Assembly (NCBI GenBank): GCA_938002605.1
Contig: CALLAF010000033.1
Span: forward strand, 1-64,000
DNA from: an uncultured Paracoccaceae bacterium
GTDB lineage: Bacteria; Pseudomonadota; Alphaproteobacteria; Rhodobacterales; Rhodobacteraceae
Direction: 5' to 3'
Length of the DNA: 64,000 nt
The notes beneath the pieces were generated by a model. It worked only from the letters and a program-made list of their open reading frames with translations, ran no database searches and was not told the origin of the DNA. Numbering within the stretch: position 1 is the stretch's first letter; each line of letters opens with the position of its first letter. A program made the translations under genes and the position numbers. Below, one piece after another: positions 1 through 64,000 of the stretch.

Positions 1-277
1 CCTTACCAGTGCCCAAGAATCGTGACGCAAAATCGATCCCGTCTAGGTAACAATCTGGAAGCGCACTCCAGTTGACCTCGACACGTGGCATTTCGGCTTC
101 GACCAACTGACCTTGATACATTTCAAGAGGCAGGCGAAACGAACGCCCGCTAGCTGTTGTTCTCTCGATTTGTGCCACGTCGTTCAAAAGCAAAGCCCCC
201 TTTGAAGAGAGGGTGTTTTCTTTATGTGTCAGTACTTTGGCATCAATCAGGCGAATTGAGGCGAGTCGATTGAAAAA
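1..277 (-). CDS. Partial CDS of unknown function, cut by the left edge
   Basis: The minus strand is open from just after a TAG at 278-280 down to base 1, about 92 codons with no stop. The predicted peptide looks protein-like (it includes SFRLPLEMYQGQLVEAEMP and SALPDCYLDGIDFASRF). No in-frame ATG occurs near the 5' end, so the start is open: TTG at 193 or 187, or GTG at 178, are candidates, with a purine-rich GGGGG stretch just upstream of them. I do not recognise the family. The gene begins about 100-200 bases past the 3' end of tRNA-Thr and is AT-richer than what follows, so it could be the first gene of an integrated element, but that is inference. Confidence 0.4.
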
Positions 278-373
278 CTACGCGCTTAACGTGCTTGTTT
301 GAAAAATGTTTGAAAATCACGCTAGCACCAACTGAATGCGATGTGTTTTATTTAATGCTTTCAGTGGTTTAAA

Positions 374-449
374 TGGTGCCCCCACACGGACTCGAACCGC
401 GGACCTACTGATTACAAATCAGTTGCTCTACCAGCTGAGCTATAGGGGC
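374..449 (-). tRNA. tRNA-Thr (anticodon TGT)
   Basis: The minus strand folds as a cloverleaf. The acceptor arm pairs GCCCCTA with TGGGGGC, the D arm contains GCTCAGCTGGTAGAGC, the anticodon arm is CTGATTTGTAATCAG with TGT at its centre, and the T arm has GGTTCGAACCC. The discriminator is A and the 3' CCA is encoded (374-376). It stands alone, with no second tRNA next to it. Its 3' half is a typical target for tyrosine-recombinase elements. Confidence 0.97.
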
Positions 450-562
450 ACTGGTGTGCAGTTTCCTGCTTCGTCTTATCTACTGAGCGGCATATAGCAG
501 GGAGAAACTTGGCAATGCAATGGGGTTTTTGCCTCATTTGCAGAAAAATTTTTACAACCCTG

Positions 563-2218
563 TTACCGGTTTGTCCGCGCTAGTAATGCGACCGCTGCCA
601 GCCCCACCAAAGTAATCATCAACGCGGCGGGTGCGGCTTGGGAAATATTTTCGAGCGAGGCTTTTGCGTGCACGCGAGTGGCCAATGTTTCATAGCTAAA
701 CGGGCGTAAAAGCAAGGTTGCTGGCAGCTCTTTGACGCAATCCACAAAGACCAAAAGCAGCGCCGATCCGATGGAGGCTTTGACCAGTGGTAGATGCACG
801 GCCTTCAACGTCCCGCCTGCGCTTCGCCCAAGCGAGCGCGCGGCCATCGGCAAACTGGGGGATACGCGGCCCAACGCGGCGTCTGCCGTGCCCTGCCCAA
901 TCGCAAAGAATCGCACGACATAAGCCAGCACGAGCGCCGCCGCAGACCCGGTAAAGATCAGCCCCGGATCGCTAAACCCCATACGGACAAATGTGTCGGC
1001 CACGACATTATCAAATGTCGCCAAAGGTACGAGAATGCCAAGCCCCAAGACCGCCCCCGGAGCGGCATAGCCAATCGCCGTGACGGGCATCAACAGCGCG
1101 GGCAAGCGCTTGCGCGACAAGCGCACCCCGTAGACCATGAATACCCCGCCTAATACGGTCAAAACAGCGGCAATCCCACCGACGGTAACTGTATGGAACA
1201 GGGCGCGACGCAGGCCCGGCGCAACCCATTGCCCAGCATCAAACGCGTGGGTCATCAGCACACCAACGGGCAAGAGAAAACCGCCCATAACAGGGATCAG
1301 GCAGCACAGTGTCACCGCCCAAGCGCGCCAGCCGCGCAGCGCAACCGCAGTGACGGGGCGTTGCCCACGTGCGGAGCCAAAGAACTTGCTTTTACGGCGG
1401 CTCAGTTTTTCCAGTGTCACCAAAAGAATGATCAGCCCCAAAACACAGGTCGCCAGTTGCGCGGCACCTCCAAGGTTGCCGCCCTGCAACCAGACCGAAA
1501 AAATACCGGTGGTGAGCGTTTGCACCGCGAAATAATCGACAGTACCGAAATCATTCACAGTTTCCATCATCACCACCGCAACCCCGGCCGCAATTGCAGG
1601 CCGCGCCAGCGGCAGGCCAACCCGGTAAAAGCGCCCAAAGGCCCCTGCCCCAAGCGCTTGGGCGACCTCGTAAGCCGCACCAGATTGTTCGCGAAATGCG
1701 GCCCGCGCCAAAAGATAGACATAGGGGTACAGCGCCATGCTAAGCACCAAGATGGCAGCACCGCGTGTCCGAATGCCGGGGAACCAATAATCTTGGGCGG
1801 TTTGCCAGCCCATGACCTCGCGCAATGTGGTTTGTACTGGGCCCGCGTATTCCAAAAAATCGACCAACGCATAGGCCCCGACATAGGCAGGGACAGCCAG
1901 TGGCATTAACAACGCCCATTGCAAAATCCGCCGCCCCGGAAATTGATACATCACAACCATCCAGGCCGCCCCGGTGCCGATCATCGCCGTGAGCGCCCCG
2001 ACAGCAAACATCAGCACCGCCGTGTTTGTCAGATAGCGTGGCAAAGTTGTGCGCAACAAATGGGGCCAGATATTTTCGGTCGGGGTCAAGGCAAACCAAA
2101 TCACCGCGACAATCGGGATCAGCACCATCACAGCGATGCAAACCGCGCCAATTGACCATGGTGATACGCGCAGACGCGTTGGCTGTACGAGGGGTAACTG
2201 ACGTATTTGATCGGACAT
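563..2218 (-). CDS. Iron(III)-type ABC transporter permease, two fused permease domains
   Basis: This 551-residue inner-membrane protein has two tandem binding-protein-dependent permease domains, as in the FbpB/AfuB/SfuB group that carries ferric iron with a periplasmic binding protein and a cytoplasmic ATPase. About 12 hydrophobic segments can be seen. Two EAA-type loops that dock the ATPase lie near residues 184-206 (AQALGAGAFGRFYRVGLPLA) and 458-482 (ARSLGRSAGGTLKAVHLPLV). The length fits the fused form. No binding protein or ATPase gene adjoins it, so it is an orphan part here and the substrate is inferred from family resemblance. I saw no Fur, Irr or IscR box in the 80 bases upstream. 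Confidence 0.85.
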   Translation of the reverse strand: MSDQIRQLPLVQPTRLRVSPWSIGAVCIAVMVLIPIVAVIWFALTPTENIWPHLLRTTLPRYLTNTAVLMFAVGALTAMIGTGAAWMVVMYQFPGRRILQWALLMPLAVPAYVGAYALVDFLEYAGPVQTTLREVMGWQTAQDYWFPGIRTRGAAILVLSMALYPYVYLLARAAFREQSGAAYEVAQALGAGAFGRFYRVGLPLARPAIAAGVAVVMMETVNDFGTVDYFAVQTLTTGIFSVWLQGGNLGGAAQLATCVLGLIILLVTLEKLSRRKSKFFGSARGQRPVTAVALRGWRAWAVTLCCLIPVMGGFLLPVGVLMTHAFDAGQWVAPGLRRALFHTVTVGGIAAVLTVLGGVFMVYGVRLSRKRLPALLMPVTAIGYAAPGAVLGLGILVPLATFDNVVADTFVRMGFSDPGLIFTGSAAALVLAYVVRFFAIGQGTADAALGRVSPSLPMAARSLGRSAGGTLKAVHLPLVKASIGSALLLVFVDCVKELPATLLLRPFSYETLATRVHAKASLENISQAAPAALMITLVGLAAVALLARTNR

Positions 2219-2298
2219 AAATTTGCACTATCCGAAAGCAGTTTAACTGTCCAGAAATCCCCCTATGATACCCGCAGTCAGACCAAAAGGGTGAGCCC

Positions 2299-3180
2299 AT
2301 GCAAATTGCATATCACATCGGCGCGCATGGCATCGATGAGGATCGGTTGCTAAAATCAACCCTGCGCAATGCGGATGTATTGGTAAAAAACGGCATTGCC
2401 GTGCCCGGACCGGGGAAATACCGCAGCCTTATCCGCACAACGATTCAAGGGCTTGACGGCGTGCAACCTGCGCCTGGCACCCGTGACGTGCTGCTTGATA
2501 GTATCGTCGAAGACGATCGCGCGCGCCGTCTGCTTTTGGCAAATGGCAATTTCATCTGCGTGCCCAACCGGGTTTTTGAACATGGGATGTTTTATCCGCA
2601 GGCTGGGCCGAAGGTACGCGCCCTGCGCAGCCTTTTTCCCGGTGATGATCTTAGTCTGTTTTTCGCGATCCGGCATCCGGCAACTTTTTTGCAAGACCTG
2701 CTGCGGCGGCCCAAGGCGACAACATTTGCGTCCATTCTGGGCATCACCCACCCCGCAGACATCCGCTGGGCTGATGTCGTGCGGCGCATTCAGGCCGGCG
2801 CGCCAGACGCACAGATCACCGTTTGGTGCGAAGAAGACACGCCGCTACTTTGGCCCCAGCTGATCCGGCGATATACTGGCATCCCTGCGACCGCGCCAAT
2901 ACACGGCGGCTTAGATGCGCTTGATGGGTTGATGCAGCGCGAAGGGTTTAGTGAACTGCGCGACCAGTTAAACGCGGACCCTGGTGCCTCGGAACTTGCA
3001 CGTCAAAACATGATCGCGGATTGTTGGGAAGCCCATGCAATCCCCGGCGCAGATGACGTTGAAATCGACCTGCCAGAACTTGACGCCGCGCTCGTTCAGG
3101 CGATGACAGAAACCTATGAGGCCGATATCGCAGAAATTTCCGCGATGGCAGGTGTCACATTTGTTCTGCCATTCACCTAG
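2299..3180 (+). CDS. Hypothetical protein, 293 aa
   Basis: The start MQIAYHIGAHG is preceded by the purine-rich AAAAGGGTGAG. The protein is soluble, without signal peptide or membrane segment. An N-terminal YHIGAHGIDEDRLL stretch, a central FAIRHPATFLQDLL stretch and WADVVRRI followed by a CEEDTPLLWP segment resemble the layout of sulfotransferase-like hypothetical proteins common in roseobacters, but no PAPS-binding motif is clear. It is divergent from the permease gene with 80 bases between. The function is unknown; the call rests on length, good coding character and a plausible ribosome site. Confidence 0.8.
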   Translation: MQIAYHIGAHGIDEDRLLKSTLRNADVLVKNGIAVPGPGKYRSLIRTTIQGLDGVQPAPGTRDVLLDSIVEDDRARRLLLANGNFICVPNRVFEHGMFYPQAGPKVRALRSLFPGDDLSLFFAIRHPATFLQDLLRRPKATTFASILGITHPADIRWADVVRRIQAGAPDAQITVWCEEDTPLLWPQLIRRYTGIPATAPIHGGLDALDGLMQREGFSELRDQLNADPGASELARQNMIADCWEAHAIPGADDVEIDLPELDAALVQAMTETYEADIAEISAMAGVTFVLPFT

Positions 3181-3183
3181 CGC

Positions 3184-3441
3184 CTACATGCCCATCGCGG
3201 CCATATACATGTCCATCACGGCTTCTTCTTCGGCGATGTCATTTGCGTCGCGTTTGCGGATCGCGACAATCTTGCGTAGCACCTTGGTGTCATACCCGCG
3301 CCCTTTGGCTTCTGCCATGACTTCTTTTTGGGCTTCGGCAATATCCTTTTTTTCCGCCTCAAGGCGTTCGTAACGCTCGATAAATTGGCGCAGCTCGTCG
3401 CCAGCGACATTTGACACTGACTCGGTGACTTGATCGTTCAT
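3184..3441 (-). CDS. GapR-like DUF2312 nucleoid protein
   Basis: This 85-residue protein matches DUF2312: a central GDELRQFIERYERLEAEKK segment, a highly charged helix, GRGYDTKVLRKIVAIRKRD and an acidic C-terminal tail. The Caulobacter family member GapR binds over-twisted, AT-rich DNA ahead of forks and polymerases and stimulates topoisomerases. The start MNDQ at 3441 was chosen because AGGAGA lies just upstream and the family begins there; a longer open frame to 3510 has no support. It is convergent with the preceding gene, three bases apart. The sequence agrees closely with the family, so the call is firm; the role is from family knowledge. Confidence 0.93.
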   Translation of the reverse strand: MNDQVTESVSNVAGDELRQFIERYERLEAEKKDIAEAQKEVMAEAKGRGYDTKVLRKIVAIRKRDANDIAEEEAVMDMYMAAMGM

Positions 3442-3552
3442 GTCTGCTCTCCTGAAAGGTTTTTCATGTCCTAGCCCCTGCCCAGCAGCGCTGCAACCCT
3501 TGCATGGCACAGCTGCGCGCGTTAGGCGGGCATAAACGCAAGGAGGCAGGTT

Positions 3553-3768
3553 ATGGAAATCGTCGTTTGGATCGGGGCGGCCTTATCAGTCATTGGGCTG
3601 GTTGGGATCGTTTACAGCATCGTCGCCGTGGCCAAGGCAAAACGCGCGAACCTGTCCGACGAAGACCTGCGCGCCCGCGTTTCAAAAATCCTGCCAATCA
3701 ATTTGGTTGCGATGTTCGTATCGATGATTGGTCTGATGGCGGTCGTGGTCGGGGTTATGCTCGGCTAG
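3553..3768 (+). CDS. Small membrane protein, 71 aa
   Basis: The start MEIVVWIG follows a strong AAGGAGG ribosome site at about 3539-3545. Two hydrophobic helices (about residues 3-28 and 49-70) flank a short charged cytoplasmic or periplasmic loop (AKAKRANLSDEDLRARVSK). No enzyme motif is present. The last codons overlap the end of the converging ArsR gene by four bases. It is probably real, given its strong ribosome site and amphipathic layout, but its function is unknown. Confidence 0.75.
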   Translation: MEIVVWIGAALSVIGLVGIVYSIVAVAKAKRANLSDEDLRARVSKILPINLVAMFVSMIGLMAVVVGVMLG

Positions 3769-4079
3769 GTCGGGCAGAAGACCTCGTAAACACGTTCCAA
3801 AATCGGTCGCACACGTGGATCTGCCAGACGGTAACGCATGCTGCGCCCGTCACGTTCACACGTCACAAGCCCTTCACCGCGCAAACGTAATAGCTGCCCG
3901 GACACATAGGATTGGCTTGCACCCAATTGCTCTTCGAGCGCGCCGACACTTTGCTCACCCGGAACCAGCGCGCAAAGAATACGCAAACGCCCCGGGTTTG
4001 AGAGCGCCTTGAGCAAATCGGCCGCTTCTGCTGCAGCCGCGTCCATTTGATCTACAATCATTTCAATCGCTTCAGTCAT
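3765..4079 (-). CDS. ArsR-family repressor, SqrR/BigR persulfide-sensor type
   Basis: This 104-residue winged-helix protein carries the family run DLLKALSNPGRLRILCALV and the recognition helix SQSYVSGQLLRLR. Cysteines sit at positions 36 and 102 (starting from MTEA). Their spacing of 66 residues equals that of Cys41 and Cys107 of Rhodobacter SqrR, where a tetrasulfide link formed by sulfide-derived persulfide lifts repression. A third cysteine is at 74. A start at 4115 is possible, but the family begins near MTEA. The gene is divergent from two YeeE/YedE genes and a sulfur-transferase gene, so it probably represses them and itself through the palindrome at 4110-4133. Confidence in family is high, in sensing chemistry moderate. 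Confidence 0.9.
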   Translation of the reverse strand: MTEAIEMIVDQMDAAAAEAADLLKALSNPGRLRILCALVPGEQSVGALEEQLGASQSYVSGQLLRLRGEGLVTCERDGRSMRYRLADPRVRPILERVYEVFCPT

Positions 4080-4109
4080 GCAATCAGTACTACCATAAAA
4101 AATTTTACA

Positions 4110-4133
4110 TTCCAATATTGAAATGCATTGGAA
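4110..4133. promoter_or_regulatory. Candidate operator of the SqrR/BigR-like repressor
   Basis: A perfect seven-base inverted repeat, TTCCAAT and ATTGGAA, is separated by ten bases. Its left half also contains the palindrome CAATATTG (4113-4120). It lies in the 189-base region between the divergent repressor and transporter genes, 31 bases upstream of the repressor start, where an autoregulatory site is expected. The assignment to this repressor is inference. Confidence 0.55.
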
Positions 4134-4268
4134 AGCCGATATATTGGCCAGGACTAGAAAATGTGAATACCCCCTGATGTAAAGACATATTTGTTATTGG
4201 CGTGTGAAAATCAAGCCGATGTCAATCACTGTTCAGTGCGCTTGGGGCTAACCTGACAGGAAAACTAT

Positions 4269-4694
4269 ATGCATATTGACTGGATTTATGGGCTGATTGG
4301 GGGCGCAATCATCGGGATTGCGGGCGCCATTCTTCTTTTGTTTAACGCGCGGATCATGGGGGCCTCGGGGATCATCGGGGGCCTTGTTGACGGCAGCGGC
4401 AAAAGCGATTGGCAAGAACGCGCAGCCATGGTGGCCGGATTGTTCATCGTGCCCGGCATTGTCGCGCTGCTGATGGGCGGTTCCCAAACCAATGTGACAG
4501 GCAACTTTGTCGTGCTTATCGCGGCTGGTCTGCTTGTCGGCGTTGGGACGCGTTTGGCGAATGGCTGCACATCCGGCCACGGAGTTTGCGGGATTTCACG
4601 GCTCTCACTGCGCGGGATCGTTGCGACCGGGTTTTATATCGGCGCGGGCGGGCTTAGCGTTGTGATCTTTAAACATGTCTTGGGGGTTATCTAA
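4269..4694 (+). CDS. YeeE/YedE family half-transporter, first subunit
   Basis: This 141-residue integral membrane protein has four or five hydrophobic helices and the family signature NGCTSGHGVCGISR (cysteines near positions 100 and 107). YeeE/YedE proteins carry reduced sulfur compounds; TsuA takes up thiosulfate through such cysteines, and the short split forms (PmpA/PmpB) are tied to sulfide and sulfite handling. It is the first gene of an operon with the second half-subunit, whose ATG overlaps its TAA (TAATG). Regulation by the divergent SqrR-type repressor is likely. The exact substrate cannot be read from sequence. Confidence 0.9.
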   Translation: MHIDWIYGLIGGAIIGIAGAILLLFNARIMGASGIIGGLVDGSGKSDWQERAAMVAGLFIVPGIVALLMGGSQTNVTGNFVVLIAAGLLVGVGTRLANGCTSGHGVCGISRLSLRGIVATGFYIGAGGLSVVIFKHVLGVI

Positions 4695-5125
4695 TGCGGG
4701 TTTTTGTTTCATTTATTGTCGGCGCGACCTTTGGGGTCGGATTGCTGATCTCTGGCATGACAAACACAAATAAGGCGCAGGGCTGGCTTGATATTTTTGG
4801 CGCTTGGGATCCAACGCTGGCCTTTGTTATGGGGGGGGCGATTGTGCCAATGGCTATCGCATGGCAACTCACAAAAACGCGCAAACCTATCTACGCAGAT
4901 AGCTTTCCTTCCCCACCCGACCCAAAGATCGGTCGCAATTTGGTAATCGGGTCAACGTTGTTTGGCGCAGGCTGGGGCCTGGCAGGCCTTTGCCCCGGCC
5001 CTGCGGTTGCTTCGCTCAGCTTTGGCGGTGTCGGTGGGTTGACGTTCATGGTCGCGATGTTGATGGGCATGTTGATCGCACCGCGTGTGCGGACGCGTCT
5101 GGACCAACTGGCAACGGCAAGCTAA
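4694..5125 (+). CDS. YeeE/YedE family half-transporter, second subunit (DUF6691 type)
   Basis: This 143-residue membrane protein is the partner half of the preceding gene. It carries the signature FGAGWGLAGLCPGPAV, with a cysteine near position 100, and four hydrophobic helices. The two short proteins together match one full-length YeeE/YedE channel, so a heterodimer is expected. Translational coupling is indicated by the one-base TAATG overlap with the first subunit. It is followed ten bases later by a DUF442-type sulfur-transferase gene. The substrate (thiosulfate, persulfide or similar) is inferred from context. Confidence 0.9.
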   Translation: MRVFVSFIVGATFGVGLLISGMTNTNKAQGWLDIFGAWDPTLAFVMGGAIVPMAIAWQLTKTRKPIYADSFPSPPDPKIGRNLVIGSTLFGAGWGLAGLCPGPAVASLSFGGVGGLTFMVAMLMGMLIAPRVRTRLDQLATAS

Positions 5126-5135
5126 AAGACATCCT

Positions 5136-5561
5136 ATGGATATTAGACAGATCAGCCCGACCTACGCGGTTTCGCCACAAATTGATGTCGCGGACATCCC
5201 GGCCATTGCGGCGGCCGGGTTCACAACCATCATTTGCAACCGCCCCGACGCCGAAGTGCCGCCCAGCCATCAGGCAAACGCAATCGAAGCAGCAGCGCTT
5301 GCGGCCGGGCTGACATTTGTTGTCAATCCCGTCACCCATCAAGGGTTGAACATGGATATGGTGCAAAGCCAAAATGCGGCAATGGCGGCCTCTGACGGGC
5401 CGACACTGGCATATTGCGCCTCTGGCACCCGGTCGTCGATCGTTTGGTCATTGGGTCAAGCAGGGACAATGACGACCGATGATATCATCGCGGCTACCGC
5501 TGCCGCTGGCTATGATTTGGCCGGGATGCGCGCGCAACTGAACACCCTCGCGGCTGGCTAA
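5136..5561 (+). CDS. TIGR01244/DUF442 family sulfur transferase or phosphatase (Blh-like)
   Basis: The 141-residue protein begins MDIRQISPTYAVSPQIDVAD and has the active-site loop AYCASGTRS with Cys94 and Arg99, like a protein tyrosine phosphatase or rhodanese loop. In other bacteria this domain forms the N-terminal half of Blh, which works with BigR in sulfide oxidation. The ATG at 5136 was chosen because the upstream extension overlaps the preceding gene and lacks family similarity. It sits in one transcription unit with the YeeE/YedE pair. I infer a role in persulfide handling; the exact reaction is unknown. Confidence 0.88.
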   Translation: MDIRQISPTYAVSPQIDVADIPAIAAAGFTTIICNRPDAEVPPSHQANAIEAAALAAGLTFVVNPVTHQGLNMDMVQSQNAAMAASDGPTLAYCASGTRSSIVWSLGQAGTMTTDDIIAATAAAGYDLAGMRAQLNTLAAG

Positions 5562-6622
5562 TTATCCTCGAGCGCTGGAAACCCTTCGGCTGGGGCCATC
5601 GGGAAATCCAAATCGATGTCTGTTGTTTCATCTGACATTGGCAACAACGGGTCCACTGCGACATCTTCGGGTGCCGCGTCCATCATATCCCCTACGCCCA
5701 AGGCTGGCGGAGGGGCCATCGGTGCCCCGTCAAGCTCTGCTAGTTCAGGTGTCATTTCTTCCTCGATCCGCAGTGCACACATCCCGCCGACTTGGCCCAA
5801 CTTGGCTTGCGCAACCGTCTTGCCGTCGGGTGCAAGCAAGCGCACAGAGTTCACAGTGCACCCCGGTAAAGGCACAACTTGCCCGACGGTCAGCGATTGT
5901 GCGGCACCAATAGGCATCTGAAACCGATGCAGATGCGCATCTAAACATGCGGGTGCGGCGCTAATACTGGCCTGGAACGTCGTGGACCAATTGACGCAAG
6001 CCGGCGGTGCCTGCTCTGGTTCTTGGGTTACGGTAATGACGGGCAGCGCGATGACCAGATCCGCCTTGCGTTCAGCAACACCTAGATCAGTGGTCATGCG
6101 CACCACGCGGTAGGGACAATCGCGCAGATTCAACCCCGCCCAGCGTTTACTGTCAATCTGTTCATCCAGTTGAATATCATCCACCCAACCACCAAAAGAT
6201 GTCCCTGCCAACGCTTGCGGCAAAGCCGCAAGCAGAGCTGCCAACATCGGGTCACACATGGCTTTATCTGTGCCAGTTGCCGCGCGGTCTTCCGGTTTTT
6301 GCGCGCTAAGCCGCCCCATCGTTTGCATTTCAACCACGGCGGCGCGCAATTCCATATCCAGCGCAGCCAAACCAACAAGCTGGTCAGCACGCGTTAACCC
6401 GATGAGCAGCAGCCCATCTTCCATATCAGCCAACATTTCATCAAGCGGCAGAATTTGATCCGCGACCCCACCAACCGTCAGCACCAATCCGACGGTATCA
6501 TTCGCCGCCTTTGTCAACGCCAATCGCACCGCGCGCGACGAGGTGACAGGGCTGTTCCCCCTTGCCTGTTCATTTTGCCCCGCCATGCGCCGCAAAATAG
6601 ATGAATGTGTGCTTTCAGTCAT
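5558..6622 (-). CDS. FliM/FliN C-terminal (SpoA) domain protein, stand-alone
   Basis: This 354-residue soluble protein has a SpoA-like beta domain at about residues 216-288, with VGQVVPLPGCTVNSVRLL and KLGQVGGMCALRIEEE. SpoA domains form the C-ring of the flagellar motor and the sorting platform of type III secretion. The N-terminal two thirds resembles the middle part of FliM only weakly, and the C-terminal 65 residues are acidic and proline-rich. No other flagellar gene lies in the window. It overlaps the converging sulfur-transferase gene by four bases. Rhodobacterales FliM-like proteins are often annotated this way; a motor role is likely but not shown. Confidence 0.7.
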   Translation of the reverse strand: MTESTHSSILRRMAGQNEQARGNSPVTSSRAVRLALTKAANDTVGLVLTVGGVADQILPLDEMLADMEDGLLLIGLTRADQLVGLAALDMELRAAVVEMQTMGRLSAQKPEDRAATGTDKAMCDPMLAALLAALPQALAGTSFGGWVDDIQLDEQIDSKRWAGLNLRDCPYRVVRMTTDLGVAERKADLVIALPVITVTQEPEQAPPACVNWSTTFQASISAAPACLDAHLHRFQMPIGAAQSLTVGQVVPLPGCTVNSVRLLAPDGKTVAQAKLGQVGGMCALRIEEEMTPELAELDGAPMAPPPALGVGDMMDAAPEDVAVDPLLPMSDETTDIDLDFPMAPAEGFPALEDN

Positions 6623-6695
6623 ATGCCAGCCACAGAATGCCCGGTGCCAGATTAACCAACCATTGGTTACGGTAACCCTAACAAACTGCAGGTTT

Positions 6696-9362
6696 CTACT
6701 TAGGCAGGGTCACCCGAAATGCAGTGCCATATTTCCCAGGCAAATAGGCGATATCCCCCCCCAAGCGGCGCATAATTTCGCGACAAATCGCGAGCCCCAA
6801 CCCCGCCCCGCCGGCCTTTGATCCATCTGCGACACGCGAAAATTTTTCAAAGATAAGCTGTTGGTTTTCCGGTGCAATTCCGCTGCCATTGTCAACAAAA
6901 TCAATAAGATACACCCCATCGCGCACGAGCACAGATATCTTTAGCCGCTGCTTATGGGCATCGCAATATTTGCGCGCATTTGCGATCAGGTTAATGAAGA
7001 CTTGCACCAAACGGTCAAGATCCGTGGTGACTGCAATATGGGCCAGTTCCGGTGCGCAAGAAATCTCAAGCGTATCTTCTAGCCCACCTGCCGCGCCGAT
7101 CGCACGTTCGATAAGCACGCCAAGATTACCCGTATTCAAATGCAGCATGACCTGCCCGTTCTCAAGCACCGACAGGTCCAGCAGATCATCGAGCAACCCT
7201 GTCAAACGGATCGCCTCATCATGGATAATCCCAGAATATCGTTTCTGGTCGGATATCGGGATATCACCATCACGCAAGATATCTGAGAATGACCGGATCG
7301 ATGTCATTGGGGTGCGCAATTCATGGCTGATTTGGCTAAGAAACGCGTCCTTTTGGATAGACAGCGCCGTCAATTTATCGTTGGCATCGCGCAACGCGCG
7401 GGCGGTCCGTTCTTGTTCGGCGGATTTGGCTTCAAGTCGGTTGGAATATTCCAAAATCTGCGCGGCTTCGTCAGCGACAGCGATCAAGTCTTCGACAGAT
7501 ACGCCACTGCCACCGATAAGTTGGCCGACCATCGCATGGGCGGTTGCTGCGCCAACGCTACCTGCAAGCTCACGTTCGAGCAATTCAACGAAATTGGGGG
7601 TCACCTCTGGCAAAAAACCGTTTTTTCCTTGCCGCGCGGCTTCGCGCTCAAATATCGCCTGCGCTTGTTCACTGCCCATAATACGCTGCGCCATTATCAG
7701 CAGGTCTTCGGCACCAGCGGCAGCGGTCGTCCATGCGGGCGCGGCCGCTGAATGTTCAAAGACATTCACGAATTGCGCGCCCTGCAAACGCTCTAGCGGG
7801 GTTGGAAATGTCACAAGCGAAACAAGGATAAACATGCCCGTATTCAACAGCATCGACCAGAGCAAACCATGCACAAGAGGATCGAGCCCCACGATCCCAA
7901 ACATCGCCTGCGGGCGCAACCATGACAGCCCGTAAGGCCCCTGCTCCATCACCGTCTGACCGATGAATGAATCAACCCCGAAACTTGGTAGAAACAGCGT
8001 CCAGAGCCAAAAGAGTAGCCCCGTCAAAAGCCCCGCCGCGGCCCCTAGCCGACTGGCCCCACGCCAAAATACGCCTCCCAGCATGGCGGGCAGGATTTGC
8101 ACCGCCCCCGAAAAGGAAACCAAACCGATAGCGGCAAGCGCTGTGCCGCCTCCTGACACGCGGTAATAGACCAAGCCCAAGAACAGTACGCCCGCGATCG
8201 ACAGCCGCCGCGCGAGCAAAATCACATGGCGAATATCCCCCGACATCACCGCCTGTTGGTTCGGGCGCATCGAAAGCCAGATCGGCACAACGATGTGGTT
8301 AGATACCATAGTGGCGAGCGCAATTGTTGCGACCATCACCATCGATGTTGCCGAGGAAAACCCACCCAAAAACGAAAGCATTGCGAGGCCTTGCTTGCCT
8401 TCATACAGAGGCACCGTCAGCACAAAAAGATCGGGATTGCTTCCAGCGGGCAGAAGGTCCAATCCGACCACTGCGATTGGGACGACAAACAGGCTCATTA
8501 ACAGCAGGTAGGTCGGAAAGGCCCAGCTTGCGATGGCAAGATGACGTTCGTCGGCGTTTTCAACGACCAAGACTTGGAACATGCGCGGCAAACACAATAG
8601 TGCTGCGCCTGACAAGAACAACAGGCTGACCCAACGCCCCCCGTTCTGATCCCAGAGCACAACATCAGAGTGATCGATCCGTGTCATCATTTCAGCCGGG
8701 CCGCCCGCGACCCCCCAAACAACAAAGACCCCAACCGCCAAAAGCGCGATGAGTTTCACCACGGCCTCGACCGCGATTGCCATGACAATCCCGTGGTGGC
8801 GTTCGTTCGCATCAAGGTTACGCGTGCCGAAGATCACCGTGAATATAAACAGGCCCACGGCCACCCACATCGCTGTCGCATTTAGATCAGCATCTTGCCA
8901 AAGCTGCCCGCCTGTCTGGGCAAAAACGGCGAATGCAAGGGTCACCGATTGCAACTGAAGTGCAATGTAAGGCGTTGCTGCAACAACAGAAATGACAGTA
9001 ACAATTACTCCAAGACTGGTAGATTTGCCAAAGCGCGACGACACAAGGTCCGCAATTGACGTGATCCGCTGCGCGCGCCCGATACGCACGAGCTTGCGTA
9101 ATATCCACCACCAGCCAATCATCATCAGCGTGGGCCCAAGATAGATCGTTACGAATTCCAATCCAGACCGTGCCGCATAGCCGACCGCACCATAAAAGGT
9201 CCACGCCGTACAATAAACGCTGAGCGAAAGCGTGTAGATCAACGGCGAATGGAGCCAAGTTGCGTTGCCCCGCGTCGCCCGCCGTTCGGCCAGGAAGGCA
9301 ACCACAAACAACATTGCCACGTAGCACAGTGAAATTGCGATGACGCTGTTAAACCCTAACAT
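6696..9362 (-). CDS. Sodium:solute symporter-fused sensor histidine kinase (CrbS/CbrA-like)
   Basis: This 888-residue protein joins an N-terminal SLC5-type symporter domain (about residues 1-520, 12-13 hydrophobic helices) to a linker and a complete kinase core. The phosphoacceptor is His680 in ISHELRTP, an N box lies at NLIANARKY, and the ATP lid has DNGSGI (about 824) and GGAGLGLAI (about 851). No receiver domain is fused. CrbS (acetate response) and CbrA (histidine and carbon/nitrogen balance) share this plan. It is the last gene of a unit with a small membrane protein and a CheY-like receiver. Acetate or another short-chain acid as signal is inferred from the neighbouring ScfR-type gene. 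Confidence 0.92.
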   Translation of the reverse strand: MLGFNSVIAISLCYVAMLFVVAFLAERRATRGNATWLHSPLIYTLSLSVYCTAWTFYGAVGYAARSGLEFVTIYLGPTLMMIGWWWILRKLVRIGRAQRITSIADLVSSRFGKSTSLGVIVTVISVVAATPYIALQLQSVTLAFAVFAQTGGQLWQDADLNATAMWVAVGLFIFTVIFGTRNLDANERHHGIVMAIAVEAVVKLIALLAVGVFVVWGVAGGPAEMMTRIDHSDVVLWDQNGGRWVSLLFLSGAALLCLPRMFQVLVVENADERHLAIASWAFPTYLLLMSLFVVPIAVVGLDLLPAGSNPDLFVLTVPLYEGKQGLAMLSFLGGFSSATSMVMVATIALATMVSNHIVVPIWLSMRPNQQAVMSGDIRHVILLARRLSIAGVLFLGLVYYRVSGGGTALAAIGLVSFSGAVQILPAMLGGVFWRGASRLGAAAGLLTGLLFWLWTLFLPSFGVDSFIGQTVMEQGPYGLSWLRPQAMFGIVGLDPLVHGLLWSMLLNTGMFILVSLVTFPTPLERLQGAQFVNVFEHSAAAPAWTTAAAGAEDLLIMAQRIMGSEQAQAIFEREAARQGKNGFLPEVTPNFVELLERELAGSVGAATAHAMVGQLIGGSGVSVEDLIAVADEAAQILEYSNRLEAKSAEQERTARALRDANDKLTALSIQKDAFLSQISHELRTPMTSIRSFSDILRDGDIPISDQKRYSGIIHDEAIRLTGLLDDLLDLSVLENGQVMLHLNTGNLGVLIERAIGAAGGLEDTLEISCAPELAHIAVTTDLDRLVQVFINLIANARKYCDAHKQRLKISVLVRDGVYLIDFVDNGSGIAPENQQLIFEKFSRVADGSKAGGAGLGLAICREIMRRLGGDIAYLPGKYGTAFRVTLPK

Positions 9363-9370
9363 CAGCGCGC

Positions 9371-9640
9371 TCAGGGTTTCGGGGCGGTATCAGGCGCATC
9401 GTCAACGCGCAACCCGCGTGCCATGATCGCGGTCACTGCAATCAGTAGGCCCCAAACCCCAAAAACATAGATCAGCGCGCGCGCGTCAAGCGTATGATCA
9501 GCTGCGTCAGGCCTCCATAACAAGGGAATGACCAACAAAATACAGCCAAATATCGGCCAAAACCGCAGCGCATCGCGCAATCTTCGTTGACGGTAGCCCG
9601 CTTGTTCAAGAAATATCTTGGACTTGAGGCCGTTGTTCAT
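9371..9640 (-). CDS. Small two-helix membrane protein of the kinase operon
   Basis: The 89-residue product has a basic N-terminus, hydrophobic helices at about residues 28-43 and 56-74, and a short hydrophilic tail. I recognise no domain. Its start overlaps the end of the upstream receiver gene by four bases (ATGA) and its stop lies eight bases before the kinase start, so it is translated with both. Small membrane partners of this kind can be accessory subunits of symporter-like proteins, as YjcH is for ActP; that function is a guess from position and topology. Confidence 0.8.
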   Translation of the reverse strand: MNNGLKSKIFLEQAGYRQRRLRDALRFWPIFGCILLVIPLLWRPDAADHTLDARALIYVFGVWGLLIAVTAIMARGLRVDDAPDTAPKP

Positions 9641-10005
9641 GCGTCAATCAAACTGCGCACATGGTCGCGCACATCTGCGTTTGAAAACGGTTTGGTCATG
9701 AAATGATTGGCGCCAAGGCGCATTGCCAAATCGCGATCCTTTTCTTGGCCACGTGCCGTCAACATCATGACAGGAATGTCTTTTGTGGTTTCGGTCTCGC
9801 GCAGCTCACGCAAAATATCAAATCCGCTGCGTCCCGGCAGCATCACATCAAGAATGATCATATCGGGCGGAAACCCAATGACCTTTTGCATCGCGGTTTC
9901 CCCATCTTCATGGGTGTGTACTGTCCAGCCGTCGCGGGACAAAATAAAACTGATCGCCTCAAGAATATTCGGCTCATCCTCGATCAGAAGGACACGTTTG
10001 CCCAT
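9637..10005 (-). CDS. Single-domain response regulator (CheY-like receiver)
   Basis: The 122-residue protein is only a receiver domain: acidic pocket at Glu9-Asp10-Glu11, phosphoacceptor Asp53 in MIILDVMLPGRSG, Thr83 in MLTARG and Lys105 in FMTKPFS. There is no output domain, so it must act through protein contacts or phosphotransfer. It heads the operon with the small membrane protein and the symporter-fused kinase, which makes the kinase its natural partner. In CrbS/CrbR the regulator has a LuxR-type DNA-binding domain, so this system differs. A promoter in the 82 bases between it and the ScfR-type gene is expected but not obvious. Confidence 0.93.
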   Translation of the reverse strand: MGKRVLLIEDEPNILEAISFILSRDGWTVHTHEDGETAMQKVIGFPPDMIILDVMLPGRSGFDILRELRETETTKDIPVMMLTARGQEKDRDLAMRLGANHFMTKPFSNADVRDHVRSLIDA

Positions 10006-10086
10006 CTCATCAACTCCCCAATTGTCTTACTCCCCCCGAAAAGGCAGCCTCCCTGGCGCAGAGTATCAGGGGAATGCGGGGGGAAG

Positions 10087-11391
10087 TCAAAGCCCCGCTG
10101 CCCCATTGATACCAATTATCGCAGGCTCACGGCGGCTCGGACAATCAGGACGTGGGCAAATGCGACAAGAACCACCAACTGCGATTGGATCGGACTTGCT
10201 TTCGGGTGGGTCGGCGACGACCAGCATCGTGCTTTGCAAGACGGGAGTGACATCAAATTGCTGCGCGCCTTGGGGCATGGCAATCGCATAGCACATAAAC
10301 CGCGTTTTCGCGGCATCAGGAAGCGATACCTCGGCCCGCACAGGCTGCGTTGGGCGGCTTAGCGCGCCGAAAATCGGCCACAGCGGGCAAGCCCCATTGC
10401 GGCGTGAATAGTTAAACCCCGGCACCGGCTTGAGAAAGGTCAGCGCGCCAGACACATCCGCAATCGCAAGCCCCATCGCTGGGTGCCCAACATCGGCAGG
10501 TAAGGACGACAACCTACGCAAAACTATAGAAAATTCGACACCGAACTTTCGGGCCAACTGCGCCGGATCGTAATCAAGTGCGCGGCAAGCATCCGTAAAA
10601 ACGGTCAGGGGCAAAGCCCGCGCATCCGCCATATATTGCGCCGCGTAATCGACAAAAATCTGCCCTGCCGCGCCAACCAACCCCATGGTACGGGCGACCT
10701 CTGTTGCCTCAGCCGTCCCAGTCTCAAGAACCGCGAGATGATACCCCGTCCGCGCTAAAGCACTTTCGACCTGTTCAAAAGGCGATTGCGCGACATCATG
10801 CTCTGTCTTCGGGGTTTCCAGATAGGCCACCAAAGCTTCGCTGCTGGCCGCCAAACGCAAACTATCCTTATGGATGTTTTCGTGAAAACGACGTTGCCAA
10901 TCGGCATCGAGTTCCTCTTGGGTTACCAAAATAGATGCCGACGACCGGATAGAGGTGACTGCTGAGATCACTTCGTGCAGTGAATCAGCAAGCTGTGGGT
11001 CGTGCGCGATGCGATCCGTAAGCGCGGCGATATGTTCGTCAAGTGCCGAGATCCGGCGGGCTTGCGCAGCTATCAGGGCGCTCCACCCGGGAAAACGGGC
11101 CGCAAATTCATCAGTGCGCGCGATCTCTGCCTCGGTATCAAATGAGGCGGCTGCACTGCGCATCTGGTCCAGTAAGTTCCGATCAGCCCCATCAGTTAAC
11201 AATGATGCCTCGACGCCCAAAAGCCGGGCGATATCCGCTAACAGCTTACCGCCGATTCTGCGGCGATTGTGCTCAATAAGGTTCAAATACGACGGAGAAA
11301 TACCAACTGCCTCGGCGACGGCGGCCTGACGCAAGCCTTGCTCAAGCCGCTTTTCGCGAATGCGGGCTCCGGTCAGACGTTGGGTGGGCAT
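10087..11391 (-). CDS. Short-chain fatty acyl regulator of ScfR/RamB type
   Basis: The 434-residue protein starts with an XRE helix-turn-helix (about residues 6-65, KRLEQGLRQAAVAEAVGISP) and continues into a long ScfR-type effector and C-terminal region ending with a cysteine cluster CRICPRPDC (Cys409, 412, 417). Family members such as RamB, MccR and PccR control acetate, propionate and glyoxylate pathways in response to acyl-CoA. It is read in the same direction as the adjacent kinase operon and lies 81 bases upstream of it. A possible palindrome occurs in its upstream region (11465-11482). Family assignment is firm; the regulated genes are inferred. Confidence 0.88.
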   Translation of the reverse strand: MPTQRLTGARIREKRLEQGLRQAAVAEAVGISPSYLNLIEHNRRRIGGKLLADIARLLGVEASLLTDGADRNLLDQMRSAAASFDTEAEIARTDEFAARFPGWSALIAAQARRISALDEHIAALTDRIAHDPQLADSLHEVISAVTSIRSSASILVTQEELDADWQRRFHENIHKDSLRLAASSEALVAYLETPKTEHDVAQSPFEQVESALARTGYHLAVLETGTAEATEVARTMGLVGAAGQIFVDYAAQYMADARALPLTVFTDACRALDYDPAQLARKFGVEFSIVLRRLSSLPADVGHPAMGLAIADVSGALTFLKPVPGFNYSRRNGACPLWPIFGALSRPTQPVRAEVSLPDAAKTRFMCYAIAMPQGAQQFDVTPVLQSTMLVVADPPESKSDPIAVGGSCRICPRPDCPSRREPAIIGINGAAGL

Positions 11392-11464
11392 GGCGAATTA
11401 CCTTAATGCTTTCAAGTGCTTTCTGCACCTGCGGGATAACGGGTTTACACTCTTGCGAAAATAC

Positions 11465-11482
11465 TTGTACAGAATTTTACAA
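11465..11482. promoter_or_regulatory. Candidate palindromic site upstream of the ScfR-type gene
   Basis: TTGTA (11465-11469) and TACAA (11478-11482) form an inverted repeat eight bases apart in an AT-rich stretch; CTTGC and GCAAG flank it further out (11452-11456 and 11488-11492). It lies in the 220-base region between the divergent regulator and ABC-transporter genes and could serve either. A second inverted repeat, GTACG and CGTAC, is at 11544-11557. No factor can be named with confidence. Confidence 0.3.
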
Positions 11483-11611
11483 ATTAGGCAAGTTACCCCA
11501 ATGGTTTGTTGATTGAACACCCCCCACCCCCAACAATGGGAGGGTACGTACACGTACAAGCTGTAGGGCCCCTTTGGGATCAGACAGCGCAAACCTTTAG
11601 GGAGGAAACTA

Positions 11612-12958
11612 ATGACAAAATCGAATTTCTCACGTCGCGGCGTGCTGAAAACCGGTGCAATTGCCGGTGCTGGTCTTGCGCTTCCGACGTATCTACGCGC
11701 GGATTCACATGCTGGTTTTACAAACGCGCCAGGCGATAGCGAAGTCGTCCTTGGCTTCAACGTGCCACAAACAGGCCCATACGCGGACGAGGGCGCAGAC
11801 GAACTGCGTGCGTATGAGCTTGCTGTTGAGCACCTGAACGGCGGCGGTGACGGCGGAATGCTGAGCACCTTCTCTTCACAAGTTCTGGACGGCACAGGCA
11901 TCTTGGGCCGCGAAGTGAAGTACGTCACTGGTGACACACAGACAAAGTCTGACGCTGCGCGTGCATCTGCCCGTTCGATGATCGAAAAAGACGGCGCCAT
12001 CATGATTACTGGTGGGTCTTCTTCAGGTGTGGCTGTTGCTGTTCAAGCACTATGCCAAGAAGCTGGTGTGATCTTCATGGCGGGTCTGACCCACTCGAAC
12101 GACACAACTGGTAAAGATAAGCGGGCCAACGGTTTCCGTCACTTCTTTAACTCTTATATGACGGGTGCGGCACTTGCGCCTGTTTTGGCTGCGAACTACG
12201 GCAATGACCGTAAAGCATACCACCTGACAGCTGACTATAACTGGGGCTACACCACTGAAGAAGCGATCCGCTCTTCAACGGAAGCAATCGGTTGGGAAAC
12301 TGTGAACGCTGTGAAAACACCGCTGACGCAGACTGACTTCTCCTCTTATATCGCGCCAGTTCTGAACTCTGGTGCCGACGTTCTGGTTCTGAACCACTAC
12401 GGCGGAAACATGGTGAACTCTTTGACCAACGCTGTTCAGTTTGGCCTGCGTGAAGCACAAGCCAACGGCCAGAACTTTGAAATCGTTGTTCCACTGTACT
12501 CTCGCCTTATGGCGCGTGGTGCGGGTGCTAACGTGAAAGGCATCTTCGGTTCAACAAACTGGCACTGGTCGCTGCAAGACGAAGGCTCTAAAGCATTCGT
12601 TCAGTCATTCGGCACAAAATACGGCTTCCCACCATCGCAGGCTGCACACACAACTTACGTGCAAACGCTGCTTTATGCGGATGCGGTTACACGGGCTGGC
12701 TCGTTCAACCCATGTGCGGTTGCAGAAGCTCTTGAAGACTATGAATTCGATGGTTTGGGCAACGGTAAGACACTTTATCGTGGCGACGATCACCAGTGCT
12801 TCAAAGACGTGCTGGTCGTGAAGGGTAAAGAAAACCCAGAAAACGAATTCGATTTGCTCGAGATCGTTGAAGTCACCCCTGCGGATCAGGTCACATATGA
12901 CCCGAACCACCCGCAGTTCCAAGGCGGCGCATTGGGTACATGTAACCCAGGCGCATAA
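11612..12958 (+). CDS. Branched-chain amino acid type ABC transporter, substrate-binding protein
   Basis: The 448-residue precursor begins with a twin-arginine signal (SRRGVLKTG, residues 7-15, then a hydrophobic run ending near ADSHA), so it is exported folded. The mature part is a type I periplasmic binding protein of the HAAT group, with the family-like NVPQTGPYADEGADELRAYE near the N-terminus. An excellent GGAGGAAACT site precedes the ATG. Codon use is richer in T-ending codons than in the neighbours, as in strongly expressed binding proteins. It heads an operon with two permeases and two ATPases. The ligand could be an amino acid, amide or urea-like compound; sequence alone does not decide. 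Confidence 0.93.
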   Translation: MTKSNFSRRGVLKTGAIAGAGLALPTYLRADSHAGFTNAPGDSEVVLGFNVPQTGPYADEGADELRAYELAVEHLNGGGDGGMLSTFSSQVLDGTGILGREVKYVTGDTQTKSDAARASARSMIEKDGAIMITGGSSSGVAVAVQALCQEAGVIFMAGLTHSNDTTGKDKRANGFRHFFNSYMTGAALAPVLAANYGNDRKAYHLTADYNWGYTTEEAIRSSTEAIGWETVNAVKTPLTQTDFSSYIAPVLNSGADVLVLNHYGGNMVNSLTNAVQFGLREAQANGQNFEIVVPLYSRLMARGAGANVKGIFGSTNWHWSLQDEGSKAFVQSFGTKYGFPPSQAAHTTYVQTLLYADAVTRAGSFNPCAVAEALEDYEFDGLGNGKTLYRGDDHQCFKDVLVVKGKENPENEFDLLEIVEVTPADQVTYDPNHPQFQGGALGTCNPGA

Positions 12959-12975
12959 ACCACCAAAAAATTTCA

Positions 12976-12998
12976 GGTCACCACATCACGTGGTGGCC
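12976..12998 (+). terminator. Intercistronic stem-loop after the binding-protein gene
   Basis: GGTCACCAC and GTGGTGGCC form a nine-base stem (one G-T pair) around a five-base loop, 18 bases past the stop. No T-run follows. Such hairpins protect the upstream message and give the binding protein more copies than the permeases; a partial terminator is also possible. Confidence 0.55.
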
Positions 12999-13085
12999 TG
13001 TCACATCGACAGTAAACTGCGCCCTTCAGGGCTGCGGTATGTCTTTTGGTATCCCGCCAACACTTAACCGATCAGAGGTCACCTC

Positions 13086-14117
13086 ATGGACCAGTTCATA
13101 CTGCAAATCCTTAACGGGCTCGATAAAGGGTCAGCTTACGCGCTTATTGCGCTGGGGCTTACGCTTATTTTTGGGACGCTTGGCGTTGTAAACTTTGCGC
13201 ATGGCGCGCTCTTCATGCTCGGCTCATTTTGCGCCGTAACTCTTAGCAAACTCTTAAGCCTCAGCCACAAAGTTGTGGATGAGACGCGAACCGACTTCTT
13301 GGGGAACCCCCTGCAAGTCGACGTTCCCTACGTCCATGATTGGTTCGGTGTCGCCACAGGCGATGCGATCATTGACTGGGCGGTGCCGCTGTCGCTTCTC
13401 TTTGCGACACCTGTGATGATCGGTATCGGTTTTATCATGGAACGCGGGCTGATTAAGCACTTCTATAAGCGTCCACATGCGGACCAGATCCTTGTGACCT
13501 TTGGCCTTGCCATCGTGATCCAAGAGGTCGTCAAATATTACTACGGTGCGAACCCAATCCCAACCCCTGCCCCAAGCGCATTCAAAGGTAGCTTTGATTT
13601 TGGGGTACTTATCGGGTTTGACGTAAACGCGATCATCTATCCTTACTGGCGTCTCGTTTACTTCTTCTTCTCACTTGTGATCATCGGCGCCGTCTTTGCC
13701 TTCTTGCGGTTCACCACCTTCGGGATGGTTGTCCGGGCCGGCATGGCTGACCGTGAAACAGTTGGGCTGTTGGGCATCGACATCGATAAGCGGTTTACCA
13801 TCATGTTTGGTATTGCGGCAGCCGTCGCAGGCCTCGCTGGGGTCATGTACGTGCCGATTAACCCACCAAACTACCACATGGGCATGGACTTCCTCGTGCT
13901 GAGCTTTGTGGTTGTTGTTGTGGGCGGTATGGGGTCGCTCCCCGGTGCGGTCGCGGCTGGATTCCTTTTGGGTATTCTCGAAAGCTTCGCTTCAACTGCT
14001 TGGGCGGTCAGCAACCTGCCAGGAATCAACCAGGTTATCATCTACCTGGTCGCAATCATCATTCTATTAACACGTCCGCGTGGCCTGATGGGTCGCAAAG
14101 GCGTGATGGAGGAATAA
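13086..14117 (+). CDS. Branched-chain amino acid type ABC permease, LivH family
   Basis: The 343-residue membrane protein begins [20 protein letters not shown], the classic LivH start, and shows eight or more hydrophobic helices. An internal hydrophilic stretch (about residues 55-95, ending near the VPYVHDWFG region) is longer than in enteric LivH. The EAA-like ATPase contact lies near the [17 protein letters not shown] segment. It follows the binding protein by 127 bases that contain a stem-loop, and its stop is four bases before the second permease. It forms the transmembrane pore with the next gene product. Confidence 0.93.
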
Positions 14118-14121
14118 GCCA

Positions 14122-15321
14122 ATGCTTGGTCTCGAAAAGAAAGACTTTCGGCTGCTTCTTATTGTCATTGGCCTGACACTATTTGCACCCATCATCCTGA
14201 ACCCGTTCCCTGCGGGGTCAGAGATGGCCCAGTTTAACGCGGGCTATCCTGATCTGATGCAACGCTTTGTGATCTTTGGTATCTTTGCGATCGGGTTTAA
14301 TATCCTGTTCGGCCTGACCGGATACCTTTCATTTGGGCACGCTGCTTTCTTGGGTGTGGGTTCATATTCAGCGGTCTGGATGTTTAAGCTGCTCAGCATG
14401 AACGTGTTGCCCGCGATCATCCTTAGCGTCATCATCGCGGGTCTGTTTTCATTCGTCATCGGATATATCTCGCTACGTCGCTCTGGGATCTACTTCTCGA
14501 TCCTGACGTTGGCCTTTGCACAGATGTCGTTTGCGCTGGCCTATTCGGTACTGACGCCAATCACCGGTGGTGAAACGGGGCTTCAACTGGCGCTTGATGA
14601 TCCACGGATTTTGGGTGCGGCACAAACAGCCAGCGGGAACATCCCGGTCCCTGCCTTGTTCGGGCTTGAAATGCGCGCTTCCTACGAGATGACGGTCGGT
14701 GCTTGGGCATTCACGTTCAACGTTGGCTACTATTTGGCTGCATTGATCATGGTTTTGTCCTTTTACATGGCGATCCGGATCTTCCGGTCACCGTTTGGGC
14801 TAATGCTGCGCGCGATTAAGTCAAACCAAACCCGGATGAGCTATACCGGCCTGAACTCACGGCCCTATACGCTTGCAGCGTTTGTTATCTCGGGCATGTA
14901 TGCTGGGCTTGCGGGTGGTCTGATGGCCTCTATGGATCCGCTGGCTGGTGCTGAACGGATGCAATGGACCGCGTCTGGTGAGGTTGTTTTGATGACAATC
15001 CTTGGCGGTGCGGGCACGTTGATTGGGCCAGTTCTTGGCGCAGGGATGATCAAATACTTTGAAAACATCTTCTCAAAGATCAACAGCCAAGTTCTGCACG
15101 AATGGTTCGGCTTCTTGCCAGATGGGCTCGAAAACTTTGTGGTCACCATCATTTACCCATTCGTGGGCAAAGGCTGGCACCTGACCCTTGGGATCGTGTT
15201 CATGCTTGTTGTGATCTTCCTGCCTGGTGGGCTTGTCCAAGGTGGACAGAAAATTGCCGCTGCCTTGCGCCGTAAGAAAACCGATGACGCCAATCCCGGC
15301 GCCACCAAACCTGCCGAATAA
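14122..15321 (+). CDS. Branched-chain amino acid type ABC permease, LivM family
   Basis: The 399-residue membrane protein has the LivM signatures [17 protein letters not shown] near residue 60 and [16 protein letters not shown] (ATPase contact) near residue 235, followed by [13 protein letters not shown]. About ten hydrophobic helices are visible. It pairs with the preceding LivH-type subunit. The C-terminal 20 residues are basic and then acidic, outside the membrane core. Twelve bases separate it from the first ATPase gene, which has a GGAGAAA ribosome site. Confidence 0.93.
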
Positions 15322-15333
15322 GGAGAAACGGAT

Positions 15334-16092
15334 ATGGGAATCCTTGAAGTCAAAGGCATCAACAAACGGTTTGGTGGCCTGCAAGCGCTGGGTGACGTGA
15401 ACCTAAGCGTTGAAGAAAACACGGTGCACGCGATCATCGGGCCAAACGGGGCGGGCAAGTCAACCTTGCTGAACGTGTTGGTTGGTAAATTGATCCCCGA
15501 CAGTGGGTCAGTGATGTTCGACGGGCAGTCAGTCTTGGGGCGCAAGCCACACGAGATTAACCAAATGGGGATCAGCCGGGTGTTCCAAACACCCGAAATC
15601 TTCACCGATTTGACCGTATTTGAAAACGTGATGATCCCGTGTTTTGCCAAACGTGATGGCGCATTCCGGATGCACGCGGTTGAAAGCATTTTTGCGGAAA
15701 AAGGTATTCGTGCCCAAGCCGAAGAAATGTTGGCAGATGTGAACATGTTAGAAAAACGCGACATGGTCACATCCAGCTTGTCACGTGGTGATAAACGGCG
15801 TCTAGAAATGGCAATGTGTCTGGTTCAAGACCCCAAACTGTTGCTTCTTGATGAACCAACAGCGGGGATGGCGCGGGCCGATACGGAAAACACGATCGCT
15901 TTGCTCAAAGAAATCCGGGCGAAACGTGGGATCACCATGGCCATTATTGAACACGATATGAACGTTGTGTTCTCTTTGGCCGAACGGATCACTGTTTTGG
16001 CGCAGGGCACCCCCCTTGTCGAAGACACGCCCGAAAACATCAAAGGCCACCCAAAAGTGCGCGAAGCCTATCTTGGCGAAGCGCAGGTCTAA
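15334..16092 (+). CDS. ABC transporter ATPase, LivG family
   Basis: The 252-residue cytoplasmic ATPase has the Walker A motif GPNGAGKST near residue 38, a signature-like SSLSRGDKRRLEMAMCL (the usual LSGGQ is LSRGD here) and the Walker B LLLLDEPTAGMA. The length and the HPKVREAYLGE ending match LivG. It powers the LivH/LivM pore together with the second ATPase. The LSRGD variant of the signature motif is seen in some HAAT and urea-type ATPases (UrtD-like), which weakly hints at a non-leucine substrate. Confidence 0.93.
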   Translation: MGILEVKGINKRFGGLQALGDVNLSVEENTVHAIIGPNGAGKSTLLNVLVGKLIPDSGSVMFDGQSVLGRKPHEINQMGISRVFQTPEIFTDLTVFENVMIPCFAKRDGAFRMHAVESIFAEKGIRAQAEEMLADVNMLEKRDMVTSSLSRGDKRRLEMAMCLVQDPKLLLLDEPTAGMARADTENTIALLKEIRAKRGITMAIIEHDMNVVFSLAERITVLAQGTPLVEDTPENIKGHPKVREAYLGEAQV

Positions 16093-16105
16093 TCCTTCAT
16101 CCAGC

Positions 16106-16132
16106 GGCCAATTTCGTTCACCGGAATTGGCC
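16106..16132 (+). other. Intercistronic stem-loop between the two ATPase genes
   Basis: GGCCAATT and AATTGGCC form a perfect eight-base stem with an 11-base loop. It lies in the 78-base space between the livG-type and livF-type genes. No T-run follows, so message processing or stability is more likely than termination. Confidence 0.5.
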
Positions 16133-16170
16133 ACAGGCTTTCACGAAAGCTTGGCACCCCGGAGAATACC

Positions 16171-16920
16171 ATGAATAAACCATTCAATAAAAATGCGAAC
16201 AACGCCGCGACGCACCCAGCATTCCTCAGCGTTTGGGAAATCGAAGCTTACTACGGTGAAAGTTACATCGTACAAAACGTCAGCTTCAACATCCACGAAG
16301 GTGAAATCCTTGCGCTGCTGGGGCGTAACGGCGCTGGCAAGACATCAACGCTGCGCACCATCGCACGGCTTGATGATCCTGCCCTCACACACGGCGAAAT
16401 ATGGCTTGACCATAAGCCACTGCATGAAATGAAAAGCCACCAGGCGGCGGCTGCAGGCATTTCGCTCGTACCCGAAGATCGTCGCATCATCCCTGGCCTG
16501 ACCGTGGAAGAAAACCTGCAACTTGCGCAAATCGCACCGCCACACGGTTGGTCGCTGGAACGTCTTTACGAATTGTTCCCGCGCCTTGGCGAACGCCGCA
16601 AGCAAGAAGGCGTGACGCTTTCCGGTGGTGAACAGCAAATGCTGGCCATCGCCCGCGCCCTTGCCCGCGACATTAAGGTGTTGCTGCTTGACGAGCCATA
16701 CGAGGGTCTGGCCCCCGTCATCGTGCAAGAAATTGCCAAGACATTGGACATCATTCGTGATCAGGGCATCACAACCGTGATTGTCGAACAAAACGCAGTC
16801 GCCGCGCTCAAGCTCGCGGACCGTGCGGTTATCTTGGACACTGGCACCGTGGTTTTTGACGGTTCAGCCGAAGAAGTTCTTGAAAACGACGAATTGCGGG
16901 CACAATACCTCGCAATCTAA
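16171..16920 (+). CDS. ABC transporter ATPase, LivF family
   Basis: The 249-residue ATPase has Walker A GRNGAGKTS near residue 51, the signature TLSGGEQQMLAIARAL near residue 150, and Walker B VLLLDEPYEGLAP. Residues 1-18 (rich in Asn and Ala) are an extension compared with LivF, so a later start cannot be excluded. It is the last gene of the importer operon and is followed by a long-looped inverted repeat at 16928-16963. Confidence 0.93.
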   Translation: MNKPFNKNANNAATHPAFLSVWEIEAYYGESYIVQNVSFNIHEGEILALLGRNGAGKTSTLRTIARLDDPALTHGEIWLDHKPLHEMKSHQAAAAGISLVPEDRRIIPGLTVEENLQLAQIAPPHGWSLERLYELFPRLGERRKQEGVTLSGGEQQMLAIARALARDIKVLLLDEPYEGLAPVIVQEIAKTLDIIRDQGITTVIVEQNAVAALKLADRAVILDTGTVVFDGSAEEVLENDELRAQYLAI

Positions 16921-16927
16921 GAAAATT

Positions 16928-16963
16928 CGCCAGATGTTTGAACTAATTCACAAGCATCTGGCG
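16928..16963 (+). terminator. Probable terminator of the ABC importer operon
   Basis: CGCCAGATG and CATCTGGCG form a perfect nine-base stem with an 18-base loop, starting eight bases past the stop codon. The downstream sequence CGCCTTTGTT has only a weak T-run, so termination may be partial. Confidence 0.5.
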
Positions 16964-17040
16964 CGCCTTTGTTAAGGGGTTGGTAATCTCCAAGCGCGAT
17001 TCTATGCGCAAGCCGTTTTGGCAAATGCGAGGTCACAACC

Positions 17041-17400
17041 ATGGACATTAACCCACTCACCACCCCAAAAACTGTCGCGACAGTCGCCCCTGTCACACCA
17101 ATCCCGCAGCCTGTCGATACAAAAGTTCCGACGATAGCCGCGCTTGATCGGTCGGCGACCACGCTCTCTCAGAAACCGTTTATCGCACCAATTGTGAACG
17201 CCAAGTTAGCGGGCGCAAGCTTTTTCGAAAAAGAATCCCCCCTGCAAGAGCCGGAACGGGTGCTGCGCCCTTATGGCGTGCCCATGCTGCCCTATGATGA
17301 CGATGACGCACCGACCAAACCCGCGCCAGAAACTGCCGCGCACGATTTCGCAGCACAAGAGGAAACAGCGATCGCGCCAGAGCCTTCAAAAACCACGTAA
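17041..17400 (+). CDS. Hypothetical proline- and alanine-rich protein, 119 aa
   Basis: The start MDINPLTTPKTVATVAPVTP lacks a strong ribosome site but the frame shows coding character to the stop. The product is rich in Pro, Ala and Thr, with a central RVLRPYGVPMLPYDDDD stretch and an acidic tail. It has no signal peptide or membrane helix and no family that I recognise. Low-complexity proteins of this size next to acc genes occur in several roseobacters, which supports that it is real but not what it does. Confidence 0.6.
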   Translation: MDINPLTTPKTVATVAPVTPIPQPVDTKVPTIAALDRSATTLSQKPFIAPIVNAKLAGASFFEKESPLQEPERVLRPYGVPMLPYDDDDAPTKPAPETAAHDFAAQEETAIAPEPSKTT

Positions 17401-17469
17401 CGCAGTATTTTCAAATTGCTACGCTTCCCCCCCCGGCTGGCTTGCCCTATAAGAACCCTTACGCATTGT

Positions 17470-17480
17470 GACGTAACGTC
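17470..17480. promoter_or_regulatory. Palindrome upstream of accB
   Basis: GACGT and ACGTC flank a single base, 40 bases before the accB start codon. The position is typical of an operator in the acc promoter region. No binding protein can be named from the sequence. Confidence 0.3.
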
Positions 17481-17519
17481 GCAAAACCCAGCGAATTAAG
17501 GGCAACGGCCGAGGAAACG

Positions 17520-18014
17520 ATGAGCAAACAAACCTCTCACGACAGCGATGTCAGCTTTATTCAGGCTCTTGCAGAGCTATTACGCGAAAACGATTTGACC
17601 GAATTGCAGGTTAAACGCGATTATGGTGAAAACGATAGTTTGAATGTGCGCGTCAGCCGCCAGACCCAAACAGTCGTACAGGCTGCAGTCGCAGCGCCGG
17701 CACCGGTCCCAGCAGCCAGTGCACCCGCAGCCCCTGCCCCCGTTGCAGCGCCAGAGACATCAGCAGATCCAGCAAGCCACCCCGGCGCAGTGACATCGCC
17801 TATGGTTGGGACCGTCTACATGGCCCCAGAACCCGGTGCAGCCCCATTTGCCGCTGTCGGCGCAACAGTCAGCGAAGGCGATACATTGTTGATCATCGAA
17901 GCGATGAAAACAATGAACCACATCCCTGCACCACGGTCCGGCACGATTAAGCGTATCTTGGTCGAAGACGGCGGCGCCGTCGAATTTGGCGCCCCTCTTG
18001 TGATTATCGAATAG
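17520..18014 (+). CDS. accB: Acetyl-CoA carboxylase biotin carboxyl carrier protein
   Basis: The 164-residue protein carries the biotin attachment site EAMKTMNHI with Lys130, in a C-terminal biotinyl domain that starts near residue 90 ([15 protein letters not shown], including the bacterial thumb loop). The middle (about 55-85) is an Ala-Pro linker. BCCP carries carboxybiotin between biotin carboxylase and the transferase in the first committed step of fatty acid synthesis. The accC gene follows nine bases later, as in most bacteria. Confidence 0.97.
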
Positions 18015-18023
18015 GGGCCGCCC

Positions 18024-19373
18024 ATGTTCGATAAAATCCTTATTGCCAACCGCGGTGAAATTGCACTGCGCGTCGTGCGCGCGTGCCGCGAAATGGGTGT
18101 GAAATCCGTCGCAGTGCATTCCACGGCAGACGCTGACGCGATGCATGTGCGCATGGCTGACGAAGCAATCTGCATCGGCCCCCCATCATCCGCCCAAAGC
18201 TACCTGTCGTTCCCGGCGATTATTTCCGCCTGTGAAATTACGGGCGCGCAGGCGATTCACCCCGGATACGGGTTCCTGTCTGAAAACGCAGCCTTTGTGC
18301 AGGCGCTTGAAGACCACGGGCTGACCTTCATCGGCCCAACAGCCGAACATATCCGAACGATGGGTGATAAAATCACCGCCAAAGACACGATGAAAGCGCT
18401 TGGCGTGCCTTGCGTCCCCGGATCAGACGGCGGCGTGCCAACGCTGGAAGACGCGCAGCGCATCGGCGCTGAAATCGGTTACCCGGTGATTATCAAGGCG
18501 ACAGCCGGCGGTGGCGGGCGCGGCATGAAAGTGGCGCAAACTGCCGCTGACATGGAACAGGCGTTTCATTCCGCACGCGCAGAAGGCAAAGCCGCCTTTG
18601 GCAATGACGAAGTCTATATTGAAAAATACCTGACCACGCCGCGCCACATCGAAATCCAAGTCTTTGGTGATGGCAAAGGCAACGCCGTGCATTTGGGTGA
18701 ACGGGATTGTTCACTGCAACGGCGTCACCAAAAGGTGTTCGAAGAAGCACCCGGCCCCTGCATCACCCCAGAACTCCGCGCCAAGATCGGGAAGGTTTGC
18801 GCTGACGCTGTCGCCAAGATTAACTATATCGGCGCGGGCACCATCGAATTTCTTTTTGAGAACGATGAATTCTACTTCATCGAGATGAACACGCGTTTGC
18901 AAGTCGAACACCCGGTGACAGAATCCATCTTTGGTGTCGATCTGGTGCGTGAACAGTTGCAAGTGGCGGCGGGGCTGCCAATGTCGTTCACCCAAGATGA
19001 TCTAGACATCAATGGTCACTCAATCGAGGTGCGGATCAACGCTGAAAAACTGCCAAACTTTGCGCCCTGCCCCGGCACGATCACGCAATACCACGCCCCT
19101 GGTGGGCTGGGTGTGCGGATGGATAGCGCGCTCTATGACGGTTACCGGATCCCGCCCTATTACGACAGCTTGATCGGCAAACTGATCGTACACGGCCGCG
19201 ATCGCCCCGAAGCTTTGGCGCGGCTGGCCCGTGCCTTGGGCGAATTAATCGTTGATGGGGTCGATACTACTGTGCCTCTATTCCATGCGCTATTGGCCGA
19301 AGAGGCCGTGCAGACAGGGGACTATAACATTCACTGGCTTGAGCATTGGCTTGAAGAAAACCTTAACGGCTAG
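18024..19373 (+). CDS. accC: Acetyl-CoA carboxylase biotin carboxylase subunit
   Basis: The 449-residue ATP-grasp enzyme begins [20 protein letters not shown], with the glycine-rich ATP loop [10 protein letters not shown] near residue 160, the catalytic [16 protein letters not shown] segment near residue 285 and the usual C-terminal domain. It carboxylates the biotin on AccB with bicarbonate and ATP. It ends five bases before a strong hairpin terminator, so accBC is a two-gene operon. Confidence 0.97.
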
Positions 19374-19377
19374 ATTG

Positions 19378-19409
19378 AAAACGCGGTCTGCAATGCGGGC
19401 CGCGTTTTT
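19378..19409 (+). terminator. Rho-independent terminator of accBC
   Basis: AAAACGCGG and CCGCGTTTT form a perfect nine-base stem with a 13-base loop, and the T-run continues to five T. It begins four bases after the accC stop and ends just before the aat 5' end. Confidence 0.85.
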
Positions 19410-19445
19410 CGTGGTAAACTGATGCAAGAGTTGTCCGCATAATTA

Positions 19446-20060
19446 TTGCTATCGGCTTATGCGCAAGGCGTGTTCCCCATGTCAGAAAGCCGGGATGATC
19501 CGGCGTTGTTCTGGGTCGATCCCAAAATGCGGGGGGTGCTACCACTTGATGGGTTTCGGATTTCGCGCAGCCTTGCCAAGACAATGCGCCGCGGCACGTT
19601 CGAGATCAGTTTTAACACCGCATTTACAGAAGTTGTCCAAGGTTGTGCCGACCGCGACGAGACATGGATCAATGATACGATCTTTGATCTTTATGCGACG
19701 CTGCACGCACAGGGCCATGCGCATTCGGTTGAGGTTTGGCAAGATAGCATGCTTGTTGGCGGGGCTTACGGCGTGGCGCTTGGTGCCGCGTTCTTTGGCG
19801 AAAGCATGTTCAGCCATGCCACAGATGCATCAAAGGTCGCGCTTGCCTATTTGGTTGACCGATTGCGTACGGGTGGGTTCACGCTGTGTGATACGCAGTT
19901 CATCACCGATCATCTTGCCAGCCTAGGCGCGATAGAGATCAGCCGCGCAGCATATCACACGCAGCTTGCTAATGCGCTGGCACATCCGGCATCATTTGGT
20001 GCAACTGCTAAAGCTCCGTCCGCTCAGGACGTGATACAGCGTAACGCCCAGACGTCGTAA
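19446..20060 (+). CDS. aat: Leucyl/phenylalanyl-tRNA-protein transferase with an interrupted 5' end
   Basis: This enzyme adds Leu or Phe to proteins with N-terminal Arg or Lys and so marks them for ClpAP through the N-degron pathway. The core LLLSAYAQGVFPMSES, FGESMFSH and DTQFITDHLASLGA is intact. The natural start should be the ATG at 19422 (MQELSA), but the next codon, 19440-19442, is TAA where relatives have a Glu-like codon, and the same frame then continues as LLLSAYAQG. Translation may restart at TTG 19446, or the gene may be impaired. The 3' end overlaps the converging DUF2155 gene by 37 bases. Confidence 0.85.
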   Translation: MLSAYAQGVFPMSESRDDPALFWVDPKMRGVLPLDGFRISRSLAKTMRRGTFEISFNTAFTEVVQGCADRDETWINDTIFDLYATLHAQGHAHSVEVWQDSMLVGGAYGVALGAAFFGESMFSHATDASKVALAYLVDRLRTGGFTLCDTQFITDHLASLGAIEISRAAYHTQLANALAHPASFGATAKAPSAQDVIQRNAQTS

Positions 20061-20476
20061 CGCTGGTGGTCCATCGCGTTTAGCGCAGGCGACGAGGCAA
20101 TCATCCACCCCGAAAATACAGGGTCCGCATCTGTGTTGTAGCGAATTTCGAGACTGATAAACGCATCACCTGCCGGGTTCTCAGCAGGGTAGCGGCATTC
20201 GTTGAGCGTGACCTGCAAGAACCCAAGCCCCCCCATTTCACCTGATTGCAATGTCAGATCGATATGCTCGCCTGTCAGCTTGTCCAACACACGGACAACG
20301 CCCGCGCTGGCCGTGACTGCGACCTCACTGTTTTGCGTTTGCACGGGTGCAAGTGTTTCGGTCTCTGCGTCTTCGTCCTGTAAAAGGCCAGACAGATCGA
20401 GCCCATCATCCTGCGCAAGCACAGCCGATGGCGTCAAAAACGCCGCCATCAATGCAAATGAAAGGTGCTTCCACAT
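20024..20476 (-). CDS. DUF2155 domain periplasmic protein
   Basis: The 150-residue precursor has a signal peptide (about residues 1-21, ending AVLAQ), an acidic low-complexity linker, and a C-terminal domain with VRVLDKLTGEHIDLTL and NECRYPAENPAGDAFISL, typical of DUF2155. The tail GWMIASSPALNAMDHQRYDV is well conserved in the family. The gene is found beside aat and the NDUFA12 homologue in many alphaproteobacteria. Its function is unknown; an envelope role follows from the signal peptide. Confidence 0.9.
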   Translation of the reverse strand: MWKHLSFALMAAFLTPSAVLAQDDGLDLSGLLQDEDAETETLAPVQTQNSEVAVTASAGVVRVLDKLTGEHIDLTLQSGEMGGLGFLQVTLNECRYPAENPAGDAFISLEIRYNTDADPVFSGWMIASSPALNAMDHQRYDVWALRCITS

Positions 20477-20488
20477 GACGTAAACGCC

Positions 20489-20872
20489 CTATTCTGGCGT
20501 CCATGCTTCGTAATCGCTGCGATCAGCGGGGGCTGCTTTGCGGATAGAGCCAGCAGGCGCATAGGCCGCAGCGGTGCCTGTCAGGTTTTCCTGATGCGGC
20601 TGTTCCCATGGCTTATGCACAATCTGCACCTCTGTCGGCGCATCATCCCATGTGTGATGCAACCAGCCGTGCCACTCGGGGGCAACCCGCGATGCTTCGT
20701 TTTCGCCGTTATAGATCACCCAACGGCGGCTATCGTCAGCGTTACGATAGAAGATATTGCCTTGCGCATCTTCGCCGACTTTGGTCCCATTGCGATTGGT
20801 CCATAGCTGCGTGCCAAAAGATTGGCCGTCCCACCATGTAAAGATGCGTTTGATATTATGACCAAGGCTCAT
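20489..20872 (-). CDS. NDUFA12 family protein (complex I-associated)
   Basis: The 127-residue product starts MSLGHNIKRIFTWWDGQSFG and contains KVGEDAQGNIFYRN, RRWVIYNGE and PEWHGWLHHTWDDAP, signatures of NDUFA12/B17.2, an accessory subunit of mitochondrial and alphaproteobacterial NADH dehydrogenase. The start at 20872 was chosen over an open frame to 20917 because the family starts here and GGAGA lies just upstream. It is in line with the DUF2155 gene, 12 bases apart, which suggests one transcript. Confidence 0.95.
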   Translation of the reverse strand: MSLGHNIKRIFTWWDGQSFGTQLWTNRNGTKVGEDAQGNIFYRNADDSRRWVIYNGENEASRVAPEWHGWLHHTWDDAPTEVQIVHKPWEQPHQENLTGTAAAYAPAGSIRKAAPADRSDYEAWTPE

Positions 20873-20923
20873 GTCACGTCTCCGTTTGCGTTGCCTCTCC
20901 ATGCCCGAATTTGGCACAAAGGT

Positions 20924-21304
20924 CTAGTCTGCTTTGAGCGCTGCGCGATATGCGGTCAGCTCGATCTCGATCTTATATTTCGGGTCCACGAGCGCGCATG
21001 AAATCATCATTGCGGCAGGTGGATTTGCGCCAAATGTTTCTGCCAAGACCGGCCAGCAAGCTTCGAATTCATCTGGATTTGGCACCACATAGTTGACGCG
21101 CACGGCATCCGCGAAGCTGGCCCCCGCTTTGGCCAATGCATCTTCGATCACAGCAAGCGCTGCACGGCATTGGTCAACAATATCAGAAGAAACATCATCA
21201 CCCGGCGCAACAGTGCCAGCGACATGCACCCAGCCATCGGCCACAACCGCGCGGCAATATCCGACTTTGTCTTCGAAAATGCCGCCCGATTTGATCCGTT
21301 TCAT
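20924..21304 (-). CDS. RidA/YjgF-family protein lacking the deaminase arginine
   Basis: The 126-residue protein has the YjgF/RidA fold signatures VADGWVHVAGTVAPG and DPKYKIEIELTA. In true RidA, the stretch NPPAR supplies an arginine that binds the imine substrate; here it reads NPPAAMM (Ala98), so 2-aminoacrylate deaminase activity is not expected. It belongs to one of the other Rid subgroups, whose function is poorly known. It ends 51 bases before the NDUFA12 gene and starts one base after the clpX stop; all run in the same direction. Confidence 0.88.
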   Translation of the reverse strand: MKRIKSGGIFEDKVGYCRAVVADGWVHVAGTVAPGDDVSSDIVDQCRAALAVIEDALAKAGASFADAVRVNYVVPNPDEFEACWPVLAETFGANPPAAMMISCALVDPKYKIEIELTAYRAALKAD

Positions 21305-21305
21305 C

Positions 21306-22574
21306 TTAGCTTGCCGATGCGGTTTCTTTGGCTTTCTTGCCTTCGTCGTGGATCATCAGCGGGGCAACATCGGATGTGACCGCTTCTTCGTTCACAACAA
21401 CCTCGGTCACAGTGTCCATGCCCGGCAGGTCAAACATCGTATCCAGCAAGATATCTTCCATGATAGACCGCAGACCACGCGCACCTGTTTTGCGCTCAAT
21501 CGCACGTGCAGCAATCGCGGCAAGCGCATCATCGGTGAAGGTCAGCTTAGTGTCTTCAAGATCAAACAAGCGTTGGTACTGTTTTACCAAAGCATTCTTA
21601 GGCTGGGTCAAGATCACGATCAGCGCGTCGGCGTCCAGATCAGTCAGCGTTGCAATCACTGGCAGGCGCCCCACAAATTCGGGGATCAGGCCAAATTTCA
21701 ACAGATCTTCGGGTTCAAGGTCTTGGAATACCTCGCCGACGCCGCGTTCATCATTGTCTTGTACGTCCGCGCCAAAGCCCATGCTGGTGCCTTTACCGCG
21801 CTGCGCGATGATTTTATCAAGGCCCGCAAACGCGCCGCCGCAGATGAACAGGATATTGGTCGTATCGACCTGCAAGAATTCCTGCTGCGGGTGCTTACGG
21901 CCACCTTGCGGTGGGACAGAGGCAACCGTGCCCTCCATAATCTTCAACAGCGCCTGCTGCACCCCCTCGCCCGAGACATCACGGGTGATCGATGGGTTGT
22001 CAGACTTGCGGGTAATCTTATCGACTTCGTCGATATAAACGATGCCACGCTGCGCACGTTCTACGTTATATTCAGAGGCCTGCAGCAGCTTTAGAATAAT
22101 GTTTTCAACGTCTTCACCGACATAACCTGCTTCGGTCAATGTGGTGGCGTCAGCCATGGTAAACGGCACATCCAAAATCCGCGCCAAAGTTTGCGCCAGC
22201 AATGTTTTACCACAACCTGTTGGGCCGATCAGCATGATGTTGGATTTTGCCAATTCAATATCGGATTTATCGGCGTGGTTCAGACGCTTGTAGTGGTTAT
22301 GCACCGCCACCGACAGCACGCGCTTGGCATGCATCTGACCGATGACATAATCATCCAACACCGTACAAATCTCGGTTGGGGTTGGAACACCATCGCCAGC
22401 CTTAAGGCCTGCAGTTTTGGTTTCCTCGCGGATAATATCCATACATAATTCAACACATTCATCGCAGATGAATACTGTTGGGCCCGCAATCAGCTTGCGC
22501 ACCTCATGTTGGCTTTTGCCACAGAAGCTACAGTAAAGCGTGTTTTTGCTGTCGTTTCCGGTCGTTGTCGCCAT
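21306..22574 (-). CDS. clpX: ClpX ATPase subunit of the ClpXP protease
   Basis: The 422-residue AAA+ unfoldase has a zinc-binding domain with Cys15, Cys18, Cys37 and Cys40, Walker A GPTGCGKT (about 117-124), Walker [11 protein letters not shown] near 185, and the ClpP-contact and sensor regions expected for the family. It recognises and threads substrates into ClpP. It is downstream of clpP with 124 bases between, which include a 12-base inverted repeat. The start [20 protein letters not shown] fits the family. Confidence 0.98.
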
Positions 22575-22613
22575 CTCAAACCCCTTGGCCTATTGGCCCG
22601 TCAAACATAAAGT

Positions 22614-22646
22614 CGGGCTGCCCTATCGCAAGTTTAGGGCAGCCCG
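22614..22646 (-). terminator. Hairpin between clpP and clpX
   Basis: CGGGCTGCCCTA and TAGGGCAGCCCG form a perfect 12-base stem with a nine-base loop. On the minus strand the following sequence has only ACTTTATGTTT, a weak T-run, so it may be a partial terminator or a processing site that sets the ClpP to ClpX ratio. Confidence 0.6.
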
Positions 22647-22698
22647 GCAAGGTCCACAATGTCAAAATGCCCCGGAATGGGTCACGTTTGCATCGTGC

Positions 22699-23319
22699 TT
22701 AATCTTCAGCTTTTTCACGGTTCTCGACGATCTCATCGATCAAGCCCCAATCTTTCGCCTCTTCTGGCGACATAAAGTTGTCGCGCTCAAGGCCCGCTTC
22801 GACTTTTTTCAGCGTATTTCCAGTGTGTTTGACGTAAATTTCGTTCAAACGTGTTTTCAGCTTTTGGGTTTCGGCAGCGTGGATCATGATGTCCGTTGCT
22901 TGCCCCTGATACCCACCAGAAGGCTGGTGAACCATCACGCGGCTATTGGGCAACGAGAATCGCATGCCGTGATGACCCGCAGTCAAAAGAAGCGACCCCA
23001 TTGACGCCGCCTGCCCGATCACCAGCGTGCTGACCTTTGGCTTGATATATTGCATGGTGTCATAGATCGACAGGCCAGATGTCACAACGCCACCAGGGCT
23101 GTTGATATACATGCTGATTTCTTTTTTCGGATTTTCTGATTCGAGGTGCAGTAGCTGCGCCACGATCAGCTGGCTCATGCCGTCATGCACGGGGCCATTC
23201 ACAAAAATGATCCGTTCTTTCAGCAGGCGCGAAAAAATATCATAGGCGCGTTCACCCCGGGCGGTCTGTTCAACGACCATTGGGACAAGGTTCATGTAGG
23301 TCTCGACGGGGTCTTGCAT
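22699..23319 (-). CDS. clpP: ClpP serine protease subunit
   Basis: The 206-residue protease carries the catalytic triad Ser106 ([10 protein letters not shown]), His131 (MVHQPSGG) and Asp180 (LERDNFMS), the standard layout. Fourteen subunits make the chamber that degrades proteins unfolded by ClpX or ClpA. The N-terminal [22 protein letters not shown] is typical of alphaproteobacteria. The promoter must lie in the 132 bases up to the divergent ArsR gene. Confidence 0.98.
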
Positions 23320-23434
23320 ATGTAGTGCCTCACTCTTGGACAGCTATGTCCTAATTCAAAAGTCCTGACAGAGTCTTAGTGACACGCGACAGGGGCTTCA
23401 AGGGTTGCACGAAACGTTTGACGAATCGTAAGTA

Positions 23435-23453
23435 ATGACTTACCGTAAGTCAT
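23435..23453. promoter_or_regulatory. Palindromic operator overlapping the ArsR start codon
   Basis: ATGACTTAC and GTAAGTCAT form a perfect nine-base inverted repeat around one base. A further GTAAGT at 23428-23433 adds a second, overlapping repeat with ACTTAC. The right arm covers the first two bases of the ATG at 23452, so a bound repressor would block both transcription and ribosome access. Autoregulation by the ArsR protein is the natural reading. Confidence 0.6.
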
Positions 23454-23763
23454 GACCTACCAACATGCAATCACCGCGCTCGCCGACCCCACCCGCCGTG
23501 TCATTATCGACCGGCTGCGCGACGGCCCGTTGGCTGTTGGCGCTATCGCAAACGGCATGGAAATCAGCCGCCCCGCCGTCAGCCAACATCTGCGCGTACT
23601 ATCAGATGCGGGGCTCTTGACGGTCACCCCATCGGGAAACCGCAGACTGTATGCGATTGCCCCTGAAGGCGTCGATGACTTGCGCAAATATCTTGATAGC
23701 CTGTGGGATGATGCGCTCAGCGCCTTTGCCCGCGCGGCCCATGAAAAAGCAAAGGGACAATAA
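23452..23763 (+). CDS. ArsR-family transcriptional regulator
   Basis: The 103-residue winged-helix protein has TALADPTRRVIIDRLRDGPL at the N-terminus, the recognition helix SRPAVSQHLRVLSDAGL and the wing GNRRLYAI. There are no metal-binding cysteines, so this is the ArsR type paired with SRPBCC (AHSA1) proteins rather than a metal sensor. No Shine-Dalgarno is visible; the start lies inside a palindrome. The SRPBCC gene begins on the base after its stop, so the two are translated together. Confidence 0.92.
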   Translation: MTYQHAITALADPTRRVIIDRLRDGPLAVGAIANGMEISRPAVSQHLRVLSDAGLLTVTPSGNRRLYAIAPEGVDDLRKYLDSLWDDALSAFARAAHEKAKGQ

Positions 23764-24252
23764 ATGAACGATCCGATCCATAAAATTGTCGATGTACCAC
23801 TAACTCCCGAAGCCGCGTTTACACTGTTCACAGATGGTATCGATACTTGGTGGCCCGGCACGACCCATTCCGTCACCGCAGGCAAAGGGGACATTCCCCG
23901 CAACATACGGATTGAGCCACACAAGGGCGGCAAAATCATTGAAACGGCACCGGATGGAACGGAGTACATTTGGGGCGAAGTGATCGCCTATGATCAAGGC
24001 GCGTATCTGTCGTTCACTTGGCATCCGGGCAAAACCGAAGCCGAAGCCACGGTGGTGTCGGTCAGCTTCAAATGCACCAAAGACGGCACGCAAGTCGACC
24101 TCACCCACGGCGGCTTCGACATCCTCGGCCCGCTCGCGGATGCGGTCAGCACAAGCTATGTGACAGGCTGGGATCTGGTACTGGGGTGTTTTTGTGGGGC
24201 TTCAGTTACTTTTGTAGGCGCGAAATCAAAACATGATGGGTGCATTTCTTAA
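23764..24252 (+). CDS. SRPBCC (AHSA1-like) protein, possibly altered at the C-terminus
   Basis: The product has an AHSA1-like lipid-binding fold with TLFTDGIDTWWPGTTHSVT, GTEYIWGEVIAYDQGAYLSF and a terminal SYVTGWDLVLGCF helix. Relatives usually end shortly after this helix; here about 18 more residues follow (GAKSKHDGCIS at the end) where the composition turns AT-richer. This suggests a changed 3' end next to an inserted stretch, though it may be natural. ArsR/SRPBCC pairs usually form self-contained regulatory units with unknown ligands. Confidence 0.82.
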   Translation: MNDPIHKIVDVPLTPEAAFTLFTDGIDTWWPGTTHSVTAGKGDIPRNIRIEPHKGGKIIETAPDGTEYIWGEVIAYDQGAYLSFTWHPGKTEAEATVVSVSFKCTKDGTQVDLTHGGFDILGPLADAVSTSYVTGWDLVLGCFCGASVTFVGAKSKHDGCIS

Positions 24253-24291
24253 CAAAGCTAAAGTCTACAACAGATACTATCTGCCCCCCTG

Positions 24292-24876
24292 TCATTTCAT
24301 TGGAGTATTCAGCCCCCAATAATTGAAAATCTCGTTAGCGCGGACAAGAGAGTTTTGATCCTCTGAATAAAATAGCACGTTACCTTCCCAAAATTCAACG
24401 TAGTCAGTCGAATCAGTTACAAGAAGTTTAGCGTCCCATGCACCTAAACTGAGTAATGTGCACAGGGACACAATAGCTTCCGCCTCTGTATCTTGCTCCG
24501 ATGTTCCTGCCATTTGATCAAGAAGGTCACTCGAAAGCGGCCCCAAAAGTATGCCTGGGTTCTCAACTAAATGACTATCAGCCAATCCATCGCCTACGAT
24601 GTCCAAAAAGTGTCGGATCGTCGATGGAAAGCTATCGCTATAGTGATCAATCCAAAGCAATAGATGCGAAGATCGCGGAAGCCAATTCGCTATCGCTAAG
24701 AATATCAGAGGAAGCATCGACGGACCCGTATCAAGAAAACGTGCTGCCCGTTGAATGTCTCCTGAGCCAATGTCGGTCCTGTATAAAAGCCTGCGATACC
24801 AAGCATTCTCCATAGAGACGGCATACTTGTCTTCACCCAAATATGTTAATGTCTCCGCGATACTCAGTGACTTCAT
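24292..24876 (-). CDS. Hypothetical protein, 194 aa, AT-rich
   Basis: The frame encodes MKSLSIAETLTYLGEDKYAV and continues with FWEGNVLFYSEDQ near the C-terminus. It has no signal peptide and no enzyme motif that I know. Base composition is lower in GC than the flanking genes, and codon use includes many A/T-ending codons, which points to recent arrival. It lies between the SRPBCC gene (converging) and folE2. The function is unknown; the frame is long and start-to-stop intact, so I treat it as real with moderate certainty. Confidence 0.6.
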   Translation of the reverse strand: MKSLSIAETLTYLGEDKYAVSMENAWYRRLLYRTDIGSGDIQRAARFLDTGPSMLPLIFLAIANWLPRSSHLLLWIDHYSDSFPSTIRHFLDIVGDGLADSHLVENPGILLGPLSSDLLDQMAGTSEQDTEAEAIVSLCTLLSLGAWDAKLLVTDSTDYVEFWEGNVLFYSEDQNSLVRANEIFNYWGLNTPMK

Positions 24877-24940
24877 GGTAATGCTCTCGCTTAACTTTCG
24901 GACAGTTCCAAATTATAGTAGAATGCCCACAGTCAAAGCA

Positions 24941-26044
24941 TTACCCCACATGAAACAACGTCCCGAATAATTTCGGGTCTAGGCTTTCGCTTGCAAATGT
25001 TTCGCCTTCGGTCAGCACGGATACCGCGTCGTGGCTGTGTAGGCTTTCTTGGTGGCTGGCGATTACCCGAAAATCTGTGATCCGCGCGTCCGCTTGCAGG
25101 CTTTCAGTAAACAGCCGCACCGCATCTTCGACAAAAATCGGATTGGCTGCGTTCAGCTCGGCAAAAGCTTGTTCGTCCTCGCGTTTAACCATGACTTGTG
25201 TCTCTGTCGGCACGGCGGCGCGGGCGGCCTCGATCAGATCCTCAAACCACAGGCAATCACTTTCTGGGGCCAGCAGCACCGAAATCCGCGCCACGGATCG
25301 CTGTGAATGCGGCGTGGCAAGCTGCCCGCGGAACTGGCGCGCGTGTTCGGACAATTCAAGCGAACAGGGGCATGTCGACGAATAGACATAGTCCAGATGC
25401 ATGATCTTTTTGCGCACCCCACCCGTTTCCACCAACTCAAGCGCAATGTCGTAATATTGATAGCCAGACAGCCCAGACCGCAGGCTTTCGACCTGCATCG
25501 GAAAAGAAAACCGCATTTGGATACGCGCGTCAAAGCTTTCGAGATCGGCCTTATAGGCGTCTAGCGCACGTTCAATCACCTCAAAACTAAAGGTTTCCTG
25601 AGCGTGATTATAGAAGGTGCGCATGATCCGGGACATGTTGATGCCCTTCTTTTCCGCGTCCAGCGACACGGTCCCTGTAACAGAGGTTTCCAATGTCAGA
25701 TCACCGCCGTCACGCATATGAAATCGGATCGGCAGGCGGAAATTCGAAATACCGACGTGTTGGATTTGCTGCTTTGCCCCTTTGATCAGGCTCGACGGTC
25801 CGTTTTGCAGGTCGGGCATTGTCGCACGGTAACTTTCATCCACCTCAAACGCATCTGGGTAAGCGCGTGCAAGGGCTGGGTAATTCGACACCTCTTGCCC
25901 CGGAATCAGACGCGATACCAGCGGATCAAGCGTAACAACCTCTTCGGCGGTCACATCCGCAGCCCAACGGCGCAGCACTGCCAGTGCCGCTTCGGCATCG
26001 TGGCGGGTTGGCATCTCAGCCATATCAGGCAGATGTACATTCAT
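24941..26044 (-). CDS. folE2: GTP cyclohydrolase FolE2 (type IB)
   Basis: The enzyme converts GTP to dihydroneopterin triphosphate for folate. Family features include HVGISNFRLPIRFHMRDGG near the start, a CPCSLELSEHARQF catalytic segment and the C-terminal VIASHQESLHSHDAVSVL. I placed the start at 26044 (MNVHLPDMAE), which gives 367 residues, the usual size, and has AAGGAG eight bases before. An open frame continues upstream to an ATG at 26152 with a weaker AGGA; the additional 36 residues are not part of the family core. Type IB enzymes use several metals and often replace zinc-dependent FolE under zinc limitation; I saw no Zur box. Confidence 0.93.
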   Translation of the reverse strand: MNVHLPDMAEMPTRHDAEAALAVLRRWAADVTAEEVVTLDPLVSRLIPGQEVSNYPALARAYPDAFEVDESYRATMPDLQNGPSSLIKGAKQQIQHVGISNFRLPIRFHMRDGGDLTLETSVTGTVSLDAEKKGINMSRIMRTFYNHAQETFSFEVIERALDAYKADLESFDARIQMRFSFPMQVESLRSGLSGYQYYDIALELVETGGVRKKIMHLDYVYSSTCPCSLELSEHARQFRGQLATPHSQRSVARISVLLAPESDCLWFEDLIEAARAAVPTETQVMVKREDEQAFAELNAANPIFVEDAVRLFTESLQADARITDFRVIASHQESLHSHDAVSVLTEGETFASESLDPKLFGTLFHVG

Positions 26045-26308
26045 TTCAGACTCTCCTTGTGCGGATGTCGCGCCGGAACGTGCCGATGCGCCCCCACTCT
26101 TGTTGACCATCTCTTGAAAGATACGCAGCACATCTAAATTCGGATCAGTCATGGGTTCGTCCTATTCGCATATCGCGTGCTCAGCACCAACCATAACACA
26201 GCATTCGTGTGACAACAGCAGCTGTTCGCTCTGGCATGGTTAACGCCATATGCCGGCAAAGGGGCGCAACGGTCGTAGTGCTCCCCTATCCTTGTCTGCG
26301 GTCTCTGG

Positions 26309-27481
26309 TCAGTCTGCAATCGCCGTGCGCAGGTCCGTCAACAGGTCATCTGCATCTTCAAGCCCGATGCTTAGCCGGATCAGGCCTGGTGTGATGCCCA
26401 GATCGGCTTTGACCTCATCTGTGAGCCGCTGATGGGTTGTGGTTGCCGGATGTGTCGAGATCGACTTTGCGTCGCCAAGGTTATTCGAAATCGTGAATAT
26501 CTCTAGCTTGTTCAGCAGCGCAAAAGCCGCATCTTTGCTGCCCGCATCAATGGACAGCACCGTGCTGCCAGACCCCATCTGTGCCTGCGCCAGCCCGTTT
26601 TGTGCGTGGCTGGCCAGACCGGGGTAGATCACATTGGTCAATTTGCCGTCAGCCTCAAGCGCGGTTGCGATCTTTAGTGCTGCATCCGCTTGCGCACGCA
26701 CACGCAGCTCCAAGGTTTCCAGCCCCTTAACCATCAGCCACGCGGTAAACGGCGACATTGAGCCGCCTGTGTGTTTCATGTAGGGTTCAAGCGTGCCGCG
26801 AATAAATTCTTTGGTGCCGAGGATCACACCACCCAAGGCACGCCCCTGCCCGTCGATATGTTTGGTCGCCGAATAGACCACCACATCAGCGCCTTGGGCA
26901 ATCGCATCAGAGAACACAGGGGTTGCAAAGACGTTATCGATAACGACCTTAGCGCCGACGGCATGGGCCAGCGCGGCGACACCTTTGATATCAACGACTT
27001 CGAGCGTGGGGTTGGATACGCTTTCGAAGAACACAGCCTTTGTATCCGGGCGGATCGCGCTTTCCCAAGCGGCCAAATCACAGCCGTCAACAAATGTGAC
27101 CTCAACCCCGTAGCGTGTCAAAATTTCTTCGAGAATATAAAGGCATGACCCGAACAGCGCCTTGGCAGACACCACATGGTCGCCCGCACGTAGCATCGAC
27201 ATCAGCGCGCCGTTCACAGCCGCCATGCCTGACGCGGTCGCAAAGGCGTCTTCAGCCCCTTCAAGCGCTGCGATCCGTTCTTCGAACATTGCAACCGTCG
27301 GGTTGCCATAGCGGGCATAGATGAATTCATCATCCCCCAAGGCGACAAAGCGCGCTTCGGCGTCTTCAGCGGTGTCATAGACAAAGCCTTGGGTCATAAA
27401 AATGGCTTCGCTCACCTCGCCATATTGGCTGCGCCTTGTGCCTGCATGCACTGCTTTGGTCCGTTTGCTCCAAGTCGTCAT
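26309..27481 (-). CDS. metZ: O-succinylhomoserine sulfhydrylase
   Basis: The 390-residue PLP enzyme makes homocysteine directly from O-succinylhomoserine and sulfide. The PLP lysine is Lys207 in YSATKHIDGQG, and the N-terminal RYGNPTVAMFEERIAALEG and SNPTLEV segments are typical. Three ATG codons in a row occur at 27487, 27484 and 27481; the last best fits family start MTTW and the spacing from GCGAGG. A SAM-II riboswitch and terminator lie immediately upstream, so high S-adenosylmethionine should shut it off. The frame happens to stay open through the riboswitch, but that part is not protein. Confidence 0.96.
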   Translation of the reverse strand: MTTWSKRTKAVHAGTRRSQYGEVSEAIFMTQGFVYDTAEDAEARFVALGDDEFIYARYGNPTVAMFEERIAALEGAEDAFATASGMAAVNGALMSMLRAGDHVVSAKALFGSCLYILEEILTRYGVEVTFVDGCDLAAWESAIRPDTKAVFFESVSNPTLEVVDIKGVAALAHAVGAKVVIDNVFATPVFSDAIAQGADVVVYSATKHIDGQGRALGGVILGTKEFIRGTLEPYMKHTGGSMSPFTAWLMVKGLETLELRVRAQADAALKIATALEADGKLTNVIYPGLASHAQNGLAQAQMGSGSTVLSIDAGSKDAAFALLNKLEIFTISNNLGDAKSISTHPATTTHQRLTDEVKADLGITPGLIRLSIGLEDADDLLTDLRTAIAD

Positions 27482-27508
27482 CATCATATCCTCGCGCATT
27501 TGCGCATT

Positions 27509-27540
27509 AAAAAACCCCGACACCGGCAAAGGTATCGAGG
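27509..27540 (-). terminator. Terminator of the metZ leader
   Basis: On the minus strand CCTCGATACC and GGTGTCGGGG form a ten-base stem (G-U pairs included) with a six-base loop, followed by six T. It ends about 22 bases before the metZ start. Standing between riboswitch and gene, it is the natural expression platform for transcriptional control. Confidence 0.8.
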
Positions 27541-27555
27541 CCATAAAACCGCAAT

Positions 27556-27608
27556 CCCCTTTTAGCAGCATATTTAACGTGGCCCGCAATCCGGTAACAA
27601 ATCGCCAC
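27556..27608 (-). promoter_or_regulatory. SAM-II riboswitch aptamer
   Basis: The minus strand reads GTGGCGATTTGTTACC, then GGATTGCGGGCCACGTTAAA, then TGCTGCTAAAAGGGG. These are the conserved blocks of the SAM-II (SAM-alpha) pseudoknot in the usual order: GTGG pairs with CCAC, the TTGC loop follows, and GCTAAAA pairs back to the first loop. SAM-II aptamers sit in front of metA, metZ and metC genes of alphaproteobacteria, where S-adenosylmethionine binding stops expression. Confidence 0.92.
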
Positions 27609-27723
27609 AAACGCTGCATAGGCGGCGCACGCCCTCAGGTCAAGAAGTGGATCGTTACACAATCGTATTCGCACCGTCATATAGCTGTAAAAATTACACA
27701 GCAAAGCTAGACCTATGTAACAT

Positions 27724-28608
27724 ATGGGTTTGGGTCGAATGCATTTCGCAGTGACACAGGATCAGCGGCCAACGGACAGTGCAGTCAAATCCGCGCTTGA
27801 TCGCCTTTCAAAACACGGCCCCGTCGTGATTATGCTGCATGGCTATAAATACGACCCCGATTTGCCGGAAGCTGACCCGCACCGGCTGCTCTTTTCCTTT
27901 ACTCCCCAACCAAGCAGTAAGCGCACAACATCTTTACCGCGGCAGCTTGGCCTCTGTCATGAAGGGACATTGGCAATCGGATTTGCGTGGCGCGCGCGCG
28001 GCTCTATTTGGCGCGCGCATCGCAATGCCGCGCGTGCCGCACATGACCTCGCTGCGCTGATCCGCCAGATCAGACAGATTGCGCCGACACGGCCAATCCA
28101 TATTGTCGCCCATTCGCTGGGCGCACGCGTGGCACTTTGTACGCTGGAGCACCTGAACAAGGGCGATATTGGGCGGGTGATTTTGATTACACCTGCCGCC
28201 TTCGAATGCGAGCTACGCAAATCCCAACAGGCCCCAGCAGGTCAAACAGCCGAGATCGTCAATGTGCGTTCTCGGGCTAATTTCCTTTACGATCTGTTGC
28301 TCTGGCTCGCGCTGCCACACTGGGGGCGCACGATGTCCTTTGGGCGACTACGCTATAAAAATCTTCTCGATATGGTCATCGATCACGACGCGACATTGGA
28401 AGGGCTGGAAACCGCCGGTTTTGAAATGACACGCCCAAACGTGCGTATCTGCCATTGGTCAGGTTACCTGCGTCACGACGTTTGCGCCGTCTATCAAGCG
28501 CTCTTGCAGCGACCCAAAACGACGCCACTTCCCTATTTACAAGCATTGGTTGATGCAAAGCCGCACAGCCTTCCGCGCCATCAGGTGGGCGAGGCAACGA
28601 TTCCTTAA
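27724..28608 (+). CDS. Alpha/beta hydrolase
   Basis: The 294-residue protein has VVIMLHGYKYDP (oxyanion region, about 34-45) and the nucleophile elbow AHSLGA with Ser131, followed by a long helical region and HWSGYLRHDV near the C-terminus, a likely place for the catalytic His. No signal peptide is seen. It resembles the DUF900-like and lipase-type esterases, but the substrate is unknown. The start at 27724 has no clear ribosome site; ATG 27739 is an alternative. It stands alone between the metZ leader and the PilZ remnant. Confidence 0.8.
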   Translation: MGLGRMHFAVTQDQRPTDSAVKSALDRLSKHGPVVIMLHGYKYDPDLPEADPHRLLFSFTPQPSSKRTTSLPRQLGLCHEGTLAIGFAWRARGSIWRAHRNAARAAHDLAALIRQIRQIAPTRPIHIVAHSLGARVALCTLEHLNKGDIGRVILITPAAFECELRKSQQAPAGQTAEIVNVRSRANFLYDLLLWLALPHWGRTMSFGRLRYKNLLDMVIDHDATLEGLETAGFEMTRPNVRICHWSGYLRHDVCAVYQALLQRPKTTPLPYLQALVDAKPHSLPRHQVGEATIP

Positions 28609-28654
28609 GTACATTGGGCTAGATTGAGAAAACCCTCCTGTCTTAGGTGCCTCA

Positions 28655-28977
28655 ATGCAACATCGCGCCCATCGCTACCGCACAGAATTTCCAGTCGAGA
28701 TGCGCACACCTGTTGGCACGGTGCACGGCAGGGTGCGGACGTAAACAATGATGGCGCGCGGATCGAACATGTGCGACCGATGCACCGTGGCAGCAAGGTA
28801 TCGTTTAGCGTACTGGGCCGTCCAGTGAATGCCGTCGTTATCTGGGCCACAAGCGATCAGATTGGGATCATCTTTCGCCCACGACTGCACGACGATATCG
28901 TGGATACGATGCGCTATCGCCGTGATGGGCGGGTTGGCGCACACCGAAGCACTGTCGGATTTGTCGAGATGCGTTAG
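28655..28977 (+). pseudogene. PilZ domain protein broken by a one-base frameshift
   Basis: From ATG 28655 the frame reads MQHRAHRYRTEFPVEMRTP and ends in TAA at 28742 after 29 codons. A second frame, one base back, begins at GTA 28741 and continues VNNDGARIEH to TAG at 28975. Joined, the two give a 107-residue PilZ-like domain with the RxxxR start and N-x-x-G-x-x motif that binds cyclic di-GMP. One missing base near CGGACGTAAAC explains the break. No slippery sequence for programmed shifting is present, so it is a pseudogene or a sequence error. Confidence 0.7.
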
Positions 28978-29585
28978 TCTTGCGCGTCTTCTGGGTCAAC
29001 AATCAGGTACTTTTGTAGCCCGATAATCTGCACCCAGATGAAAACAAACAGCGCGATGGGGAAGGCAAATGTTTCCAATTTCACCCAAAGATCGGTGGAT
29101 TGGGTGCGCCAGATGACTTCGTTTGCGACGGCCAGCGCGATGAACATGCCTGTCACGCGCTTGGTAAAAATCATCCAACCTTCGCGTTCCATCGGCAGGA
29201 ATTCTTCCATGACATATTGCAAATAACTTTGGCCACGCAGCAACCCAACACCCAAGATCCCAGCCATAAACCCGTAAACAATGGTCGTTTTCATCTTAAA
29301 GAAACGCTCATCATTGAAATAGGCAGTCAGCCCGCCAAAGAAGATCACCATAAAGGCCGTGAACACCTGCATCCGGCTTAGCTTGCCGGTTTGGTGCCAA
29401 AGCAGGGCCATGGCCACCAAAAGGATCGGAATAAACACCAACGCGGCAATGATAAATCCAGAATATTCTGTCCCACCAAAAACATAGGTCTCGTCCTTGA
29501 TCTTCACATAGATCAGAAAAAACGCAAGCGTCGGTCCTAGCTCAAGCACTTGTTTGAGGATTGGGTTGATCTGTTTTTCGGCCAT
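28974..29585 (-). CDS. YciB inner-membrane protein (septation protein A family)
   Basis: The 203-residue protein starts MAEKQINPILKQVLELGPTLAF and has six hydrophobic helices with YFNDERFFKMKTTIVYG, hallmark of the YciB/IspZ family, which affects cell envelope integrity and division. An upstream-open frame to 29690 lies inside the neighbouring EamA gene and lacks similarity. It is 11 bases downstream of that gene and ends four bases into the end of the PilZ remnant on the other strand. Confidence 0.93.
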   Translation of the reverse strand: MAEKQINPILKQVLELGPTLAFFLIYVKIKDETYVFGGTEYSGFIIAALVFIPILLVAMALLWHQTGKLSRMQVFTAFMVIFFGGLTAYFNDERFFKMKTTIVYGFMAGILGVGLLRGQSYLQYVMEEFLPMEREGWMIFTKRVTGMFIALAVANEVIWRTQSTDLWVKLETFAFPIALFVFIWVQIIGLQKYLIVDPEDAQD

Positions 29586-29596
29586 TGGTGTCTCCC

Positions 29597-30526
29597 TTAG
29601 GCTCCCACTTCTACGATCACGGCGCCCAGTGCAACCAGTGCCATCAAAAACAAGCGGCGCGGCCCGACTTTTTCGCCTAAAATGAACCAACCGATCAGCG
29701 CCGCAAACACCGTTGAAGTTTCGCGCAGCACTGCGGCTTCGCCAACCTTATCCAGTCGCGTCGCCATCATCACCCCGCCAAAGCTGATCCAAGCAATCAC
29801 CGCACCCGCGAACCCGCGCCACATCAATGGCGCCAAATCAATGCGGTCTGTCATCGCGCGGTACCGCAACAGGGCAAGCACTGGCATATCCAGCGATGTG
29901 ACCAGAAAAAACCATGCCAAAAACGTAAACGGATCAGGCGATTGACGAATGCCGTAAGCGTCATAGGTGGTGTAAACGGCCACCAAAACCCCACATAACA
30001 CCGCCCAAGCCAGCCCCGATTTCAACGCCGCCAAATCGATGGTTTCTTCGGACAGGTTGCGCAGTGCAAGCAACAGAATACCGCCCGACAGGCAGGCGAC
30101 ACCGACCCATTGCAGCGCATTGAAATGTTCACCAAAAAACAGTGACGCGGCAAAGACTGTAACCAACGGCCCCGTGCCGCGCACGACCGGGTAGACCACC
30201 GTGTATGCTGCTTTTTGATAGGCTTTGGCCATCGTGACCTTATAGGCGAAATGCACAATCACCGCGCCCACAAGGATAATCGCCGTTTTCATGTTGGGCA
30301 GCGGCACAAGGAAGAACGCGACCGGTGCAGAAAGAACCGCCAACCAGCCGTCAATCGCCCCGCGTGTTAGCCAAGGATCAAACCGCCCCTTTTGCAACGC
30401 GCCAAACACCGCATGTGCGAGCGCTGACACCAAGGCAAGAATGGTGGCTAACCGCGCGCCCTCGGGCGTGCCAGCGATAGCGACCAACCATTCGGATAAA
30501 GGGTTCAAATGTCGCCCTGTTTCCAT
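29597..30526 (-). CDS. EamA/DMT superfamily transporter
   Basis: The 309-residue membrane protein has about ten helices in two EamA repeats. Segments VYPVVRGTGPLVTVFAASLF and GEAAVLRETSTVFAALIGWF mark the ends of the repeats. Family members export amino acids or metabolites, but the substrate cannot be told. The start at 30526 overlaps the end of the upstream periplasmic protein gene by 22 bases, so the two are likely cotranscribed with yciB. Confidence 0.9.
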   Translation of the reverse strand: METGRHLNPLSEWLVAIAGTPEGARLATILALVSALAHAVFGALQKGRFDPWLTRGAIDGWLAVLSAPVAFFLVPLPNMKTAIILVGAVIVHFAYKVTMAKAYQKAAYTVVYPVVRGTGPLVTVFAASLFFGEHFNALQWVGVACLSGGILLLALRNLSEETIDLAALKSGLAWAVLCGVLVAVYTTYDAYGIRQSPDPFTFLAWFFLVTSLDMPVLALLRYRAMTDRIDLAPLMWRGFAGAVIAWISFGGVMMATRLDKVGEAAVLRETSTVFAALIGWFILGEKVGPRRLFLMALVALGAVIVEVGA

Positions 30527-31338
30527 TCAAGCGCAATCGATACACCCGACATTGCGATGCCCAGCGCCGATGCAAGGTCAGCATCTCCTGAAATGTCTAA
30601 GAAAGGCACAACGGCCTGTATCCAGCCAAACCCGCGTTCAGATGTGATATCGACCTGCAGATCACCTTCACGGTCCGAAACCATCCGCAAAAACGCCTGC
30701 CGGGTCGCCGTATCAACCTGAAACCGCGATACATCACGCAAGGCTTCGCCCAAGCTCACACGGTTCACTTCGGATAGGTCAACATCAAGATCATCCAATA
30801 GGGACTGGTTGATTGCGGCCTGCCCGTGCAATTCAGTCATACGCAGCCCCGCAAGGCTTGTCTGCATGCCCGCAACATCGCTGAAATACGCGCCTTGCAA
30901 CACATAGCTGACGGAAATGCCGCTGCCGTCCGCATGGCGCAGGGTCACATCTTCGACCACCAACATGCCTGATTCGGACAAATGGCGCACATGCGCTTCG
31001 GCATCATAGCGCCGCGCGCCCAGCATCAAACCTTCAAACCGCAGTGCGATTGCTGTTGGGATACCTGAACCCTCTAGATATGCCTCTGCCCCCTCAATCT
31101 GAAATCCGACCATTGACACATCGGTGCTGTCCCAACCGTCGTCAGAGGTGTCAATCGTACACCAGCCGCCAGTCCCGATGCGCACATCGCTTGGCAATGG
31201 GGCTTCGCCGTTTACCTCGAACGGGGCCATTACGTCCACAAACATATCCCAACTATCTTGGCAGGCCTGCGTCGTCATCGTGTCATATGCAAATGCGGGC
31301 GAAGCGGATAAGCAAACTGCTGTAATCAGATATTTCAT
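30505..31338 (-). CDS. Hypothetical periplasmic protein, 277 aa
   Basis: A signal peptide is clear (MKYLITAVCLSASPAFA then YDTM). The mature protein is acidic, with Cys pairs near TTQACQDSW and GGWCTIDTS that could form a disulfide. The repeated beta-like pattern (IALRFEGLML, MLVVEDVTLRHADG) hints at a beta-rich fold, but no known domain is evident. It follows ftsY with the genes overlapping by four bases and precedes the EamA transporter. Function is unknown. Confidence 0.8.
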   Translation of the reverse strand: MKYLITAVCLSASPAFAYDTMTTQACQDSWDMFVDVMAPFEVNGEAPLPSDVRIGTGGWCTIDTSDDGWDSTDVSMVGFQIEGAEAYLEGSGIPTAIALRFEGLMLGARRYDAEAHVRHLSESGMLVVEDVTLRHADGSGISVSYVLQGAYFSDVAGMQTSLAGLRMTELHGQAAINQSLLDDLDVDLSEVNRVSLGEALRDVSRFQVDTATRQAFLRMVSDREGDLQVDITSERGFGWIQAVVPFLDISGDADLASALGIAMSGVSIALEWKQGDI

Positions 31339-32381
31339 AGTTCTGTTCCTACCAATGCTGCTGAGAATTCTTGAGGATCAAATGGTGCAAGATCATCGAT
31401 TTGTTCGCCTACGCCAATCGCATGAATAGGCAGGCCGAATTGATCCGCCAATGCAACCAACACCCCGCCTTTGGCGGTGCCGTCTAGTTTCGTCATGACC
31501 AAACCGGACACATCAGCGAGCTGCTGAAAGACTTTGACCTGTTGAACGGCATTTTGCCCAGTCGTCGCATCCAGCACCAAAAGCGTATTATGCGGCGCAT
31601 CGGGGTCTTTCTTGCGGATCACCCGGACGATTTTCGCCAATTCTTCCATCAAGTCCGCACGGTTTTGTAGCCGACCCGCCGTGTCGATCATCAACAGGTC
31701 CGCGCCATCAGCCTCGGCCTGTGTCATCGCGTCAAAGGCAAGACTTGCAGGGTCAGAGCCTTCAGGTGCTGTCAGCACGGGCACGCCCGCGCGGTCACCC
31801 CAAACTTGCAGCTGTTCAACAGCCGCAGCCCGGAAAGTATCCCCCGCCGCAATCACAACTTTTTTGCCGGCGGCTTGGAACTGGCTGGCGAGTTTCCCAA
31901 TGGTCGTGGTTTTCCCCGCGCCATTCACCCCAACAACCAGAACCACCTGCGGTTTTTTGGCATATAGCGGCATTGGCCGCGCCACGGGCTCCATGATCCG
32001 GGTAATTTCATCCGCCATCAATTGCTTGATCTCTGGCACTGATAGTTTCTTACCCAACCGCCCCTCGGCCATATTCGCTGTGACCCGCAGGGCAGTATCA
32101 ACACCCATATCGGCAGTGATCAGCAGCTCTTCGAGCTGTTCAAGCATGTCATCATCAAGCGTGCGCCGTGCGACGGCTTCTTCGCCCCCGAACATACGGC
32201 CCAAAATACCTGATTTCTTAGGCTCTTGGGTGGTTGGTTCAGCGGAGGGCGCAGGGATCGTTGGCTCTGGTATTTGGCGAGTGGTGGTTTCACTGCCCTC
32301 GCTCACGATGGCGTCTAGGCCTTCGTCAATCTTTGACGAAGAACCCGTCAGTCGGTTTTTGAGCTTTTTGAAGAACGACAT
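31335..32381 (-). CDS. ftsY: Signal recognition particle receptor FtsY
   Basis: The 348-residue GTPase has an acidic and variable N-terminal region (about 1-70) followed by the NG domain: G1 GVNGAGKTTT (about 151-160), DTFRAAAVEQL, G3 DTAGR and the TKLDGTAKGG motif. It docks the signal recognition particle with its nascent chain at the membrane. Gene order beside an EamA transporter and yciB is common in the Rhodobacteraceae. Confidence 0.97.
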   Translation of the reverse strand: MSFFKKLKNRLTGSSSKIDEGLDAIVSEGSETTTRQIPEPTIPAPSAEPTTQEPKKSGILGRMFGGEEAVARRTLDDDMLEQLEELLITADMGVDTALRVTANMAEGRLGKKLSVPEIKQLMADEITRIMEPVARPMPLYAKKPQVVLVVGVNGAGKTTTIGKLASQFQAAGKKVVIAAGDTFRAAAVEQLQVWGDRAGVPVLTAPEGSDPASLAFDAMTQAEADGADLLMIDTAGRLQNRADLMEELAKIVRVIRKKDPDAPHNTLLVLDATTGQNAVQQVKVFQQLADVSGLVMTKLDGTAKGGVLVALADQFGLPIHAIGVGEQIDDLAPFDPQEFSAALVGTEL

Positions 32382-32447
32382 ACGCCCGTGCCTTTAGTAA
32401 CCTATTGTTATGACCTAATCGCTTGGCGGCTGATTGAAAAGGCCCGG

Positions 32448-34133
32448 TCAGATTTCGTCGCTAAAATGCTGCATTACCAGTTTGATCGGATTTGGGGCCG
32501 CCTGCCCCAGACCGCAGATAGACGCATCCGCCATTGTCGTACAAAGTGCGCCTAACAATCCCTGATCCCACTGATCCGCTTGCATCAATTTGACTGCCTT
32601 TTCACACCCCGCCCTGCAGGGCGTACATTGACCGCAGCTTTCATCCTCAAAAAACCGCAGCATGTTTAGCGCCGCATCGCGTGCGCTATCTTGATCCGAC
32701 AAGACAACAACAGCCGCTGATCCGATAAATGTTCCGTGCGGCTGCAAGGTATCAAAATCAAGCGGCACATCATTTAACGACGCGGGCAAAAGACCTGATG
32801 ACGGTCCACCCGGTTGATAGGCTTTAAAAACATGCCCCTCAAGCATCCCCCCAGCCGCTTCGATCACATCCGTGATCGTTGATCCGGCGGGCAAAAGATG
32901 CACCCCCGGCGAAGCCACCCGGCCAGACACAGAATAGGACCGCAGCCCAGTGCGCCCATTCTTTGAAACTTTGCTGAGCACTTGCGGACCTTCGCGGCAG
33001 ATACGTGCCACCCAATGCAAGGTTTCAATATTATGTACCAGCGTTGGCCGCCCAAAGATGCCGACCTGCGCCACAAATGGCGGGCGGTGGCGTGGTATGC
33101 CGCGCTTGCCTTCGATGCTTTCGATCATCGCGCTTTCTTCGCCGCAGATATAGGCCCCCGCCCCGCGGCGCAGATCGATATACCCCGGTTCTACGATACC
33201 GGCTTTCTCCAATGCCGCAATCTCGCGGCGCAGAATTTCAAGCACCGCCGGATATTCATCACGCATATAGATAAAACAGGTTTCAGCTTCGACGGCCCAT
33301 GCGGCGATTAACATCCCCTCAAGCATCAGATGCGGGGTCCGTTCCAGATGATACCGATCCTTGAGCGTCCCCGGCTCGCCCTCATCCCCGTTCACGGCCA
33401 AATAACGCGGCCCAGCATTGGCGCGCACAAAGCCCCATTTCTTACCTGACGGGAAACCAGCACCGCCCAATCCACGCAGGCCTGAGGTTAGCACCTTTTC
33501 TTGCACGTCCTCCCAGTTCCCATCCGCGCGCAAGGTTTTGAGCGTGTCATACCCCCCCGCAGACACATAATCGGCATAGGTTTCATACGCGGGCATGTGG
33601 GCGTGGGTGTTATCATCCTTGATCGCTTGGGCCACCTTAGCGACGGTGGCGTGATCAATATGGTGATGACCGATTTCCAACACTGGCGCTGTATCGCAGC
33701 GCCCCATGCAGGGTGCGCGCACCACACGCACTTGGGCAGGGTCCATCCCTTCTGTCAGGGCAGTTTGTAATTGCTGTGCGCCAGCCAGTTCACACGACAG
33801 GCTATCGCAAACGCGAATAGTCAGCGCGGGCGGAGGGGCTTCACCTTCTTTGACCAGATCAAAATGCGCGTAAAAACTAGCAACCTCATAAACTTCGGCC
33901 TGCGCTATCCGCAGATCTTCGGCCAAGGCACGCATATGGGCGGCGGACAAATGGCCATAGGCATCTTGGATCAGGTGCAAAAATTCGATCAGCAGATCAC
34001 GGCGACGCGGCCGATCGCCCAGCAGGTCTTGCACTTGTGTCCACGCCAGATCATCCAACTGCCGACCCTTGGGGGTGTGGCGTCCCTTGCCTTTGCCCGA
34101 TTTCCAAACGCCGCTTTGCGTGGTCTGCGTCAT
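32448..34133 (-). CDS. Fused FdsG-FdsB: diaphorase part of NAD-dependent formate dehydrogenase or hydrogenase-type complex
   Basis: The 561-residue protein joins a NuoE/FdsG-like domain with [2Fe-2S] ligands Cys109, Cys114, Cys142 and Cys146 to a NuoF/FdsB-like domain. The latter has the NADH site GLGGAGFPSGKKWG, the FMN site NGDEGEPGTLKDR, and the 4Fe-4S ligands Cys500, 503, 506 and 540. Such fusions pass electrons from a catalytic subunit to NAD. The usual FdsA partner and fdhD do not follow; ftsY comes next. The start at 34133 (MTQTT) is preferred over an open frame to 34244. Fds membership is likely; the partner is unknown. Confidence 0.87.
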   Translation of the reverse strand: MTQTTQSGVWKSGKGKGRHTPKGRQLDDLAWTQVQDLLGDRPRRRDLLIEFLHLIQDAYGHLSAAHMRALAEDLRIAQAEVYEVASFYAHFDLVKEGEAPPPALTIRVCDSLSCELAGAQQLQTALTEGMDPAQVRVVRAPCMGRCDTAPVLEIGHHHIDHATVAKVAQAIKDDNTHAHMPAYETYADYVSAGGYDTLKTLRADGNWEDVQEKVLTSGLRGLGGAGFPSGKKWGFVRANAGPRYLAVNGDEGEPGTLKDRYHLERTPHLMLEGMLIAAWAVEAETCFIYMRDEYPAVLEILRREIAALEKAGIVEPGYIDLRRGAGAYICGEESAMIESIEGKRGIPRHRPPFVAQVGIFGRPTLVHNIETLHWVARICREGPQVLSKVSKNGRTGLRSYSVSGRVASPGVHLLPAGSTITDVIEAAGGMLEGHVFKAYQPGGPSSGLLPASLNDVPLDFDTLQPHGTFIGSAAVVVLSDQDSARDAALNMLRFFEDESCGQCTPCRAGCEKAVKLMQADQWDQGLLGALCTTMADASICGLGQAAPNPIKLVMQHFSDEI

Positions 34134-34270
34134 GTCACTGCCCCTGATAGATGTGGCAACCATATCCGGCAGCAGCCCCAACGACCATGCAAAAGCGACG
34201 TTTCGCGGACAATTTCGGAGCCAATAGTTTTCGGCGTGACGCAATGCAATCTGCGTGCTACCGATTGGAA

Positions 34271-35272
34271 ATGACCCCGCAAATGCGCCAATTCACGATC
34301 ATTTCTTTGCTGCCTGCGGCGCTAATTGTGGTCGCGCTGGGTTTCGGGGGCTTCTGGGTTCTTGTCGCCCTGATCTATCTGACCGGATTTGCGCGATTGG
34401 TTGATGCCGCAGTAAAATTTGATCGGGTCGCCAGCGAATTTCCGGCGGGCGCGGAGCTTTCTGTTACCCTTGCCGGGCTGCATTTTCTACTTTTGGCAGC
34501 GACTGTTCTTGTCCTTACAAATGGCCTGCATGGCACGTTCGAAGATATCGGGTTGTTTCTGGCAACCGGCCTGTTCATGGGGCAAATCAGTAACGCGAAT
34601 GCACATGAACTGATCCACCGCAGCAGACGCGCCCTGCACCTTTTGGGCATGTGGGTCTATATCTCTATGCTATTTGGGCATCATACCTCGGCGCATGTCT
34701 TGGTACATCACCGCCATGTGGCGACGGTGGATGATCCGAACACATCACGCCTTGGCGAAGATTTCTACCGCTTTGCGCGGCGCGCATGGGTCGGGTCATT
34801 CATGATGGGATACAAGGCCGAAGCAGCCCGCCCGCGTCCTGCATGGCGTAATCCCTATGTCACTTATATGCTTGGCGCGTTTGGGTTTATGATGCTCGCG
34901 CTCGCGATCGGCCCCAAAGCGCTGCTGCTTTATATCGGGCTATGTGCCTATGCGCAGATGCAGCTACTGATGTCAGACTATGTGCAGCACTACGGATTAA
35001 TGCGCGCCACCCAAAACAATGGCAAGCCAGAGCCCGTTGGACCCCAACACAGTTGGAACAGCCCGCGTTGGTTTACCTCTGCGATGATGCTTAACGCGAC
35101 ACATCATTCGGACCACCACGCACACCCATCACGCCATTTCCCCGCATTAACCGTGCCCGGGGACGCCCCCATGCTTCCTAAACCCCTGCCCATTATGGGT
35201 GCAATTGCGCTGATCCCACCGCTTTGGCGGCGTATGATGGACCCGTTGGTTGAAAGATATGAAAATGCTTAG
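34271..35272 (+). CDS. alkB: Alkane 1-monooxygenase (AlkB-type di-iron hydroxylase)
   Basis: The protein has the AlkB histidine clusters HELIHR (about 112-117), GHHTSAHVLVHHRHV (about 136-150) and THHSDHHAHPSRH (about 277-289), plus QHYGL, and four to six membrane helices. It would hydroxylate medium-chain alkanes with rubredoxin. No rubredoxin or reductase gene is near. At 333 residues it is shorter than Pseudomonas AlkB (about 400). The start is uncertain: ATG 34271 is preferred, 34283 and 34244 are alternatives. It is divergent from the FdsGB gene, 137 bases apart. Confidence 0.87.
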   Translation: MTPQMRQFTIISLLPAALIVVALGFGGFWVLVALIYLTGFARLVDAAVKFDRVASEFPAGAELSVTLAGLHFLLLAATVLVLTNGLHGTFEDIGLFLATGLFMGQISNANAHELIHRSRRALHLLGMWVYISMLFGHHTSAHVLVHHRHVATVDDPNTSRLGEDFYRFARRAWVGSFMMGYKAEAARPRPAWRNPYVTYMLGAFGFMMLALAIGPKALLLYIGLCAYAQMQLLMSDYVQHYGLMRATQNNGKPEPVGPQHSWNSPRWFTSAMMLNATHHSDHHAHPSRHFPALTVPGDAPMLPKPLPIMGAIALIPPLWRRMMDPLVERYENA

Positions 35273-35654
35273 ATTACTTCTTTTTTGCTGCGTTTTTGGC
35301 AGTTCTGTACAAGCGCAAAGCACCATGGATGCCGCCCGTTTTGACGCACATGTTACAGGGCGGACGATCACCTATCTTTATGTCCATGATGGTAGCACTG
35401 GAATCGAACGCTATCTGTCAGGGCGTCGCGTGATGTGGTCATCGACCGCGGGCATTTGCCAGCACGGTGTCTGGTATGAAAGCAAAGGAGATATTTGTTT
35501 TCGCTATGACCACGACCCTGAACCCAAGTGCTGGACTGTTTATGATGAACCCGGTGGGATACGCGGAGTCTATACGACGCGCGCACCGTTTACTGTGATC
35601 CGCGAAATGGAAGGCCGCGATGATCCGTTGATCTGCAACGATCTATCATCGTGA
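35259..35654 (+). CDS. Small secreted or periplasmic hypothetical protein
   Basis: The product of about 131 residues has a signal peptide (MKMLRLLLFCCVFGSSVQAQ, cleaved near AQS). Four cysteines in the mature part (GICQHGVW, GDICFRYD, PKCWTVYD, PLICNDL) are spaced so that two disulfides are possible. Its start overlaps the stop of alkB by 14 bases, so it is translated from the same message. No family is recognised. A role in the envelope next to hydrocarbon oxidation is speculation. Confidence 0.7.
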   Translation: MKMLRLLLFCCVFGSSVQAQSTMDAARFDAHVTGRTITYLYVHDGSTGIERYLSGRRVMWSSTAGICQHGVWYESKGDICFRYDHDPEPKCWTVYDEPGGIRGVYTTRAPFTVIREMEGRDDPLICNDLSS

Positions 35655-36499
35655 TACCCGCGCCCAAGATCATGACCCGCTTTGGCTTATGCGAAGCGGT
35701 TCTTGTCGATCAAAGCAAAATCGCAACCGTCTGGAAAGTGAAGCGCGCAGGCGCGGCTGCCGCGCTCAAAATCTACCATGATGGCGATACCCAGGATGAA
35801 TGGCCCGGCGTCGCGTTTGTCCAAAGCTGCGCGGGTATCGGCGCAGTCGAAATCTTTGATCATGCCGATGGGGCAATCGTAATGGAATGGCTCGATGGGC
35901 CGTCGCTTGGCGATATGGTGCACGCCGGAGACGATGCGCGGGCAAGCGCGATCCTTGGGGTTACGGCGGCACAAATCCACAGCAACACGACAGCGCGGAA
36001 TCTCCCGTTTTTGGACGACCGCATCGCGACGTTGCTGATGTTTAAACATCAGCCACATTGGCCGTCTGCTGTTTCCCAAACCATCACCGCAGCGCAATAC
36101 TTAGCCAGTCAGCTTATTAAAAAAATGCGTAATATCGGACCGTTACATGGCGACCTTCACCACGACAACATCCGCAAAGGTCCCCGTGGGTATCTGGCAC
36201 TTGATGCCAAAGGGCTGATAGGGGACCGCGCTTATGATCTGGCAAATGCATTTTTGAACCCCGTTGGCGCGGATGATCTTGTCGCCGATTGCGCGCGGGC
36301 AGTCCGCATGGCCAACACTTTGGCTGGGCCAGTAAATACCCCGGCGCATTACCTACTTGATTGGGCCATCGCTCATTGCGCGCTTACCCTCGCGTGGGAG
36401 AATGCAGCCCTGCCCGATGTGACCATGCTGAGCACCCTCATGCGGGCACGTCTACTTTGCGATGGTGCTGATACTGCCATCGGTGAATTCAATGTCTAG
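35651..36499 (+). CDS. APH(6)/hydroxyurea-type small-molecule kinase
   Basis: The 282-residue protein has LHGDLHHDN (about 165-173), the catalytic loop of phosphotransferases, and DAKGLIGDRAYDLANAFLNP (about 185-204), the metal loop with the DPKGLxGDxAYD shape typical of PF04655 (aminoglycoside and hydroxyurea kinases). It starts with GTG overlapping the upstream stop (GTGA). The final 48 bases overlap the converging xseA gene. Substrates in this family range from streptomycin to sugars, and the name does not prove antibiotic resistance. Confidence 0.82.
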   Translation: MIPAPKIMTRFGLCEAVLVDQSKIATVWKVKRAGAAAALKIYHDGDTQDEWPGVAFVQSCAGIGAVEIFDHADGAIVMEWLDGPSLGDMVHAGDDARASAILGVTAAQIHSNTTARNLPFLDDRIATLLMFKHQPHWPSAVSQTITAAQYLASQLIKKMRNIGPLHGDLHHDNIRKGPRGYLALDAKGLIGDRAYDLANAFLNPVGADDLVADCARAVRMANTLAGPVNTPAHYLLDWAIAHCALTLAWENAALPDVTMLSTLMRARLLCDGADTAIGEFNV

Positions 36500-37861
36500 G
36501 GGGCCTTTGGCATCAGCCGCGCGCGTGACAAGCCCATCCGTGCCATGCACAACCGCATAGCCCCGCGTCAAGGTTGCCTTATAGCCCAGCGTCTCGTGCA
36601 TCCGGTCTAGCGTTGCCAGACGTGCGGTTCGTTCTGTCTGCTGGCGCGTTGCGCGGTCAGACAGGCGGGTCATCGTCATAGCGAGCCGTTCAGATTGCCG
36701 TGTGATCCGGTCTTCGAGCAACTCAGGCGTAAGCCGTGCACAAAGCGTTGACAGGCGGCGGCGATCCTCTGCGATGCGGCGGCTCAAAATTGCCGGGCGC
36801 AACGCGGCTTCGGACAATTGTAGGCGCTTCTTGGCCGCCGCCGATTTGAGCGCGGCAGGCAGCCGATCTGCCAAGTGATCCAACCGTTGCGTCGGCACAT
36901 TCAGCAAGCTGTCCTTGCGCGGCAGTGCGCGCCCCAAATCACGGACGCGCTGCTGGCGTTGCGAAACGCCAGTGGTCAGCGCCCGGTTCAACCGCGCGGC
37001 TTGTTGATCGGCCCATGCTAACAGCTCCATCCGCACAGGCACCGCTAGTTCCGCTGCCGCTGTTGGGGTGGGTGCGCGCATATCTGAGACAAAATCGATC
37101 AGTGTCGTATCGGTTTCATGGCCAACTGCCGAAATCAGCGGGATGTCAGAAGCCGCCGCCGCACGCGCGACGATTTCTTCGTTAAACCCCCATAGGTCTT
37201 CGAGCGAACCGCCCCCACGGGCCACAATCAGCAATTCTGGGCGCGGCAATGCGCCACCCGGCGTTAACCGGTTGAACCCTTCAATTGCCGCAGCAACATC
37301 GGGTGCGCAGCGCTGCCCTTGCACCGCGACAGGCCAAACCAGCACCTTGCGCGGAAACCGGTCGCGCAAACGATGAAGAATATCGCGAATAACTGCACCG
37401 GACGGTGATGTGACAACGCCAATGATGCCGGGCAAATATGGCAGTGGCTGCTTGCGCTCAGGTGCAAACAATCCTTCGGCTGCCAAGGCTGCCTTGCGCT
37501 TTTCGAGCATCGCCATCAACGCACCGGCACCCGCAGGCGCGATGTCTTCGATGATCATCTGGTATTTGGACTGGCCGGGAAAAGTGGTCAGCTTACCTGT
37601 GGCGACAACTTCCATTCCCTCTTCTGGGCGATGCGCCAACCCTTGCGCGCGGCCTTTCCAGATGACGCTAGAAAGCACAGATCGGTCATCTTTGAGATCA
37701 AGATAAATATGCCCCGAACGCGGAAGTGATACACGCCCTACCTCGCCACGTACACGCACATGCGAAAACCCGCCCTCAATTGCCTTTTTAACGGCACCCG
37801 AAAGTTCGGACACCGAAAATTCAGGCGTATTATCCGCCGGGCCATCATCAAACAGATCCAT
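36452..37861 (-). CDS. xseA: Exodeoxyribonuclease VII large subunit
   Basis: The 469-residue protein begins with an OB-fold (SVSELSGAVKKAIEGGFSHV, GHIYLDLKDD) and carries the nuclease core with GVVTSPSGAVIRDILHRLRD, LLIVARGGGSLEDLWGFNEE and ISAVGHETDTTLIDFVSD. It degrades single-stranded DNA with many XseB subunits. The C-terminal third is long and helical, as expected. The ATG overlaps the stop of the upstream membrane protein gene (TAATG), so the two are coupled. Confidence 0.96.
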   Translation of the reverse strand: MDLFDDGPADNTPEFSVSELSGAVKKAIEGGFSHVRVRGEVGRVSLPRSGHIYLDLKDDRSVLSSVIWKGRAQGLAHRPEEGMEVVATGKLTTFPGQSKYQMIIEDIAPAGAGALMAMLEKRKAALAAEGLFAPERKQPLPYLPGIIGVVTSPSGAVIRDILHRLRDRFPRKVLVWPVAVQGQRCAPDVAAAIEGFNRLTPGGALPRPELLIVARGGGSLEDLWGFNEEIVARAAAASDIPLISAVGHETDTTLIDFVSDMRAPTPTAAAELAVPVRMELLAWADQQAARLNRALTTGVSQRQQRVRDLGRALPRKDSLLNVPTQRLDHLADRLPAALKSAAAKKRLQLSEAALRPAILSRRIAEDRRRLSTLCARLTPELLEDRITRQSERLAMTMTRLSDRATRQQTERTARLATLDRMHETLGYKATLTRGYAVVHGTDGLVTRAADAKGPLDIEFTDGSISTIAK

Positions 37862-38451
37862 TAGTCATCCTTGGAGGTTGGTAATTGCACAGGCAGCGAC
37901 GAATATTTCCATTGTAAAAACCCGCTAATCGAAATGACCATCGCACCAAAAAACGCGAAAACATATGAAGAAAATATCATCGCCAGGGCAAAGGCGGCAA
38001 ACCCAATCACCCACATCAAGAATTGCGAAAACCGCATCATTCCATCATCGGGATCGGGCCAATATTGCACCTGCGCACGGCCAAATTCTTGGGCGTAATA
38101 GTCAAGCGTGCGTTCATACGCCGGATCATCTGCCAATGGCGGGAGATCTTCGGCGCGGTGGATCGTGCGGCCGATGATCCGTGGACAAAAATCACGAAAA
38201 TACGCTTTTTCATCAGCGATATGCAGCTGCCAGACCTGATCAACAATTGGCGAAGGCGTCAGATCTTCGCCCGTCGATCCGATCAAATACATAAACCGCC
38301 GATATTCCTCGACAACGGTATAACACACATCAACGTCATAGCCTGTCGCATCGCGCAGCTGTTCAACGAGAGACCGGGTCAGAGGACGTTCATGAAAACT
38401 ATAGCCCTCAAGCCGGTGCCAAAGCCTGCGATCACGTTTTTCCCTGTTCAT
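37861..38451 (-). CDS. GRDP-like (glycine-rich domain-like) membrane protein
   Basis: The 196-residue protein begins MNREKRDRRLWHRL. It contains VEEYRRFMYLIG and IVDQVWQLHIADEKAY (about 69-84), matching the VDxxWHxHxxxxxxY motif of glycine-rich domain-like proteins, then a long C-terminal hydrophobic region with two helices (about 140-180). ATG 38451 has GGGCGA upstream and is favoured over an open frame to 38634. The function of the domain in bacteria is unknown. Confidence 0.8.
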   Translation of the reverse strand: MNREKRDRRLWHRLEGYSFHERPLTRSLVEQLRDATGYDVDVCYTVVEEYRRFMYLIGSTGEDLTPSPIVDQVWQLHIADEKAYFRDFCPRIIGRTIHRAEDLPPLADDPAYERTLDYYAQEFGRAQVQYWPDPDDGMMRFSQFLMWVIGFAAFALAMIFSSYVFAFFGAMVISISGFLQWKYSSLPVQLPTSKDD

Positions 38452-38585
38452 GTATCGCCCTTCGCACGTCTTGCGGTCAAAATTAGCGCGGATCAACGCA
38501 AAAGGCCAAGCCCAAATCGCTGCGCACTTGTGATCAGACGCATGCAGCCCTAAAACCAGCGCAAACATGGCATATGGGGCAGCAA

Positions 38586-39848
38586 ATGAATATTCTGATC
38601 TTGGGTAGCGGCGGACGCGAACATAGTTTGGCATGGGCTGTTAAGCAAAACCCGAAATGTGACCGCCTGATCGTCGCGCCCGGCAACGCCGGGATCGCAC
38701 AGATCGCCGAATGCGCCGATATCAACATTCTTGACGGCGGTGATGTCGCGACATTTGCCGAAGAAAACGCCATCAGTTTTGTCATCGTCGGCCCCGAAGC
38801 CCCGCTTGCGGCGGGTGTTGCAGATCGTTTGCGCGCGGCCGGAATTCTGGTGTTCGGCCCAAGCCAAGCTGCCGCGCAGCTTGAGGCGTCAAAATCATTT
38901 ACCAAAGCTATCTGCGACGCGGCGGGTGCCCCCACCGCCGCCTATGCACATTTCACTGATGGCGATGCCGCCCGCGACTACATCCGCGCCCAAGGGGCAC
39001 CCATCGTAGTGAAGGCAGATGGCCTGGCCGCAGGCAAAGGCGTGATCGTTGCCATGACCGAGGATGAAGCACTGGCAGCCATCGACGACATGTTTGATGG
39101 CAGCTTTGGTGACGCCGGCGCAGAGGTTGTAGTCGAAGAATTTATGGAAGGCGAAGAAGCGTCTTTCTTTGTGCTATGTGACGGGGAAACCATCCTGCCA
39201 GTTGGCACCGCCCAAGACCATAAACGCGCCTTTGATGGTGATACGGGCCCGAACACAGGCGGGATGGGCGCCTATTCCCCTGCCCCGGTGATGACCGATG
39301 TCGTCACCCAAAAAGCGCTTGATGAAATCATTAAACCAACGATGGATGAAATGGCGAAACGCGGCACACCGTTTCAGGGCGTGCTGTTTGTTGGGCTGAT
39401 GATCCAAGACGGGCAGCCGCGGCTGGTCGAATATAACGTGCGCTTTGGTGATCCAGAATGCCAATGCCTGATGATGCGGCTTGGCGGGCAGATCCTTGAT
39501 CTGCTAGAGGCCTGCGCAAAGGGTCGGCTATCAGAGGTTGCAGTGAACTGGGCCGATGATCATGCATTGTCTGTGGTCATGGCGGCCAAAGGGTACCCGG
39601 GATCCTACGAAAAAGGAACCGTGATCAAAGGGTTGGATACGCTGCCCGAAGATAGTTTCAACATGGTGTTCCACGCAGGCACCGCCGAAAAGGACGGGCA
39701 AATCACCGCGATCGGCGGGCGGGTCTTGAACATCACGGCACGCGGTGCAACCCTAGCCGAAGCCCATAAGAACGCCTATGCGATGGCGCAATCAATTGAC
39801 TGGGATCAAGGGTTTTATCGGTCGGATATCGGCTGGCGCGCGCTCTAA
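38586..39848 (+). CDS. purD: Phosphoribosylamine-glycine ligase
   Basis: The 420-residue ATP-grasp enzyme makes glycinamide ribonucleotide in purine synthesis. It starts [17 protein letters not shown] and has GLAAGKGV (ATP loop), [15 protein letters not shown] and [10 protein letters not shown], all diagnostic. ATG 38586 was chosen over 38574 because the family begins there. It is divergent from the GRDP-like gene and converges on the outer-membrane protein gene across a palindromic terminator. Confidence 0.97.
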
Positions 39849-39853
39849 GTTTG

Positions 39854-39886
39854 CGCATGGCCACCGCAAAAACTGGCGGCCATGCG
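39854..39886. terminator. Palindromic terminator between purD and the OMP gene
   Basis: CGCATGGCC and GGCCATGCG pair over nine bases, with an inner CC-GG pair past one mismatch and a nine-base loop. It lies between converging genes and can serve both directions. T-runs are weak on both sides. Confidence 0.55.
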
Positions 39887-39892
39887 TGATCG

Positions 39893-40519
39893 TTAAAAGT
39901 GGAACGATGCGCGCACCATCGCTGTGTTGAACTCAACATCGTACCCGGTGCCATCCATATCTTCAAAACTGTGGATTAAATACTCGGCGCCAATTGAGAT
40001 GCTATCAGATACCATCATATCAGCCCCAACACCGTAAAACGGGGCTGTATCGGCCATTTCAGTGGTCAGGCCAAAGGCGGTAATGCTCATATCAGCATAG
40101 GCCAAGCCAGCGGTTCCATAGACAAGGGCGTTGCCAATGTTTGCGCCTGCGCGCAGCTTAAGATGCGCCAATGTGGACAGTTCAGTTTCTATAAATTCCT
40201 CTCCGTCGGCAATATCGCTGCCGGACGTGTTATAATCAATTTCAGCACCAAGGGTCATGCCACCAAACGCGCGCTGCACACCTGCGTGCACACCGTAAAT
40301 CGGGCCGTCTATATCAAAACTAGGCGTGTTTGTTGTTACAAATTCATTCGCCAAATCCCCTGAAAGGTTCCCGGCCTGCACACCTGCATACCAATCAAGT
40401 GGCACCACGACAGGGGGCGCCGGGGGGACGACAGGAATAATTGGGTCAGATAGCCCACCGGCAAAGGCGTTCTGCGCAACAAAGGAACCTGCGAATAATA
40501 CTGGCATAAAAATCTTCAT
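39893..40519 (-). CDS. Outer-membrane beta-barrel protein
   Basis: The 208-residue precursor has a signal peptide (MKIFMPVLFAGSFVAQNAFA), a proline-rich spacer (DPIIPVVPPAPPVVVPLDW), and alternating beta-strand segments ending with the aromatic VRASFHF, the C-terminal recognition signal of outer-membrane barrels. It resembles the eight-strand Omp25/Opa-like family. The start at 40519 has GGAGATACGAT just upstream. A pore or adhesion role cannot be decided from the sequence. Confidence 0.88.
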   Translation of the reverse strand: MKIFMPVLFAGSFVAQNAFAGGLSDPIIPVVPPAPPVVVPLDWYAGVQAGNLSGDLANEFVTTNTPSFDIDGPIYGVHAGVQRAFGGMTLGAEIDYNTSGSDIADGEEFIETELSTLAHLKLRAGANIGNALVYGTAGLAYADMSITAFGLTTEMADTAPFYGVGADMMVSDSISIGAEYLIHSFEDMDGTGYDVEFNTAMVRASFHF

Positions 40520-40645
40520 ATCGTATCTCCATAATAAAATGTTGGTGATACGTAGATTCTGACACGGAAATTGTTTCGCGATCAAGACTTATAGCACAAA
40601 GATAAGCGCACTGTTGCCGATACTTGCAAACACTTCATAACAAAG

Positions 40646-40680
40646 AAAAAAGCCGCGCCCATTGTCTGGGCACGGCTTTA
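40646..40680 (-). terminator. Rho-independent terminator of carD
   Basis: On the minus strand GCCGTGCCC and GGGCGCGGC form a nine-base stem (one U-G pair) with a seven-base loop, followed by TTTTTTC. The U-G pair becomes a C-A mismatch on the other strand, so it serves the minus strand. It is 24 bases past the carD stop. Confidence 0.9.
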
Positions 40681-40703
40681 AAAGATATTAAAGCGGGGCT
40701 TGG

Positions 40704-41210
40704 CTAGGCCGCGCGGCCAACCAACACGGATGTGATTTCCTCACCGGCAACAGATTCTTCGCTACCCGCAACAACTGCAAACTCGCGTGTCAGACGCTCA
40801 AGCGCGGCTTCATAAAGCTGGCGTTCTGAATAGCTTTGTTCTCGCTGGTCATCTTGGCGGTGCAAATCGCGGACCACTTCGGCAATCGCGATCAAATCGC
40901 CCGAGTTGATTTTTTGCTCATATTCTTGCGCCCGGCGGGACCACATGGCTTTTTTGACCTTGGCTTTGCCCTTTAGCGTTTTGATCGCTTGGGCCACGAC
41001 ATCAGGTGTAGCAAGCGCACGCATACCGACGTCAGTGGCTTTATGGGTAGGCACCCGCAGCGTCATCTTGTCTTTTTCAAATGCAATCACAAACATCTCT
41101 AGCTCAAAACCCGCAACTTCTTGGGTTTCAATAGACACAATTTTGCCAACGCCGTGCGCCGGGTAAACAACAAATTGTTCGGGGCTAAATTCGCTTTTTT
41201 TCTTACTCAT
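40704..41210 (-). CDS. CarD family transcription regulator
   Basis: The 168-residue protein has an RNA polymerase-interacting domain (PEQFVVYPAHGVGKIVSIE, MTLRVPTHKATDVGMRAL) and a helical DNA-minor-groove domain (MWSRRAQEYEQKINSGD, RQLYEAALERLTREFAVV). CarD stabilises promoter melting by RNA polymerase and is abundant in alphaproteobacteria. The start at 41210 has AAGGACAACC directly upstream. It follows fdxA after 213 bases and ends in a strong terminator. Confidence 0.95.
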   Translation of the reverse strand: MSKKKSEFSPEQFVVYPAHGVGKIVSIETQEVAGFELEMFVIAFEKDKMTLRVPTHKATDVGMRALATPDVVAQAIKTLKGKAKVKKAMWSRRAQEYEQKINSGDLIAIAEVVRDLHRQDDQREQSYSERQLYEAALERLTREFAVVAGSEESVAGEEITSVLVGRAA

Positions 41211-41423
41211 GGTTGTCCTTTCAAGACGATCCAACGAACCGATAGACAACAAAAAATCCGGCGGCGACAAAGGTCACCGTCGGGTATTGCCTGTTTCACT
41301 TTGGATCAACGTGTTCTTAGCATTGCGCACAGTATATCACAAAAATGCCGTCTCTAAAAGCGCCGCGATGCAGCATATATTCCGCCTTTAAAAACAGGGC
41401 AGTCACAGCACGAGCTAGCCGAA

Positions 41424-41759
41424 TCAACCACCCTCGCCGGGGGCTTCGGACAGTAGCTCAAGCTTGCCTGGCTTGCCGTCCATCTCTTCGGCTTCAGGCA
41501 GCGGATCTTTCTTCGTGATGATCACCGGCCACATTTCAGCGTATTTGCGGTTCAGCTCAACCCATTTTTCCATGTCCGGCTCTGTGTCGGGCCGGATTGC
41601 ATCAGCGGGGCATTCAGGTTCACACACGCCACAATCAATGCATTCGTCAGGGTGAATAACGAGTGTGTTTTCGCCTTCATAGAAACAATCCACGGGGCAA
41701 ACTTCGACACAGTCTGTGAATTTACACGCGATGCAATTTTCAGTGACGATATAGGTCAT
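41424..41759 (-). CDS. fdxA: Seven-iron ferredoxin FdxA
   Basis: The 111-residue protein carries the cysteine pattern of a 3Fe-4S/4Fe-4S ferredoxin: Cys9, Cys17 and Cys50 for the first cluster, Cys21, Cys40, Cys43 and Cys46 for the second ([20 protein letters not shown] and [13 protein letters not shown]). An extra Cys12 is common. The C-terminal extension ([16 protein letters not shown] and after) is typical of FdxA. It follows the S4-domain gene after 49 bases, and that run continues into carD. Confidence 0.96.
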
Positions 41760-41808
41760 AGGGGCTTCCGATTATCTAACAAAGGACTTGCTAGAATAGA
41801 CTGCGCGG

Positions 41809-42198
41809 TCATTCAAGGTCGAAAGATGTATCAACACCACGATGCGTCATCATATCCCGGCGTTGCTTCTTTGTTGGGCGACCTTTCCTATCAGCGCCCG
41901 GATTATAGGGACGGCGTTCTACCGCGGGCGACATATCTTCATATAGTGCCTGCGCTTCGGGCGCTGGCCCCCGGCGCGTGCCAAGATCAAGGATTCGCAC
42001 GACTTTCGTCGCATCCGCTTGCGTAAAGGTCAGCACATCCCCTGCCCCAACGCCGCGCGCGGGTTTGCTCACGGGGTTTCCATCGATACGTACTTTGCCA
42101 AATGTGATCACCCCGGCAGCAAGGCTGCGCGATTTAAAAAACCGCGCCTGCCAAAGCCATTTATCCAGCCGGATCGTTTGCCGGGGTGCTTCGGTCAA
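41809..42198 (-). CDS. S4 RNA-binding protein (Hsp15-like)
   Basis: The 129-residue protein has the S4 fold IRLDKWLWQARFFKSRSLAA and KVRIDGNPVSKPARGVGAGD, as in Hsp15, which rescues nascent chain-tRNA bound to free 50S subunits, followed by a basic tail (RPYNPGADRKGRPTKKQRRD). The start overlaps the stop of the helicase gene by four bases (ATGA), so the two are translationally coupled. Confidence 0.92.
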   Translation of the reverse strand: MTEAPRQTIRLDKWLWQARFFKSRSLAAGVITFGKVRIDGNPVSKPARGVGAGDVLTFTQADATKVVRILDLGTRRGPAPEAQALYEDMSPAVERRPYNPGADRKGRPTKKQRRDMMTHRGVDTSFDLE

Positions 42199-44918
42199 TC
42201 CTTTTTAAACCCGGCCAATGCGGCGGCAAACGGGTTATCGGGATCGATCTGTTTTTCGCGCTTGGGCTTTGCCGCAAATGTTTGAGGCTTATTGCCACCG
42301 CCTTGCGGTTTGCCTTTGCCCTTTGGCTTACCTTTTGGTTTGCCGCGCGGCCGATCACCTTGCGGACGTGCAGCCCGTGCAGCGCGGCCGCCCCAAGTAA
42401 ACGTATAGAACACTTCCATTTCAGGCGCCGCGTCTTCGGCAGGGGCCGCTTCTGCTTCGGCAGTGGTTTCTGCCTGAGGGGCTTCTGTTTCTGTCGGTAC
42501 GGCGTCGGCTTGTGACGCGTCATCAGTAGTAACTGATGTCGCTTTTATTTTTTCGCGCTCGCCTTTTTCGGCCTTATAGCCAAGCCCGGCCATCAAATCG
42601 GCAAATTGCTCAAGCGTCATACCCGTGATCGACAGCATATCGGGGTTGGCTTCGAAACCACCGCGGCTGTCTTTGTCTCGCAGCATATCGGCCAGTCGTT
42701 CAAGCATGTCGATCCGAATCGCGCGTTCGCCTGCGGCACGGTAGCCCGACATCGCATAGAAACCCGGCACCGCGTCTTTTGCTGCTGGCACTGTGACCAA
42801 ACCGGGTGGTGGGGCTTCGGGGAATTCCTGAAGACCCTTGGACAGCGACCAAAGCACCAAACGCAACCGGGTTGCGGCGGGTTTCAGCAAAAGCGGTTGG
42901 AAGATCGTGAACTGACCAAAACGCACACCATGCTTGCGCAACGCGCCGCGCGCGTCCTGATCCAATGCTTTGACTTCTTCAGCAACTTCACCACGCGGAA
43001 TGATGCCGAACCCTTCGGCCATCCGGTAGGCAAACCCTTTGGCTGCACCGGTTAATGTCTCGTCGTTTTTCAGCGCAAGCAGACCCTCAAAGCCAGCCGC
43101 AACCTTGCGGTCAATGAAATGTTGCAAGCGGCGCTGCACCTTTGCGGCTACGTCTTCGCCCGCTTCATCATCAACGAAGGCCGCGACACCCGGCTTAAAC
43201 GGATCAGGCCCCGCGACCAATTTCCCAACGGCCTGATCGCCCCACATCAACCCACCTTGTTCGGTGAAATCAATTTCAGGATCGGGCGCGTTGTAGAACC
43301 GATCGGCCAGCAGATGGAACTGCGGCACCAGCGCCTGCACAGATGCCTGACGCAATGTCTTGGCCTCATCGGGGCTTCCGGCTTTGTCCATGCGGAACTG
43401 GAAACCTTCTAACCGTCCGACGAATTCGCCTTCTACGGTTACTTCACCTTTGTCGTTTACGTCAGCCAAAAGGCTCTCCTTCTGTTTGAGCCGCCGAAGC
43501 AAAATGCTTGTCCGCCGGTCCACAAATCTTTGTGTGAGCGCGCCATGCAGCGCGTCTGATAGTCGGTCTTCTACAGCGCGCGTCTCTTCGCGCCAATGGT
43601 TTTCGTCACGCAACCAACCGTTGCGCTGCGCAACATAAGTCCAAGTACGGATGTAAGCCAGCCGTTTCGACAAAGTATCAATATCCCCGTCCACGCGGTC
43701 AATGCGGCGCACTTGCAGCCCAAACCAATTGGCGGATACATGCCCTAGCTGATGCAAATCATTGTAGATATGGGTCAAAAGGCTGGCGTGTTCGCCTGCA
43801 GAAATGCCGCGAAAATCAGGCACGCGACAGACTTCCCATAGGAGTTTGACGGACGGGCCATCGCTGGCGCGAGCCGCGACTTCGGTATCGCCGCTAAGCG
43901 CTTTTAGCGCCTTCAGGTCATCGCTTTCACGCACGCGGGTCAGCCAACGATCATCGGTGCGTTCTTCAAGCGTCGCGATCAATCGCTTGACAGAACCAAA
44001 CTGTAACCGGCTGTTTCGCCAATGTAATTTATTTACGGCGGTAAATTGGTGTTCGGTGATGGCTTCGGCGATTTCGTCGTCTAGGGGTGGGGCTTCGCCT
44101 GTGACCCCAAAGGTGCCGTTTTCAATGTGCCGTCCAGCCCGACCCGCAATCTGAGCGAGCTCTTGCGGCTGCAAATGCCGCATGCGGTGCCCGTCAAATT
44201 TGATCAGCGACGAAAACGCGACATGCGTAATATCAAGGTTCAGCCCCATCCCGATGGCATCTGTCGCCACAAGATAATCGACATCCCCATTTTGGTACAT
44301 TTCGACCTGCGCATTGCGTGTGCGCGGGCTAAGCGCCCCCATCACAACTGCTGCCCCACCTTTGGTACGGCGCAAGAGTTCAGCAATCGCATAGACATTT
44401 TCAACCGAAAACCCAACAATTGCCGCGCGTGCAGGCATACGGCTTATCTTTTTCGAACCTGTGTAGGTCAGCTGAGACATGCGATCGCGGTACATAAACT
44501 GCGCCTCTGGCACCATCGCAGCAATCGCGCCGCGCATCGTATCGGCCCCTAGAAACAGGGTTTCATGCAGCCCACGCGCATGCAGCAATCTATCGGTGAA
44601 CACGTGCCCACGTTCGGGGTCGGCGCAAAGCTGGATTTCGTCGATGGCCAGAAAATCGGCACCCATGCCTTCCGGCATCGCCTCCACAGTACAAACCCAA
44701 TAGGCAGCGCGCGGCGGAACGATTCGTTCTTCACCCGTAATCAGCGCGACAACACCGGGGCCGCGCGCAGCGACGATCCGGTCATAAACCTCGCGTGCAA
44801 GCAGACGCAGCGGCAAGCCAATAACGCCCGTGCGATGCGACAACATCCGTTGGATCGCATAATGGGTTTTGCCAGTGTTCGTTGGGCCTAAAACAGCCGT
44901 GATGCGCGCGCGTGTCAT
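42195..44918 (-). CDS. SUV3-like DEAD-box RNA helicase
   Basis: The 907-residue helicase starts MTRARITAVLGPTNTGKTHY with Walker A at residues 11-18, and carries the SUV3 family motifs RLLAREVYDRI, FLAIDEIQLCADPERGHVF, VATDAIGMGLNL and QIAGRAGR. SUV3 unwinds RNA for the degradosome in mitochondria; bacterial homologues are widespread in alphaproteobacteria. Residues after about 800 are low-complexity and very basic, with a Gly-Lys-rich run RPRGKPKGKPKGKGKPQGGG, a likely RNA-contact tail. It heads an operon with the S4 gene; a TPR protein gene is 27 bases upstream. Confidence 0.93.
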   Translation of the reverse strand: MTRARITAVLGPTNTGKTHYAIQRMLSHRTGVIGLPLRLLAREVYDRIVAARGPGVVALITGEERIVPPRAAYWVCTVEAMPEGMGADFLAIDEIQLCADPERGHVFTDRLLHARGLHETLFLGADTMRGAIAAMVPEAQFMYRDRMSQLTYTGSKKISRMPARAAIVGFSVENVYAIAELLRRTKGGAAVVMGALSPRTRNAQVEMYQNGDVDYLVATDAIGMGLNLDITHVAFSSLIKFDGHRMRHLQPQELAQIAGRAGRHIENGTFGVTGEAPPLDDEIAEAITEHQFTAVNKLHWRNSRLQFGSVKRLIATLEERTDDRWLTRVRESDDLKALKALSGDTEVAARASDGPSVKLLWEVCRVPDFRGISAGEHASLLTHIYNDLHQLGHVSANWFGLQVRRIDRVDGDIDTLSKRLAYIRTWTYVAQRNGWLRDENHWREETRAVEDRLSDALHGALTQRFVDRRTSILLRRLKQKESLLADVNDKGEVTVEGEFVGRLEGFQFRMDKAGSPDEAKTLRQASVQALVPQFHLLADRFYNAPDPEIDFTEQGGLMWGDQAVGKLVAGPDPFKPGVAAFVDDEAGEDVAAKVQRRLQHFIDRKVAAGFEGLLALKNDETLTGAAKGFAYRMAEGFGIIPRGEVAEEVKALDQDARGALRKHGVRFGQFTIFQPLLLKPAATRLRLVLWSLSKGLQEFPEAPPPGLVTVPAAKDAVPGFYAMSGYRAAGERAIRIDMLERLADMLRDKDSRGGFEANPDMLSITGMTLEQFADLMAGLGYKAEKGEREKIKATSVTTDDASQADAVPTETEAPQAETTAEAEAAPAEDAAPEMEVFYTFTWGGRAARAARPQGDRPRGKPKGKPKGKGKPQGGGNKPQTFAAKPKREKQIDPDNPFAAALAGFKKD

Positions 44919-44945
44919 GAGAGGCCCTAAATCGTGCTAAGCGCT

Positions 44946-45506
44946 TTACAGCGCCTGACCTTCGAGTTGCAGTTGCAAACGCGCGACTGCGTCCTGGGTT
45001 GGAATCGACTGCGGGTTAATTTCGAGAATCATTTTGTATAGCTCTAACGCATCCTTGGGGCGCTGCAGATCTTCCATAATCACGGCCAATCCGTCGATTG
45101 CGCGGAACTGACGCGGGTCAATTTGCAAAACCCGCGCAATATCGTTCAACGCAGGCCCAGTAAGCCCCAACAGATAAAAGGCAGATGCGCGTCCAAAATA
45201 GCCGCCGGCAAAATGTGGCGCATGGTCGGTCACAGCGGTGTAGTGTTCTACAGCCGCCTGCGGATTGCCGTCCAAAAGCGCCTCTGCCCCGCGTTCTAAC
45301 AATAAATCGATAGCGGGTGAGCGGCTTTTATCCCAGGTCGCGAAAATTTCATCTTCAATCGCTGCATATGCGCCTGCATCCGCGGCGAGCAGGTCTTGAT
45401 ATAATTCGTCCAACGTCGTTTCTTGGGCCAGCGCAGGTAAGGAAAACCCGACTGCCAAAGAAAGTGCCGTAACGATACGTTTGATGCGATGTGTCAGCGT
45501 AACCAT
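44946..45506 (-). CDS. TPR-repeat protein with signal peptide
   Basis: The 186-residue precursor has a signal peptide (MVTLTHRIKRIVTALSLAVG, ending near LALAQE) and tetratricopeptide-like segments NPQAAVEHYTAVTDHAPHF, SAFYLLGLTGPALNDIARVL and RPKDALELYKMILEINPQS. The start at 45506 gives the best signal peptide. It is in line with the helicase operon with 27 bases between. A protein-scaffold role in the periplasm is likely; the partner is unknown. Confidence 0.85.
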   Translation of the reverse strand: MVTLTHRIKRIVTALSLAVGFSLPALAQETTLDELYQDLLAADAGAYAAIEDEIFATWDKSRSPAIDLLLERGAEALLDGNPQAAVEHYTAVTDHAPHFAGGYFGRASAFYLLGLTGPALNDIARVLQIDPRQFRAIDGLAVIMEDLQRPKDALELYKMILEINPQSIPTQDAVARLQLQLEGQAL

Positions 45507-45579
45507 AAAGACTAATGTAACGCAGAACGCGGCCAACACCAGAGGGAGGCCGCCACATCAACCAAGAAGGACGAAAAAA

Positions 45580-45870
45580 ATGAGCGATGTTGTGACCGAG
45601 GCCGTAGCCGCCCTGAACGCAAAAATGGACGGCGCGGGCTTTGATGGCGCTGCAAAGTTTGTGATCGAAGGCGAAGGCGCGATTGTCATCGACGCTGATG
45701 GCGCACGTGCCAGCGACGACGATGCAGATGTGTCACTGACCGCAGACACCGAAACATTTAAAGCAATCCTTGATGGTGAACTGAACCCAACAACCGCCTT
45801 TATGACAGGTAAACTGGCGGTTGACGGCGACATGGGCCAAGCAATGAAGCTTGCAAGCGTATTAGGATAA
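45580..45870 (+). CDS. SCP2 sterol-binding domain protein
   Basis: The 96-residue protein has the SCP2 pattern AKFVIEGEGAIVIDADGARA and DTETFKAILDGELNPTTAFM and KLAVDGDMGQAMKLASVL. Small bacterial SCP2 proteins bind hydrophobic ligands such as fatty acids. ATG 45580 lies a few bases after AAGGACGAA; upstream open codons to 45481 run into the divergent TPR gene and are not supported. A lipase gene begins two bases after its stop, so the pair is an operon. Confidence 0.93.
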   Translation: MSDVVTEAVAALNAKMDGAGFDGAAKFVIEGEGAIVIDADGARASDDDADVSLTADTETFKAILDGELNPTTAFMTGKLAVDGDMGQAMKLASVLG

Positions 45871-45872
45871 AC

Positions 45873-46826
45873 ATGGAAACGGCACCGCTTTTTGACGACA
45901 TTGCACATGGACCCGCAGGTGGTGCCGCCCATTGGTTAAAAACTGCTGATGGGCTGCGCATTCGCGTAGGCCATTGGAACAAATCACATGCGCAAGGAAC
46001 GGTTCTTATCTTTCCCGGGCGCACAGAGTTTATCGAAAAATACGGCGCAACCGCCAAAGCGCTGCATGATCGTGGCTTTGCCTCTGTTGTTGTCGATTGG
46101 CGCGGGCAAGGCATTTCGGACCGGATGACTCCAAACCGCGCAATTGGCCATGTTGGCAGTTTTCGCGACTTTCAGTATGATGTCGCGGCGGTCGTTGCCT
46201 ATGCAAAGGCGCAAAACCTGCCCAAACCCTATTTCTTGATCGGCCATTCGATGGGCGGCTGCATTGGATTGCGCGCCTTGAACGAAGGGCTCGATGTCAA
46301 AGCGGCGATGTTCTCTGCGCCAATGTGGGGCATTCAGATGTCTGTCGCGCTGCGGCCAATTGCTTGGGGGCTTTCCGCAGTGAGCCGTCAGCTTGGCTTT
46401 GATGAAACACTGGCGCCGGGCCAGTTTGAACAGCCTTACGTGCTGCGCGCCGCCTTTGAAGGCAACGCGTTGACCAATGATCGGGCAATGTTTGAAACAT
46501 TGGGCGATCAATTACGCAGCTATCCTGACCTTGCCCTTGGCGGGCCATCGTTGCGATGGTTGAATACATCACTGCGCGAAATGCACCGATTGAACCAATT
46601 GCCGTCTCCGCAAAACATCCCCTGTCTGACATTTCTCGGCAGTAACGAGGCCATCGTTGACCCAACCCGTATTCGCGCACGCATGGCCCGCTGGCCAAAA
46701 GGCGAACTGCGACTGATCGCAGGCGGTCAACATGAGATGCTGATGGATCGTGCAGTGCAGACAGAAATGTTTGACGCAGCCGCAGCCCATTTCAAAGCTA
46801 CCGCAAACGCTGAAGTGATCGCCTAG
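45873..46826 (+). CDS. Alpha/beta hydrolase, lysophospholipase/monoacylglycerol lipase type
   Basis: The 317-residue enzyme has GRTEFIEKYGATAKALHDRG and VVVDWRGQGISDR in the strand after the oxyanion loop, nucleophile elbow IGHSMGGCIG with Ser126, and AGGQHEMLMD with the likely catalytic His near the end. The layout matches PldB/MGL. It overlaps nothing and is coupled with the SCP2 gene just upstream, a combination suggesting lipid turnover. No signal peptide is present. Confidence 0.9.
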   Translation: METAPLFDDIAHGPAGGAAHWLKTADGLRIRVGHWNKSHAQGTVLIFPGRTEFIEKYGATAKALHDRGFASVVVDWRGQGISDRMTPNRAIGHVGSFRDFQYDVAAVVAYAKAQNLPKPYFLIGHSMGGCIGLRALNEGLDVKAAMFSAPMWGIQMSVALRPIAWGLSAVSRQLGFDETLAPGQFEQPYVLRAAFEGNALTNDRAMFETLGDQLRSYPDLALGGPSLRWLNTSLREMHRLNQLPSPQNIPCLTFLGSNEAIVDPTRIRARMARWPKGELRLIAGGQHEMLMDRAVQTEMFDAAAAHFKATANAEVIA

Positions 46827-46898
46827 ACAAGTCCTGCGCGGGGGGCTTTCAACTGCCCCTCGGCGCACTTATGTTATGCCCAAACAATGAGGTATAAC

Positions 46899-48716
46899 AT
46901 GAACACCCCCACCCCCGTATTTGATGCAAACGCCCATGGCGGCCAAGGTTTCGGCGATCTGCCCGAATGGGACCTGACCGACCTTTATGCCAGCCCCGAT
47001 GCACCGGAATTGATCCGCGATTTGGCCTGGCTAGATACGGAATGCGCGGCATTTGCGGCGGATTACGCGGGCAAACTAGCGACGCTTGATGCGGCAGAGT
47101 TGCTAAAAGCCGTCCAACGCTATGAACAAATTGACGTGATCGCAGGGCGGATCATGTCCTTTGCAGGGCTGCGCTATTACCAAATCACCACTGATAGCGA
47201 CCGCGCTAAATTCATGGCCGATTGCCAAGATAAGATCACCAATGCGACCACGCCTTTGGTGTTCTACGGGCTAGAATTCAATCGCCTTGATGATGAACAT
47301 TTGGCAGGGCTCTTGGCCGGCAACGCTGATTTGGCGCGCTATAAACCGGTGTTTGACCGCATGCGTGCAATGAAACCGCATCAATTATCGGACGAGCTGG
47401 AACAGTTCTTGCATGACCAGTCCACCGTTGGGGCCGCCGCTTGGAACCGCCTGTTTGATGAAACCATGGCCGGGCTTGAATTTGACGTAGACGGCGAGAC
47501 GCTCAACCTTGAGGCCACGCTGAACCTGTTGACCGAACAAGACCGCGCAAAACGCGAAGCCGCCACCCATGCGCTGGCCGCCGTGTTCCAAGACAACATC
47601 AAGACCTTTGCGCGCGTTCACAACACGCTTGCCAAAGAGAAAGAGATCGAAGACCGCTGGCGCAAAATGCCCAGCCCGCAAGCCGGGCGGCATCTGTCCA
47701 ACCACGTAGAACCCGAGGTGGTCGAGGCCCTGCGCAACGCCGTCGTTGCCGCCTACCCGCGCCTGTCGCACCGCTATTATGCGCTTAAGGCCAAATGGCT
47801 TGGGCTTGACCGCATGCAAACATGGGACCGCAACGCGCCACTGCCAATGGAAACGACGCGCACCGTCGATTGGGACGAGGCCCGCGAAACCGTGATGACC
47901 GCCTATGCCGATTTTGATCCCAAAATGGCAGAAATCGCACAGCCGTTCTTTGACAAAGGCTGGATTGACGCGGCCGTGAAACCCGGCAAAGCCCCCGGCG
48001 CATTTGCCCACCCAACCGTGACACCCGTGCACCCTTATGTGATGCTCAACTATCTGGGCAAACCGCGCGACGTGATGACATTGGCGCATGAATTGGGCCA
48101 CGGCGTGCATCAGGTTCTCGCCGCTGAGCAGGGTGAACTGCTGTCATCTACCCCGTTGACATTGGCCGAAACGGCCTCTGTCTTTGGCGAGATGCTGACA
48201 TTCCAAAAACTACTGGACGGGGCCAAGACCAAAGAAGAACGCAAAGTCCTGCTGGCCGGTAAGGTCGAGGATATGATCAACACGGTCGTGCGCCAGATCG
48301 CGTTTTATGACTTCGAATATAAACTGCACGCGGCCCGCGCCGAGGGTGAACTCACACCCGACGACATCAACGCGCTGTGGATGTCGGTGCAGGCGGAATC
48401 GCTTGGCGAGGTATTCGATTTTGCACCCGGCTATGAAACCTTCTGGTCCTACATCCCGCATTTCGTGCATTCGCCCTTCTACGTCTACGCCTATGCGTTC
48501 GGCGACGGGCTGGTGAACGCGCTATATGCGGTCTACGCCGAAGGCGACCCGGACTTCCAAACCAAATATTTCGACATGCTGCGCGCAGGCGGCTCCAAAC
48601 ACCACAAAGACCTGTTGGCCCCCTTCGGCCTCGACGCATCGGACCCGAAATTCTGGGACAAAGGCCTGTCAATGATCGAAGGCTTCATTGATGAACTCGA
48701 AGCGATGGAAGAGTAA
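46899..48716 (+). CDS. M3 family oligoendopeptidase F
   Basis: The 605-residue metallopeptidase carries the zinc site HELGHGVHQ near residues 396-404, followed by a downstream Glu in SSTPLTLAETASVFGEM, as in PepF/thimet peptidases. The ATG at 46899 (MNTPTP) lies behind GAGGTATAAC; the ATG at 46887 is less likely. It cleaves short peptides in the cytoplasm. It is followed by a stem-loop (48723-48748). Confidence 0.95.
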   Translation: MNTPTPVFDANAHGGQGFGDLPEWDLTDLYASPDAPELIRDLAWLDTECAAFAADYAGKLATLDAAELLKAVQRYEQIDVIAGRIMSFAGLRYYQITTDSDRAKFMADCQDKITNATTPLVFYGLEFNRLDDEHLAGLLAGNADLARYKPVFDRMRAMKPHQLSDELEQFLHDQSTVGAAAWNRLFDETMAGLEFDVDGETLNLEATLNLLTEQDRAKREAATHALAAVFQDNIKTFARVHNTLAKEKEIEDRWRKMPSPQAGRHLSNHVEPEVVEALRNAVVAAYPRLSHRYYALKAKWLGLDRMQTWDRNAPLPMETTRTVDWDEARETVMTAYADFDPKMAEIAQPFFDKGWIDAAVKPGKAPGAFAHPTVTPVHPYVMLNYLGKPRDVMTLAHELGHGVHQVLAAEQGELLSSTPLTLAETASVFGEMLTFQKLLDGAKTKEERKVLLAGKVEDMINTVVRQIAFYDFEYKLHAARAEGELTPDDINALWMSVQAESLGEVFDFAPGYETFWSYIPHFVHSPFYVYAYAFGDGLVNALYAVYAEGDPDFQTKYFDMLRAGGSKHHKDLLAPFGLDASDPKFWDKGLSMIEGFIDELEAMEE

Positions 48717-48722
48717 GCAAAA

Positions 48723-48748
48723 GGGCGGCGCATGAAACTGTGCCGCCC
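48723..48748 (+). terminator. Stem-loop after the pepF-type gene
   Basis: GGGCGGCGCA and TGTGCCGCCC form a ten-base stem (one G-U pair) with a six-base loop, seven bases past the stop. No T-run follows, so termination strength is uncertain. Confidence 0.6.
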
Positions 48749-48907
48749 GCTGACCAAGAGCGGACACTCCTGTTAGAGAGATTCAATTTCAGCTTCGCGG
48801 ACAAAGCGTGAATTCGCTGCAGATGTGCGAAGGTCAGCATAGCGTTCAGACATTTGATCAATAATTGATAGTTTGCTGGGGCTAGCTGGCCTGTAGTATG
48901 TCAGCAT

Positions 48908-49381
48908 TCAGGGATCGGAACCCGCTTGTTCGTCATCAACTTCAGATGGACTCACAACCCCGACAATTTCAAATCGCGACAGCAGATTCACGGCAAGGTA
49001 GATAGCAGCGCATATCAAAAAAAAGCCCAAGAAATTAGGTTCATATGCTTCCTTAACTTCGTGGTATTCGTTCAAACCATCAATACTTCTAAGCAATAAA
49101 AATCCAACAATTCCAACTCCGAAAAACACTGGCAAAACTAGAAGGAAAATCCGCCGAAGACGCCGCGTGCCAGTCAGATAGAGAAATTTCCCACAACCGC
49201 CGCACATATGGAAATCAGTTCGATTGTGCCCCCGATGTGGGTTGGTTGAACCCATCTTTGTGGGGGATTGGGGACGACCACATTCGGGGCAACGAATGCC
49301 GATAATTTCGGACCACCAAGTTGGAAGCTCTCCGAGGGGCGGTTTGCTTACTTTGGGTGGGTTGCTAGTACTTCGTGCCAA
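48908..49381 (-). CDS. Hypothetical zinc-ribbon membrane protein
   Basis: The 157-residue protein has a zinc-ribbon-like CPECGRPQSPTK and CGGCGKFLYL pair of Cys-x2-Cys motifs in the N-terminal half, then two hydrophobic helices (about 82-100 and 118-138) and an acidic tail (PSEVDDEQAG). Base composition is AT-richer than the flanking genes. It sits between pepF and the 3' end of the dcw cluster, where other alphaproteobacteria would have murD and ftsW. Function is unknown. Confidence 0.65.
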   Translation of the reverse strand: MARSTSNPPKVSKPPLGELPTWWSEIIGIRCPECGRPQSPTKMGSTNPHRGHNRTDFHMCGGCGKFLYLTGTRRLRRIFLLVLPVFFGVGIVGFLLLRSIDGLNEYHEVKEAYEPNFLGFFLICAAIYLAVNLLSRFEIVGVVSPSEVDDEQAGSDP

Positions 49382-49581
49382 CTGTCTAAAACGTGCCTTT
49401 TCGCAAAAATCCGGTAGTTCAGTCTGTGCATCAGCGACCGATGTTTAAATATACATATTCCACAAAGGTGCCCTTCAAACAATGTGCAGCATCGGGCACT
49501 TCGGGCTCTTTGCAGACTTTCGCTGCGGTTTGCGCGAATGTCAGTTCTTCCATCTTTTTCGGATTTCGCGGCGGCGGCGAA

Positions 49582-49610
49582 GATGAAGGTCAAACCATCT
49601 GACCTTCATC
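49582..49610. terminator. Inverted repeat at the end of the dcw cluster
   Basis: GATGAAGGTC and GACCTTCATC form a perfect ten-base stem with a nine-base loop, 11 bases past the mraY stop. Neither strand has a clear T-run. The stretch between it and the zinc-ribbon gene (49382-49581) has no gene that I can support. Confidence 0.55.
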
Positions 49611-49620
49611 CCCGTTTCCA

Positions 49621-50703
49621 CTACCGTACTTTCAGCGTCGCCAGCCCGATCATCGCGAGGATCAGTGAGATGATCCAGAAACGGATCACGATTTGCGGCT
49701 CGGCCCAGCCTTTTTTCTCGTAGTGATGGTGGATCGGCGCCATCAGGAACACGCGTTTTCCGGTGCGCTTAAAATATAGCACTTGGATAATCACACTGAG
49801 CGCTTCAGCGACGAACAATCCGCCAACGATGGCAAGAACGATCTCGTGCTTTGTCGCGACCGCAATCGCACCCAACGCGCCGCCCAAGGCCAGTGACCCG
49901 GTGTCGCCCATAAACACGGCGGCTGGCGGGGCGTTATACCACAAGAACCCAAGCCCGCCCCCGATCAACCCCGCAGAAAACACGAGGATTTCGCCGGTTT
50001 GTGGCACGTAGTGTACATCCAGATATTCAGTGAAATCTGTCCGACCCACCGCATAGGCGATGATCCCAAATGTCGCGGCGGCGATCATCACTGGCATAAT
50101 CGCAAGCCCATCTAGCCCGTCCGTTAGGTTCACTGCATTCGCGGCACCCACAATCACGACCACACAAAATGGCACAAATAGGATACCCAAATTGATCAAA
50201 GTGTCTTTGAACACAGGCAGCGCAAGTTGATTGGTCAAATCGTCAGGGTGATAGGCCGCTGCCCAGTAACCCGCGATGGCGGCAATCAAAACACCTAACA
50301 AAATCCGCACCTTGCCTGAAACACCAGCCGTATTTTGCTTGGACACTTTGGCATAGTCATCCGCGAACCCAATCGCCGCAAACGAAAGGGTTACAAAAAG
50401 CACCATCCAGACAAACGGGTTATCCAGCCGCGCCCATAGCAGCGTTGAAAAAGTCAATGCCCCCACAATAAGCAGCCCGCCCATGGTTGGCGTGCCCGCT
50501 TTGACAAAATGCCCTTCGGGGCCATCATCGCGAATAGGTTGGCCTTTGCCCTGCTTGCGTCGCAGCACATTGATCAATGGCGGCCCAAAGATGAACCCAA
50601 ACAGCAAAGCCGTCATCAATGCACCGCCCGCGCGAAACGTGATATAGCGGAACAAGTTAAAAAAATCGCCGCCATCTGACAGTGACGTAAGCCAATAAAG
50701 CAT
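49621..50703 (-). CDS. mraY: Phospho-N-acetylmuramoyl-pentapeptide transferase MraY
   Basis: The 360-residue membrane enzyme attaches UDP-MurNAc-pentapeptide to undecaprenyl phosphate (lipid I). It has about ten helices and the conserved aspartate-rich loops [23 protein letters not shown] and [15 protein letters not shown], plus the histidine-rich [12 protein letters not shown]. It is the last gene of the dcw run here, eight bases after murF. Confidence 0.97.
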
Positions 50704-50711
50704 GAAATATC

Positions 50712-52073
50712 CTATTCTTCTTGCGGGCGGCGATGCCCGAGTTTGCGGATGGCGTCAACGACTAGCGTCGTTTTACTACGCGCCGTGCCTTTCACCAAGA
50801 CAACATCGCCTGCATCGACCAGCTTTGACACTTGCGGGGCAAGGTCTGACGCCGTTTGCGCCCATTGACCACGTTGATGCTGTGGCAATGCACGCCAAAG
50901 CGGGTAGACCTGCGGACCAATGCAGTGAATTTGGTCAAGTTTTTGTAAATGTTCATTGGCCGCTAAATCGCGCTGAACCACGACAGATTGCGTATTTACG
51001 CCGCCCATGTCACCTAAAATTGCGACCCGTCGCCCTTTGACAATGCGGCCGACGTTATCGCTGGGCACGCATGTCGCGATGACTTCGAGCGCTGTTTCCA
51101 TTGAGGCCGGGCTTGCATTGGCCGCATCGTTGATCAGGCGGAGCGTTTCGCCGTCGCGGGCCGGGTCAAGCACGATATTTTCGATACTGCCGCGCCCCGC
51201 GGGTGGCACCCATCGCGCAAGGTCAAGCGTGGCAGTCACCGGATCGACCCCGATGGCCGTCACCGTAGCCAAAGCCCCAAGCGCATAGAGCGCAAATTGC
51301 CGCCCCGGCACACCAAGTTTGAATAGATAATCCTGCCCCATGCCACGGGCCAATACAACCGTGACATCCGCCCCGATCCTCACCTGCCCAAGCGCCCAAT
51401 CATGCCCTGAAGACCCAAAGCTGATCACCTGCGCCAGTCCCATTTTGTTGGGCCGCTTTTCAAGGGATGCGTCACCTGCGTAACATATCGCAAAACCGCC
51501 TGCGCCGAGCCCGTCAGCCATCGCCTCAGTTTCAGCAAGAGACCTGTCTGCGCTTGTGAATAGCACGGCGTGCGGCTGTAGTAACCGTGCGCATTGTGCG
51601 ACCATTTCTGGTTGATTATCCGCGATTTTGAATACTGCAAAATCCGCCTCTTGCGGCAATGTTGCAAGGGCAAGCGCGACGTTCGACCCAAGTGCAAACG
51701 ACGTATGGCAATACCCCTGCCCCGCCAGCATCATGTCTAACATCCCAACCGTCGCCGTTTTTCCTGCAGATCCGGTCACAGCGACAATTTTTGCGCGGCT
51801 GCGAAACCGGGCCGCGCGCGCCAGATCGTTCAGCGCAGCGCGCGGATCAGCGACCTTTAGCTGCGGCTGGGGAATGTCATCATCAATTTCGTTGACAATT
51901 GCCGCAACTGCCCCGTTCGCAAAGGCCGTTTTGACCGCACCGCGCACCGCGACAAACAGATCACCCGGTTTGGTTGTATCAGCATCAATGCTGACGCCAA
52001 ACGCATTCCAATCATCTGGCCCTTGGCTGCCAGTCGCCGCGACCACATCTTCGCCAGCCCAAAGCGCTGTCAT
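50712..52073 (-). CDS. murF: UDP-MurNAc-tripeptide D-alanyl-D-alanine ligase MurF
   Basis: The 453-residue Mur ligase has Walker-like [12 protein letters not shown] near residue 101 and the C-terminal domain ending [16 protein letters not shown]. It adds D-Ala-D-Ala to the peptide stem. The sequence is shorter than the E. coli enzyme but all three Mur domains can be followed. The first four bases overlap the end of murE (ATGA coupling). Confidence 0.95.
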
Positions 52074-53554
52074 ATCCGGCCATCCAACACGGCAACTGCC
52101 ATGCTGGCCTGTTCGACATCATCAAAGGGCAGCACCGTGTCAACGATTGTCTGGCCAGTTTCATGCCCCTTGCCCGCGATCAGCAGCGCATCGCCGGGAC
52201 GCAACATATCAACTGCCCGCAAAATCGCTTCGGCGCGGTCACCAACCTCGATCACGTTGGCCGTGTTTTCGGCGACAGCGCCCGTCATCACAGCGGCACG
52301 AATGGTTGCGGGGTCTTCAGAACGCGGGTTATCATCTGAAACGATCACGATGTCTGCATTCTGTGCGGCAGCCGCGCCCATCAGCGGCCGCTTCCCCGTA
52401 TCCCGGTCCCCGCCTGCGCCGACAATCGCGATAATCCGCCCCATCACATGTGGGCGCATCGCGGTCAGGGCCGTTTTCACTGCATCAGGCGTATGCGCGT
52501 AGTCAACAAAGACTGCAGCGCCATTTTCGCGGGTCGCGGCAAGCTCCATCCGGCCATGTACAGTGCCCAGATGCGGCAGCGCGTCAAAAACATCCTGAGG
52601 CTGCGCCCCCGTCGCGATAACCAGCCCAGCAGCCAGCAACACATTATCTGCCTGAAACCCGCCAATCAGCGCAAGCCGCAGATGATGCGGCTTGCCTTGC
52701 CATTCAAACAGCACGTCTTGCCCTGTCGCATCAAAACGCTGCCCCATCAGCCGCAAACGCGCGGCGTCATCACGGCCAACGCCAATGACTTCTTGGCCAC
52801 GCTCCGCGCAAATCTGCGCAACCAGCGTGCCTTTTGGGTCATCAAGATTGACGACGGCCACACCGTCATCGGCCAAAACACGGGTAAACAGGCCCATCTT
52901 CGCGTCAAAATACGCATCAAAGGTTTCGTGATAATCTAGATGGTCTTGGGTGAAATTCGTGAACCCGGCAGCGGCCAAGACCACGCCATCAAGGCGGCGC
53001 TGATCCAGCCCGTGCGAAGATGCTTCCATCGCGACATGGGTCACCCCGTTTTGCGTGGCCTGCGCCATAACACGGTGCAAGGTGATCGGTTCAGGCGTGG
53101 TATGGCGCAGCGGATGGGTCCACGCCCCTTCGACGCCAGTGGTGCCGATATTTACGCCTGCGAGGTCCATTTCCTCCCAGATTTGGCGGCAAAATGTCGA
53201 AACGGACGTTTTGCCATTCGTCCCGGTCACCGCCACAACCGTTTGCGGATGCGGGCCAAACCAAAGTGACGCGGTTTGCGCCAGCGCTTGGCGCGGATCT
53301 TGTGCGACAATGACAGCAACGCCAGCATCCATCAGCACGTCAGCAGCAATCTGCGCGCCTTTGGCACCTGTCAAAACCGCGGCTGCGCCCATATCCAATG
53401 CTTTAGCGATGAAATTGCCACCATGCACAGTGGCGCCGGGCAAGGCCGCAAAAAGATCACCGGGGGATACGTTGCGGCTGTCCACGGTCAGCCCTTTGAT
53501 CTGGGCCTCGCGACCGCCTTGCGCTGTCAGCCCCAGTTCCGCCAGTGTTTTCAT
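52070..53554 (-). CDS. murE: UDP-MurNAc-L-Ala-D-Glu:meso-diaminopimelate ligase MurE
   Basis: The 494-residue ligase shows the ATP loop VTGTNGKTSVSTF, TTGVEGAWTHPLRHTTPEP in the UDP-MurNAc region, and the mDAP-selective DNPRSEDPATIR motif. The Arg of DNPR binds meso-DAP, so the peptidoglycan is DAP-type. It is 12 bases after ftsI and overlaps murF by four bases. Confidence 0.97.
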   Translation of the reverse strand: MKTLAELGLTAQGGREAQIKGLTVDSRNVSPGDLFAALPGATVHGGNFIAKALDMGAAAVLTGAKGAQIAADVLMDAGVAVIVAQDPRQALAQTASLWFGPHPQTVVAVTGTNGKTSVSTFCRQIWEEMDLAGVNIGTTGVEGAWTHPLRHTTPEPITLHRVMAQATQNGVTHVAMEASSHGLDQRRLDGVVLAAAGFTNFTQDHLDYHETFDAYFDAKMGLFTRVLADDGVAVVNLDDPKGTLVAQICAERGQEVIGVGRDDAARLRLMGQRFDATGQDVLFEWQGKPHHLRLALIGGFQADNVLLAAGLVIATGAQPQDVFDALPHLGTVHGRMELAATRENGAAVFVDYAHTPDAVKTALTAMRPHVMGRIIAIVGAGGDRDTGKRPLMGAAAAQNADIVIVSDDNPRSEDPATIRAAVMTGAVAENTANVIEVGDRAEAILRAVDMLRPGDALLIAGKGHETGQTIVDTVLPFDDVEQASMAVAVLDGRI

Positions 53555-53566
53555 TGTTTGCCTCGA

Positions 53567-55351
53567 TTAATTTGAGGTGAGTGTTACACCGACAGGCTGT
53601 GCGCTGTCCACGTGTGGGCGCAGACCCAAAAGCGGTGCGACACGGCGGATCATTTCAGCAGCAACAGGCACAGCGGTCCACCCAGCAGTGCGGCGGTCTT
53701 CGCCCAGAGTGTAGATTGTCGGCTCGTCCAAGGTCACAATCAATACATATTGCGGATCACTTGCCGGGAACACGGATGCAAAGGTCGCGATAACCTTATC
53801 ATCGTAATAGCCGCCGCCGTTTTCGCGCGCTTTATCAGCGGTTCCGGTTTTCCCGGCGACCTCATAGCCTGCGACCTCACCAAATGATGCGGTGCCGCGC
53901 ACAACGACCTGACGCAGCATATGGACAGCCGATTGCGCGACGGCATCCGACATCACACGTGGGCCAGGTTCTGGGTTATCGACGCGTAGCAATGTCGGTT
54001 CGACCCGCAGCCCGCCGTTTGCGATTGACGCATAAGCCGTCGCCAAATGCAGCGGCGACGTTGACAACCCATGCCCATAAGAAATTGTCATCGCCGATAG
54101 CTCTGACCAATTGGCGGGCAGCAAAGGTTTGCCTGTCGGAGCTTCGACCATCTCAATCGGCGTAGGCTGCAAGAAACCCAAAGTATTTAAGAATGCGCGC
54201 TGACGATCTGCGCCGATTTGCATGGCAATCCGCGCCGTCCCCACATTCGAGGATTCGACGATCACATCCGTGGTCGACAGCTCTGGCCCGTAGTCGTGGA
54301 AATCACGGATTCGGAACCGCCCCCAAGTGAGCGGCCCTTGCGTGTCGATCATCGTGTTGGCGTTGACCAATCCCAGCTCCATCGCCTGTGCGACAGCAAA
54401 AATCTTAAACGTGGATCCCAGCTCGTAGACCCCCTGCACCGCGCGGTTAAACAACGGGCTGTCAGATTGGTCGCCCGTGGTCAGCACACGCGGACGGTTG
54501 TTGGGATCAAAATCAGGAAGCGAGACCATAGAAATGATTTCGCCGGTGTGCGCATCCATCAAGATAGAGGTCGCGCCCTTTGCGCTCATGATCGACATGC
54601 CGCCGGCAAGCACCTCTTCGGATGCAGCTTGCACCGTCAGATCAATCGACAATTCCAGTGGCGCGCCTTCGTTCGCGGGATCACGCAAGAACCCGTCGAA
54701 CTGGCGTTCAACACCTGCAACACCGATAACCTCGGCGCTAGCCACACCTTCACGGCCGTAGCTGGCACCGCCAAGGATGTGCGCCGCAATCGGCCCGTTC
54801 GGGTAAAGCCGCATTTCACGCGGCCCAAACAACAGACCGGGGCTGCCGATGTCATGCACGGCTTGCATCTGTTCAGGGCTGATCTGGCGTCTGATCCACA
54901 AAAAACGGCGCTCGCCCGTGAAATCCTCAAGCAGTTCATCGGCGTCAAGTTCTGGAAAAATTGCGGCAAGCCCGGTTGCGGCATGTTCCGGATCAATCAT
55001 ATCGCGCGGATGTGCATAAAGCGAATGGGTCGCGAGGTTCGTCGCCAGCATCCGCCCATTGCGGTCCACAATATCAGAACGTTGGCCAATAATCGGATTG
55101 CCGACAGTGGCCGCTCGCGGCTCCATCGGGACAGAGGATGCAAGCGTTCCCATCCGCGCGCCGATGGTCACAAAGGCGCAAAAAAACGCAAGCCCTAACA
55201 CCAGCAACCGCCCTTCAGCGCGTTGGCGGGCTTTGTCGTGCATTTCTGCGTGACGTTTTGCGCGAATTTCGGCCTCGATCGCGTCGGGGTTTTCACCAGA
55301 AGCACGGGCTTTGAGGATACGTGCAAGTGGACGCAGCGGTGTACGGGTCAT
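53567..55351 (-). CDS. ftsI: Division-specific penicillin-binding protein FtsI
   Basis: The 594-residue class B PBP has a cytoplasmic N-terminus, one helix (about 47-66), a PBP dimerisation domain and a transpeptidase domain. The active-site motifs are STFK (in YELGSTFKIFA), SSN (in VIVESSNVG) and KTG (in VAGKTGTADK). It cross-links septal peptidoglycan. Its ATG overlaps the stop of ftsL by four bases. Confidence 0.97.
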   Translation of the reverse strand: MTRTPLRPLARILKARASGENPDAIEAEIRAKRHAEMHDKARQRAEGRLLVLGLAFFCAFVTIGARMGTLASSVPMEPRAATVGNPIIGQRSDIVDRNGRMLATNLATHSLYAHPRDMIDPEHAATGLAAIFPELDADELLEDFTGERRFLWIRRQISPEQMQAVHDIGSPGLLFGPREMRLYPNGPIAAHILGGASYGREGVASAEVIGVAGVERQFDGFLRDPANEGAPLELSIDLTVQAASEEVLAGGMSIMSAKGATSILMDAHTGEIISMVSLPDFDPNNRPRVLTTGDQSDSPLFNRAVQGVYELGSTFKIFAVAQAMELGLVNANTMIDTQGPLTWGRFRIRDFHDYGPELSTTDVIVESSNVGTARIAMQIGADRQRAFLNTLGFLQPTPIEMVEAPTGKPLLPANWSELSAMTISYGHGLSTSPLHLATAYASIANGGLRVEPTLLRVDNPEPGPRVMSDAVAQSAVHMLRQVVVRGTASFGEVAGYEVAGKTGTADKARENGGGYYDDKVIATFASVFPASDPQYVLIVTLDEPTIYTLGEDRRTAGWTAVPVAAEMIRRVAPLLGLRPHVDSAQPVGVTLTSN

Positions 55352-55707
55352 AGCGCGCCATCCTCTGGCACAAAGACGCCACTTGAAAGCGTCACTGAAT
55401 TCGTGATCGGCGCGATAGGCGGCAGCGGATAGATGATCTGATCCACGCGACCAAAGGCCTCTGGCATGATCGGCAAAAGGCCCAAGCGGTCAAAATTCAG
55501 CTCGGCCAAATCCGCGAGCCTGTCAGGACGGTTCAGATAAGCCCATTCCGCACGCAACATGCCCAAGCGTTCATGTGCTGCACCAATCTGTGCGTGCAGA
55601 TCACGGGTTTCGCGCATGGTGGCCTGCGTTTTATAGTTTTCCTGATAAGCCCAAAACGCCAGCCCCATCACTGCGAAAGCTGCCATAATAAAAAGGAATC
55701 CGCGCAT
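55348..55707 (-). CDS. ftsL: Cell division protein FtsL
   Basis: The 119-residue bitopic protein has a single N-terminal helix (MRGFLFIMAAFAVMGLAFWA), then a short coiled-coil-like periplasmic segment (TRDLHAQIGAAHERLGMLRA) and the ADLAELNFDRLGL tail. FtsL sequences are poorly conserved; the place between rsmH and ftsI and the topology identify it. Its start is one base after the rsmH stop. Confidence 0.9.
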   Translation of the reverse strand: MRGFLFIMAAFAVMGLAFWAYQENYKTQATMRETRDLHAQIGAAHERLGMLRAEWAYLNRPDRLADLAELNFDRLGLLPIMPEAFGRVDQIIYPLPPIAPITNSVTLSSGVFVPEDGAL

Positions 55708-56691
55708 CTACCGCCCCCCTCTTTGTTTTTTCATCGGCATGCCCAAATCAGCCGGGTCAATATCTTGCGCGGGCGCATCCGTGCGGAATGCGACACGCAA
55801 CTTGGCTGACCGCGACCGTGGATTTTCTTCTAGCTCTTGCACATCGGGGCCGATCGCCTTGCGCTTTTCAATCCGGAACGCTGGCGTGATTTGGGCCACT
55901 TCGGGCGCATAACGGTTTGCGTTGGCCGTATTGCCTGATCGGGCCTGCAAGAACCGTTTGACCATGCGGTCCTCGACAGAATGAAAGGTCACGACGGCCA
56001 GTTGACCACCGGGTTTCAGCGCACGTTCAGCGGCCATCAGCCCTTCGGCCAATTCGCCATATTCATTGTTCACGGCAATCCGCAGCGCTTGAAACGTGCG
56101 GGTGGCGGGATGGGATTGTTTCGGCTTTGCGCGCGGCAAACAGCTTTCAACAACCTTGGCTAGCTGCAAAGTCGACGTTAGCGGGCGCGCGGCAACAATC
56201 GCGCGCGCGATGCGACGCGACGCGCGTTCTTCACCATAAAGATAAATGATATCAGCAAGTTCAGATTCGTCCGCTGTGTTGCACAGATCCGCGGCTGACG
56301 GCCCATCTTGCGACATGCGCATATCAAGCGGCCCGTCGCGCATGAACGAAAACCCCCGCTCAGCCAAATCAAGCTGCATAGAGCTGACCCCAAGGTCCAG
56401 CACAACGCCGTCAAGATCAGATGCATAGTCATCAAGCTTAGAAAACGTGCCAAGCTGCATCTTGATCCGGTCGCCATAAGCCCCCGCCCAGTCAGCGGCC
56501 ATCTCAAACGCAAGCGGATCGCGATCAACGCCAATCACTTGATCCGCACCAGCGGCCAACAGTTCACGGGTATACCCCCCCGCCCCAAATGTGCCGTCTA
56601 GCCAGACGCCAGAAACGGGCGAAACCGCTGCGATGAGCGGTCGGATAAGGACTGGAATGTGCGGCTTGCCGTTTGCGGGATCAGACATCAT
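55708..56691 (-). CDS. rsmH: 16S rRNA m4C1402 methyltransferase RsmH (MraW)
   Basis: The 327-residue enzyme has [20 protein letters not shown] at the start, the SAM-binding [20 protein letters not shown] and [12 protein letters not shown], and the late [20 protein letters not shown]. It methylates C1402 of 16S rRNA. It is seven bases after mraZ and is coupled with ftsL. Confidence 0.97.
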
Positions 56692-56697
56692 ACATCC

Positions 56698-57192
56698 CTA
56701 TTCATCCAGCAAGCTCAGCGGATCAAAATCGTCGCCCTGCGCGTCCAACCAATCGGTCATATCATCTGCAATCTCGGCCGCATATGTTTCGGCTTTCCAG
56801 ATTTCAAAATGATCGCCAAGACCGCTGAACTTCAACTCGCCATCTGTCAGGCCCAGCTTTTGGCGCTGTTTGATCGGCATGACCGTGCGCCCGTCTTTAT
56901 CAACGTCGAGCTTAATCGACTGACCGATGATCAAGCGGGACAGCTTTTTCTTATTCGCAGACCCGCGCGGCAACGCGTTGATTTGATCCACAAGCGCTGT
57001 GAATTCGGCAACGGTGTAGCCATGCAATTGATTCTTCAGGTGATCGCCATACAAAAGATACATGCGCGGACATAGGCCCGTGGTCCATTCAGGGTCGCCA
57101 GATTCAAGCACACGACGAAAATCAGCAGGGATCGACATGCGCCCCTTACTGTCCACCTTTTGGGTGTGTTCGCCTGTGAAACTTAGACCCAC
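56698..57192 (-). CDS. mraZ: MraZ, DNA-binding regulator of the dcw cluster
   Basis: The 164-residue protein has two SpoVT/AbrB-like halves, starting FTGEHTQKVDSKGRMSIPAD and repeated as LDVDKDGRTVMPIKQRQKLG. MraZ represses its own cluster by binding upstream direct repeats. The start is a GTG (57192); the nearest upstream in-frame codon is the stop at 57208-57210, so no earlier start is possible. A GGGAC-rich stretch covers the ribosome site. The leader includes a UpsM-like RNA. Confidence 0.95.
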   Translation of the reverse strand: MGLSFTGEHTQKVDSKGRMSIPADFRRVLESGDPEWTTGLCPRMYLLYGDHLKNQLHGYTVAEFTALVDQINALPRGSANKKKLSRLIIGQSIKLDVDKDGRTVMPIKQRQKLGLTDGELKFSGLGDHFEIWKAETYAAEIADDMTDWLDAQGDDFDPLSLLDE

Positions 57193-57206
57193 TGTCCCTT
57201 GGTCCC
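57186..57206 (-). promoter_or_regulatory. GGGAC repeats at the mraZ ribosome site
   Basis: On the minus strand GGGAC, GGGAC and GGGTC follow each other every eight bases, from 57206 to 57186, and overlap the GTG start. They could be MraZ-binding repeats (the known boxes are GTGGGN-like, ten bases apart in E. coli) or just the purine-rich ribosome site. Spacing of eight does not match the E. coli pattern, so the case is open. Confidence 0.35.
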
Positions 57207-57246
57207 TTTAACCTGTTACGCGCGCCGCAATCTGCGGCCTTGGATG

Positions 57247-57425
57247 TAGAAACGGCGGATCGTGCAACTGCCACTGCGCGATCCGCCGTCCTCCCCTCGT
57301 TGGGGGAAAAGTCCGACTGCGCGTGCCACCTGGGGGATGTCTGCTCGCTCACGCGCCGGATCTGTTTTCGAAAAAGACGAAGCCTGTATGAAACCTGCTT
57401 GTGCCGGTTGGGGTTCTTTTGCCCC
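57247..57425 (-). ncRNA. UpsM-like leader RNA upstream of mraZ
   Basis: In Rhodobacter sphaeroides, UpsM is an abundant RNA formed by premature termination in the 5' UTR of mraZ. Here the minus strand upstream of mraZ holds ACGGCGGATCG and CGATCCGCCGT (57252-57289), a perfect 11-base stem with a 16-base loop followed by TTTCT, a plausible terminator about 60 bases before the mraZ start. A CATAAT at 57431-57436 fits a -10 box, giving an RNA of about 180 bases. No clear -35 is seen, so the 5' end is a guess. Position and hairpin support the call. Confidence 0.55.
57252..57289 (-). terminator. Terminator hairpin of the mraZ leader
   Basis: The minus strand has ACGGCGGATCG then CGATCCGCCGT, pairing perfectly over 11 bases with a 16-base loop, followed by TTTCTAC. 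It would end most leader transcripts about 60 bases before mraZ. Confidence 0.7.
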
Positions 57426-57807
57426 GATTAATTATGTGTCCGTCGTTTCCGTACATCTGTTTTGACAGGTCATTGCAGTCCGATCAATAGTTTTCTGGGA
57501 ATTCATGGAACTAGATGGGGAAATCCGCCTATTGCAAATTTTGGCACACACAAAGAATCCTCAATAATCTTGGAAATTGTAGCGGAATACGCAACAACGG
57601 GCACCAGATATGGTAGACGATTACAAGGTAATGCCCGCCACTAAATTCCGAAATTTTTTTTGATTTTTCTTCGCGAACAACCCAATTCGGGATAAATTCG
57701 GCCGAACACCGCTATATCCGAACCGAATCTTAGTTAGATTCCAGATAATCCCAGAGATCCCACATAAAGGCCATTTACCTGTGACACCCCCGCCACAGCG
57801 CCGATGG
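57426..57807. other. AT-rich non-coding stretch between mraZ leader and GNAT gene
   Basis: No gene is supported here. The stretch is AT-rich and holds a run of T (57653-57660), a cluster of TTCGG and CCGAA pentamers between 57686 and 57728, and GANTC sites (57555, 57725 and 57737), the target of the cell-cycle methylase CcrM. Short open frames (for example 57462-57644) show no ribosome site or protein character. The mraZ-cluster promoter probably lies at its left edge. Confidence 0.5.
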
Positions 57808-58293
57808 CTAGATCAGCGACTTATACATGATGTGGGCTGAAACCATACCGCTGTCGGGGTGCGCAAACGCATCTGGAATAGTCCCAAGGGTGGCAAACCC
57901 CATATCGCGCCAAAGCTTGAGCGCGTAAGTATTACTGTCGAGCACAAAGTTAAATTGCATCGCCGTGTAGCCCATTTCGCGGGCAGCATCTTGACTATGC
58001 GCACACATCTTTCGGGCAAGCCCCTGCCCGCGCGCAGCTTCGCCGACAATGTAACCGCAATTACAGATATGCGCGCCACCACCTTGGTGGTTGGTTTTTA
58101 TATAGTAGGTACCAACGATACCTTCGGAGGTTTCCGCGACATAGGTTGCCGCCGCCCCCATCCAATAGCTGCGCGCCGCCTCTTGGGAAATCTCGGGATC
58201 AACCGCGTAGGTCGTGCCCGCGCGAAACACATCGCGTAGCAATGGCCAGATCGCCCCCCAATCATCACACGTTGCAAGACGCAGTTTGATCAT
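57808..58293 (-). CDS. GNAT family N-acetyltransferase
   Basis: The 161-residue protein has the GNAT core with CNCGYIVGEAARGQGLARKM (acetyl-CoA pyrophosphate loop R-G-Q-G-L-A near residues 88-93) and NTYALKLWRDMGF. It ends at an AAT-rich region. Its start overlaps the end of the mrp gene by four bases. Substrate is unknown; family assignment is strong. Confidence 0.93.
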   Translation of the reverse strand: MIKLRLATCDDWGAIWPLLRDVFRAGTTYAVDPEISQEAARSYWMGAAATYVAETSEGIVGTYYIKTNHQGGGAHICNCGYIVGEAARGQGLARKMCAHSQDAAREMGYTAMQFNFVLDSNTYALKLWRDMGFATLGTIPDAFAHPDSGMVSAHIMYKSLI

Positions 58294-59363
58294 GCCATAC
58301 CGCCATCGATAAAACGGCGTGCCAATGTCCGGTAAGCCTCCGCCATAGGCGTATCTCCCGCAGCAATTGGGATCCCTGCGTCACCCGCGAGACGCGTATC
58401 AAGATCAATCGGCAGCGCACCTAGCAATGGCACGCCCATCTTATCCGCCTCAGCAGCCACACCACCATGCCCAAAAATATGGGATTCATGGCCGCAACTC
58501 GGGCAATGGAAGGTCGACATGTTTTCGATCAAGCCCAGAACAGGTGTCTTTAACGTGTTAAACATGTCGATCGCCTTGCGCGCATCGATCAAAGCCACAT
58601 CCTGGGGCGTCGAAACAACAACAGCCCCCGTCAGGTTGGTTTTCTGGCATAGCGTGAGCTGCACATCACCCGTGCCCGGCGGAAGATCGACAAGAAGCAC
58701 ATCCAATTCCCCCCATTCAACCTGCCCCAGCATCTGCTGGAGCGCGCCCATCAACATCGACCCACGCCAGACGACCGCCTTATCAGGATCAACCATCAAG
58801 CCAATCGACATCACGGTGACGCCATGCGCCTGCAAAGGAATGATGGTTTTACCATCGGGACTGGCAGGGCGCTTGGTCACACCCATCATGCGCGGCTGGC
58901 TGGGGCCATAGATATCAGCATCCAATAGGCCGACACGGCGCCCCTCACGAGCCAAGGCGACAGCAAGGTTCGATGACACGGTTGATTTGCCAACGCCCCC
59001 CTTCCCTGACCCAATCGCAAGAATGCGGCTCACACCCGGCACGGACGCAGGGCCCGCCTGCGGGGTCGGGTGGCGACCGACCTTTAGCGTTGGGGCCTCT
59101 GGTGCTTTGGGGGCCGGACCATGCGCCGTTAAGATAACAGAGACAGACTGCACCCCATCCAACGCACCCACCAGTTCCTCTGCTGCCTTGCGGATTGGCT
59201 CCATCTTGGCCGCATCTTCCGGCGTCGGTGCTTCGATCACAAAACGCACAGCGCCCGATTCGACGTTTAATGCGCGGACCATGTCACGCGACACAAGATT
59301 CTTACCATCAGGTAAAACCAGTCGCGTCAATTCGCCCAAAATTTCATCACGCGTAATCGCCAT
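58290..59363 (-). CDS. Mrp/ApbC Fe-S cluster carrier ATPase
   Basis: The 357-residue protein has an N-terminal DUF59-like domain (about 1-85), a proline-rich linker, and a ParA-like ATPase with the deviant Walker A GSGKGGVGKST (about 118-128) and the cluster site FHCPSCGHESHIFG near residue 275. It carries Fe-S clusters to target proteins. Start MAITRDE (59363) is preferred over an ATG four codons earlier. It is coupled to the downstream GNAT gene. Confidence 0.95.
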   Translation of the reverse strand: MAITRDEILGELTRLVLPDGKNLVSRDMVRALNVESGAVRFVIEAPTPEDAAKMEPIRKAAEELVGALDGVQSVSVILTAHGPAPKAPEAPTLKVGRHPTPQAGPASVPGVSRILAIGSGKGGVGKSTVSSNLAVALAREGRRVGLLDADIYGPSQPRMMGVTKRPASPDGKTIIPLQAHGVTVMSIGLMVDPDKAVVWRGSMLMGALQQMLGQVEWGELDVLLVDLPPGTGDVQLTLCQKTNLTGAVVVSTPQDVALIDARKAIDMFNTLKTPVLGLIENMSTFHCPSCGHESHIFGHGGVAAEADKMGVPLLGALPIDLDTRLAGDAGIPIAAGDTPMAEAYRTLARRFIDGGMA

Positions 59364-59481
59364 GTCTGACCCCACCTTTTCAAACCGTCCACTTTATAGA
59401 CAACTTCTGGCACGTTTTAAGCAAACCACAAGCCCAAGTGGGCAGCGCCTTGAATATGTGACAGAAAAATGACGCTAGGTC

Positions 59482-59518
59482 AGCAATGCTTATGCATTTT
59501 CTGCATAGCGGCATTGCT
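59482..59518. other. Stem-loop in the mrp/DUF1127 intergenic region
   Basis: AGCAATGC and GCATTGCT pair over eight bases, with an inner TATGCA-TGCATA stem. It lies between divergent genes mrp and the DUF1127 gene, about 100 bases before the latter. It could be a binding site, a leader structure on the mrp message, or a cruciform. Confidence 0.4.
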
Positions 59519-59528
59519 CATTCGTCCA

Positions 59529-59557
59529 TTGTGCAACCGCAGCATATTCCTCCATAA
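59529..59557 (+). promoter_or_regulatory. Candidate heat-shock-type promoter of the CcaF1/CcsR unit
   Basis: TTGTGC (59529-59534) and CCATAA (59552-59557) are 17 bases apart and lie about 60 bases before the DUF1127 start. In R. sphaeroides the same unit is transcribed by the stress sigma factors RpoHI and RpoHII. The match to their consensus is only partial, and the site is suggested by position. Confidence 0.35.
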
Positions 59558-59616
59558 AGGGGTCAACAAAGCGACACGGGTCGCAACGACGCAAACAAGA
59601 TAGACGAGACGAAGTA

Positions 59617-59835
59617 ATGGCTTATCAAGTACAAACACAGTTCGCAGGCGCCTCATTTGGTGCGCGCTTCAACGCATTCCGCAACGACATCGCGCAGAAA
59701 TTCGCAGCTCACAAAGTATACACATCCACAGTGAACGAACTGCAAGCGCTTTCAAATCGCGAACTGGCAGACTTGGCCATCAACCGCTCTGAAATCAAAC
59801 GTATCGCCCTCGAGGCCGCATACGGCAATCAATAA
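59617..59835 (+). CDS. DUF1127 protein, CcaF1-like RNA-binding factor
   Basis: The 72-residue protein has an N-terminal segment MAYQVQTQFAGASFGARFNA and the DUF1127 core VNELQALSNRELADLAINRS with EIKRIALEAAYGNQ at the end. In R. sphaeroides the gene in the same place (CcaF1) encodes a small RNA-binding protein cotranscribed with the CcsR sRNAs; it affects their maturation and levels. Here seven hairpins with CCUCC-type loops begin six bases after its stop. The role is inferred from that synteny and the family. Confidence 0.88.
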   Translation: MAYQVQTQFAGASFGARFNAFRNDIAQKFAAHKVYTSTVNELQALSNRELADLAINRSEIKRIALEAAYGNQ

Positions 59836-59841
59836 GGATCG

Positions 59842-59873
59842 GAGCTACCGCTTCCTCCCTGAAAAGGTAGCTC
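59842..59873 (+). ncRNA. CcsR-type hairpin 1
   Basis: GAGCTACC and GGTAGCTC form a perfect eight-base stem; the 16-base loop contains TTCCTCCC, a shortened form of the CCUCCUCCC motif. Confidence 0.85.
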
Positions 59874-59878
59874 TGTAA

Positions 59879-59913
59879 GACCCACGCTCTCTCCTCCTCC
59901 CTGAGTTTGGGTC
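59879..59913 (+). ncRNA. CcsR-type hairpin 2
   Basis: GACCCA and TGGGTC form the outer stem, with CTC-GAG inside a two-by-two mismatch; the loop carries CTCCTCCTCCC, which includes a perfect CCTCCTCCC. Confidence 0.85.
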
Positions 59914-59918
59914 ACATT

Positions 59919-59960
59919 TAAGGTGGCGACATTCACCTCCTCCCGGATGTCGCCACTTTA
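59919..59960 (+). ncRNA. CcsR-type hairpin 3
   Basis: GTGGCGACAT (59923-59932) and ATGTCGCCAC (59947-59956) pair perfectly over ten bases, extended outward by a G-U pair and A-T pairs. The loop contains CCTCCTCCC. Confidence 0.88.
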
Positions 59961-59968
59961 CACCAGTT

Positions 59969-60000
59969 TCGGAACCGCCACCTCCTCCCGGCGGAACCGA
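59969..60000 (+). ncRNA. CcsR-type hairpin 4
   Basis: TCGG-CCGA and CCGCC-GGCGG stems are separated by an AA/AA internal mismatch; the loop is A followed by CCTCCTCCC. The mismatch makes this member less stable than the others. Confidence 0.85.
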
Positions 60001-60006
60001 TCATAC

Positions 60007-60044
60007 CGCAGGTCGCGCTCACCTCCTCCCGAGCAACCCCTGCG
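60007..60044 (+). ncRNA. CcsR-type hairpin 5
   Basis: CGCAGG and CCTGCG form the outer stem, GCTC and GAGC the inner stem with a small asymmetric internal loop. The loop contains CCTCCTCCC. Confidence 0.83.
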
Positions 60045-60048
60045 AGGA

Positions 60049-60086
60049 AGCGCCTCGCTCTTCTCCTCCCAGAGTAAGCAGGCGCT
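60049..60086 (+). ncRNA. CcsR-type hairpin 6
   Basis: AGCGCCT and AGGCGCT pair over seven bases, with an inner CTCT-AGAG stem. The loop has TCTCCTCCC, one base off the motif. Confidence 0.83.
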
Positions 60087-60096
60087 GATCATAGAG

Positions 60097-60130
60097 ACGG
60101 TCATGCCCACCTCCTCCCGGGCATGACCGT
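60097..60130 (+). ncRNA. CcsR-type hairpin 7, terminator form
   Basis: ACGGTCATGCCC and GGGCATGACCGT pair perfectly over 12 bases with the loop ACCTCCTCCC. It is the most stable hairpin of the series and is followed directly by a T-run, so it both carries the motif and ends the transcript. Confidence 0.9.
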
Positions 60131-60136
60131 TTTTTT
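60097..60136 (+). terminator. Terminator of the CcaF1/CcsR unit
   Basis: Hairpin 7 with its 12-base stem is followed by seven T (60130-60136). This closes the whole DUF1127-CcsR transcript. Confidence 0.93.
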
Positions 60137-60210
60137 ATGGGCCGACTTTTTTATGGGCACGACAAATTTCACAATTGCGGGACCGTTCAATTGGCCGCTA
60201 GATATGCGCC

Positions 60211-60603
60211 ATGAGCATGCCACCCCGGTTTCCCATTTCTGTAGAACAAATCGCACAGGTTGTTGCCGCGTTTTATGCGGCCGTGCGCGCCGACCCCGAA
60301 CTTGGGCCGATCTTTGCGAAACATGTGACCGACTGGCCAAGCCACGAAGAAAAGATTGTCCGTTTTTGGCGCAACGCGATTCTGTTTGAACGCAGCTATG
60401 AAGGCAATCCAATGGCCGCGCATAGCAACGCTGGCAACGTCATGCCTGTTCACTTTGACATATGGCTTGGGCATTTCGACGCGACCTTGGCCCAATTGCT
60501 CCCGGCCGAGACCGCTTCCGCATGGTCGGCATTGGCCCACAGAATTGGACGCGGGTTGCGCTACGGAGTTATGCCAACGAATGGGCCGCCGAACCTGACT
60601 TAA
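60211..60603 (+). CDS. Group III truncated haemoglobin
   Basis: The 130-residue protein has DPELGPIFAKHVTDW near residues 28-42, FWRNAILFERSYEGNPMAAH around the proximal region with His71 the likely heme ligand, and HFDIWLGHFDATL. The short three-on-three-reduced globin form and the FxxWL pattern fit group III (Ctb-like). It may bind oxygen or NO. The start is an ATG at 60211 with a weak ribosome site. Its last bases overlap the end of the Lrp-type gene. Confidence 0.9.
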   Translation: MSMPPRFPISVEQIAQVVAAFYAAVRADPELGPIFAKHVTDWPSHEEKIVRFWRNAILFERSYEGNPMAAHSNAGNVMPVHFDIWLGHFDATLAQLLPAETASAWSALAHRIGRGLRYGVMPTNGPPNLT

Positions 60604-61049
60604 GCGCGCAAATCTTTTGGCGACCCCATGACCATATAACTCGTGATCGCGCGAACATGCGGAACAGTGCCCAAAATATCGGTATGAAACGCCTTGTAGG
60701 CGGGCAAATCAGCAACCTCGACGCGCAGCATATATTCAAACACCCCAGCTATATTGTGACATTCGACCACTTGATCAGCCAGCGCCATCGCCCGTTCAAA
60801 CCCGACTTGCGCGGCTTTCGTATGCTCGGCCAATCCGACAGCGACATATACGACATAGGCGCGCCCGGTTTGTGCCGGATCTAGCCGCGCGCGGTAGCCC
60901 TGAATGACCCCGCGACGCTCCATATCCTGCACGCGACGCAAACAAGCAGACGGCGATAGCCCCACCTGATCAGCAAGCTGTAAATTACTGATCCGGCCAT
61001 CGTCAGATAAGACACGCAATATCTTACGGCTAATTTCATCTAAATCCAT
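60600..61049 (-). CDS. Lrp/AsnC family transcription regulator
   Basis: The 149-residue protein starts MDLDEISRKILRVLSDDGRI with helix-turn-helix LQLADQVGLSPSACLRRVQD and has the RAM-type ligand domain (VYVAVGLAEHTKAAQ, NIAGVFEYMLRVEVADLPAY). It probably senses an amino acid. The start at 61049 was chosen over 61103 by family. It is divergent from a LysE-type exporter gene 75 bases away, which it likely controls. Confidence 0.94.
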   Translation of the reverse strand: MDLDEISRKILRVLSDDGRISNLQLADQVGLSPSACLRRVQDMERRGVIQGYRARLDPAQTGRAYVVYVAVGLAEHTKAAQVGFERAMALADQVVECHNIAGVFEYMLRVEVADLPAYKAFHTDILGTVPHVRAITSYMVMGSPKDLRA

Positions 61050-61124
61050 AAATTGTTGTCCATAAGTACGTTCATTTGCACAATAAGAAATTTCATTGCT
61101 CAAGTCGCACTATATCATTGCGCT

Positions 61125-61724
61125 ATGGAAATGGACATACTGACAGCGCTGATCGGCTTTGCTTTCGTGACTTCTGTCACCCCCGGCCCCAATAATCTGA
61201 TGCTGATGGCATCGGGCGCAAACTATGGGCTGCGCCGGACATTGCCGCATATGTTTGGGATATCACTAGGCCACGCTTTTATGGTTTTGATCGTTGGTTT
61301 GGTTCTTTTGCAGCTTTTCGACCGTTTCCCGGCACTCAACATCGTGCTTAAGGTGCTGAGCGTCGGCTATATGCTATGGTTGGCATGGAAAATCGCAAAT
61401 GCGGCCCCGCCAAATGAAACGGCCGCCGGTGGCAAACCCTTTACGTTTCTACAGGCCGCGGCGTTCCAATGGGTGAACCCCAAAGCATGGTCGATGGCGA
61501 TCACCGCGATCAGCGGATACGCACCGCAAGATAGTGGCGTACTTTACGGAACAGCAATCGTTGCTTGTGTTTTTGCTGCGGTAAACCTGCCGTCCGTGTC
61601 AATTTGGGCTTGGACCGGCGTACAGGTCCGGCGCTGGTTGGGAACTGCGCGACGGTTGCGAGTTTTCAACGTGACCATGGCGCTGTTACTCGTCGCGTCG
61701 CTTTATCCGATTCTTTTGCACTAA
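61125..61724 (+). CDS. LysE/RhtB family amino acid exporter
   Basis: The 199-residue membrane protein begins MEMDILTALIGFAFVTSVTP and has six helices with GPNNLMLMASGANYG, the RhtB/LysE signature. It should export an amino acid or similar compound. The divergent Lrp-type regulator is a common partner. The alternative start at 61131 loses two residues. It overlaps the end of the uvrD-type helicase by four bases on the other strand. Confidence 0.93.
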   Translation: MEMDILTALIGFAFVTSVTPGPNNLMLMASGANYGLRRTLPHMFGISLGHAFMVLIVGLVLLQLFDRFPALNIVLKVLSVGYMLWLAWKIANAAPPNETAAGGKPFTFLQAAAFQWVNPKAWSMAITAISGYAPQDSGVLYGTAIVACVFAAVNLPSVSIWAWTGVQVRRWLGTARRLRVFNVTMALLLVASLYPILLH

Positions 61725-64000
61725 AACGGCACATCATCCGCCGCATCAGCGCTGACGATAAACCGCGCCACGACATGTTTTGTGCCCGCTTTATCAAAGG
61801 CGATCACCAGTTTATCACCCTCGATTCCGTCCACATGGCCATAGCCAAACTTTTGATGAAACACCCGATCCCCTTGGGTAAAGGCGCTTTCGGCAGTTGC
61901 ATCAATCGTGACGTTCTGTGCGCGTGGCGTGTTCGGCTTTTGCCCGCGCGCCTGCAATCGTTTCCAGCCCGGTGAATTATAGACATCCGCGGAATGGGCT
62001 TTTTCATGCAGGTCAGAAGCAACCATACCCGCCCCGCTGCTCAGTCCCGATGGCGTCAGTACATCCACGTGCTTGGGCGGCAATTCATCGACAAAACGCG
62101 ACGGCAATTGCGACTGCCATTGGCCGTAAACCCGCCGGTTCGACGCAAATGAAATTGCGCAAATCTCCTCGGCCCGTGTGATGCCCACATAGGCAAGCCG
62201 GCGCTCCTCCTCGAGCCCCTTGAGCCCGCTTTCATCCATTGAACGCTGCGAAGGGAACAACCCCTCCTCCCAGCCGGGCAAGAAAACGACCGGAAACTCA
62301 AGACCCTTAGCCGCGTGCAGCGTCATGATGCTGACTTTCTCGCCCTGCTCTTCGGTCTCATTTTCCATGATCAAGCTGACGTGTTCCAAGAACCCTTGCA
62401 GGTTATCAAAATTCTCAAGCGCTTTGACCAATTCTTTCAGGTTTTCAAGCCGACCGGGCGCTTCGGGCGTTTTGTCGTTTTGCCAATAGCCCGTGTATCC
62501 GCTTTCGTCCAAAATCATCTCGGCCAATGCGATGTGATCATATTCATAATCACCATCATCGACAGATCTCTGAAAGCTTGGGTCATCCTGTTCATCAATA
62601 ACGTCTTCGACGCCTTCATCCTGACGGTACGACGCATCGTATTCTTCTCCAAGAAGAGCCCGCGGCGAAGCTTTTGTGGCCCGAATAACTCGATTACCTG
62701 CAACGATGTCTCGCCAGCGATCTAAGTCAGCGACAAATTTCGATAGCTCTTTCAGCCCCTTACCGCCCAGCAGCCGATTTTGACAGACAATGCGCGCGCC
62801 TTCGACAAGCGACACGTTATTTTCGCGCGCGGTGCGTTGGATCGTCTGCACGGCCTTTTCGCCAAGCCCGCGTTTAGGCGTATTCACAACCCGTTCAAAC
62901 GCCAGATCATCATCGTGGCTCACGGCAAGGCGGAAATAGGCCATCGCATCCCTGATCTCCATCCGCTCGTAAAAACGCAGGCCACCAATCACGCGGTAAG
63001 GCAATCCAATCGATAAAAACCGATCCTCGAACGCGCGCATCTGGTGCGAAGCACGGACAAGAATCGCCATACCATCAAGCCCAACCGGCGCATTCCCACG
63101 CGTGCCACGCTGCATCGCTTCGATCTCTTCACCGACACAGCGCGCCTCTTCGTCGCCGTCCCAATATCCGGTCAGGCGGACCTTTTCGCCATCCTCGCGC
63201 GACGTGAACAACGTCTTACCAAGCCGGTCCCTATTGCCCGCAATCACGCCAGAGGCAGCCGCCAGAATATGCGGGGTAGAGCGGTAATTCTCCTCAAGCC
63301 GCACAACATGAGCCCCAGGGAAATCAGTTTCAAACCGCAGGATATTGCCCACTTCGGCGCCGCGCCAGCCATAGATTGACTGGTCATCATCGCCCACGCA
63401 GCAAATATTCTTATGCCCCTGCGCGAGCAAGCGCAGCCACAGATATTGGGCCACATTGGTATCTTGGTATTCGTCCACCAAGATATAGCGGAACCAGCGT
63501 TGATATTGCTGCAAAATGTCTGGGTGGGTCTGAAAGATCGTGACCATATGCAACAGGATGTCGCCAAAATCGACGGCGTTTAGGTCCGCTAGTCGCGACT
63601 GATACAACCTATAGAAGTCAATGCTGGAGAACACACTCTTTGTTCGAGGTGCGTCCTTTCTTGAAGAATAGTCCAATCCTGTTTCCATATCGATCCAGCG
63701 TTCTTCGCTTGCTGGAACCTTGTCAGGTGCCCACGCCCTATTCTTATAACTGTCTATAATGCCAGCGAGCCAGCGATCTGTAGAAGACTTCACCTTAACG
63801 CCCGTCACTACTGCAAGCTTTCTGATCAGTCTTTTTTGGTCATCAGTGTCTAGGATCGTGAAATTGGATTTCAACCCAACCAATTCCGCATGCCGCCGCA
63901 GCAATTTTACACAGACAGAATGGAAGGTACCCATCCAACGCAGCGGCGCTTGAATCCCAAATGGCTCAATCGTTAGCCGGTGTTTCATTTCCAGCGCGGC
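61721..64000 (-). CDS. UvrD/PcrA-type superfamily 1 DNA helicase, 5' end beyond the window
   Basis: The frame stays open to the right edge; the window ends within the AALEMKHRL segment after the first ATP-binding loop, so the Walker A motif is missing from the window. Remaining motifs are clear: GDDDQSIYGWRGAE (III region), VNTPKRGLGEKAV, TLHAAKGLEFPVVFLPGWEE and YVGITRAEE. It unwinds DNA in repair and replication. The C-terminal tail with VFHQKFGYGHVDGIEGDK is typical of alphaproteobacterial UvrD. Confidence 0.95.
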   Translation of the reverse strand, partial: AALEMKHRLTIEPFGIQAPLRWMGTFHSVCVKLLRRHAELVGLKSNFTILDTDDQKRLIRKLAVVTGVKVKSSTDRWLAGIIDSYKNRAWAPDKVPASEERWIDMETGLDYSSRKDAPRTKSVFSSIDFYRLYQSRLADLNAVDFGDILLHMVTIFQTHPDILQQYQRWFRYILVDEYQDTNVAQYLWLRLLAQGHKNICCVGDDDQSIYGWRGAEVGNILRFETDFPGAHVVRLEENYRSTPHILAAASGVIAGNRDRLGKTLFTSREDGEKVRLTGYWDGDEEARCVGEEIEAMQRGTRGNAPVGLDGMAILVRASHQMRAFEDRFLSIGLPYRVIGGLRFYERMEIRDAMAYFRLAVSHDDDLAFERVVNTPKRGLGEKAVQTIQRTARENNVSLVEGARIVCQNRLLGGKGLKELSKFVADLDRWRDIVAGNRVIRATKASPRALLGEEYDASYRQDEGVEDVIDEQDDPSFQRSVDDGDYEYDHIALAEMILDESGYTGYWQNDKTPEAPGRLENLKELVKALENFDNLQGFLEHVSLIMENETEEQGEKVSIMTLHAAKGLEFPVVFLPGWEEGLFPSQRSMDESGLKGLEEERRLAYVGITRAEEICAISFASNRRVYGQWQSQLPSRFVDELPPKHVDVLTPSGLSSGAGMVASDLHEKAHSADVYNSPGWKRLQARGQKPNTPRAQNVTIDATAESAFTQGDRVFHQKFGYGHVDGIEGDKLVIAFDKAGTKHVVARFIVSADAADDVPF

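Follow-up and report, generated by a model that had tools for sequence, protein, structure and literature searches.

An evenly spaced array of seven hairpins with anti-Shine-Dalgarno-type loops behind a DUF1127 gene in the Rhodobacterales

A row of seven hairpins with almost identical loops, lying directly behind a small protein-coding gene, raises the question of what kind of RNA these hairpins form, whether their number is exceptional and on what their loops may act. A sequence-only reading of the DNA had described them as an expanded locus of the CcsR/CcaF1 type. In the window, as we call the whole 64-kb stretch of DNA that was analysed, the gene has 72 codons and its product matches the DUF1127 family of Pfam (PF06568) with E 4.2e-10 and 39.6 bits against a cut-off of 23.3. 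The array begins directly 3′ of this gene and extends up to a T run at 60136. The features of the locus, in the order in which they are met along the strand, are the following.

59491..59507, plus strand: conserved dyad TATGCA-N5-TGCATA, in a block of about 59477-59516; putative regulator site
59529..59555, plus strand: RpoH-type promoter candidate (TTG, 17 nt, CCTCCAT), two mismatches
59617..59835, plus strand: DUF1127 gene, CcaF1-like, 72 aa, Pfam PF06568
59840..59875, plus strand: hairpin 1, loop CTTCCTCCC at 59851-59859, partly paired; from fold and detector
59879..59913, plus strand: hairpin 2, loop CCTCCTCCC at 59893-59901; from fold, detector and covariation
59919..59960, plus strand: hairpin 3, 16 pairs, loop at 59936-59944, short T run after it
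59969..60000, plus strand: hairpin 4, loop at 59981-59989, TTTCGG linker before it
60007..60044, plus strand: hairpin 5, loop at 60022-60030; from fold, detector and covariation
60049..60086, plus strand: hairpin 6, loop TCTCCTCCC at 60062-60070, partly paired; from detector
60094..60136, plus strand: hairpin 7, loop at 60110-60118, T run at 60130-60136; anti-Shine-Dalgarno (anti-SD) hairpin and intrinsic terminator

The seven stem-loops were all present, between 59836 and 60136, in the unconstrained minimum-energy fold of positions 59834-60140, where they are accompanied by a four-pair long-range helix (59837-59840 with 60087-60090). They were also recovered by a hairpin detector in which the loop had to lie within one mismatch of CCTCCTCCC, the motif was forced to be unpaired and an enclosing stem was needed; applied to the 64-kb window, it returned exactly the seven hairpins of the array from the plus strand and a single one from the minus strand. 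Five perfect loops start at 59893, 59936, 59981, 60022 and 60110 and two one-mismatch loops at 59851 (CTTCCTCCC) and 60062 (TCTCCTCCC), in agreement with the earlier assignment of perfect loops to hairpins 2, 3, 4, 5 and 7 and of degenerate ones to hairpins 1 and 6. The loop motif of cuckoo/CcsR-like RNAs, CCUCCUCCC, was thus found in five perfect and two one-mismatch loops, and the heptamer UCCUCCC, whose complement is GGGAGGA, is present in all seven. When the array was submitted to 300 dinucleotide shuffles, the detector gave no hairpin (265 times) or one (35 times) against the seven of the real sequence, and CCTCCTCCC occurs six times in the window, five of them inside the array, against 0.24 expected. 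The seven-hairpin array is not due to chance. The sixth occurrence (62263-62271) lies on the opposite strand of an ORF resembling a UvrD-type helicase and is probably fortuitous. When no constraint was set on the ensemble, the perfect motifs were open in all five cases, with a mean unpaired probability of 0.99-1.00, whereas the variant motifs at 59851-59859 and 60062-60070 were partly paired (0.68 and 0.67 unpaired), and for this reason the loops of hairpins 1 and 6 may be weaker or conditional sites.

Conservation was followed through the genus, which is represented in the sample by 36 genomes and from which the best 30 of 35 loci by protein score, our own included, were taken. The array alignment comprises 23 of these 30 same-genus loci, those in which the strict rule gave only five or six hairpins being left out. 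Its consensus fold consists of the same seven hairpins, and standard pairs occupy 96.5% of the cells of that fold. Changes on both sides were found in 35 of the 69 pairs (8 of 11 in helix 1), a number that averaged 14.3 and never reached 35 in 500 shuffles and fell to 8-13 when the partners were slid by 1-3 columns; these controls should not be read as probabilities, because the fold was derived from the very alignment on which it was scored and the aligned loci share ancestry. The structure of the array is under selection, and covariation thereby joins fold and detector in supporting all seven of the stem-loops first described. The further claim that loops are conserved and stems are not was borne out in part. 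The loop 9-mer has a mean column identity of 0.96-1.00 in the 23 loci while most arms are variable, and the mean ungapped identity between the arms of different hairpins within one locus is 0.32. Compared position by position, arm identity is 0.43-0.54 for hairpins 1, 2, 4 and 6, where the claim largely stands, and 0.67 for hairpin 5, but it rises to 0.82 and 0.87 for hairpins 3 and 7, where it does not. These last two are also alike within loci (0.51 identity, the sole pair above 0.45). The loop of hairpin 1, CTTCCTCCC, was found in 4 of the 23 loci; in hairpin 6 the variant TCTCCTCCC recurs in 19 and is therefore conserved and not the product of decay.

Close pairs of such loops are widespread. 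In a DNA-pattern survey at least one was found in 384 of 390 genomes and in 135 of 139 genera of the order, our own included; some matches were also obtained with the reversed control pattern, and a single close pair may be fortuitous. These data bear on the simplest explanation of the array, namely that the hairpins act as a 3′ UTR stabiliser that only protects or terminates the DUF1127 mRNA and has no role in trans. The stems are strong and the array ends in a terminator, as would suit such a function, but this explanation does not account for a loop that is nearly identical among mostly variable arms, nor for the recurrence of close loop pairs through the order, even though single pairs can be fortuitous, and we consider it highly improbable.

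Regarding the number of hairpins, when one loop mismatch was allowed seven were counted in 23 of the best 30 of 35 genus loci, six in five and five in two, and two further genomes of the genus (G007 and G185; L170 and L172) have seven each. With three mismatches all seven short loci reach seven hairpins, at about the expected places; however, this rule does not discriminate, as it gives 0-8 hairpins, mostly 4, when the DNA of these loci is shuffled, and for this reason seven is claimed for 23 of the 30 loci and not for all of them. The distances between neighbouring loops in the 23 loci average 42, 44, 48, 42, 41 and 49 nt, with a range of 38-53 nt, and exactly six close loop pairs on the richer strand were found in 17 of 23 genus genomes, our own included, in the 390-genome survey. 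Seven is the usual number in the genus, with near-constant count and spacing. One relative (G394; L373, 1204-1651) carries an array of eleven, ordered 1, 2, 3, 4, 5, 6, 3′, 4′, 5′, 6′, 7, the first being assigned by the best single relative only, and further ar14-like matches are located on its contigs 2 and 10.

The comparison was extended across the Rhodobacterales to 68 named loci, which are the matches listed when a Defluviimonas-type protein was the query of one scan and form an uneven sample with many Ruegeria; R. sphaeroides does not occur among these listed matches. The arrangement is present in the relatives of the genus and in most of the 68 named loci among the matches listed. Within this set, hairpin counts were 0 in two loci (the zero at L077 is an artefact, the scan having begun at position 1480, beyond the gene), 2 in one, 3 in one, 4 in four, 5 in one, 6 in 32, 7 in two, 8 in ten, 9 in three, 10 in six, 11 in one, 12 in two and 14 in three, so that 25 of the 68 listed loci have eight or more. 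Most of the named loci among the matches listed are built of two-hairpin units, with about 40 nt within a unit and mostly 60-80 nt between units. A rule for such paired arrays took in 58 of the 68 listed loci, misplacing at least one from Cognatiyoonia (L078), where a 94-nt gap fits one missed hairpin of seven; a simple rule for evenly spaced arrays took in five of the 68, and the array of the window is of the same kind. In a Defluviimonas MAG the eight hairpins form four units of two. Among genomes picked for their high counts, arrays of 15 (L174) and 17 (L173) hairpins were seen, together with one of 24 anti-SD hairpins on the minus strand (L168, in G201). At another locus (L060, in G202) a unit of about 94 nt carrying two loops is repeated in tandem with almost no change, which looks like a recent amplification. 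The expectation that array size varies between species was thus supported, with 2-24 hairpins outside the genus, whereas the description of the locus as expanded was rejected: 23 of the best 30 of 35 genus loci also have seven, and arrays in other genera, named loci included, often have eight or more. If the four CcsR RNAs of Rhodobacter sphaeroides carry two hairpins each, seven is not more than is present there.

The identity of the locus was approached through the gene and through the RNA. A protein search of 60 genomes matched the DUF1127 gene in 35, namely our own and 34 of the remaining 35 genus genomes; the 24 genomes from elsewhere in the class gave no match. The covariance model of the ar14 family (Rfam RF02344) matched hairpins 1-3 (59834-59960) with 64.4 bits, above its gathering threshold of 58.8, so that the search proposed for such a family had a positive outcome; hairpins 5-7 (60001-60134) scored 56.8 bits, below the threshold, and above it no ar14 match was obtained in the ten other genomes scanned. 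The same window holds a SAM_alpha riboswitch match (RF00521) at 27541-27618 on the minus strand, with 50.4 bits. The array is real; it is a conserved and structured RNA that belongs to the known CIN1/cuckoo/ar14 kind, and the locus is of the CIN1 type, a DUF1127 gene with a cuckoo/CcsR-like RNA, which as a locus type is already known.

The region upstream of the gene is conserved as well. The -10 element of alphaproteobacterial RpoH promoters has the consensus CYTATNT, and elements of this type, in which TTG is separated by 17-18 nt from a sequence close to CYTATNT, were found in the best 30 of 35 genus loci with one to three mismatches, two in the window. The consensus was matched exactly in 36 of the 68 named loci among the matches listed; when the upstream regions of the named loci were shuffled, an exact match arose in 0.1%. 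Alignment of the best 30 of 35 genus loci revealed a conserved block 5′ of the DUF1127 gene, and the dyad in it lies about 20 nt upstream of the RpoH-type promoter candidate. The dyad stretch, with 22 specified bases, occurs with at most three mismatches in 53 of the 68 listed loci, while its antisense control never had fewer than five; a 19-nt dyad pattern has one perfect site in the own genome, upstream of the array gene, and one single-mismatch site elsewhere. The conservation of the dyad suggests that a regulator acts in addition to RpoH. On the divergent side the neighbour is a gene of the Mrp type in 29 of the best 30 of 35 genus loci and, within the DNA fetched, in 34 of the 68 named loci among the matches listed; because this neighbour recurs, the upstream block may serve both genes. 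At the other end, hairpin 7 and the seven T that follow it (60130-60136) form the terminator, and at least four T are present in the 6-mer after the hairpin 7 motif in 23 of 23 loci; the structure was absent from a consensus terminator scan, which allows loops of 3-8 only. With a DUF1127 gene, anti-SD hairpins, a terminator hairpin and an RpoH-like promoter with two mismatches, the assignment to the CcaF1/CcsR type was upheld. In R. sphaeroides, the available parts of the reports describe an RpoHI/RpoHII promoter for ccaF1 and its small RNAs (PMC10253847, PMC3320616).

How the 3′ part of such a transcript is used is a separate matter. The sequence suggests that the array consists of a three-hairpin, ar14-like module (1-3) and a four-hairpin module (4-7), with hairpin 3 as a possible end of the first. 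This reading was adopted because hairpins 3 and 7 have the most conserved arms, are alike and are both followed by T runs, and because the ar14 match covers hairpins 1-3 and the block 3-6 is repeated in G394. The 6-mer after hairpin 3 contains at least three T in 22 of 23 loci and at least four in 14 of 23, being in some loci the linker TTTCGG, which was found before hairpin 4 in 21 of 23. The linkers after hairpins 3 and 6 are the longer ones in the 23 loci, and as the latter is as long as the former, a division of 3+3+1 fits as well as 3+4. The consensus for RNase E cleavage, RN|WUU, was found in none of the 23 trimmed central linkers, TTTCGG lying at the linker edge. In R. sphaeroides, as far as the accessible text goes, ccaF1 is co-transcribed with CcsR1-4 up to a Rho-independent terminator and the transcript is processed by RNase E (PMC10253847), whose cleavage produces CcsR1-4 (PMC7866481); the association of DUF1127 genes with CcsR-like RNAs is described in the same way as frequent in alphaproteobacteria (PMC10253847). 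The seven-hairpin 3′ region could instead stay one RNA and act as a unit, with no processing into modules. The even spacing of 38-53 nt between loops in the 23 loci is in keeping with this, as are the absence of RNase E consensus matches from the central linkers after trimming and the difference from most named loci among the matches listed, where two-hairpin units are separated by mostly 60-80 nt; the origin of CcsR1-4 by RNase E cleavage, as partly available sources have it, and the resemblance of hairpins 3 and 7 to module ends speak against it, and we regard a single uncut RNA as rather unlikely.

The loops themselves suggest a target. The anti-SD of the host organism has, we presume, the core CCUCC; in the own genome the only exact match to a 16S 3′ end sits in sequence that does not resemble 16S. 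The loops had been read as an mRNA mimic, and this relation has to be reversed: a loop that equals the anti-SD imitates the 3′ end of 16S rRNA and would pair with the Shine-Dalgarno (SD) sites of mRNAs. The pattern GGGAGGA-N4-10-ATG has 42 matches in the own genome against 3 for the reversed pattern. Exclusion of two matches antisense to the array and of one sharing an SD left 39, of which four ORFs of fewer than 60 aa were dropped and 35 analysed. According to Pfam, 15 of the 35 encode solute-binding proteins (five DctP, five SBP_bac_1, two TctC and one each of Peripla_BP_4, Peripla_BP_6 and NMT1), one an ABC permease and several others catabolic-looking proteins, with at least two of the 35 (L187, L194) matching only the C-terminal part of their family, so that their ATGs are probably not real starts. 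Behind AAGGAG sites, solute-binding proteins were found in 1 of 25 scanned ORFs (Fisher p 0.0008 against 15 of 35), in a control of 37 loci drawn from 113 matches and 10 of a longer pattern, for the most part those met earliest along the contigs. SD classes may therefore sort by function, GGGAGGA standing often and AAGGAG rarely before genes for solute-binding proteins.

Co-evolution of these sites with the array was not supported. Six genomes that lack a close loop pair have 41-183 GGGAGGA matches, a frequency like that of ten genomes with such a pair (42-190); in G205, which has no array, 8 of 31 GGGAGGA-site ORFs resembled solute-binding proteins by phmmer, with a few more by eye, and in the array-bearing G078 the number was 5 of 37. 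Among the six genomes without loop pairs, an ar14 match is lacking altogether only in G205 and G363, the four others having one weak match each. As G205 shows a similar, weaker bias, the link to solute-binding proteins is best read as a property of the GGGAGGA class of SD sites and not as proof of action by the array. The genes behind GGGAGGA sites are nevertheless its likely, predicted targets. In the parts of the NfeR1 reports that are available, this RNA silences some of its targets through redundant anti-SD motifs, and its predicted targets are mostly transport mRNAs (PMC7143759, PMC10746234), with which the candidate solute-binding-protein genes found here are in keeping.

Alternatively, the loops might mainly bind protein, the array serving as a sponge or feedback target for its own DUF1127 protein or for Hfq, and mRNA pairing would then be secondary. 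Repeated identical loops suit multivalent protein binding; on the other hand, the presumed anti-SD core CCUCC lies inside the conserved 9-mer. From what is accessible of the published accounts, CcsR RNAs are Hfq-dependent or Hfq-interacting (PMC7866481, PMC8307010), a point in favour of protein binding, but the related NfeR1 works via its redundant anti-SD motifs (PMC7143759, PMC10746234). Overall, protein binding as the main function appears quite unlikely.

Our preferred explanation as a whole, a stress-transcribed CIN1 locus with a processed array whose anti-SD loops block translation, is one that we hold to be probable. One RpoH-type stress promoter would transcribe the gene of the DUF1127 RNA-binding protein together with the seven-hairpin array 3′ of it, the transcript presumably ending at hairpin 7, which would double as terminator. 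RNase E, helped by the DUF1127 protein, probably cuts the 3′ part into few multi-hairpin small RNAs, for which the anatomy suggests two modules, hairpins 1-3 and 4-7. The loops, predicted to be fully open in five hairpins and partly in two, would present UCCUCCC for pairing with SD sites of the GGGAGGA type and so block the binding of 30S subunits to mRNAs, many of which, in this organism, probably encode solute-binding proteins for nutrient uptake, or catabolic functions; the presence of several loops on each molecule would make the binding units redundant. A more far-reaching and distinctly tentative proposal, which we would not expect to hold in full, is that the array of the genus is a near-constant seven-site 3+4 RNA in which copy number, order and individual hairpins are selected, that together with the dyad it forms a stress switch stopping the translation of uptake and catabolism genes, and that across the bacterial order the dose is tuned with 2 to >20 loops. 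The contrast between a near-constant seven in the genus and 2-24 elsewhere leads to the question of whether the number of loops sets the strength of translational shut-off, and the evenly spaced form to that of whether the two-hairpin unit is general. What is described here is the even seven-hairpin form, the identity of its hairpins by position and its contrast with two-hairpin units, together with arrays of as many as 24 hairpins, the dyad conserved upstream and the candidate targets.

The relation of the array to known systems can be stated as follows. In the partly available descriptions, the ccaF1-CcsR1-4 locus of R. sphaeroides resembles the window in its small DUF1127 gene, of 71 aa as against 72 in the window, in the small RNAs that follow this gene immediately, in its RpoH-type promoter, for which the window has a candidate, and in the terminator with which it closes; it differs in having four named RNAs, while the window has seven even hairpins without visible two-hairpin units. 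No mention of DUF1127 or ar14 was found in the accessible portions of the literature on small RNAs of Ruegeria and Paracoccus. The RNA ar14/NfeR1 (RF02344), so far as its reports are available, has three hairpins with CCUCCUCCC in each and variable stems, like hairpins 1-3 of the window, but its promoter is sigma70-dependent and not RpoH-type like the candidate here, and no DUF1127 gene is mentioned in these texts, whereas the window has one (PMC7143759, PMC10746234). The array of the window has four hairpins more than the three of NfeR1. The cuckoo RNA family was reportedly described by Reinkensmeier and Giegerich in 2015. Like the array, the members of this family have a conserved CCUCCUCCC loop and stems of variable sequence in the passages available, but they consist of 2-4 hairpins (PMC4504443, PMC3927594) where the window has seven in a row, and hairpins 3 and 7 of the window, unlike the variable stems described for cuckoo RNAs, have arms that are conserved by position.
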